A stretch of 36,896 bases of DNA, taken from the NCBI RefSeq assembly GCF_020169415.1, contig NZ_JAIULG010000051.1:1-36896 (forward strand), given 5' to 3'. Of this stretch, positions 1 through 36,896 are shown piece after piece. Position 1 is the first letter of the stretch; each line of letters begins with the position of its first letter. The position numbers and the translations under genes were made by a program. The notes under the pieces are model-generated. The model searched no databases and had not been told where the DNA came from. It saw only the letters and a program-made list of their open reading frames with translations. Source of the stretch: Tsukamurella sp. M9C (GTDB lineage Bacteria; Actinomycetota; Actinomycetes; Mycobacteriales; Mycobacteriaceae).

Positions 1-40
1 TCCCCGGCGGCCGGTCGGGGGAGAGGTCACGGGAGGGCCC

Positions 41-1078
41 TTACGTTGCGGGGTGGGTGTCGAACCGGAAGTCGACGGAACCGTCGGCGGAGACGCGGCC
101 GCCGGGGATCTCGCCGAAGTCGGCGAGGACGTCGATGGTGCTCTGCTGGCGCGCGACGAGGGCGCGGTCGAGCGGCACGGAGCGCCAGCTGCCCTGGCCC
201 TCGTAGGCGATGCGGCCGACGGCGGCGGGGATCTTCAGCGCCCCCGCGTAGTAGGTCTGGATCCAGCGGTCCTTGTCTGCGTCCACCCACGCGCGGGCGC
301 GGTCGACCGCCGCCGAGAGTCGCTTCAGGGCCGCGGCCCGGGCGGGATCGGCCAGCGCGGCCTGCGGTGAGTAGAGGAACATCAGGCCGGACTGCGCGGC
401 CTGGTTGAGCTGGTCCGGCAGCACCTGCGCGTCCGGGTGGGCGAGCCGGTACTTGGTGCTGATCGGCTCCATCAGCGGGGCGATGTCGATCTGGCCGGCG
501 CCCAGGGCCTCGCCCACCTCGGTGAGCTGCAGCGGAACCAGCTGGACGTCGTGCTTGGAGAGGCCCGCCGAGCGCAGCAGCCGCAGGACCATCGCCTGGT
601 GGGCGGTGCCCTCGGCATAGCCGATCTTGCGTCCGCGCAGGTCGGCAGCGGTGCGCAGTTGCACACCGGGGCGCGCGACGGTGGAGACGCCGCCGCGGTC
701 GAGCTGCCAGGCCTTGATGATCGGGCTGGGGAACCGCGCGATCCGGGCGTGGATCGGCGGCACGTCGGCGACGATCGCGACCTGCGTCGCGTCGGCGCGG
801 AAGGACTCGAGGATCGCGGGCCCGCCGGCGAAGTCCGCGAACTTCACGCCGAACCCCAGCTTCGCGGCCTCCCCGGACGCGGTCAGCATCGTCTTGAGGA
901 TGGACTGCTGATCGGCGACGGTGATGACGGTGCCGGCCGGGACCTGGTCGGCGATCGGCGCGGACGGGTCGTACGCGGGCCCCGTCGACGACGCGCACGC
1001 GGAGACGCCGAGCACCGCGACGAGGGCGGTGGCGAGCGCCGCGGCGCGGCGGGGGAGGCGAAAAGGCATGGGGGCCAT
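41..1078 (-). CDS. ABC transporter substrate-binding lipoprotein (SsuA/TauA/NMT1-like)
   Basis: Predicted periplasmic-binding-protein-type lipoprotein of 345 aa. The N-terminus has a short basic stretch, a hydrophobic segment and a lipobox (V-S-A-C), so the mature protein should be lipid-anchored outside the membrane. The body reads like the sulfonate/nitrate/taurine binding family: an early segment on filling a ligand site (FADFAGGPAILESFRA), then LRGRKIGYAEGTAHQ and a domain that ends in a helical C-terminus. I start it at ATG 1078; ATG 1069 is equally possible, and neither has a clear ribosome binding site. The matching ATPase and permease are not seen; they would lie off the left edge, downstream on this strand. 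The ligand cannot be named from sequence. It is divergent from the rhodanese gene. Confidence 0.85.
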   Translation of the reverse strand: MAPMPFRLPRRAAALATALVAVLGVSACASSTGPAYDPSAPIADQVPAGTVITVADQQSILKTMLTASGEAAKLGFGVKFADFAGGPAILESFRADATQVAIVADVPPIHARIARFPSPIIKAWQLDRGGVSTVARPGVQLRTAADLRGRKIGYAEGTAHQAMVLRLLRSAGLSKHDVQLVPLQLTEVGEALGAGQIDIAPLMEPISTKYRLAHPDAQVLPDQLNQAAQSGLMFLYSPQAALADPARAAALKRLSAAVDRARAWVDADKDRWIQTYYAGALKIPAAVGRIAYEGQGSWRSVPLDRALVARQQSTIDVLADFGEIPGGRVSADGSVDFRFDTHPAT

Positions 1079-1156
1079 TGAAGGGGAGCGGGGGCGCCGT
1101 CGGAACCCTTGGACGCAGGCTGAGCGCAAGGCGGCCCGGATAGAATGGTGGGCGTC

Positions 1157-1993
1157 ATGGGCAAGGTCGTGCTGTTCTACGTGTTCGCCCCGCTGGCCGA
1201 CCCGGAGGCGATCCGGCTGTGGCAGCGGGCGCTGTGTGAGGCGAACGGTCTCCGCGGCCGGATCATCGTCTCCCGCCACGGGATCAACGTCACCGTGGGC
1301 GGCGAGATCCGCGCGGTGAAGCGGTACGTTCGCGCCGTCCGCGAGTACCCGGCCTTCAAGGGCGCCGACGTGAAGTGGTCCGAGGGCTCCGCCGAGGACT
1401 TCCCCAAGCTCTCCGTCAAGGTGCGCGACGAGATCGTCACCTTCGGCGTCCCCGACGAGGTGGAGGTCGACGCGGACGGCGTCCGCGGCGGGGGCGTGCA
1501 CCTGACGCCCGACGAGGTGCACGCACTCCTCGCCGAGAAGCCCGACGCCGTCTTCTTCGACGGCCGCAACGCCATCGAGGCCGAGATCGGCCGGTTCGCC
1601 GGCGCCGTCGTGACGCCGGCCACGACGACCCGCGACTTCGTGACCCTGCTCGACGCGGGGGAGTACGACCACCTCAAGGGCCGCCCGGTCATCACGTACT
1701 GCACCGGCGGCGTGCGCTGCGAGGTGCTCAGCGCCGTGATGCGTAATCGGGGGTTCGGCGAGGTCTACCAGCTCGACGGCGGCATCGCGCGCTACGGCGA
1801 GCGGTTCGGCGACCGCGGGCTCTGGGAGGGCTCGATGTACGTCTTCGACCGGCGCATGAGCATCGACTTCTCCGACCGGGCGAAGCGGATCGGTCGCTGC
1901 ACCGAGTGCGGCGCGCCGACCTCGAACGTCGCGAACCTCGCGCCGCCGCAGGACCGGGAGCTGGCGGTGCTGTGCGAGGACTGCGCGCCGTGA
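1157..1993 (+). CDS. trhO: Rhodanese-domain tRNA uridine(34) hydroxylase (TrhO/YceA family)
   Basis: 278 aa. An N-terminal acylphosphatase-like UPF0176 domain ([12 protein letters not shown], then GINVTVGGE) is followed by a rhodanese domain whose active-site loop is C182-T-G-G-V-R at about residues 182-187. Family members use oxygen to make 5-hydroxyuridine at the tRNA wobble position. A C-terminal pair of Cys-x2-Cys motifs (CTEC and CEDC) may bind zinc. A possible ATG lies at 1145, but it sits inside TAGAAT (1141-1146), which looks like a -10 element; ATG 1157 would then be close to the transcription start, so the mRNA may be nearly leaderless. The stop overlaps the next gene by four bases (GTGA), so the two are probably translationally coupled. 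Confidence 0.85.
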
Positions 1994-3069
1994 GCGGCGG
2001 TCCCGTCCCCGTCGTCGTGGTGGCCGGCTACCTGGGCGCGGGCAAGTCGACGCTGCTCAACCACCTGCTGTCCGGCGCGGGGGACGCCCGGATCGGCGTC
2101 GTGGTCAACGACTTCGGCGCGGTCAACATCGACGCGATGCTCGTCTCGGGCGCGTCCGGCGGTGGATCGGTGCGGACCGTCTCCCTGAGCAATGGGTGCG
2201 TGTGCTGCACCGTCGACGACGACGAGCTCGAGGACGTGCTCTCCTCGCTGGCCGCGCGCGACCTCGACCTCGTGGTGGTTGAGGCGTCCGGGCTCGCCGA
2301 GCCCGCGGCGATGGTGCGGCGCGTGGTGCTCGCGGAGGATCCGCGGATCGACTACGGCGGGCTCGTGTACGTCGCGGACGCCGCGCACCTCGCCGGCACG
2401 ATGGAGCGGCACCCCTCGCTGCGCCACCACCTGGCGCTCGCCGACCTGGTGGTGCTCAACAAGATCGACCTCGCCGCCGACCCGGACGCCGCGCGGGCGC
2501 TGGTGCGCGAGCACGCGCCGTCCGCCCCGGTGGTGGGGACGGTCGACGCGGTGGTGCCGGTGGAACTGCTCATCGACGCGGAGGTCCTCGCCCGTCGCGC
2601 CGCGCAGCGGCGGGACTCCCCGCGCCAGCTGACTCTCGACGAGGCGCTGCGTGAGCACGACCACCGTCACGATCACGAGCACGGCGAATCGCACCGGCAC
2701 CTGCACGACGACTACGCCGCCGTCACCGTCGAGACCGGGCGGCTGGACGCCCGGGCGACCGCCGCGCTGCTCGCCGATCCGCCGCGGGGCGTCTTCCGGA
2801 CGAAGGGCTTCGTCACCGCCGCGGACGGCACCCGGCTCGAGGTGCACGCCGTCGGCCGGCACGTGCGGACGGCCCCGGAGCGCGGCCGGCGGGGCGGGGC
2901 GGCGTCGGTGCTCGTCCTGCTCGGTATCGGGCTCGACGAGGAGGCGATCCGCTCCCGGGTCGAGGGATGCTTGGCGGACCCGGACGCCCCCGCCGACCCG
3001 CGGGCAGTGCTTTCCCTGCTGCGGTACTCCGCTGCGGCGCAAGCTGATTCGGCGATCCTCGAGGACTGA
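1990..3069 (+). CDS. COG0523 GTPase, CobW/ZNG1-type metallochaperone
   Basis: 359 aa from GTG 1990, which overlaps the stop of the rhodanese gene. Walker A is GYLGAGKST (residues 13-21), the family's metal-binding CxCC is C70-V-C-C73, a LNKIDLA box gives guanine specificity, and a His-rich loop coded at about 2656-2718 precedes the CobW C-terminal domain. These features define G3E GTPases that deliver a transition metal, usually zinc, to client enzymes. A longer reading frame goes back to 1906, but the extra residues lie inside the rhodanese gene and look unlike protein. No Zur-type box was recognised upstream. The client is unknown; the coupled rhodanese has Cys pairs that could be a zinc site, which is only a suggestion. 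Confidence 0.9.
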
Positions 3070-3084
3070 TCGACGTCGTTCTTT

Positions 3085-3105
3085 GGTAACGATCCGGTAA
3101 CGATC
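3085..3105 (+). promoter_or_regulatory. Candidate MtrA-binding direct repeat
   Basis: The decamer GGTAACGATC occurs twice, at 3085-3094 and 3096-3105, giving GTAAC-N6-GTAAC with an 11-bp period. MtrA response regulators of actinobacteria are reported to bind direct repeats of this GTnAC type spaced by about one helical turn, and cell-wall hydrolase genes are well-known members of the regulon. The site lies about 125 bp ahead of the amidase-like gene at 3229, and nothing else is transcribed rightward from here. A possible -35 (TTGACT) lies near 3138. Identification rests on pattern alone. Confidence 0.55.
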
Positions 3106-3228
3106 AAGGTCGGGGTTTTCCTAAAGTCTCAATTGATGGTTGACTGTTTCTCGTGTGACTGATGTGACGAAAGTTGCACAAGAGACTTGGAAGGAGAGCG
3201 GCGCCACTTCCCCGGCGCCCAGCTACCC

Positions 3229-4623
3229 ATGAAGAAGACCCGTGTCCTCGCAGGTTCGCTTGCGACTGCGGCCGTCGCGCTTTTCGGCGTGCCCGGCTTC
3301 GCATCCGCCGACCCCGCCCCCGCCGCACCGGCGAAGCCGCTGAACGGCAAGACCGTGTTCCTCGACGCCGGCTCGTCCGTCGCGTCGGCCGTCGAGCAGG
3401 CCCGCAAGGTCGCCGACGGTCGCGGCGGCCAGGTGCCGTGCGTCAATCCGGTGGCGATCGCCTCCAACGGCACCGCCGACCACTCCGTCAACTTCGCCGT
3501 GGCCAAGATGGTCGAGGCGGCGCTCAAGACCCAGGGCGCCAAGGTCATCCTCTCCCGCGCGGACGACGCCGGCTTCGGCGGTTGCGTCGACCAGCGCGCC
3601 ACCGCCGCGAACAAGTCCGGCGCCGACCTCGCCGTCAGTATCAACAGCGCGGTCCAGGATGCGGCCCAGCGCGGATTCGTGCTGGAGACGGCCGCCCCGG
3701 GCGCCACCGACCCCAAGGTGACGGCCCAGCAGGCCGTCAGCGACCCCGCGACCACGGTGCTCCGCGACGCCACCCGCGCCGGCGGCTTCGTGCCTGCGCA
3801 GTACTTCGGCGGCCAGGACGGCATCGCGAAGACCACCAACGCCCTCGCCTCGCTGGTCAACATCCCGCTCGTCTACGCGAACCTCGGGAACCTGGCCAAC
3901 GCCGACGATGCGGCGCTGCTCACCTCGCGTGAGGGCCAGACCCAGTACGCCTCCGTGCTCACCAACGGCGTGATCCAGCAGCTGACCGGCAAGGTCAAGC
4001 CCGGCGGCGTCGTCGAGCAGCCCGTCGTGGCCCAGCCCGTCGCACCGCAGGTCGACCCGGTCGTGCCGGTGACCCCCGCAGCTCCGGCCGCGCCCGCGGC
4101 GACGGCTCCCGCCGCGACCGCTCCGGCCGCCACCGCTCCGGCGGCGACGGTGCCGACCGCCCCGGCGCAGACGCCGATCGTTCCCGCCGTGCCGGGCGCG
4201 CCCGCCGCTGCGGCTCCCGTGACGCCCAGCACCGGGACGGGGACCTCCCCGATCGTCTCGGGCGTGCCGATGCTGCAGGGCGGTGCGACCCCGTCGGCCG
4301 CCACCGCACCGCAGGCGACCGCTCCGGCGGCGACCGCGCCACAGGGCACCTCGGTGACCATCCCCGGCCTGGGGCAGGTGGCGCTGCCGCAGCTCCCGAC
4401 GGTGACGATCCCCGGGCAGGCCCAGCCGCTGGGCGTGAACTCCCTCTTCGAGATGGGGCCCAAGGCCGCAGAGTTCCTCACCAGCTCGCAGGGGACGCAG
4501 CTCGTCAACACGCTGATCTCCAGCCCGCAGGCCTTCAACTCCCTGCAGTCCGCGCAGGGACCGGCCGCCGCGCAGGAGATCCTCAAGGCGATCCTGAGCG
4601 CCGGCGCGATCCTGCCGAAGTAG
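3229..4623 (+). CDS. Secreted Amidase_3-fold protein without catalytic residues (Rv3717/Ami1-like pseudo-amidase)
   Basis: 464 aa. A Sec signal peptide (MKKTRVLAGSL..., probable cleavage at ASA-D near residue 27) leads to a domain (about 40-250) that aligns throughout with M. tuberculosis Rv3717, a zinc N-acetylmuramoyl-L-alanine amidase. The two structural cysteines (C71, C119), the GRGG segment, LSR and the GQDG region are kept. All functional positions are changed: the zinc His of DPGH is S49 (DAGS), the zinc Glu is D84, the zinc His of SLH is N139 (SIN), and the catalytic Glu before LGN is N218. The remainder is a Pro/Ala/Thr linker with short repeats and a C-terminal helical segment (about 400-464). 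I infer a non-hydrolytic peptidoglycan-binding or regulatory role. A TTG at 3187 is in frame but ATG 3229 starts the signal peptide. Confidence 0.85.
   Translation: MKKTRVLAGSLATAAVALFGVPGFASADPAPAAPAKPLNGKTVFLDAGSSVASAVEQARKVADGRGGQVPCVNPVAIASNGTADHSVNFAVAKMVEAALKTQGAKVILSRADDAGFGGCVDQRATAANKSGADLAVSINSAVQDAAQRGFVLETAAPGATDPKVTAQQAVSDPATTVLRDATRAGGFVPAQYFGGQDGIAKTTNALASLVNIPLVYANLGNLANADDAALLTSREGQTQYASVLTNGVIQQLTGKVKPGGVVEQPVVAQPVAPQVDPVVPVTPAAPAAPAATAPAATAPAATAPAATVPTAPAQTPIVPAVPGAPAAAAPVTPSTGTGTSPIVSGVPMLQGGATPSAATAPQATAPAATAPQGTSVTIPGLGQVALPQLPTVTIPGQAQPLGVNSLFEMGPKAAEFLTSSQGTQLVNTLISSPQAFNSLQSAQGPAAAQEILKAILSAGAILPK
4093..4152 (+). repeat. 15-bp tandem repeat coding PAATA linker
   Basis: Four consecutive 15-bp units encode Pro-Ala-Ala-Thr-Ala, the last one ending in Val. 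They sit in the Pro/Ala/Thr-rich linker of the amidase-like protein. Third codon positions vary between units, so the repeat is selected or old at protein level rather than freshly slipped. Such linkers are common in proteins that cross the mycolic-acid cell wall. Confidence 0.8.
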
Positions 4624-4641
4624 GCGTCACACCGCACCGAC

Positions 4642-4671
4642 TTCCGCCGGGGACGTCACGCCCCGGCGGGA
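4642..4671 (+). terminator. Hairpin after the amidase-like gene
   Basis: CCGCCGGGG (4644-4652) and CCCCGGCGG (4661-4669) form a perfect 9-bp GC stem with an 8-nt loop, extended by two weaker pairs. It starts 20 bp after the stop codon at 4623. There is no T-run, as usual in this group, so it may end transcription only partly. Confidence 0.6.
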
Positions 4672-4707
4672 AGCGGTAGCGCGGCCCGATCTGGCAAGCT
4701 GGCTGAT

Positions 4708-5601
4708 ATGGCACTCCGCAATATCGTCCGGCTCGTCCACATGGCCCCGCCGATCAAGGACCTGAAGGGGAAGAAGGTCCTTGTCACCGGCGCGGCCAGC
4801 GGGATCGGCCGCGCTACCGCGAATCTCCTCGCGGCGCACGGCGCCGAGCTGGTGTTGACCGACATCAACGCCGAACAGCTCGACGCCGTCACCCGCCACG
4901 TCACCGCCCTGGGCGCGAAGGTCATCGCGTCCAGGGCGTTCGACGTCTCCGACTACGACGCGGTCCGCGCGTTCGCCGACGAGGTGCACGCGGCCGCCGG
5001 CGCCCTCGACATCGTGATGAACGTCGCCGGTATCGCCGTCTGGGGCACCGTCGAGAACCTCACCCACGAGCAGTGGCGCAAGACCGTGGACGTGAACCTC
5101 ATGGGGCCGATCCACGTGATCGAGACCTTCATCCCGCCGATGATCGCGGCGAAGCGCGGCGGCCAGCTGGTCAACGTATCGTCCACGGCCGGCCTCATCG
5201 CACTGCCCTGGCACGCCGCGTACTCGGCCGCGAAGTTCGGCCTCGTCGGCGTCTCCGAGGTGCTCCGCTACGACCTGCGCCGGCACGGCATCGGCGTCTC
5301 CGTGGTGGTGCCCGGCGCCGTGGAGACCGGCCTGGTGAAGACCGTCGAGATCAACGGAGTCGACCGCACCAACCCGAAGGTCAACAAGGGCATCGACGCC
5401 TTCCCGAAGGTCACCGCCGAGAAGGCGGCGCAGGCGATCGTCGACGGGGTGCTCCACAACCGCTTCATCGTGTACACCTCGCTCGACACCCGCTTCGGCT
5501 ACTTCTGGAAGCGGAAGTTCGCGCTGCCCTACGAGATCGCGATGCGGGTGGCCAACGACCGGTTCGCCTACCTGGCGAAGATCTCAGAGCGCGGCCACTA
5601 G
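4708..5601 (+). CDS. Short-chain dehydrogenase/reductase (Rv3057c-like)
   Basis: 297 aa classical SDR. The cofactor loop is TGAASGIG (residues 27-34), NVAG is at about 105-108, and the catalytic Ser159, Tyr172 and Lys176 lie in VNVSSTAGL and YSAAK. The acidic D52 in LTDIN at the end of beta-2 suggests NAD(H) rather than NADP(H). An N-terminal extension of about 20 residues and a C-terminal tail of about 60 beyond the core make it longer than minimal SDRs. The substrate is not predictable. By position next to the TetR and FMN reductase it corresponds, from memory, to Rv3057c in the M. tuberculosis nrd neighbourhood. Its last 18 bp overlap the 3' end of the convergent TetR gene. Confidence 0.9.
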   Translation: MALRNIVRLVHMAPPIKDLKGKKVLVTGAASGIGRATANLLAAHGAELVLTDINAEQLDAVTRHVTALGAKVIASRAFDVSDYDAVRAFADEVHAAAGALDIVMNVAGIAVWGTVENLTHEQWRKTVDVNLMGPIHVIETFIPPMIAAKRGGQLVNVSSTAGLIALPWHAAYSAAKFGLVGVSEVLRYDLRRHGIGVSVVVPGAVETGLVKTVEINGVDRTNPKVNKGIDAFPKVTAEKAAQAIVDGVLHNRFIVYTSLDTRFGYFWKRKFALPYEIAMRVANDRFAYLAKISERGH

Positions 5602-6180
5602 GCGCACGTGCTCCGTCCAGACTGCCTCGAGCTCGTCCTGAGTGACGCCCGAGGCGAGCTGGTGGAGCACCCATGCCGGGCTGAGCGTGGCCATCAGCGC
5701 CGCCGCCCACACGTCGGCCTGCGCCGTGCGCCCCGCCTCGACGAGCATCGCGCGCACCGTCATCGTCGACACCCGCCACGGCGGGGCGTCGTACGGGTCG
5801 CGGGCGGCCTGCTCGGCGCCCCGCAGCAGGTCGCCGTGGCGCGCGATGAGCTGCATCCGGGCCTTGCCGTACTCGGTGAGCCGGTGCACCGGATCGCCGC
5901 CCGGGCCCAGCGGCGGCGGGCCGAACATGAAGCGGTGCTGCAGCTCGGTCTCGTCGTGGTCGAGGAGCGACTGCAGCAGCCCGGCGCGCGAGCCGAAGCG
6001 CCGGAAGACGGTGCCCTTGCCCACGCCGGCCGCCTGCGCGACGGCGTCCATGCTCACCGCGTCGACGCCGTGCTCGGCGAAGAGCCGCTGCGCCGCGTCG
6101 ATGAGCAGCTCGCGGTTGCGGGCCGCGTCACGGCGCGGCTCGGTCTGCGGCTGCGCGAGGGGCAGGAGTGGTCCGGTCAT
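5584..6180 (-). CDS. TetR-family transcriptional regulator (Rv3055-like)
   Basis: 198 aa. The N-terminal helix-turn-helix is clear at about residues 17-62 (LIDAAQRLFAEHGVDAVSMDAVAQAAGVGKGTVFRRFGSRAGL in outline), followed by an all-helical ligand domain. It is divergent from the FMN reductase gene and convergent with the SDR gene, overlapping the latter by 18 bp at their 3' ends. A small palindrome between it and the reductase is the obvious candidate operator, so it probably represses itself and the reductase. The ligand is unknown. Its position matches Rv3055 in M. tuberculosis, from memory. Confidence 0.88.
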   Translation of the reverse strand: MTGPLLPLAQPQTEPRRDAARNRELLIDAAQRLFAEHGVDAVSMDAVAQAAGVGKGTVFRRFGSRAGLLQSLLDHDETELQHRFMFGPPPLGPGGDPVHRLTEYGKARMQLIARHGDLLRGAEQAARDPYDAPPWRVSTMTVRAMLVEAGRTAQADVWAAALMATLSPAWVLHQLASGVTQDELEAVWTEHVRLVAAL

Positions 6181-6235
6181 CGGATGGAGCCTACCGTGCG
6201 GGTTTTCGACTCACCATGATCCCGGGGAAGAAATC

Positions 6236-6249
6236 CGGACCGAAGTCCG
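6236..6249. promoter_or_regulatory. Candidate operator of the divergent TetR
   Basis: CGGAC-cgaa-GTCCG is a perfect inverted repeat with 5-bp arms, lying in the 128-bp divergent spacer, 56 bp from the TetR start and 60 bp from the FMN reductase start. TTAACT directly after it could be the -10 of the reductase promoter, so a bound repressor would block it. The arms are short, hence moderate confidence. Confidence 0.5.
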
Positions 6250-6308
6250 TTAACTTGTGCGGATGCGGCCCGACGGGGTCGCTCGGAACGTCAGGAGAAC
6301 TGAGGATC

Positions 6309-6842
6309 ATGTCGGACATCACCGTGCTCGCCGTCGTCGGATCGCTGCGCAGCAGCTCACTCAACCGCGAGCTGGCCGAGGTCGCCGTCGCGAACGCCCC
6401 CGAGGGGGTGCGCGTCGAGATCGCCGAGGGGATCGCGGACGTGCCCTTCTACAACGAGGACATCGACGGCGAGGGCGCGCCGGCCACCGCCGCGGCCCTG
6501 CGCGACCGGATCGCCGCCGCCGACGCCCTCCTGCTGCTCGCCCCGCCCAACAACGGCACCGTCAGCGCCGTGCTCAAGAACGTCATCGACTGGGGCTCGC
6601 GGCCCTACGGCGCCAGCGCGCTCTCGGGCAAGCGGGTCGCCCTGGCCGGTGTGGGGCACCGTCTGGACACCACCCTGGCCGACGCCGAGCGGGCCGTCAC
6701 CATCGCCGGTGGCGAGGTCCCGGAGGGGCTCGTCGAGGAGTTCCCCATCTCCGGCCTCGAGGGCAAGTCGGTCCGCGAGCACGACGCCGTCGCGCAGCGT
6801 GCGGGCGACCTCCTCGAGCGCCTCGTCGCGCCCGTCCGGTAG
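6309..6842 (+). CDS. NAD(P)H-dependent FMN reductase (Rv3054c-like)
   Basis: 177 aa flavodoxin-fold reductase of the chromate/azoreductase (YieF) type. The phosphate-binding loop of FMN is GSLRSSSLN (about residues 11-19), and PPNNGTVSAVLKNVIDW matches the second conserved block of the family. Members transfer electrons from NAD(P)H to FMN, quinones or azo/chromate compounds in the cytoplasm. AGGAG at 6293-6297 is the ribosome binding site for ATG 6309. It lies directly upstream of the nrdHIE unit, as Rv3054c does in M. tuberculosis. It might supply reduced flavin for NrdI, but that is speculation. The nearest regulator is the divergent TetR. Confidence 0.88.
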   Translation: MSDITVLAVVGSLRSSSLNRELAEVAVANAPEGVRVEIAEGIADVPFYNEDIDGEGAPATAAALRDRIAAADALLLLAPPNNGTVSAVLKNVIDWGSRPYGASALSGKRVALAGVGHRLDTTLADAERAVTIAGGEVPEGLVEEFPISGLEGKSVREHDAVAQRAGDLLERLVAPVR

Positions 6843-6887
6843 GGCGGTCCCGCGCGTCCGGTAGGCCGTCGCGAGCGGTGTTCCGAC

Positions 6888-6933
6888 GGTGTCGGGCGTG
6901 TCGGATCGGCGTGTCGTCGATCCTCGGCGTGTC
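6888..6933 (+). repeat. Interspersed GGCGTGTC repeats with a small hairpin
   Basis: GGCGTGTC occurs at 6895-6902, 6908-6915 and 6926-6933, with a related GGTGTC at 6888. GGATCG (6903-6908) and CGATCC (6918-6923) can form a 6-bp stem within the array. It lies in the gap behind the FMN reductase gene (6843-6999) and could act as a weak terminator. I see no gene in this stretch. Confidence 0.35.
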
Positions 6934-6999
6934 CTGGGGATTCACGATGAAAAACGCCCGAAAGACCGTCTTGCGAGCTGGTAATTTCACGAATGTTGT

Positions 7000-7047
7000 T
7001 CGCAAGTGGTTGTGTCGCTTCCTCGGGGCCACCACTAGGTGTAGTGT
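7000..7047 (+). promoter_or_regulatory. Two NrdR-like boxes upstream of nrdHIE
   Basis: TCGCAAGTGGTTGTGT (7000-7015) and CCACTAGGTGTAGTGT (7032-7047) are 16-bp sites starting exactly 32 bp apart. They resemble the acaCwAtATaTwGtgt consensus of NrdR, the ATP/dATP-sensing repressor of ribonucleotide reductase genes, which normally binds such tandem boxes about three helical turns apart. The second box is nearly identical to a box upstream of nrdF in this window. The left box also overlaps one arm of an inverted repeat, CTTGCGA (6970-6976) / TCGCAAG (7000-7006). Confidence 0.75.
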
Positions 7048-7062
7048 TCAGTCCACTGCGAG

Positions 7063-7119
7063 AGCGGACGCGCCGAAAGGTCGTCCGGGAGGCATGAGGA
7101 CGTCGCTGAGGGGTCCGCT
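7063..7119 (+). other. Potential RNA structure between NrdR boxes and nrdH
   Basis: AGCGGAC (7063-7069) and GTCCGCT (7113-7119) are perfectly complementary and enclose CGTCC (7082-7086), which can pair with GGACG at 7066-7070 or at 7098-7102. The pairings exclude one another. It would be transcribed only from a promoter near the NrdR boxes, since the damage-type promoter at 7159 lies downstream. No known riboswitch class was recognised. Confidence 0.3.
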
Positions 7120-7158
7120 GGCCGACTGAGTTCACGCAGGTAAACGTGGCGAGAAAAC

Positions 7159-7181
7159 TTGTCAGTCCGTAGGTCGATAAT
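7159..7181 (+). promoter_or_regulatory. Candidate PafBC (RecA-NDp) promoter of nrdHIE
   Basis: TTGTCAGT begins at 7159 and GATAAT at 7176, an 11-bp gap after TTGTCA. The published RecA-independent DNA-damage promoter of mycobacteria is tTGTCRgtg-N8-TAnnnT, which has precisely this spacing; the first base of the -10 (G for T) is the main mismatch. Transcription would start near 7188, giving a leader of about 40 nt ahead of nrdH. A promoter of the same geometry precedes nrdF. Confidence 0.6.
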
Positions 7182-7228
7182 CGGGTTCCGAGCAGTCTCC
7201 GGGACCGTCCAGCGAAGGGGAGCCGTCC

Positions 7229-7477
7229 ATGAGCCAGGTCGAGATCACCGTCTACACCAAGCCCGCCTGCGTGCAGTGCAACGCCACGTACAAGGCGCTC
7301 GACAAGGCCGGCCTCGAGTACCGCGTGGTGGACATCACCGAGGACTCGGACGCCCGTGACTACGTCATGGCGCTCGGCTACCTGCAGGCCCCCGTCGTCG
7401 TCGCCGGCGATGCGCACTGGTCGGGCTTCCGCCCGGACCGGGTCAAGGCGCTCGCCGCCGTCGCCGCCACGGCGTAG
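7229..7477 (+). CDS. nrdH: NrdH-redoxin
   Basis: 82 aa glutaredoxin-like protein with thioredoxin-type function, the electron donor for class Ib ribonucleotide reductase. The redox motif C14-V-Q-C17 is the NrdH signature, and the C-terminal segment WSGFRPDRV is typical of the family and decides thioredoxin-reductase specificity. A strong ribosome binding site (AAGGGGAG, 7215-7222) is placed 6 nt before ATG 7229. It is the first gene of nrdHIE; the gap to nrdI is 2 bp. Confidence 0.97.
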
Positions 7478-7479
7478 CG

Positions 7480-7938
7480 ATGGCTGCGCCGCTCGTCGTC
7501 TACTTCTCGTCGGTGTCGGAGAACACGCACCGATTCGTCGAGAAGCTGGGCATGCGCGCCCTGCGCATCCCGGTGACGCGGGCGTCCGATCCGCTCACCG
7601 TCGACGAGCCCTTCGTCCTGATCACCCCGACGTACGGCGGGGGGAAGCAGGCCACCGCTCTGTCTGGCGGGGGATACGTCCCCAAGCAGGTGATCCGGTT
7701 CCTCAACGACCAACACAACCGTTCCCTGATCCGTGGAGTGATCGCGGCGGGGAACACCAACTTCGGCGAAGAGTTCTGCTTCGCAGGGGATGTGATCTCG
7801 CGCAAGTGCCGGATCCCGTACCTCTACCGCTTCGAGCTCATGGGCACCACTGACGACGTGGATCGCGTCCACAGCGGGCTCACCGAATTCTTCGCCGGAA
7901 CCGTCTCCACCCTCGAAAAGGAAAGCGCGCGCTCATGA
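7480..7938 (+). CDS. nrdI: NrdI flavodoxin, ribonucleotide reductase maturation protein
   Basis: 152 aa. The protein begins with a flavodoxin-type FMN loop ([14 protein letters not shown]) and keeps the NrdI blocks PTYGGG and [15 protein letters not shown], the latter near the flavin. NrdI supplies the oxidant that assembles the dimanganese-tyrosyl radical cofactor in NrdF. The start follows the nrdH stop after 2 bp, and the stop overlaps the nrdE start (ATGA at 7935-7938), so nrdH, nrdI and nrdE form one translationally coupled operon. Confidence 0.97.
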
Positions 7939-10115
7939 CCGCAACTCAGGAAGACCTCGTCCCCTCCGCGAGCCAGTCCGGCGTCCACGGCGGCCCCGGC
8001 CACAGCGAGCTGGACTTCCATGCCCTGAACGCGATGCTCAACCTGTACGACAAGGACGGGCGCATCCAGTTCGAGAAGGACCGGGAGGCCGCGCGGCAGT
8101 ACTTCCTGCAGCACGTCAACCAGAACACGGTCTTCTTCCACAACCTGGACGAGAAGCTCGACTACCTCGTCGAGGAGAACTACTACGAGCCCGAGGTGCT
8201 GGACAAGTACAGCCGCTCCTTCGTCAAGGGCCTGTTCGACGCGGCCTACGCCAAGAAGTTCCGGTTCCCCACCTTCCTGGGCGCGTTCAAGTACTACACC
8301 AGCTACACGCTGAAGACCTTCGACGGCAAGCGCTACCTGGAGCGCTTCGAGGACCGCGTCTGCATGGTCGCGCTCACCCTCGCCGACGGTGACGAGAAGC
8401 TCGCCGTGAACCTGGTGGACGAGATCATCGCCGGCCGCTTCCAGCCCGCCACCCCCACCTTCCTCAACTCGGGCAAGAAGCAGCGCGGCGAGCCCGTCTC
8501 CTGCTTCCTGCTCCGCATCGAGGACAACATGGAGTCGATCGGCCGCTCGATCAACTCCGCGCTGCAGCTGTCCAAGCGCGGCGGCGGAGTCGCGCTGCTG
8601 CTCAGCAACATCCGTGAGCACGGCGCGCCGATCAAGAAGATCGAGAACCAGAGCTCGGGCGTCATCCCGATCATGAAGCTGCTCGAGGACTCGTTCAGCT
8701 ACGCCAACCAGCTCGGCGCCCGGCAGGGCGCGGGCGCCGTGTACCTGCACGCGCACCACCCGGACATCTACCGCTTCCTCGACACCAAGCGGGAGAACGC
8801 GGACGAGAAGATCCGCATCAAGACCCTGTCGCTGGGCGTGGTGATCCCGGACATCACCTTCGAGCTCGCCAAGAACAACGACGACATGTACCTGTTCTCC
8901 CCGTACGACGTGGAGCGCGTCTACGGCGTGCCCTTCGCGGACGTCAACGTCTCGGAGAAGTACCACGAGATGGTCGACGACTCGCGGATCCGCAAGACCA
9001 AGATCAACGCCCGCGAGTTCTTCCAGACCCTCGCCGAGCTGCAGTTCGAGTCGGGCTACCCGTACATCATGTACGAGGACACCGTGAACCGCGCGAACCC
9101 GATCGCCGGCAAGATCACGCACTCCAACCTGTGCAGCGAGATCCTGCAGGTCTCCACCCCGTCGACCTACAACGACGACCTGTCCTACGCCGAGATCGGC
9201 AAGGACATCTCCTGCAACCTGGGCTCGCTGAACATCGCGAAGACCATGGACAGCCCCGACTTCGGCGCCACCATCGAGACCGCGATCCGTGGCCTCACCG
9301 CCGTCTCGGACCAGACCGACATCAGCTCCGTGCCGTCGATCGAGAAGGGCAACAACCTCTCCCACGCGATCGGCCTCGGGCAGATGAACCTGCACGGCTA
9401 CCTGGCGCGCGAGCGGGTCTTCTACGGCTCCGACGAGGGCGTGGACTTCACGAACCTCTACTTCTACACGGTGCTCTTCCACGCGATCCGCGCGTCGAAC
9501 CACATCGCGCGCGAGCGCGGCCAGTCCTTCGGCGGCTTCGAGAACAGCAAGTACGCCTCGGGCGAGTTCTTCGACAAGTACACCGAGCAGGAGTGGAAGC
9601 CGGCCACCGACAAGGTCGCCGGGCTCTTCGCCGACGCCGAGATCCACGTCCCCACGCAGGACGACTGGCGCGAGCTCAAGGCCGACGTCCAGAAGCACGG
9701 CCTGTACAACCAGAACCTGCAGGCGGTGCCGCCCACCGGCTCGATCAGCTACATCAACCACTCCACGAGCTCGATCCACCCCGTCGCGGCGAAGGTCGAG
9801 ATCCGCAAGGAGGGCAAGATCGGCCGCGTGTACTACCCGGCGCCGTTCATGGACAACGACAACCTGGAGTACTACCAGGACGCGTACGAGATCGGCTACG
9901 AGAAGATCATCGACACCTATGCGGCCGCCACGCAGCACGTGGATCAGGGCCTGTCGCTGACGCTGTTCTTCAAGGACACCGCGAGCACGCGCGACGTGAA
10001 CCGCGCGCAGATCTACGCGTGGCGCAAGGGCATCAAGACCCTGTACTACATCCGCCTGCGCCAGATGGCGCTCGAGGGCACCGAGGTCGAAGGCTGCGTC
10101 AGCTGCATGCTCTAG
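7935..10115 (+). CDS. nrdE: Class Ib ribonucleoside-diphosphate reductase alpha subunit
   Basis: 726 aa, full length for NrdE. It reduces ribonucleoside diphosphates to deoxy forms with NrdF as radical source. Recognisable blocks: [15 protein letters not shown] with the first active-site Cys, the radical-site [16 protein letters not shown], and the C-terminal C721-V-S-C724 pair that is re-reduced by NrdH. Like other NrdE proteins it lacks the N-terminal ATP-cone of class Ia, so allosteric control of overall activity must come from elsewhere, here probably NrdR. It is coupled to nrdI and followed by a strong terminator, so nrdF is not in the same transcript. Confidence 0.97.
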
Positions 10116-10133
10116 GGGTGTCGTAACTCAAGT

Positions 10134-10175
10134 CGCCGGCCAGGGGGAACATCCCCTGGCCGGCGTTCTTGTTCT
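10134..10175 (+). terminator. Intrinsic terminator of nrdHIE
   Basis: A perfect 13-bp stem (10134-10146 with 10153-10165; GCCGGCCAGGGG and its complement) with a 6-nt loop is followed by TTCTTGTTCT. It begins 19 bp after the nrdE stop. It is the clearest Rho-independent terminator in the window. Confidence 0.9.
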
Positions 10176-10272
10176 CACTGGTCGATCGAAACGAGCAAAC
10201 TCGGCCGCGCGAGGCGGTGGGCGGCCTAGTTTGGATGAGTCCACACATCCTCGTCCGCAAGGCGGTTGGACC

Positions 10273-12693
10273 ATGAGCTTTCTCGATCGGGTCATCAACA
10301 AGGCCCAGGCGACCATCCCGATGGAACGGCAGGTCCAGGGCCTGCACCTCTTCCAGAAGGCGAAGACGCTGGCTCTGGGTGACCGGCAGCCGGAGTTCGT
10401 CGAGGAGGAGATCCCCGACGTCGACGCGGTGTCGCTGACCGAGATCGACATGAGCAACCCGTTCATGTGGCGGCAGGGCCAGTGGCGCCCCTACTTCGAG
10501 CGCCTGCGCAACGAGGCGCCGGTGCACTTCCGGGCGTCGAGCGAATTCGGGCCGTACTGGTCGGTCACGCGGTACGACGACATCGTCGCGGTGGACCGGG
10601 ACTTCGAGACCTACTCGGCCGAGCCGCAGATCGTCATCGGCGTACCGCCGGACGGGCTGGACATCGAGATGTTCATCGCGATGGATCCGCCGCGCCACGA
10701 CGAGCAGCGCGCAGCGGTACAGGGAGTCGTGGCACCGCAGAATCTCGAGGAGATGCAGGGCCTGATCCGCTCGCGCGTCCAGGAGGTCCTCGACGACCTG
10801 CCGGTCGGCGAACCGTTCGACTGGGTGGACAGGGTCAGCGTCGAGTTGACGTCCCGCATGCTCGCGACCCTGCTCGACTTCCCCTACGAGGATCGGCGCA
10901 AGCTCGTCCACTGGACCGAGTTGGCAGGCGCGAGCGCCGCGGCCACCGGCGGCGACGTCGACATGGACGAGATGTACCAGGGCGCTGCCGAGATGGCGAA
11001 GAGCTTCAGCGCCCTCTGGCACGACAAGGCGGCGCGCCTCAAGGCGGGCGAGAAGCCGGGATACGACCTGATCACCCTGATGCAGATGTCCGAGGACACC
11101 AAGGACCTGATCAACAGGCCGATGGAATTCCTCGGCAATCTCATCCTGCTCGTCGTGGGCGGCAACGACACCACCCGCAACTCGATGTCGGGCGGCGTGT
11201 ACGCACTGAACCTGTTCCCGGACCAGTTCGATCGTCTCAAAGCCGATCACAGCCTGATCCCGAAGTTCGTCCACGAGAACATCCGCTGGCAGACGCCGCT
11301 GGCCTACATGCGGCGCGTCGCCACGAAGGACACCGTCCTGGGCGGTCAGTTCATCCGCAAGGGCGACAAGGTCGTCATGTGGTACGCCTCTGCGAACCGG
11401 GACGAGCGCACCTTCGAGAATCCGGACGACTTCGTCATCGACCGGCACAACGCCCGCCACCACCTCTCGTTCGGCATCGGCGTGCACCGCTGCATGGGCA
11501 GTCGCGTGGCCGAACTGCAGTTGCGGATCCTCTGGGAGGAGTTGCTCGCGCGGTTCGAGGACATCGAAGTGGTGGAGGAGCCGGAATACCTCCAGTCGAA
11601 CTTCGTCCGGGGCTACACGAAGATGATGGTCACGTTGACGCCGATCGGCGAGAAGCCACGCCCCCGCGACCAACGGACGCTGCAGCCCGCCGCGGTACGG
11701 GCCCCCGCTCGTCCACCGATTCGCCGCTCCCGCGAAGCGACCACCACCACGGAGACGGAGGTCGACGTTCAGGTGGCGGGCCGGCGCGAGGTGGCAGACG
11801 GGGTCGTCGAGCTCACCCTCCGCGACCCGGCGGGTGCACCGCTTCCGTCGTGGACCGCCGGGGCCCACATCGACCTTCTTCTGGAGCCGTCGCTGACGCG
11901 GCAGTACTCGCTGTGCGGCAGCGCCTCGGACGAGTCGTCGTGGAGGATCGGCGTCCTGCGCGACCCGGACGGCCGAGGGGGCTCGGCGTACGTCCACGAG
12001 AAGCTGACGGAGGGCGCGACCGTCCGCGTGCGTGGACCGCGCAATCATTTCCCCTTGGTCGCCTCCGCGAACTACCGATTCGTCGCGGGCGGGATCGGGA
12101 TCACTCCGATCCTCCCGATGATCGAGGCCGCTCGGGCACGCGGGGCGAACTGGAGCCTGCTCTACTGCGGCCGCTCCCGCGAGTCGATGGCGTTCCTGGA
12201 CCGATTCGAGGACACCGATCGGGTCACGATCTGGCCGAGCAGCGAGAACGGTCGGATCGACCTGGCGGCGACGCTCGGAACGCCCACGCCGGACACGGTG
12301 GTCTACTGTTGCGGCCCCGGCGCTTTCCTCGACGCCGTGGAGGAGGCGTGCGCGCCGTGGCCCGACGGCAGCCTGCACATCGAGCGCTTCGCGGCCAAGG
12401 AGGTCGCGGCGTCCGAGGACGCGCTCGACTCGTTCGAGGTCGTGTGCTCGCGCTCGGGGGTGAGCGTGACCGTTCCGGAGGGCACCACGATCTTCGACGC
12501 GGTCGAGAAGGCCGGCGTCGACGTCCTCGGGTCCTGCATGGAAGGCATCTGCGGCACCTGCGAGGCCGACGTGCTCGAGGGGACGCCCGAGCACCGTGAC
12601 TCGATCCTGTCCAAGGCGGAGAAGGAACGAGGCGAGACGATCATGCTCTGCGTCTCCCGCTCCCTGTCGAAGAAGCTGGTGCTGGACGTATGA
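10273..12693 (+). CDS. Self-sufficient cytochrome P450: CYP153-like heme domain fused to FMN/2Fe-2S reductase
   Basis: 806 aa, three modules. The P450 part (1 to about 455) has the I-helix GGNDTT (about 296-301), the K-helix E335-x-x-R338 and the heme loop FGIGVHRCMG with Cys407. GGNDTTRN and the block SNFVRGYTKM read like CYP153 alkane/fatty-acid terminal hydroxylases. After a Pro/Arg-rich linker (about 456-495) follows a phthalate-dioxygenase-reductase-type unit: flavin site RQYSL, nucleotide site GGIGITP and YCCGPG, and a C-terminal plant-type [2Fe-2S] cluster, C755-x4-C760-x2-C763-x29-C793. That module order is the one of CYP116B (P450RhF) enzymes. ATG 10273 is preferred over an upstream TTG (10231); TAGTTT at 10227 may be the -10. 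The stop overlaps the Rieske gene (ATGA). Confidence 0.9.
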   Translation: MSFLDRVINKAQATIPMERQVQGLHLFQKAKTLALGDRQPEFVEEEIPDVDAVSLTEIDMSNPFMWRQGQWRPYFERLRNEAPVHFRASSEFGPYWSVTRYDDIVAVDRDFETYSAEPQIVIGVPPDGLDIEMFIAMDPPRHDEQRAAVQGVVAPQNLEEMQGLIRSRVQEVLDDLPVGEPFDWVDRVSVELTSRMLATLLDFPYEDRRKLVHWTELAGASAAATGGDVDMDEMYQGAAEMAKSFSALWHDKAARLKAGEKPGYDLITLMQMSEDTKDLINRPMEFLGNLILLVVGGNDTTRNSMSGGVYALNLFPDQFDRLKADHSLIPKFVHENIRWQTPLAYMRRVATKDTVLGGQFIRKGDKVVMWYASANRDERTFENPDDFVIDRHNARHHLSFGIGVHRCMGSRVAELQLRILWEELLARFEDIEVVEEPEYLQSNFVRGYTKMMVTLTPIGEKPRPRDQRTLQPAAVRAPARPPIRRSREATTTTETEVDVQVAGRREVADGVVELTLRDPAGAPLPSWTAGAHIDLLLEPSLTRQYSLCGSASDESSWRIGVLRDPDGRGGSAYVHEKLTEGATVRVRGPRNHFPLVASANYRFVAGGIGITPILPMIEAARARGANWSLLYCGRSRESMAFLDRFEDTDRVTIWPSSENGRIDLAATLGTPTPDTVVYCCGPGAFLDAVEEACAPWPDGSLHIERFAAKEVAASEDALDSFEVVCSRSGVSVTVPEGTTIFDAVEKAGVDVLGSCMEGICGTCEADVLEGTPEHRDSILSKAEKERGETIMLCVSRSLSKKLVLDV

Positions 12694-13739
12694 ACGACAC
12701 CGCTCGGAACCGTCCCGTCGTCGATTACCCGCGGGACTGCTGGTACGTCGTCGCCACCGCTGCTGAGGTCGGATACGGATTCACCGCGCGGCGCGTCCTC
12801 GACACACCGGTCGTGCTCTTCCGTCTGTCCGACGGTGCGATCGCCGCGCTGGAGGATCGCTGCGCGCATCGGCCCTACCCGTTGTCGGCGGGACGCCGCG
12901 AGGGTGACTTCGTCGTGTGCGGCTACCACGGCTGCACCTACGACGCGACCGGACGTTGGGTGAGCGTGCCGTCGCAGGACAACCCGCCCTCGTCCGTGCG
13001 CGTGCGGGCCTTCCCGGTCGTCGAGCGCGGGCCTTTCGTCTGGATCTGGGCGGGGACGCCGGGCGGCGAACGGTTGCGGCCGCCGCCGGCGACACCGTGG
13101 TTGCACGGTGACGGATGGACGAGCGTCGGAGACCGGCGCGAGGTGGCTGCCAACCTGCAATTGCTGCACGAGCACTACCTCGACCTCTCCAACGTCGTCG
13201 CGATGCACCCGGAGATGATGCCGCCCGGCATCGAGGCGCTGCCGCCGCTGGAGGACGTCGAGGTCTCCGAGGTGTCGGTCTCGTACAGGCGAGAACTGCC
13301 CGAGGCGCCGCTGGCTCCGTGGGAAGCCGCGGTCACGGGCCTGGACGACGCCACCGCGTCCGAGTCGTTCGGTCGGACGGAGACGGGCACGTTCGTGACG
13401 CCGGGCCTGCACAAGCAGACGTACACCATCGTCGGCGCGACCGGTCCGGAGCTGGAACTCGTACGGACGCACGGTTTCACCCCCCGGTCGTCCGGAGTCA
13501 CCCACGTCTTCCTGCAGATCTCGTGGCGGGGCGCCGCGGTCTCGCCCGACATCGGCGAGCAGTTGATCCAGGTCTTCCACGCGATGGCCGACCGGGACGT
13601 CGCCGTCCTCGAGACCATGCAGCGGTGCCTCGATGAGGACCCGGTCCCACGGCGCTACGTCAACGTCAAGGCGGACCGGGCCGCCGTGCGCGCACGGCGG
13701 ATCCTGACGACGATGGTGGAGGACGAGCGGGGGATCTAG
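12690..13739 (+). CDS. Rieske-type oxygenase alpha subunit with altered iron motif
   Basis: 349 aa. The Rieske [2Fe-2S] site is complete: C58-x-H60-x16-C77-x2-H80. The C-terminal catalytic domain should bind mononuclear iron through two His and one Asp. In VanA-type enzymes the segment reads D-L-T-H-x4-H; here it is D165-L-S-N168-x4-H173, so the first His ligand appears to be Asn. H160 and H162 lie close by. The protein starts inside the stop of the P450-reductase fusion, so the two are coupled; no separate ferredoxin or reductase gene accompanies it. The reductase module of the P450 belongs to the family that normally serves Rieske oxygenases and may supply it. The substrate is unknown. Its stop is 1 bp from that of the convergent CBS gene. 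Confidence 0.85.
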   Translation: MNDTARNRPVVDYPRDCWYVVATAAEVGYGFTARRVLDTPVVLFRLSDGAIAALEDRCAHRPYPLSAGRREGDFVVCGYHGCTYDATGRWVSVPSQDNPPSSVRVRAFPVVERGPFVWIWAGTPGGERLRPPPATPWLHGDGWTSVGDRREVAANLQLLHEHYLDLSNVVAMHPEMMPPGIEALPPLEDVEVSEVSVSYRRELPEAPLAPWEAAVTGLDDATASESFGRTETGTFVTPGLHKQTYTIVGATGPELELVRTHGFTPRSSGVTHVFLQISWRGAAVSPDIGEQLIQVFHAMADRDVAVLETMQRCLDEDPVPRRYVNVKADRAAVRARRILTTMVEDERGI

Positions 13740-13740
13740 C

Positions 13741-14166
13741 TCAGTCGCCGTCGGAGTCGCGGCGTGCCCGGCGCATCCCGTCGACACCGTCGTCGGTGCA
13801 GAACCCGGTCCTGCTGGCCTTGAGGCACAGCAGCCCCAGCAGGCGCAGGTCGTCGTCGACGACGGCGAGCCGGCGGATCCCGGTGGTGATCATGTGGGAG
13901 CGGAGCCGGTCGGCCGGCGCTACCGGCGGGGTGGTGCGCTCCGTGAGGGATGCCACCGCGAGCGCGGGGGCCGCGTCGTCCGCGCTTCCGGTCAGGTCGT
14001 CGCGGTCGAGCGTTCCGACGAGCGCGCCGTCGCGGATCAGTAGGAGCAGGTGGAGCTTGGGGCTCGTCTCGAACGCCGTGCGCGCGGCGCCGACGGTGAT
14101 GTCGGCCGGGTGCACGGTCGGGCGCCGCAGCATCACGTCGGCGACGGTCACCGTCGGCGGCGTCAT
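13741..14166 (-). CDS. CBS-domain pair protein
   Basis: 141 aa, essentially a single CBS pair: TVADVMLRRPTVHPADITV opens the first domain (about 5-60) and a second domain follows (about 68-125) with GIRRLAVVDDDLRLLGLLCLK. Such Bateman modules bind adenosine nucleotides and regulate partners. The start overlaps the stop of the molybdopterin oxidoreductase gene (ATGA on the minus strand), so it is made with that enzyme and may modulate it, which is inference. The C-terminal 20 residues are rich in Arg and Asp. Confidence 0.8.
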   Translation of the reverse strand: MTPPTVTVADVMLRRPTVHPADITVGAARTAFETSPKLHLLLLIRDGALVGTLDRDDLTGSADDAAPALAVASLTERTTPPVAPADRLRSHMITTGIRRLAVVDDDLRLLGLLCLKASRTGFCTDDGVDGMRRARRDSDGD

Positions 14167-16652
14167 GGCGCGACCGGCTCGATGCGGGCGGGAACGTACT
14201 TGTGCCACGGGGTCCCGGCGAACCAGTCGCGGTACTTCGCGCTCGTGAGCTCGTTCGGGGCGATGCCGGGACGCGCGAGTCCATCCGCGTCGGGGTAGTC
14301 GAGGCCGAGACCGTTGGGCAGCGAGACGTGTCCGGCGCGCATCATGTCGCTGATCTCGATCGAGGACTCCAGCGAGCCCGCCTCGGTGGTGATCCGCACC
14401 CGCGACTCCGGCTCCAGGCCGAGACGGTCCGCGTCCTCCGCGCTGATCCGCAGGGCACCACCGGCGTCCCGGCGTCGCCACGCCGGGTCGCGGATGATCG
14501 TGTTGGCGGTGAAGGCCCGCCGCTCGCCGGCCATCAGGACGAACGGGAATTCGTCGGTGGTCCACGACGACGGCGCCTCGCGGAGCTCGTCGGCCTTCGC
14601 CAGCAGCTCGGGGATGGCGACGGTGAATCGATTGTCCTTCCGCAGCACGTAGTCCCAGGCGTTCTCCCACTCATCGACGGAGAAGGTGACGCCGGAGCGC
14701 TCGCGGAGGATCGCGTCGAAGAGCTGCTGGCCCGGACGCATGCCCGAGCCGGTGAAGCCCGCGCGGGCGACGGAATCCGGACGGGACAGGGCACACAGGT
14801 GGGCCGCGCCCCAGAGGATCGCGGCGCTGCGCGCACCGTCGGGCAGGGTGGGGCCCAGCGTCTCGTACAGCACGTACCCGACGAGGCGGAGCAGCGACGG
14901 GTCCGCGGCAGCGGCGGAGAAGAACGCGAGCGCGAACGCGTCGGTGCCGGCCGTGAGCGCGGTGCGGAGCCGGTCCAGGAGCCCGGTGTCGACGGCGCCG
15001 AGCTCGCGGAGCAGGCGGGCGTAGATCTCCGGCTCCGGCAGGGTTCCCGGCCGCGGATCGAGGAGCGGCGCGCGCAGCTGAAACGCGTTGTGCGGGAACT
15101 CCATGGTGAAGAAGGTGCACTCCCACTTCTCGAACTGGCTCGAGGCGGGCAGCACGTAGTCGGCCTGGCGTGCGGTCTCGGTCATCGCGACGTCGACGAC
15201 GACCGTCAGCTCGCACGCCTGCATCGCCTCGATGAAGCGCCGCGACTCCGGTAGTGAGTGGGCGGGGTTCGAGCTGTCGATCCACATGGCGCGGAGGCGA
15301 TCCGGATGGTCGGTGAGGATCTCGTCGGCGATCGAATTGCACGGCATGAGTCCGCCGATGATCCGCGCGCCCGTGACGGGTGTCGTCCGCTCGGTCTTCG
15401 GCTGCTGCTCGGCGGCGAGCCCCGCGCTCATCATCGGTGCCATCCGGGTGAGCAGCGCGTGCGCGGCGGAATCGATGAGCGCGTGGGGAAGCGGCGTCCC
15501 GGCGGCCGCGGGCACGGCGCGCGAGAGCCCGCTGGCGCCGAGGGCGACGCCCTTCGCGATCGTCCGGCGCGCCGCCTTCGTCGCCACGCTCGACGGTGCC
15601 CGACGCGCGCGCCGGGGGTCGCCCCCGGGGGCGGCGACGGGGGAGGAGAACCACGAGTGCAGGAACATCGTGCCGGGGCGCCCGAAGTTGCCGGTGAGGA
15701 TCCACAGCAGCTTGTTCAGGTACGAGACGAGCGTGCTGTTCGGCGCCTGCTGAACGCCGAGGTCCTCGTACGTCGTCGCGCTCGCCGCGGTCGCGAAGCG
15801 GCGGGTCGCCGCGCGGATGAGTTCCTCGTCGACGCCGCAGGTGGCCGCGTACTGGTCGATGGGGATCCGCCGCAGGACGGCCAGCACGTCGTCCATCCCG
15901 TCGGTGTGCTCGTCGACGAACGCGTGGTCGATCAGGTCCTCCTCGACGAGGACCGCGAGCATGGCGCCGACGCACCAGGCATCGGTTCCCGGCACCACCT
16001 GCAGGTGGAAGTCCGCCATCGCGGCGGTCTCGCTCCTGCGGGGGTCGAGCACGATCATCGACCGCGCGGGATCCTTCGCGATCTCCTTGAGGACGGGCCG
16101 GGCCCGCGGGAACGAGTGGGTCTGCCAGGGGTTCTTGCCCAGGAACAGCACGACCTCGGCGTGCTCGAAGTCGCCCTTGGTGTGCGTGCCGTACAGCTGC
16201 TCGTCGACCCAGCCCTCGCCCGTCTTCTCCTGCGCGAGCGCGTTGGAGTAGTAGCGCATGCCGAGCGCAGCCCGGAACGACTGGCCGTAGGCGGCGGGCA
16301 GGTGGTTCCCCTGGCCGGCGCCGGAGTAGTAGAGGATCCGCTCGCCGCCGTGCGTCTCCTTCACGGCGGTGAGCCGCGCGGCGATCTCGCGGACGGCGGT
16401 GTCCCAGTCGATCTCCTCGTAGGTCCCGTCCGGCCGGCGGCGCAGCGGCGAGGTCAGCCGGTCGCGGCCGTTCTGATAGAGGTCCAGGCGGAGGGGCTTC
16501 TCGCAGGTGTAGCCGTGCGAGGTCGCATGCTCCTTGTCGCCGCGGATCTTGGCCAGCCGCCCGTCCTGCACCTGGATCTCCAGGCCGCAGTTGCACTCGC
16601 AGAGGATGCACGCGGACTTCTGCCAGTCGGTGGTGGGCGCCTCGGGGTTCAT
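14163..16652 (-). CDS. Molybdopterin-dependent oxidoreductase with N-terminal [4Fe-4S] site
   Basis: 829 aa of the formate dehydrogenase/BisC superfamily. An N-terminal iron-sulfur motif C15-x2-C18-x3-C22-x27-C50 is followed by the molybdopterin domain (SGAGQGNHLPAAYG, NPWQTHSF, LDPRRSETA) and a C-terminal dinucleotide-binding domain (about 700-829; RRAFTANTIIRDPAW). No Cys, Sec or Ser is evident at the usual metal-ligand position; the segment around 137-150 reads YSNALAQEKTGEGW. An insert rich in Ala and Arg lies at about 335-420. No Tat signal, so it is cytoplasmic. The reaction is unknown. The downstream CBS protein is coupled. A TetR operator-like palindrome ends right before the ATG, implying a very short leader. 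Confidence 0.88.
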   Translation of the reverse strand: MNPEAPTTDWQKSACILCECNCGLEIQVQDGRLAKIRGDKEHATSHGYTCEKPLRLDLYQNGRDRLTSPLRRRPDGTYEEIDWDTAVREIAARLTAVKETHGGERILYYSGAGQGNHLPAAYGQSFRAALGMRYYSNALAQEKTGEGWVDEQLYGTHTKGDFEHAEVVLFLGKNPWQTHSFPRARPVLKEIAKDPARSMIVLDPRRSETAAMADFHLQVVPGTDAWCVGAMLAVLVEEDLIDHAFVDEHTDGMDDVLAVLRRIPIDQYAATCGVDEELIRAATRRFATAASATTYEDLGVQQAPNSTLVSYLNKLLWILTGNFGRPGTMFLHSWFSSPVAAPGGDPRRARRAPSSVATKAARRTIAKGVALGASGLSRAVPAAAGTPLPHALIDSAAHALLTRMAPMMSAGLAAEQQPKTERTTPVTGARIIGGLMPCNSIADEILTDHPDRLRAMWIDSSNPAHSLPESRRFIEAMQACELTVVVDVAMTETARQADYVLPASSQFEKWECTFFTMEFPHNAFQLRAPLLDPRPGTLPEPEIYARLLRELGAVDTGLLDRLRTALTAGTDAFALAFFSAAAADPSLLRLVGYVLYETLGPTLPDGARSAAILWGAAHLCALSRPDSVARAGFTGSGMRPGQQLFDAILRERSGVTFSVDEWENAWDYVLRKDNRFTVAIPELLAKADELREAPSSWTTDEFPFVLMAGERRAFTANTIIRDPAWRRRDAGGALRISAEDADRLGLEPESRVRITTEAGSLESSIEISDMMRAGHVSLPNGLGLDYPDADGLARPGIAPNELTSAKYRDWFAGTPWHKYVPARIEPVAP

Positions 16653-16653
16653 G

Positions 16654-16673
16654 GGCCTAGTATGGACTAGGCC
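16654..16673. promoter_or_regulatory. Palindromic TetR operator between Mo-oxidoreductase and TetR genes
   Basis: GGCCTAGT-ATGG-ACTAGGCC is a perfect inverted repeat with 8-bp arms. It sits one base upstream of the Mo-enzyme ATG (16652, minus) and 34 bp upstream of the TetR start (16707, plus). CATAAT (16673-16678) could be the -10 for the TetR gene. Binding here would block both divergent promoters. Confidence 0.8.
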
Positions 16674-16706
16674 ATAATTCATAGCAAGGGTGGAGAGGGG
16701 TGCACC

Positions 16707-17282
16707 GTGGCACCACGGCGGGACACGCGACGTCGGATGCTGCTCAGCGCTGTCGATCTGATGCGGGAGCGGGGCGCCGCCGGGGTGACGATCGACGCCG
16801 TGCTCGCCCGCAGCGGTGCCCCCCGCGGTTCCGTCTACCACCACTTCCCGGGTGGCCGCGCCGAACTCGTCGCGGACGCGCTCGATTTCGCGGGGGAGTC
16901 GATCACCGCGCTCGTCGAGGGCGCGTCGGGCGACGGTGCCGTCGCGGCGCTGCACCGGTTCTCGGCCTTCTGGGTCGCCGTCCTGCGCGGCTCGGACTTC
17001 GCTGCGGGCTGTCCCGTCGTGTCCGTCGCCGTGGGCGGTTCGTCCGACGAGGAGCACCTCCGTCCGGTGGTCGCGCACACGATGCGGCGTTGGCGCGAGG
17101 TCCTGGCCGCGGGGATGGTGGCCGACGGCTTCGAGCCGCCGGCGGCCGAGAGCCTCGCGACGATGGCGATCGCCTCGATCGAGGGGGCGATCATCCTCTG
17201 CCGGGTGGAGCGATCCGTCGAGCCCTTGGATCAGGTCGTCGGGTACCTGGAGGCACTGGTCGCGGCCGCCTCCCCGGTGTGA
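16707..17282 (+). CDS. TetR-family regulator, LmrA/YxaF-like
   Basis: 191 aa from GTG 16707, with GGAGAGGGG (16692-16700) as ribosome binding site. The DNA-binding part is residues about 7-53 with SVYHHFPGGRAELV, the form typical of the LmrA/YxaF group, whose C-terminal domain shows FAAGCPVVSVAV and SIEGAIIL. It is divergent from the molybdopterin oxidoreductase and the palindrome between them is its likely operator, so it should repress that gene and itself. It is a paralogue of the TetR at 19571-20128. Confidence 0.9.
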   Translation: MAPRRDTRRRMLLSAVDLMRERGAAGVTIDAVLARSGAPRGSVYHHFPGGRAELVADALDFAGESITALVEGASGDGAVAALHRFSAFWVAVLRGSDFAAGCPVVSVAVGGSSDEEHLRPVVAHTMRRWREVLAAGMVADGFEPPAAESLATMAIASIEGAIILCRVERSVEPLDQVVGYLEALVAAASPV

Positions 17283-17305
17283 CCCGGGCCCGGGCTCGCC
17301 GGGTC
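17281..17305. terminator. Hairpin between convergent genes
   Basis: GACCCGG (17281-17287) pairs with CCGGGTC (17299-17305); the 11-nt loop contains the self-complementary GCCCGGGC. It starts at the TetR stop and lies 8 bp from the stop of the SRPBCC gene, so it could serve both directions. No T-run. Confidence 0.5.
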
Positions 17306-17312
17306 GGTGCGG

Positions 17313-17798
17313 TCAGCGCCGGGCGACCGCCTCGGTCGACGCGCGGATGCCGGCGAGGGTCCGCTCCATGCCCTCCTCCAGCAGTGCGGTGAACGCCTTC
17401 TGTCCGCCGAGGTGGTTCTCGGTGAGGTCGAGGGAGAACCGCGAGATCCCGTCCGGGGTCTCACGGCGCTGCGTGAGCCGGGTGTCGGCGCCGTCGGCCG
17501 TGAGTGTGAACGACCAGATCGTGTAGTTCTCCGCGATGCGGAAGGCGATCTCCTGCGCGGGTTCGTGCCTTACGATCTCGCCGTGCGTGACCCATTCCAG
17601 GTCGCCCAGGCGGTTGAGGTTGGTGAACCGGGTGCCGAGACGGATGTCGTCCTCGGGTGCCCGTAGTCGCACGGACGTCACCTGCGGGCTCCACTCGGGC
17701 ATGCGGCGCACGTCGCCGACCGCCTCCCAGACCACGGCGGGCGGGGCGGCGATGGCGATGCTGCGCTCGAGGAGCGGCGTGAACGCGTTGTCGGGCAT
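17313..17798 (-). CDS. SRPBCC-family protein
   Basis: 161 aa. It has the START/polyketide-cyclase-like pattern: an opening strand with AIAAPPAVVWEAVGDVRRMPEWSP, a central beta-sheet region (LGDLEWVTHGEIV), and a long C-terminal helix. These small proteins form a hydrophobic cavity for lipids or aromatic compounds; no catalytic residues can be assigned. A good ribosome binding site (GGAGG) precedes ATG 17798. It is divergent from the TetR gene at 17900, and the palindrome in between lies over its promoter. Confidence 0.8.
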   Translation of the reverse strand: MPDNAFTPLLERSIAIAAPPAVVWEAVGDVRRMPEWSPQVTSVRLRAPEDDIRLGTRFTNLNRLGDLEWVTHGEIVRHEPAQEIAFRIAENYTIWSFTLTADGADTRLTQRRETPDGISRFSLDLTENHLGGQKAFTALLEEGMERTLAGIRASTEAVARR

Positions 17799-17814
17799 GG
17801 TCCTCCGTTCATGC

Positions 17815-17830
17815 ACGACCGATCGGTCGT
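17815..17830. promoter_or_regulatory. Palindromic TetR operator at SRPBCC promoter
   Basis: ACGACCGATCGGTCGT is a perfect 16-bp palindrome, 17 bp upstream of the SRPBCC start and 70 bp upstream of the TetR start at 17900. The ACC-GATC-GGT core is the one found in the longer palindrome at 19485-19516. Confidence 0.75.
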
Positions 17831-17899
17831 AAACATGGCTCGACGGTACGCCCCGGGCGGCACCCCGTCCAGGCGGGTCCGCGTGGCTACAGTGAACGC

Positions 17900-18514
17900 A
17901 TGACGAAACCGGCGGCCGCCGACGGCCGGCGCGCACGCGGCGACGCCACCCGGCGGCTGGTCGCGCGGACCGCGGCCGACGTCGCGACGGTGGACGGGCT
18001 GGACGGCATCACCGTCGGCGGCCTCGCCTCGTCGACGGGGGTGAGCAAGAGCGGCATCCTCACCGTCTTCCCCACGCGCGAGGCGATCCAGATCGCGGCG
18101 GTCGCGGAGGCGCGGCGCGTGTACGTCGACGTGGTGATCCGGCCGGCGCTGGCGGCCTCGCCCGGCGCGGACCGCCTCCGTGCGCTCCTCGACGCCTGGG
18201 TCGCCTACCTCCGCGCAGGCACGTTCCCCGGCGGATGTTTCGTGACCACCACCTCCGCTGAGTACGGGCACCGGGTGGGGCCGGTCGCCGACGCAGTGCG
18301 GGAACTCAAGCGGGAGTGGCTCGATCTCCTCGAGCGGGAGCTGGCCGCGGCGGGGTCGCCGGACCCCGCGACGGACGCCTTCCGCGTCGACGCCTACCTC
18401 GCCGCGGCGAACACCCGTCGCGAACTCTTCGGCGACGATGCGGAACTCGACCGGGCGCGCGCCCTGGCGACCGCGATCGTCAACGACATGGGCGGCTCTC
18501 ACATCGGGGCGTAG
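17900..18514 (+). CDS. TetR-family transcriptional regulator
   Basis: 204 aa. The helix-turn-helix is at about residues 20-65 (VDGLDGITVGGLASSTGVSKSGILTVFPTREAI in outline). The ligand domain has CFVTTTSAEYGHR followed by long helices, unlike the LmrA/YxaF-type regulators elsewhere in the window. It probably controls the divergent SRPBCC gene through the palindrome at 17815-17830. Its last 16 bp overlap the end of the convergent hypothetical gene. Confidence 0.87.
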   Translation: MTKPAAADGRRARGDATRRLVARTAADVATVDGLDGITVGGLASSTGVSKSGILTVFPTREAIQIAAVAEARRVYVDVVIRPALAASPGADRLRALLDAWVAYLRAGTFPGGCFVTTTSAEYGHRVGPVADAVRELKREWLDLLERELAAAGSPDPATDAFRVDAYLAAANTRRELFGDDAELDRARALATAIVNDMGGSHIGA

Positions 18515-18873
18515 CCGTCCTTGTCGTTGAAGCAGAAGTCGCAGGTGTCGCCGTCCTCGCTGCCGAAGTCGGCGAACGCGGCGATCGGTTCGATCGCCGT
18601 GCGGGCGACGGCCTGCTCCAGCAGCGGCTCACGGCCACCGCCGAGCGGTTGCAGCCGAGAGAGGCTCGTGTGGAACGGGGAGGAACTGCTGCCGGGGGTC
18701 ACGTCGACGACGGCGGCGCCGCCGACGAACAGGGTGAGCAGATCGTGTTCGGGGAAGCCGTGATTGACCCGTAGGACCCACCAGGCATCGTCGTGCCGCG
18801 CGGCGTAGGGGAAGTATCGGAAGCCGGTCCGGTACCACTCCGGGCTCGCGGCACGGACGTCCTCGATATGCAT
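18499..18873 (-). CDS. Hypothetical protein
   Basis: 124 aa from ATG 18873; an in-frame ATG at 18918 would add 15 residues (MHQNESHAPRRNRLL). Neither start has a clear ribosome binding site. I do not recognise the family. It has an aromatic-rich N-terminal half (WYRTGFRYFPYA, WWVLRVNHGFPEHDLLTLF), a glycine-rich middle and a C-terminal stretch with two cysteines (CDFC) followed by NDKDGY. The composition is soluble and cytoplasmic. It overlaps the TetR gene by 16 bp at the 3' end and lies downstream of the thioesterase gene on the same strand, 123 bp away. Coding status is supported by plausible protein composition rather than homology. Confidence 0.6.
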   Translation of the reverse strand: MHIEDVRAASPEWYRTGFRYFPYAARHDDAWWVLRVNHGFPEHDLLTLFVGGAAVVDVTPGSSSSPFHTSLSRLQPLGGGREPLLEQAVARTAIEPIAAFADFGSEDGDTCDFCFNDKDGYAPM

Positions 18874-18996
18874 CAGCAGTCGATTCCGTCGAGGTGCATG
18901 GGACTCATTCTGGTGCACATCGGAGGCGCAGCCCTACGGCTCCGCAGATCCGCCGGGCCCGACCGGCCCTTGTTCCCGAGCCGGAGGCGATCCGGG

Positions 18997-19449
18997 CTAC
19001 GGCGTGATCGCGGGGTAGATCAGGCAGGTGGTGGTGCCGTGCGCGACGAGCCTGCCACGCTCGTCCTCGACCCGGCCCTCCGCGGTCGCGACCTGACGGC
19101 CGGCGTGAATCACCCGACCGGTCGCGGTGAGGCGGACGCCGTCGGTGGGCACCGTCCGCACGTAATTCACCTTCAGTTCCAGGGTTCCGTAGCCCACGCC
19201 GGGGCCGAGTGTGGTGTGCACGGCGCAACCCATCACCGAGTCCAGCAGGGTGGCGCAGATCCCTCCGTGCACGCTGCCGAGCGGGTTCGCGAAGTCGGTG
19301 CGGGTGTTGAGGCTGAAGGTGACCTCGCCCTCGTTCACCTCGTCGATGCGCATCCCCAGCAGGCCGCCGATGCCGTGCTCAGTCACAGGCATCGCGGCGG
19401 CGGCACGCAGCAGCTCCAGGCCGCTGGGGATCTCGCTCGTGGTCGACAT
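18997..19449 (-). CDS. PaaI-family hotdog thioesterase
   Basis: 150 aa hotdog-fold protein. The block NPLGSVHGGICATLLDSVMGCAV (about residues 55-77 with the HGG motif) is the acyl-CoA thioesterase signature, followed by the strands LELKVNYVRTV and ATGRVIHAGRQVATAEGRV. Enzymes of this group hydrolyse phenylacetyl- or other aryl/acyl-CoA esters in the cytoplasm. It is divergent from the TetR gene at 19571, with a 32-bp perfect palindrome over the shared promoter, so it is very probably repressed by that TetR. Confidence 0.88.
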   Translation of the reverse strand: MSTTSEIPSGLELLRAAAAMPVTEHGIGGLLGMRIDEVNEGEVTFSLNTRTDFANPLGSVHGGICATLLDSVMGCAVHTTLGPGVGYGTLELKVNYVRTVPTDGVRLTATGRVIHAGRQVATAEGRVEDERGRLVAHGTTTCLIYPAITP

Positions 19450-19484
19450 GTTCGCTCCTTCGATCGGATGATGCGCTTACGGCA

Positions 19485-19516
19485 CCCGCGAGTATACCGA
19501 TCGGTATACTCGCGGG
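19485..19516. promoter_or_regulatory. 32-bp perfect palindrome, TetR operator
   Basis: CCCGCGAGTATACCGA (19485-19500) is followed at once by its exact reverse complement (19501-19516), with no spacer. It lies 35 bp upstream of the thioesterase start and 54 bp upstream of the TetR start chosen here. The central 18 bp (GTATACC-GATC-GGTATAC) match, with one change per arm and a different spacer, the palindrome in front of the deazaflavin-type gene at 20600. Confidence 0.88.
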
Positions 19517-19570
19517 ACGATGGGTGCCGCGCACGGCGGCGCGGCGCCCCCGAACCCGACAGGCGGAGAG

Positions 19571-20128
19571 ATGACTTCCAGGGATGACCTGATACGCACC
19601 ACCATCGCTCTGATGCGTGAGCAGGGCGTGGCCGGCACGGGCATCGCCGACATCATCGAGGGCAGCGGTCGATCGCGACGCACCGTCTACGTCAACTTCC
19701 CCGGCGGGAAGTCGGAACTGGTGGATACCGCGACGCGGGCGGCGGGCGGCTACATCGCCGGACTGATCGAGGCGGCGATCGCGAAGTCGACCGGTCGCAC
19801 CGACATGCTCGAGCAGGTCGGGGCTGCATGGCGGCAGGTCCTGGTCTCGTCCGGGTTCCGGTCGGGGTGTCCGATCGTCGCCGCAGCGCTGGGAAGGGCG
19901 GATTCCGCGCCAGCGGCGGATGCGGCCGGTGAGGCGTTCGAGACTTGGATCGCGCTGCTGGCGAACCGGTTCGAGGAGTGCGGCGGAGGGGCGAAGGCGG
20001 CGCGTCAGGCCGCGACCACCATCATCGCCGCCATCGAGGGCGCGGTCATCGTGAGCAGCGCGACGCGATCGACGCAGCCGCTCGACGATGTCGAGGCGTC
20101 GCTGCTCGCGATGTACGGCGACCGCTAG
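19571..20128 (+). CDS. TetR-family regulator, LmrA/YxaF-like
   Basis: 185 aa. HTH at about residues 5-50 ends in TVYVNFPGGKSELV; the ligand domain has SGFRSGCPIVAAAL and AAIEGAVIVSSATRS, closely parallel to the TetR at 16707. I start it at ATG 19571, which follows AGGCGGAGAG; an upstream ATG 19520 would add 17 residues (MGAAHGGAAPPNPTGGE) but begins only 3 bp after the operator. Its likely targets are itself, the divergent thioesterase and, from the matching palindrome, the gene at 20136-20600. Confidence 0.88.
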   Translation: MTSRDDLIRTTIALMREQGVAGTGIADIIEGSGRSRRTVYVNFPGGKSELVDTATRAAGGYIAGLIEAAIAKSTGRTDMLEQVGAAWRQVLVSSGFRSGCPIVAAALGRADSAPAADAAGEAFETWIALLANRFEECGGGAKAARQAATTIIAAIEGAVIVSSATRSTQPLDDVEASLLAMYGDR

Positions 20129-20135
20129 GCGGATA

Positions 20136-20600
20136 TCAGGGCGCGTCGACGAACGTGATGCGCACGCTGATCGGATCGGAGGCGAGTGCCCGGAACGCGG
20201 ACGTGGTGATTCCCTCGAGCGTCGCGCTGGGTGCGAACGTCCGCATCCGAGCGTGGGTGTCGTCCTCCGGGCGGAACTCCGCCGTGCCGGCGCGCCAGAT
20301 CTCGCCCTCCAGGATCCGGACCTCGGGATCGGCGCTGACGTTGAGCGCCCAGCCGGACCGGCGGCCGTGTTGGCTCACGATCCAGGCGCCCTCGTCGTCG
20401 AACGTCGCCGCGACCGGCACTGCTCGGGGCTCGCCGCTCTTCCGACCGGTGGTCTCCAAGGTGGTCGCGAGCGAGGTGCGCACGCCGAGGCGCTGCAGCC
20501 CGCTCACGATCGGATTCGCGACGTATCGACCGATCAGCCTCTCGCGTTGGAATTTCCGGATCGCACGTTGCTGCGCACTCGGATCTGGACGTCGTGGCAT
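20136..20600 (-). CDS. Nitroreductase/deazaflavin-dependent oxidoreductase family protein (Ddn-like)
   Basis: 154 aa. The pattern of the F420H2-dependent quinone/nitroreductase family is visible: LETTGRKSGEPRAVPVAATFDDEGAWIVSQHG, then WALNVSADPEVRI. In this family the split beta-barrel binds F420 or a flavin and reduces quinones or nitro compounds. An N-terminal helix rich in Arg could be membrane-associated, as in Ddn. It converges on the TetR gene with a 7-bp gap. A 30-bp inverted repeat 26 bp upstream of the ATG is the likely operator. Confidence 0.85.
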   Translation of the reverse strand: MPRRPDPSAQQRAIRKFQRERLIGRYVANPIVSGLQRLGVRTSLATTLETTGRKSGEPRAVPVAATFDDEGAWIVSQHGRRSGWALNVSADPEVRILEGEIWRAGTAEFRPEDDTHARMRTFAPSATLEGITTSAFRALASDPISVRITFVDAP

Positions 20601-20626
20601 GGCGGCCCTCTCGATCGGTGTCGTCC

Positions 20627-20656
20627 CGCTAGGTAGACCATACGGTCTACCTAGCG
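20627..20656. promoter_or_regulatory. 30-bp inverted repeat, operator of the Ddn-like gene
   Basis: CGCTAGGTAGACC (20627-20639) and its exact complement (20644-20656) flank ATAC. The site lies between the stop of the LON-domain gene and the start of the Ddn-like gene on the minus strand. The inner core GTAGACC-N4-GGTCTAC differs by one base per arm from that of the 19485-19516 palindrome, so the TetR at 19571 is the first candidate to bind it. As a hairpin it could also terminate the upstream LON gene. Confidence 0.8.
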
Positions 20657-20662
20657 CGGCCG

Positions 20663-21280
20663 CTACTGAAGGCGGAACCGCAGGGTCGCGATCACGTCGT
20701 CCAGGGCCTCGGTGAGCACGCGCACCCGGTCGGCGGGACCGGGAGCGGCGAGCGCCCGGTGCCGGTCGGCGTCGGCCAGCGGCAGCGCTCGGGCGAGGTA
20801 GTAGCTGCGCTCCACCGGGTTCTCCGGGAGCTTCAGCTTCGGCCATGCGCGCGGACGGCCTCCCTCGCTGCGGGCGAGTCGCGCTGCGAGCCTCTCGATC
20901 TCGCTGCGTTTGCCGAGCAGTGGGATCAGGTCGACGGCGGGCTGGACCTCGTCCGGCCAGGCCTCCGCCTCGGCGAGGGGGTAGGGATCGTCGGGCAGCC
21001 AGCGGGTGACGCGGACGCGGTCCGTGCCCTGACAGATCAGGGTGAACTCGCCGCCGGGGCGGCGCACGTACCGGTCGATGAGCGCCACGGTGCCGACGTC
21101 GGTGCGCACGTCGCCGCCGCCCACCTCGCTGCCGCGCTCGATGAGGACCACCCCGAACCGGCCGTCGGTCGCGAGGCACTGCTCGATCATGCGTCGGTAC
21201 CGCGGCTCGAAGACGCGCAGCGGCAGCTCCTCGCCGGGCAGGAGCACGGCGCCGAGCGGGAACATCGGCAGTTCGGTCAC
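20663..21280 (-). CDS. LON substrate-binding-domain protein
   Basis: 205 aa from GTG 21280 (TELPMFPLGAVLLPGE). This is the N-terminal PUA-like domain of Lon protease occurring alone: ELPLRVFEPRYRRMI, FGVVLIERG and YPLAEAE match the family, and there is no ATPase or protease part. Stand-alone LON-domain proteins are widespread in actinobacteria, with role unproven. It is divergent from the MDMPI-like gene at 21318, with only 37 bp between the starts. Confidence 0.88.
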   Translation of the reverse strand: MTELPMFPLGAVLLPGEELPLRVFEPRYRRMIEQCLATDGRFGVVLIERGSEVGGGDVRTDVGTVALIDRYVRRPGGEFTLICQGTDRVRVTRWLPDDPYPLAEAEAWPDEVQPAVDLIPLLGKRSEIERLAARLARSEGGRPRAWPKLKLPENPVERSYYLARALPLADADRHRALAAPGPADRVRVLTEALDDVIATLRFRLQ

Positions 21281-21317
21281 CGCTACAGCATGCACTGCAG
21301 GCGGTATCGTCGCGGCC

Positions 21318-22067
21318 ATGACGGCCCCGAACGACTGGTTGGCGGCGCTGGAGCGGGACGGCGGCGCGGTCGCCGCCACCCCGCCGGAGCGGCTGGCCCT
21401 CGACGTCCCGAGCTGCCCCGGGTGGACGGTGCGCGACCTCGTCGTGCATCTCGGCGGAGTCCATCGCTGGGCCGCGACCTTCCTCGCCGAGGGCCCGGAT
21501 TCGACGAACCGGTTCGCCCCGATCGAGGACGACGCGCCCGCCGGGGCGGCGGTCACCGCCTGGTACCGCGACCGCCTCGACGGACTGCTGGCCGAGCTGC
21601 GCCGCCACGACGCGGACGAGCCGGCCCGAGCCTTCACCGGCCGCGTCACCGCCGGCTTCTGGATGCGCCGCCAGGCCCACGAGACCGCCGTGCACCGCTG
21701 GGACGCCGAGAACTCCTGGAACGCAGCGCGACCCGTCGAATCCGTGCTCGCCGGCGACGGGATCGAGGAGTGGGCCGAGGTGTTCGCCGGACGGTTCCTC
21801 TCCCGCGGTCCCGGCCTGCCGGACGGGCTCGTCGGGCGGACCGTCCACCTGCACGGCACCGACCGCGACGACGCGGAATGGACCCTGACGCTCGCGCGGG
21901 AGTCCATCGCCGTCGAGCGTGGGCACGCGAAGGGCGACGTCGCGCTCCGCGGCGCCACGTCGGACCTGTACCTCGCGCTGTGGCGTCGGGTGCCGCTCGC
22001 CGACCTCGCGATCTTCGGCGACGCCACCGTTGCCGCGGCATTGCTGGACGCCGTGCAGGTCACGTAG
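21318..22067 (+). CDS. Maleylpyruvate isomerase-like (MDMPI/DinB_2, TIGR03083) protein, copy 1
   Basis: 249 aa. The N-terminal DinB-like helical bundle has PSCPGWTVRDLVVHLGGVHRWA (in outline) and HETAVHRWDAE, which carry the His-Glu-His pattern used for metal in mycothiol-dependent maleylpyruvate isomerase. A C-terminal MDMPI domain follows (VHLHGTDRDDAEWTLTL, LRGATSDLYLALW). Proteins of this group are presumed mycothiol-dependent transferases or isomerases; the substrate is unknown. A close paralogue lies at 22651-23391 with stretches of identical DNA, and the two flank the SpoU methyltransferase gene. Confidence 0.88.
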   Translation: MTAPNDWLAALERDGGAVAATPPERLALDVPSCPGWTVRDLVVHLGGVHRWAATFLAEGPDSTNRFAPIEDDAPAGAAVTAWYRDRLDGLLAELRRHDADEPARAFTGRVTAGFWMRRQAHETAVHRWDAENSWNAARPVESVLAGDGIEEWAEVFAGRFLSRGPGLPDGLVGRTVHLHGTDRDDAEWTLTLARESIAVERGHAKGDVALRGATSDLYLALWRRVPLADLAIFGDATVAAALLDAVQVT

Positions 22068-22117
22068 CCTGGAGCGATGACGAATCATGGAAGGGGCGCC
22101 ACGCCTCACACCGTCTG

Positions 22118-22633
22118 ATGGCCGAGCTGCGGGTGAAGTCCCGCTCCGAACTGCGCCGCGCACGGCGGCGCCAGGGCCACTCCTGTTGGGATCACCTCAT
22201 CGTCGCCCCGCTCTGGGCGCAGCACGGCGCGAACCTCGGCACCCTGCTGCGCACCTGCGACGCCGTCGGCGCCTGCATGGCGGTCCCGTCGCACGACTGG
22301 GTGAAGGGTGCTCTGCGCAAGGGTAATACGCTGCCCGGGCCCAGCTGCATCCACCGCGTCGGCAACCCGCAGAACTGGCTGCTCAAGCAGCGCGAACGAG
22401 GCTCGCACATCATCGGCGTGGAACTCGCCGAGGGCGCCACGCGCCTCGGCGACCTCCCGCCCGCGCGGGGGCGCACCGTCGTCGTGCTGGGTCACGAGTT
22501 CTCCGGGATCCCGAGCGACACCCTGCACCTGCTCGACGAGGCCGTCGAGATCCCCATGATCGGCCGCGGCGCGAGCCTCAACGTCGCGGTCGCGGGGTCG
22601 TTGGTGCTGTATCGGCTCGCGGGCCTGTCCTGA
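22118..22633 (+). CDS. SpoU/TrmH-family RNA methyltransferase, start region doubtful
   Basis: 171 aa from ATG 22118. The three SPOUT motifs are present: GANLGTLLRTCDAVGA, VVVLGHEFSGIPSDTL and RGASLNVAVAGSLVLYRL, so it should methylate a 2'-O-ribose or base of tRNA/rRNA with S-adenosylmethionine. In-frame codons upstream of the ATG still read as protein (ESWKGRHASHRL) but no start codon exists in that frame. ATG 22077, following GGAG, is in the +1 frame and reaches TGA at 22116-22118 after 13 residues. Adding a single base after 22081 would join MT to ESWKGRHASHRLMAEL. This suggests a one-base deletion or sequencing error, or a start-stop (TGATG) coupled initiation at 22118. Confidence 0.8.
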   Translation: MAELRVKSRSELRRARRRQGHSCWDHLIVAPLWAQHGANLGTLLRTCDAVGACMAVPSHDWVKGALRKGNTLPGPSCIHRVGNPQNWLLKQRERGSHIIGVELAEGATRLGDLPPARGRTVVVLGHEFSGIPSDTLHLLDEAVEIPMIGRGASLNVAVAGSLVLYRLAGLS

Positions 22634-22650
22634 GTTCGTAAGGTCGGGGT

Positions 22651-23391
22651 ATGACCGCTCAGCTCTGGCTCGACTCCATCGCCGCCGACGGCGCCCGCAT
22701 CGCCGCCATCGACCCCGCCCACCTCCCGCTCCCCGTCCCCAGCTGCCCCGGGTGGACGGTGCGCGACGGCATCGTCCACACCGCCGGCGCGCATCGCTGG
22801 GCCACCGCCTTCCTGCAGGGCGGCCCGGATTCGAAGGAGCGCTTCATCCCCGACGTCTCCGACGCGCCCGACGGCGACGCGGTCCTGGGGTGGTACGCGG
22901 GCGTCAACGCGGCCCTGATCGACGAGCTCCGCCGGCATGCGCCCGACGAGCCCGCGCGCGCCTTCATCGGCCGCACCGTCGCCGCGTTCTGGATGCGCCG
23001 GATGACGCAGGAAGTGTCCATCCATCGCTGGGACCTGCAGAACTCGCTGCCCGACGGTGCCGAGCCGCTCCCGGCGTGGACCGCCGCCGACGGCATCACC
23101 GAGCTGACGCAGATGCAGATCCCACTCATCGTCGGCAAGAAAGGGCTGCCTGAGGGCCTGGTGGGGAAGGTGATCGCGATCGAGGCGACCGACACAGGGG
23201 ACCGGTGGACGCTGCGGCTGCGCGCCGACGGCATCGACGTCCTCGACGAGCCGGTTCCGGCGGACGTGACGCTGCGCGGCACCGCGTCCGACCTCGACCT
23301 GGTGCTGTGGCGACGGGCCGAGCCCGGCACCGTCGAGCTGGACGGCGATCGGTCCGTGCTCGACGGGCTGCTCGACGTCGTGATCATCTGA
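22651..23391 (+). CDS. Maleylpyruvate isomerase-like (MDMPI/DinB_2, TIGR03083) protein, copy 2
   Basis: 246 aa paralogue of the protein at 21318-22067. It keeps the same metal pattern (HTAGAHRWA and QEVSIHRWD) and the C-terminal domain (LRGTASDLDLVLW). The two genes share about 27 identical bases around the PSCPGWTVRD codons (near 21411 and 22741), so they arose by duplication with the methyltransferase gene now between them. It begins 17 bp after the methyltransferase stop and may be cotranscribed. The substrate is unknown. Confidence 0.88.
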   Translation: MTAQLWLDSIAADGARIAAIDPAHLPLPVPSCPGWTVRDGIVHTAGAHRWATAFLQGGPDSKERFIPDVSDAPDGDAVLGWYAGVNAALIDELRRHAPDEPARAFIGRTVAAFWMRRMTQEVSIHRWDLQNSLPDGAEPLPAWTAADGITELTQMQIPLIVGKKGLPEGLVGKVIAIEATDTGDRWTLRLRADGIDVLDEPVPADVTLRGTASDLDLVLWRRAEPGTVELDGDRSVLDGLLDVVII

Positions 23392-23401
23392 GCGACGCCG
23401 T

Positions 23402-23440
23402 GCGGTGGATAGTGCCCGCTGAGCGGCGAAAATCCACCGC
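23402..23440. terminator. Bidirectional hairpin between convergent genes
   Basis: GCGGTGGAT (23402-23410) and ATCCACCGC (23432-23440) form a 9-bp stem; the loop contains CCGCT/AGCGG that could extend pairing. It lies 10 bp from either stop codon of the convergent MDMPI-like and SRPBCC genes. Confidence 0.6.
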
Positions 23441-23449
23441 AGGGCGCGG

Positions 23450-23899
23450 CTAGGAGCCGGGGCGCTCCAGGTACCGCTTCATATCGGCGAGGTCGGCCTC
23501 CACCGCCTTGCGCACCGATCCCGTGAGGGGCTTGGTGAGGACGGCGAGGATGCGGCTGACCGTCGTGGTGGGCTCGCCGCCGAAGGTCATCGTGACGCGG
23601 GTGCCGGCACCGTCGTCCTCGAAGCGGAACTCGGTGCGGTACCGGACACCTGGCCCGTCGGCCTCGACGGTGTAGCCCGACGGTGCGTCGAACGCCGTGA
23701 TCTCCATCTCCTCGGTGGCGGCGCGGCCGTACATACGGCGCGTCTCGCGCCAGCGGGTGCCGAGCCCGGTGCGGACGTCGGAGACGAACTCGACGCTCTC
23801 GATCCCGGACATCCGAGCGGGCGCGTTCTCGATGTCGGCGAACGCCGCGAAGACCGCGGCGCGGGGCGCGGCGATGGCGACCGTGCTGGTGATCTGCAT
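23450..23899 (-). CDS. SRPBCC-family protein
   Basis: 149 aa. The opening strand and helix (TSTVAIAAPRAAVFAAFADIENAP), the central VSDVRTGLGTRWRETRRM and the C-terminal helix are the START-like polyketide cyclase/dehydrase pattern. It has the same fold as the protein at 17313-17798 but little close similarity. No active-site assignment is possible. It is divergent from nrdF; its start lies 54 bp from the first NrdR box, so NrdR might also touch its promoter. Confidence 0.8.
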   Translation of the reverse strand: MQITSTVAIAAPRAAVFAAFADIENAPARMSGIESVEFVSDVRTGLGTRWRETRRMYGRAATEEMEITAFDAPSGYTVEADGPGVRYRTEFRFEDDGAGTRVTMTFGGEPTTTVSRILAVLTKPLTGSVRKAVEADLADMKRYLERPGS

Positions 23900-23952
23900 G
23901 CGCGGAGGCTACCCGGCGGCACCGACGGGCGACACGCCGAACTGGCGCGATG

Positions 23953-25725
<1,773 letters not shown>

Positions 25726-25804
25726 CGGTTTCGGCGGCGACATCCTGGGGATTCGTTCGTCGGAACCGCACGGAACTGCGACAGTGGGCGGCAAGGAGGT
25801 TCAC

Positions 25805-26041
25805 ATGCTGGAGATCAGGCCGAACTGCGAGTGCTGCGGGCGCGACCTCGCGCCGGACGCACGCGACGTGCTCATCTGCACCTTCGAGTGCACGTGGTGC
25901 GCGGACTGCAACGACGAGAAGCTGCACGGCACGTGCCCCAACTGCGGCGGCGAGCTCGTCCGCCGCCCGATCCGCCCGGCGGCCCTGCTCGAAGCCCATC
26001 CCGCCTCGACGGTCCGCGTCGTCAGCGAGACCTGCCGCTAG
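25805..26041 (+). CDS. DUF1272 zinc-ribbon-like protein
   Basis: 78 aa. It carries four Cys pairs: CECC, then C-x3-C in CTFEC, CADC and CPNCGGELVRRP, the pattern of the DUF1272 family, which probably binds two zinc ions. Function is unknown. A near-perfect ribosome binding site (AAGGAGG, 25794-25800) is placed 4 nt before ATG 25805. It converges with the carbonic anhydrase gene, 10 bp apart. Confidence 0.85.
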   Translation: MLEIRPNCECCGRDLAPDARDVLICTFECTWCADCNDEKLHGTCPNCGGELVRRPIRPAALLEAHPASTVRVVSETCR

Positions 26042-26051
26042 GTCGTCCGCC

Positions 26052-26546
26052 CTAGGCCGGCGCCACCTCGCGCAGCCGGCCGGTGGCCACGTCGAAGACG
26101 AAGCCGCGCAACGACGTCGTGGACGGGATGAACGGACTCGCCGCCACGCGCTTGAGCGACTGCCGCACGTCGGTGTCCAGATCGGCGAAGGCTTCGGCGG
26201 CCCAGGCGGGTTTGATGCCGGTCTCGGCCAGGATGTCGGCCTTGAACCCGTCGTCGGTGAACGTCAGCATGCCGCAGTCGGTGTGGTGGATCAGGATGAT
26301 CTCGGTGGTGCCCAGCAGCCGCTGGCTGATCGCCAGCGAGCGGATCTGGTCCTCGGTGATCACACCGCCGGCGTTGCGGATGACGTGCGCCTCGCCCTCC
26401 TGGAGGCCCAGGGCGCGGTAGACGTCGAGCCGGGCGTCCATGCAGGCGACGACCGCGACGTGTTTCGACGGTGGGAGGGGAAGCGGGCCTGAGAAGGCCT
26501 CGGCGTATGCGGCGTTGTTCGTGAGCAGGTCATCGGTGACGGTCAT
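26052..26546 (-). CDS. Beta-class carbonic anhydrase (Rv1284-like)
   Basis: 164 aa cytoplasmic zinc enzyme that interconverts CO2 and bicarbonate. Zinc ligands are C35, H88 and C91, with the D37/R39 pair in CMDAR and HHTDCGM. It aligns over its entire length with Rv1284 (163 aa, canA), including MTVTDD at the start and LRGFVFDVATG near the end. The chosen ATG is 26546; MDP would be added from ATG 26555. It follows the LigD-type polymerase gene on the same strand after 55 bp, with no visible hairpin. Confidence 0.93.
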   Translation of the reverse strand: MTVTDDLLTNNAAYAEAFSGPLPLPPSKHVAVVACMDARLDVYRALGLQEGEAHVIRNAGGVITEDQIRSLAISQRLLGTTEIILIHHTDCGMLTFTDDGFKADILAETGIKPAWAAEAFADLDTDVRQSLKRVAASPFIPSTTSLRGFVFDVATGRLREVAPA

Positions 26547-26601
26547 GGGATCCATGGTCGATCGCGCATGGGGCGCTGCCCACCGTTGCGCTCCCGCTGC
26601 G

Positions 26602-27549
26602 TCAATCGGCGAGGGGGAGGTCGTCGCGGTCGGCCCACTCGACGAGGGTGTCCAACGAGAAGGCCTCGTCGTCGATGGATGCGTGCAGGTCACCGAGGTC
26701 GGCGAAGCGGGCGGGGAGGGTGCGGATCGTGAAGTCGTCGGGGTGCACGTCCGGCACCTCGTCCCAGGTGATCGGGGCGGAGGCGGTGGCGATCGGGGTG
26801 CCGCGCAGCGAGTACGCGCACGCGATGGTGTGGTCGCGGGCGTTCTGGTTGTAGTCGAGGAACACCGCCGCCGGGTCGCGGTCCTTGCGCCACCACACCG
26901 TCGTCACGTCCGACGGTGCCCGGCGCTCGACCTCCCGGGCGAAGGCGAGGGCGCACCGTCGGACCTCCGAGAACGTCCAGCGGGGCTCGATCCGCACGTA
27001 CACGTGCAGGCCGGAGCCGCCCGAGGTCTTGGGGAAGCCGCGGATGCCGAGCTCGTCGAGCACCTCCCGCACGACCGCGGCCACCCGCTGCACCCGCTCC
27101 CACGAGCAGTCGGGCATCGGGTCGAGGTCGATGCGCCATTCGTCGGGATGGTCCAGGTCGCCCGCGCGGCAGTTCCACGGGTGGAACTCGACCGTCGACA
27201 TCTGGGCCGCCCAGATCACCGAGCCGAGTTCCGTGACCACCACCTCGTCGGCGGTGCGGCCGAACCGCGGGAAGTAGATCTCCACCGTCTCGAGCCAGTC
27301 GGGCGCGCCGGCGGGGATCCGCTTCTGGTGCACCTTCGCCCCGTCGACGCCCTTGGGGTAGCGGTGCAGCATCGTCGGCCGATCGCGCAGCGCCCGGACG
27401 ATGCCCGGGCCCACGGCCTCGTAGTACCGCACGACGTCGAGCTTCGTCGCGCCGATCTGCGGGAAGTAGACCCGGTCCGGGCTGGAGACGCGCACGACCC
27501 GGTCACCGACGGTCAGTTCGATCGGCTCGCCGTGCGCGGAGGAGGCCAC
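26602..27549 (-). CDS. LigD-type polymerase domain protein (AEP primase family), stand-alone
   Basis: 315 aa from GTG 27549. It is the polymerase module of bacterial NHEJ ligase D without ligase or nuclease parts. Metal-binding D141-L-D143 lies in WRIDLDPMP, the nucleotide-binding block K174-TSGGSGLHVY is intact, and FLDYNQNARDHTIACAYS marks the third motif. Such stand-alone proteins (Rv3730c and Rv0269c are the M. tuberculosis examples I recall) make primer or gap-filling synthesis, often with ribonucleotides, in end joining or excision repair. No Ku or ligase gene is nearby. It begins 28 bp after the fprB stop. Confidence 0.9.
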   Translation of the reverse strand: MASSAHGEPIELTVGDRVVRVSSPDRVYFPQIGATKLDVVRYYEAVGPGIVRALRDRPTMLHRYPKGVDGAKVHQKRIPAGAPDWLETVEIYFPRFGRTADEVVVTELGSVIWAAQMSTVEFHPWNCRAGDLDHPDEWRIDLDPMPDCSWERVQRVAAVVREVLDELGIRGFPKTSGGSGLHVYVRIEPRWTFSEVRRCALAFAREVERRAPSDVTTVWWRKDRDPAAVFLDYNQNARDHTIACAYSLRGTPIATASAPITWDEVPDVHPDDFTIRTLPARFADLGDLHASIDDEAFSLDTLVEWADRDDLPLAD

Positions 27550-27577
27550 GGCGCTGAGAGTACGCGCCCGGGCGGGA

Positions 27578-29101
27578 CTACGCGCCCAGGAAACGGCCCA
27601 GCGGGCGCTTGCGCTTCCCCGACGGACGGCCCTTGATGACGCCGGCGACGACGTCCTCGGCGAACTTCTCCACCGTCTCCTGCGAGTCGGTCTTGTTCGT
27701 GCCGATGAAGCCGTTGGGGCCGCGCTTGATCCAGCCCGTGACGTACACGCCGGGGAGCGGCGCACCGTCGTCCCCGAGGACCCGGCCGGCCTCGTTCGGC
27801 AGCACCGCGCGGCGGTCGTCGAACGGCAGGCCCGGCACCGGGACGCCCCGGTAGCCGACGGAGGTGAACACCATGCCGACGGGCAGGTCGATCGCCTCGC
27901 CGGTGACGGAGTGCTTCGCGTGCAGGACCAGGCCGTCGTCGGTGGCCTCGATCGACTCGGGCGTGGTGAGGAAGCGCAGGCGGATGCGACGGGGCGCGTC
28001 CGACTGGGTCTCCAGCGACTCGAGGAGCTCCAGCTTGTGGCTGACCAGCTCGGAATCGCTGCTCGCGACCAGCGTTTCGGCGACGTCGGGGTCCGGGTGC
28101 ACGATGACGGTGCGCTCGTCCGCGAGGCCCAGGGCCTCCGGCAGGGTGAACGCGGCGTGCTCGGGGCCGCGGCGGGCCACGATCACGACCTCCTCGACCT
28201 TCGACTCGCGCAGCGCGGCGAGGGCGGCGGGGGAGATGGTGGTGCCTTCGAGCTCCTCCGGCTCCGCGGTGAGGATGCGGGCCGCGTCGAGCGCGACGTT
28301 GCCGTTGCCGATGACGACGATGCGGTCGTGCGTGAGGTCGACCGCGTCGCCCTTGTGCTCGGGGTGGCCGTTGTACCAGGCCACGAAGTCGGTGGCGCTG
28401 CGCACGTTGGGCAGGTCCTCGCCGGTGATGCCCAGCTTCTTGTCGGTGCTGGCGCCGACCGCGACGACGATCGCGTCGTGGCGCTTCCGCAGCTCCTCGA
28501 GGCTCACGTCGGTGCCCACCTCGGTGTTCAGGTGGATCGTGAAGTTCGGGTCGGCGGCGACCTTGTCGAACAGGCCCGAGACCTTGCGGGTGCGGGTGTG
28601 GTCGGGGGCGACGCCGAACCGGGCGAGGCCGTAGGGCGTGGACAGCTTCTCGTAGACGTCGACGGTGACGCCCGGGTAGCGCAGGAGCTCGTCGGCCGCG
28701 TACATCGCGGCCGGGCCGCTGCCGATCACGCCGACGCTGATGACGGTGCCCGACGGGATCGGGAGGACCTTCGGCGGCACGGTGTGCGCCATCGGCGGGC
28801 GGCTGCGCTCCTGCGGGTTGGGGCCGCCGAGCGAGGAGTTGGCCGGGTCGGCGGCCGCGAGCGAGCGGTTGAGCTCGATGTAGACCTTGTGCTCCTCCGG
28901 CAGGCGGTGCGCGGGGCCGATCGCGTCGACGGGGCACGCCGTCACGCAGGCGCCGCAGTCGACGCAGGTGGTGGGATCCACGTACAGCATCTCGGCCGTC
29001 GCGAAGCCCGGCTCGTCGGGCGTCGGGTGGATGCAGTTCACCGGGCACGCGAACGTGCACGAGGCGTCGCTGCAGCAGGACTGGGTGATGACGTGGGGCA
29101 T
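27578..29101 (-). CDS. fprB: Ferredoxin--NADP+ reductase with ferredoxin domain (FprB-like)
   Basis: 507 aa. An N-terminal bacterial ferredoxin domain (about 1-65) carries Cys clusters around CCSDASCTFACPVNC and CVDCGACVTACP, enough for [4Fe-4S]/[3Fe-4S] clusters. The adrenodoxin-reductase-like flavoprotein part follows: FAD site GVIGSGPAAMYAADELLR (near 122), NADPH site VIGNGNVALDAARIL, and GWIKRGPNGFIGTN near the end. It shuttles electrons between NADPH and ferredoxin-using oxygenases. GGAGGAG lies 8 nt before ATG 29101. It is next to the AurF-like diiron gene, as in M. tuberculosis Rv0885-Rv0886, a plausible redox partner. Confidence 0.92.
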   Translation of the reverse strand: MPHVITQSCCSDASCTFACPVNCIHPTPDEPGFATAEMLYVDPTTCVDCGACVTACPVDAIGPAHRLPEEHKVYIELNRSLAAADPANSSLGGPNPQERSRPPMAHTVPPKVLPIPSGTVISVGVIGSGPAAMYAADELLRYPGVTVDVYEKLSTPYGLARFGVAPDHTRTRKVSGLFDKVAADPNFTIHLNTEVGTDVSLEELRKRHDAIVVAVGASTDKKLGITGEDLPNVRSATDFVAWYNGHPEHKGDAVDLTHDRIVVIGNGNVALDAARILTAEPEELEGTTISPAALAALRESKVEEVVIVARRGPEHAAFTLPEALGLADERTVIVHPDPDVAETLVASSDSELVSHKLELLESLETQSDAPRRIRLRFLTTPESIEATDDGLVLHAKHSVTGEAIDLPVGMVFTSVGYRGVPVPGLPFDDRRAVLPNEAGRVLGDDGAPLPGVYVTGWIKRGPNGFIGTNKTDSQETVEKFAEDVVAGVIKGRPSGKRKRPLGRFLGA

Positions 29102-29146
29102 CGAGGAAGCTCCTCCGGGGTGTTCGTATCCGGGCCGGGATACGGG

Positions 29147-29176
29147 TCCGGCTCGGCGGGTGACCGCCGAGCCGGA
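29147..29176 (-). terminator. Strong hairpin between diiron oxygenase and fprB
   Basis: A perfect 13-bp stem (29147-29159 with 29164-29176; TCCGGCTCGGCGG and complement) closes a 4-nt loop 19 bp after the diiron gene stop. A second small stem, GTATCC (29126-29131) / GGATAC (29138-29143), follows on the minus strand. It could terminate the diiron transcript or lower read-through into fprB, whose own promoter is not obvious. Confidence 0.7.
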
Positions 29177-29195
29177 TATTCGGGGTGGTTCGAGA

Positions 29196-30215
29196 CTACT
29201 GCGCGGTGTACGACGGCTCGCTGCGGAATCGCGAGGTCCGTCCGTGGATGCCCAGCACGCGCCACAGCACGCGGGAGACCGGGTTCATCAGGTCCGTGCG
29301 CTCCGCGAGCAGGCGGACGTCGCCGAAGATCTCCTGGCGCATGGCCTTCGACTCGGGCGAGCGCCAGAAGATGTCCTTCTTGACCGACCGCGGGATGTCG
29401 AAGGTGTCCCAGAACTGCTTCGGCGGGACCATGATCGCGCCGAGCAGGATGCGCATGACCAGCGGCATCGCCAGCGACAGCAGGAAGCGGGGGATCGGGC
29501 CGCGGGTGGGCACCTTGTGCTCGAGCAGCTGGTGCGCGAACGAGATGTGACGGGCCTCCTCGGCCACATGGATCTGCATCACCGAGGTCATCGCGGGGTG
29601 CTGCGTGTCGGCCGAGCGCAGGAACTGCTTCTGCAGGTGGTCGATCGGCTCCTCGCCGGCGAGCACGCCCATGTAGAAGATGTTCGGGAAGGTGGTGGCC
29701 GCCAGCGGGATGATCGGCGACAGGCGGCGGAACCACCACGCGCCGCCGGGGACGTCCATGCCGACGCGGTTGACGAACTCCTGGAACATCAGCGTGTGCT
29801 GGCACTCCTCCTTCGCCTCGTGCGTGGCGTAGCGGAACTCGGGGGAGTTGTTCGGCTGCACGGCGGTGTACTGCATGATGCCGCGGATCAGGATCGACTC
29901 GAACTGCAGGCCGACCTTGGCGACGTTGGCCTGGCGCCACATGCCGATCTCGATCTGCTTGGCCAGCGGCTGCTCCTGGTACCAGGGGTGGCGGCCGATC
30001 GGGTCGAAGCGCGGGTTGCAGACCCAGCGCGGATCGTCGGGGACGATCGCGAGCTCGGGGGAGTCCCAGTCGATGTCGACGTAGGGATCGAAGTTACGGC
30101 GCACCGAGGCCTCGGAGAGGTCGTTCAGCGTCTGCTCGTACTCGGCCTGGCCGGGGAACGAGCGGCCGCGCATGCGCGCCATGTGGGTCACTCGGGGCAT
30201 GTTCAGCAGGGCCAT
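29196..30215 (-). CDS. AurF-like diiron oxygenase (Rv0885-like)
   Basis: 339 aa. Two diiron motifs typical of the AurF/DUF3066 group are visible: EAKEECQHTLMFQEF and EEARHISFAHQLLEHK, with additional carboxylates between. AurF oxidises aromatic amines to nitro compounds; the role of the mycobacterial homologue is not known to me. AAAGGA 7 nt before ATG 30215 is the ribosome binding site. The FprB-like reductase gene follows downstream, so a NADPH-ferredoxin-diiron electron chain is likely. A palindrome 57 bp upstream suggests specific regulation. Confidence 0.87.
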   Translation of the reverse strand: MALLNMPRVTHMARMRGRSFPGQAEYEQTLNDLSEASVRRNFDPYVDIDWDSPELAIVPDDPRWVCNPRFDPIGRHPWYQEQPLAKQIEIGMWRQANVAKVGLQFESILIRGIMQYTAVQPNNSPEFRYATHEAKEECQHTLMFQEFVNRVGMDVPGGAWWFRRLSPIIPLAATTFPNIFYMGVLAGEEPIDHLQKQFLRSADTQHPAMTSVMQIHVAEEARHISFAHQLLEHKVPTRGPIPRFLLSLAMPLVMRILLGAIMVPPKQFWDTFDIPRSVKKDIFWRSPESKAMRQEIFGDVRLLAERTDLMNPVSRVLWRVLGIHGRTSRFRSEPSYTAQ

Positions 30216-30513
30216 GATGGATCCTTTCCTGGCACCCTCGACCGGCTCGTACCTGGTGTTTCTTCCGTGACCCTGTGGGAAATCCCACAGGCGTCTGTGC
30301 TGGTAGAAGCCGTGTATGAGATTGAATCGTCCTCAGACTATCACTTGAAACAAGCATGAATGAAGGCTCTTCGACCGGCAATCCGTGAACAGGTGTACAC
30401 CGAGCTCTCGGCCAGCGGTTTTACCCGGCGGATGTGAGAGGCGTCACGGAGGAACGTTCGCGTTCCGGGGTGTTTTCGCCCCTGCGCGGGGGGCTGTGGC
30501 GGACGCACGCCGA
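30216..30513. other. Regulatory gap between diiron and FecB-like genes
   Basis: No protein gene is seen in this 298-bp stretch. It holds the palindrome at 30272-30291, an AT-richer segment at about 30310-30365 that should contain the promoter of the diiron gene, and a perfect 10-bp palindrome GGTGTACACC at 30392-30401 that may be a second operator. The remainder leads to the terminator hairpin of the FecB-like gene. Confidence 0.5.
30272..30291. promoter_or_regulatory. Palindromic operator upstream of the diiron gene
   Basis: CCTGTGGGA-aa-TCCCACAGG is an inverted repeat with perfect 9-bp arms, 57 bp ahead of the diiron oxygenase start. Placement fits a repressor or activator site in the leader or core promoter. 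No regulator gene lies next to it, so the protein is encoded elsewhere. It would also form a hairpin in RNA. Confidence 0.7.
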
Positions 30514-30540
30514 GCACCCCGTCGGGACGCGACGGGGTGC
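30514..30540 (-). terminator. Terminator hairpin of the FecB-like gene
   Basis: GCACCCCGTCG (30514-30524) and CGACGGGGTGC (30530-30540) form a perfect 11-bp stem with a 5-nt loop, 16 bp beyond the stop codon at 30556. No T-run follows on the minus strand. Confidence 0.75.
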
Positions 30541-30555
30541 GGGGGAGGGGGATGC

Positions 30556-34766
<4,211 letters not shown>

Positions 34767-34787
34767 GCCCGGCGCGAACCGAGCCGG

Positions 34788-36896
34788 TCAGACCTGCTGG
34801 AAGGCCAGCACCGTCGGGCCGGAGACGGTGACCTCCGCGCGCGACGGGTACACGGTGCGGCCCGTGGGCTCGCCCGTCGGGAGCGTGGTGTCGACGATGA
34901 GCTCCCAGTCGTGCGTGCACGACTCGGGCCCGCCGAGCACGACGGTCGCGTCGCCGCCCGCGTGCCAGATGATGAGCGCGTCCTTCTCCGCGACGGCGGC
35001 GTCGTGGCCGGGCGCGCGGACGTCGGACCCGTCGACCCAGGCCTGCAGCGTGCGCTCCTCGGGCGACTGCCAGTCCTCGCCGGGCATCTCGGCGCCGTCG
35101 GCGCCGAACCACGCCAGGTCGGGCTCGCCGTCCCGGGTGGCGCGGCCGTCGAAGAACTCGTGCTGCCGCAGCACCGGGGCCGCGCGGCGCACGGCGGCCA
35201 CCCGGGCGACGAAGGCCGTCAGGTCGGCGTCGGCGGCGTCCCAGTCCACGGCGAAGGCGTCGGCCGCGGGGGTGCCCTCCGGCACGCAGTACGCGTTGTT
35301 GTTGCCGAACTGGGTGTGGCCCAGCTCGTCGCCGCCGAGCAGCATCGGCGTGCCGGTGGAGAGCAGCAGTGTGGCGATCAGCGCCCGGACGTGCGCCGCC
35401 CGCGCCGCGAGGATCGCGGGATCGGTGGTGCCGCCCTCGAAGCCGTGGTTGACCGAGTGGTTGTTGTCGGTGCCGTCCCGGTTCTTCTCGCCGTTGGCCT
35501 CGTTGTGCTTGCGCTCGTAACTGACCAGGTCGCGCGCGGTGAATCCGTCGTGGGCCGTGACGAAGTTGATCGACGAGAAGGGCGTGCGGCCCTGCGCGCC
35601 GAACAGGTCCTGGCTGCCGGAGACCCGCGAGGCCAGCGCGCCGACGGTCGAGCCGCCGGCGAAGAAGTCGCGGACGGTGTCGCGGTAGCGGTCGTTCCAC
35701 TCGGCCCACACGGGCGGGAATCCGCCCACCCGATAGCCCTCGCCCGTGGCGTCCCAGGGCTCGGCGATGAGCTTGCGGGTGGACAGGATCGGATCCGCCG
35801 CGATGGCGGTGAGCAGCGGCGCACGGTGGTCGAACGGGATGACCGGACCCTGCGGCCCGGTCCCCGTCCGGCCGCGGCCGAGGACGCTCGCGAGATCGAA
35901 CCGGAAGCCGTCGACGCCGAACTCGCCCGCGAAGTACCGCAGGCTGTCGAGCACCATCCGCGCCGAGGCGGGGGAGGCGCAGTCGACCGTGTTGCCGCAG
36001 CCGGTGTAGTCGAGGTCCTCGCCGTTCTCGAGCAGGTAGTAGCCGGGCGCGTCGAGCCCGCGCCAGGACAGCGACGGGCCCGCCACAGACTCCTCGGCGG
36101 TGTGGTTGTAGACGACGTCCATCAGCACCTCGAGGCCGGCGGAGTGCAGCGCCGAGACCATCTCCGCGAACTCCTCGACCTCGTGGCCCGGCTGCGCCGC
36201 GTAGCGCGGGTCCGGTGCGAAGTAGGCCCCCGTCGAATAGCCCCAGTGGTTGCGCATGCCGCGGTCGCGGACGCCGGGCTCGGTGAGGCAGGCCTGGACG
36301 GGCAGCAGTTCGACGGCGGTGACGCCGACGCGCCGCAGGTGCTCGATCACGGCGGGCTGGGCGAGGCCCCGGTACGTCCCGCGCAGGTCCTCGGGGACGC
36401 CCGGGTGGCGTGCGGTGTACGAGCCGACGTGCACCTCGCAGATCACCGTCCGGTCCCACGGGACGCCCGGGCCCGGCTCCGGCGCCGGGGGTGTTCCGGT
36501 GACCATGCACAGTGGGATATCGGGGAGCGAATCCGTCTCCGACGGTGCGCCGTCCGTGCCGTACGGCAACAGGGCGGTGCCGTCGCCGAGGGCGCCGTCG
36601 AGCCGGCGGGCGTACGGGTCGATGAGGGCCTTGCGCTCGTTGAAGCGCAGACCGTTCTCCGGCTCCCACGGGCCCGCGGCGCGCAGGCAGTAGCGCGTGC
36701 CCTCGCCGATCCCCGCGACGAAGCCGTGGTGGACGCCCGCCGTCTGCGCGGGGAGTCGCAGGCGCTGCTCGCTGCGCACCCCCGCCTCGTCGGTGTCGAT
36801 CAGGCACACCCAGACGTCGGTGGCGCGCGGGGCGTGCACGGCGAAGTTCACGCCGCCGGGCTGCGGGGCGGCGCCGAGGGGGTGCGCGGCGCCGGG
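34788..36896 (-). CDS. glgX: Glycogen debranching enzyme (GlgX/TreX, GH13), 5' end cut by window
   Basis: About 703 residues are visible; the reading frame continues off the right edge, where HPLGAAPQPGGVNFAVHAP matches the usual GlgX N-terminal region, so only a few residues are missing. The CBM48 domain leads into a GH13 barrel: EVHVGSYT, DVVYNHTAE, the nucleophile Asp in GFRFDLASVLGR, the acid/base Glu in IAEPWDATGEGY, and FVTAHDGFT with the transition-state His-Asp pair. It cleaves alpha-1,6 branches in glycogen. A C-terminal beta domain ends at VLAFQQV. It converges with serB. Confidence 0.95.
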   Translation of the reverse strand, partial: PGAAHPLGAAPQPGGVNFAVHAPRATDVWVCLIDTDEAGVRSEQRLRLPAQTAGVHHGFVAGIGEGTRYCLRAAGPWEPENGLRFNERKALIDPYARRLDGALGDGTALLPYGTDGAPSETDSLPDIPLCMVTGTPPAPEPGPGVPWDRTVICEVHVGSYTARHPGVPEDLRGTYRGLAQPAVIEHLRRVGVTAVELLPVQACLTEPGVRDRGMRNHWGYSTGAYFAPDPRYAAQPGHEVEEFAEMVSALHSAGLEVLMDVVYNHTAEESVAGPSLSWRGLDAPGYYLLENGEDLDYTGCGNTVDCASPASARMVLDSLRYFAGEFGVDGFRFDLASVLGRGRTGTGPQGPVIPFDHRAPLLTAIAADPILSTRKLIAEPWDATGEGYRVGGFPPVWAEWNDRYRDTVRDFFAGGSTVGALASRVSGSQDLFGAQGRTPFSSINFVTAHDGFTARDLVSYERKHNEANGEKNRDGTDNNHSVNHGFEGGTTDPAILAARAAHVRALIATLLLSTGTPMLLGGDELGHTQFGNNNAYCVPEGTPAADAFAVDWDAADADLTAFVARVAAVRRAAPVLRQHEFFDGRATRDGEPDLAWFGADGAEMPGEDWQSPEERTLQAWVDGSDVRAPGHDAAVAEKDALIIWHAGGDATVVLGGPESCTHDWELIVDTTLPTGEPTGRTVYPSRAEVTVSGPTVLAFQQV

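Follow-up and report, generated by a model that had tools for sequence, protein, structure and literature searches.

Gene content and protein architecture

The window, a stretch of 36 896 nucleotides from Tsukamurella sp. M9C, contains a forward-strand open reading frame whose translation product of 464 residues starts with a signal peptide (recognized by eye), which is followed by an Amidase_3 domain, then by a Pro/Ala/Thr linker and finally by a conserved tail (Table 1). The product matched the Pfam Amidase_3 family (PF01520) with an E-value of 5.9e-16 and a score of 59.4 bits against a curated cut-off of 27, which places it in this fold family. The closest solved chain by sequence was that of Rv3717 (4m6g; E = 9.1e-26, residues 38–250), and profile–profile alignment of the Tsukamurella copies gave E = 1e-41 against an Ami1-type set and E = 8.4e-69 against long-form sequences.

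The neighbouring genes, encoding a TrhO-type rhodanese, a CobW-type GTPase and a short-chain (SDR) oxidoreductase, have no evident wall function. The idea of zinc starvation, with the CobW-type GTPase marking a zinc-independent paralogue, was rejected: a Zur-like pattern matched once in the window, elsewhere and with 3 mismatches, no more often than in shuffled sequence (mean 0.72).

Table 1. Features at and around the pseudo-amidase gene, in window coordinates
Feature	Position	Strand	Basis
Secreted pseudo-amidase CDS, 464 aa	3229..4623	+	ORF, Amidase_3 match, matches in 16/16 Tsukamurella genomes
Probable Sec signal peptide, aa 1-28, ...FASA/DPAPA	3229..3312	+	By eye, family alignment
Degenerate Amidase_3 domain, aa 36-256	3334..3996	+	Pfam, Rv3717 match, profile-profile alignment
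Ser49 codon, replaces first zinc His	3373..3375	+	Alignment to Rv3717
Asp84 codon, replaces zinc Glu	3478..3480	+	Alignment to Rv3717
Asn139 codon, replaces second zinc His	3643..3645	+	Alignment to Rv3717
Asn218 codon, replaces catalytic Glu	3880..3882	+	Alignment to Rv3717
Pro/Ala/Thr linker, aa 257-375	3997..4353	+	Alignment; median dN/dS 0.185
Linker motif SPIVSGVPMLQGG, aa 340-352	4246..4284	+	Core SPI[VA]xGVP[ML] found in dead copies only
Conserved C-terminal segment, aa 376-464	4354..4620	+	Weak kinship to tail of some live long-form amidases
MtrA-like operator (candidate), GTAACGAT direct repeat, 3-bp spacer	3086..3104	+	Pattern searches; published MtrA consensus
Leader/promoter region, strongly conserved in Tsukamurella	3116..3228	+	14-row alignment
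TrhO-type rhodanese, conserved upstream neighbour	1145..1993	+	Gene-order comparison
CobW-type GTPase, conserved upstream neighbour	1990..3069	+	GTGA overlap with TrhO; gene-order comparison
SDR oxidoreductase, conserved downstream neighbour	4708..5601	+	Gene-order comparison

Degeneration of the active site

In Rv3717, the zinc ligands are given as His11, Glu46 and His101, with Glu176 engaged via water (construct numbering; available excerpts of PMC3852659). The ligands and the catalytic Glu align with S49, D84, N139 and N218 of the window protein, which keeps none of the four catalytic residues (0/4); the replacement of H, E, H and E at these positions, as made in the original prediction, is therefore borne out by the alignment with Rv3717. 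Read in the same order, the four sites are SDNN in 13, SDND in one and SGDD in one of 15 Tsukamurella copies, with no catalytic residue in any; these copies are referred to here as dead, and copies with the intact set (HEHE) as live. The two deepest copies both have Asp at the catalytic site, and one of them has Asp at the second His site; their first site is S or G by alignment (a one-residue insertion is present), neither being His. A 16th copy (genome G014) is fragmented: S, D and N occupy the first three sites, and the fourth was not found by the search of the pieces.

The state of the substrate pocket was assessed by aligning the protein with solved structures. The side chains of Mycobacterium abscessus Ami1 that hold L-Ala-D-isoGln are reported as Lys45, Gln48, Asp117, Arg173 and Glu190, with Asp175 supporting Arg173, and the dipeptide is also held by main-chain contacts (available excerpts of PMC7694207). 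With the zinc ligands of that source as anchor, Lys45, Gln48, Asp117, Arg173, Asp175 and Glu190 map to residues 69, 72, 141, 201, 203 and 218 of the window protein. All six mapped side chains are replaced in 15/15 dead copies, and His137 (Rv3717 numbering) is likewise replaced in 15/15.

Positions were called universal if conserved in at least 90% of 54 long-form rows and at least 85% of 30 other rows, the latter including 15 Tsukamurella Ami1-type rows. Of 47 universal positions in active relatives, 32 are kept, 2 are partly kept and 13 are lost in all 15 dead rows, and the chance of all four catalytic sites falling among 13 of 47 positions lost at random is 0.004. The 32 retained positions are mostly fold residues, and fold glycines are among the retained features. 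C71 and C119 are present in 15/15 rows, as predicted; the word disulfide was not found in the text of the Rv3717 paper (PMC3852659). The GQDG region, expected to be kept, varies over the 15 rows (GQDG, GKDG, SVNG or SNKG), and the dead copies lack the Arg and Asp that directly follow it, both of which are universal in active relatives. The view of four independent losses also needs revision in both of its parts, as more than four universal positions are gone throughout and the losses trace to the ancestor of Tsukamurella. Judged by these alignments, the metal site and the substrate pocket are both erased, the 464-residue protein is almost certainly a pseudoenzyme, and catalysis by the old pocket is unlikely.

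Orthology with long-form amidases of related genera

Matches to the pseudo-amidase were found in all 16 Tsukamurella genomes (one fragmented), and 161 of 251 genomes matched in an even sample of the family, which we take to be the GTDB Mycobacteriaceae. Duplicate loci (L013, L029, L051–L066 and similar) were removed before counting, and the four sites were read in fetched loci, a subset of the 161 matching genomes. All homologues outside Tsukamurella in the first fetched set carry HEHE (54 long forms and 13 others), as do 59 of 60 further family loci, the remaining one being truncated by a contig end. The same four substitutions, which the original prediction would have sought in related genera, were thus not seen there among the fetched loci: every fetched copy readable at the four sites is HEHE.

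In a tree of 99 rows, the 15 dead copies form one clade (support 100/100), and the dead copies and the 54 live long forms are grouped (100/100) separately from the Ami1-type sequences. The fragmented G014 copies were excluded from the family alignment, the tree and the dN/dS estimates. The live long forms cohere weakly (90/52), and the stem branch of the dead clade is long, at 0.75 changes per column. With midpoint rooting, and a warning from the tool of long branches meeting, the dead clade may be sister to all live long forms or nested among them.

The gene order TrhO-CobW-amidase-SDR is common to 9/20 long-form loci of other genera. A further 5/20 have CobW without TrhO or SDR alongside, and 6/20 have none of the three neighbours adjacent (L146 has a weak SDR match ∼6 kb away). 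Among named Tsukamurella loci the order is kept in 10/11, the contig of the 11th stopping inside the gene. Because of the tree grouping and the shared gene order, we regard the pseudo-amidase as the orthologue of the long-form amidases, a relationship that gene order, as compared across these sequences, settles. Orthology with Rv3717 was rejected, given the fully supported grouping with the long forms and a score of 147.8 bits with the NCBIfam Rv3717 model (NF038140), for which the cut-off is 335.

Two assemblies stand apart. Of 11 named loci retrieved from the genome collection with the family alignment, 10 bear the name Tsukamurella and the other comes from a metagenome bin named 'Acidobacteriaceae bacterium' (G006). 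In this bin, TrhO and CobW precede the pseudo-amidase as they do in Tsukamurella (L075; CAJCHX010000171.1), and the bin falls in the same genus by genome search; it also holds two Amidase_3 pieces (L047, L048) unlike those of the genus, and is probably mislabelled or mixed. In strain PLM1 (G014), the pseudo-amidase and the Ami1-type paralogue are both fragmented (L016, L046, L049). Since the paralogue is also in pieces and the assembly is 83% complete, the broken frames are likely to reflect sequencing or assembly error, not gene loss.

Other Amidase_3 genes

Besides the dead gene, the genome contains two others of the Amidase_3 family, an intact Ami1-type gene and a CwlM-like gene, and by eye the full catalytic set is found in one of the three. 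Typed by place and match length, without alignment, three Amidase_3 genes were present in 6/6 Tsukamurella genomes scanned, and 18/20 genomes with a live long form had no further match of secreted-type length (the exceptions being G109 and G089). The Tsukamurella Ami1-type copies are HEHE in 15/16 rows; the broken G014 copy reads HEH, with the last site unread. Genus g38 possesses live long forms (L089, L091, L100, L118) together with an intact Ami1-type gene (L119). There is a tendency for a lineage to retain a single intact secreted type, a pattern consistent with catalysis having been handed over, but both types can persist.

The Tsukamurella Ami1-type proteins (L031–L045) are lipoprotein-like, with a lipobox-like L-x-[GAS]-C before the domain in 13/15 rows; as exceptions, L045 has VSGC and L040 has no Cys there. 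The CwlM-like protein (L133; G000:C22, around 43730–44266) has a site that is degenerate by eye (DPGL, ALRTAH, QIDIG).

Selection on the domain, linker and tail

Pairwise dN/dS was estimated by the Nei–Gojobori method for 66 pairs from 12 species, leaving out L014, L015 and L050. The median was 0.141 (0.030–0.349) for the dead domain and 0.138 (0.029–0.391; 66 pairs) for the intact Ami1-type domain, simple counts that give an order of magnitude and not a precise value, as the pairs are not independent of one another and synonymous divergence is high in some of them. Within the dead proteins, the medians for the linker and the tail were 0.185 and 0.178, respectively. The dead domain and the domain of the intact Ami1-type paralogue are under purifying selection of the same order.

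The linker motif SPI[VA]xGVP[ML], starting at residue 340, is present in 15/15 dead copies and 0/99 live long-form proteins, a distribution most simply explained by an origin on the branch of catalytic loss. This makes the motif a better candidate for a new feature than the C-terminal end, where the original prediction had placed a helix (about 400–464) as part of a partner-binding end. A model of the dead tail matched 17/54 live tails at 10.7 bits or more, compared with 1/1080 shuffled tails, although these scores are low and many of the 17 tails are near copies of one another; 32/54 live proteins are without the GGKLP tail. Since a related tail exists in this subset of HEHE-bearing orthologues, the C-terminal tail probably predates the catalytic loss, and the C-terminal end was rejected as a Tsukamurella novelty.

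Upstream region

A direct repeat of the MtrA type, GTAACGAT-CCG-GTAACGAT, lies upstream of the pseudo-amidase gene and forms a candidate operator. In the available excerpts of the respective sources, the Corynebacterium glutamicum MtrA consensus is (A/G)TAACAATttn(A/G)TAACAAT (PMC3353115), a direct repeat resembling it is described for Mycobacterium tuberculosis and the rpfB and ripA promoters are reported as MtrA targets (PMC6265350), and a Dietzia study gives a different, TCG-rich motif (PMC9599347). The site in the window is the sole genome-wide match to RTAACNNTNNNRTAACNNT. A looser 19-base pattern, RTMACNNTNNNRTMACNNT, had five matches in the genome and its reversed control none. Two of the four other matches are ∼240–265 bp upstream of Rpf-type genes (of which the genome has three), one in the opposite orientation; of the remaining two, one is close to an uncharacterised gene and the other falls in the rsmG region. 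The patterns were written after the site was seen, and the rpf matches are the sole independent check on them.

Across the loci, RTVAC-N6-RTVAC was found upstream of 13/15 dead copies (shuffled mean 0.02), these being related sequences and not 13 events. It was also found upstream of 17/99 live long-form genes (shuffled 0.86) and of 2/41 others (shuffled 0.24), one of which is L101, a long form mistyped as Ami1-like by the motif rule. Taken by themselves, the Tsukamurella Ami1-type genes have it in 1/15 upstream regions (L033). The pseudo-amidase gene is thus predicted to be under MtrA control, and the putative operator hints that the protein acts in division or wall remodelling. Another MtrA-like repeat (L248; G000:C66:130714–130732) lies ∼160 bp upstream of a gene for an uncharacterised Pro/Thr-rich protein, which may share this regulation.

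The leader is strongly conserved over 14 aligned species rows. Its exact core, GTGTGACTGA[AT]GTGA, occurs in 15/15 dead and 0/99 live upstream regions, and looser forms of the core occur in 8/99 and 10/99 live upstream regions (a count without shuffled control). A riboswitch or RNA leader was rejected, both Rfam matches in 2950–3350 being far under their gathering scores. A Shine–Dalgarno-like GGAAGGAG is located >30 bases before the start codon (3188–3219 of the window). Between the two is a short inverted repeat, GGCGCC-N8-GGCGCC (3200–3219), whose arms covary in the 14 rows (GGCACC/GGTGCC, GGTACC/GGTACC), with one G-U-type mismatch in L014; the repeat could be a hairpin joining the ribosome site and the start.

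Proposed role and alternatives

The sequences show the loss of the sites, the orthology, the purifying selection, the motif conserved in the linker and the operator-like repeat; from these we propose, as a reasonably probable interpretation, that the protein is a genus-fixed, secreted, non-catalytic component of MtrA-controlled cell-wall remodelling that docks via its folded domain, linker or tail; its lack of activity, its control by MtrA, its docking and any partner are what we infer. The expectation of a non-hydrolytic role holds up, because the catalytic residues are lost while the fold, the export signal and the gene are retained genus-wide under purifying selection. The ancestor would have been common with the HEHE long form found at the same locus in related genera, comprising a signal peptide, an amidase domain, a Pro/Ala/Thr linker and C-terminal helices. 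Before the Tsukamurella radiation, the zinc ligands, catalytic Glu and stem-peptide contacts would have been lost and the linker motif fixed. Export, fold, the two cysteines, tail, gene neighbourhood and MtrA-like promoter would have been retained, with the intact Tsukamurella site residing on the separate Ami1-type paralogue. The constraint on the folded domain, together with the fixed linker motif and the tail, suggests that the protein docks to a wall polymer or to a partner in the envelope. Its folded domain and its linker and tail motifs would then provide the surfaces for this contact, and the docked dead protein might position or restrain other hydrolases.

A bolder version, which we offer as speculation, is that the ancestor passed secreted Amidase_3 catalysis to the Ami1-type lipoprotein. 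The former amidase would have become its extracellular regulator or anchor, with the erased site and SPI[VA]xGVP[ML] as docking surface, expressed through MtrA with wall hydrolases as an extracytoplasmic counterpart of CwlM.

Direct control of the intact Ami1-type paralogue (lipoprotein-like in most species), whether as activator or inhibitor, is conceivable but doubtful as an explanation in its own right. It draws on precedents in EnvC, which activates amidases although it has no catalytic residues itself, and CwlM, which activates MurA (available excerpts of PMC4946905). It also draws on the intact second copy that Tsukamurella keeps (HEHE in 15/16 rows) and on the three Amidase_3 genes in 6/6 Tsukamurella genomes versus the 18/20 live-long-form genomes without an extra secreted-type match. 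However, the dead and Ami1-type genes lie on different contigs, the operator-like repeat is upstream of a single Ami1-type gene of 15 (L033), and genus g38 keeps both types live, so that owning both need not kill the long form. Catalytic loss with binding kept is a common pseudoenzyme route, and the protein might bind peptidoglycan stem peptides in the former active-site groove, competing or shielding in the manner of a lectin. The protein looks exported and retains 32/47 universal positions, for the most part those of the fold. However, the side chains that are reported to contact the dipeptide are all replaced in 15/15 dead copies, as is His137. Stem-peptide binding through the old pocket, one form that the peptidoglycan binding suggested in the original prediction could take, is therefore unlikely, and we consider this explanation improbable.

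The remaining two readings are weaker still. The matches in 16/16 genomes, a dN/dS like that of the intact paralogue and the strongly conserved leader make it very unlikely that the gene is a decaying relic without function, even though the long stem branch (0.75 changes per column) would fit fast change after loss and the frame is broken in PLM1, where assembly error is the likely cause. That the protein is still a hydrolase, with another metal arrangement or chemistry, is scarcely credible. A metal might conceivably be bound by Asp or Asn where the ligands used to be, and the deepest copies have Asp at the catalytic site (both) and at the second His (one), but the site residues vary by lineage (SDNN, SDND, SGDD) and the substrate contacts are lost.

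Relation to known systems

Like the pseudo-amidase, the long-form Amidase_3 proteins of other genera have a Pro-rich linker, a related tail in a subset and some similar promoters; unlike it, they keep HEHE and have SPI[VA]xGVP[ML] in none of 99. Rv3717/Ami1 shares the full-length Amidase_3 alignment, the two conserved cysteines and a signal peptide, but falls in a separate tree group, is a zinc amidase and is without the long linker and tail. CwlM (Rv3915) appears in the available excerpts of PMC4946905 as an Amidase_3 homologue with a degenerate zinc site and a regulatory role, but is cytoplasmic and phosphorylated, and its homologues are described there as having no secretion signal. The likeness to CwlM drawn in the original prediction is thus useful as an analogy, whereas identity was rejected, given the signal peptide seen by eye and the separate CwlM-like gene at C22 of the genome. 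Escherichia coli EnvC shares the idea of a degenerate hydrolase acting by amidase activation (same excerpts), but by its description has a LytM domain, of another family than Amidase_3. By analogy, CwlM and EnvC make a change from enzyme to non-enzyme possible, and are not proof of it for the pseudo-amidase.

Searches of open-licence literature, covering mainly titles and abstract starts, found no account of a secreted pseudoenzyme of the Amidase_3 family that is fixed in a whole genus, nor any characterised member of the long-form amidases. A HEHE orthologue exists at the same locus in related genera, and the shift from enzyme to non-enzyme is therefore testable by direct comparison of live and dead proteins. 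Annotating this gene as an 'N-acetylmuramoyl-L-alanine amidase' would be misleading anywhere in Tsukamurella. The findings also point to a widespread family of long-form amidases, part of which has MtrA-like operators. Two long-form amidases of genus g8 (L020, L120) have frames of 899 and 995 residues and tails unlike the others.
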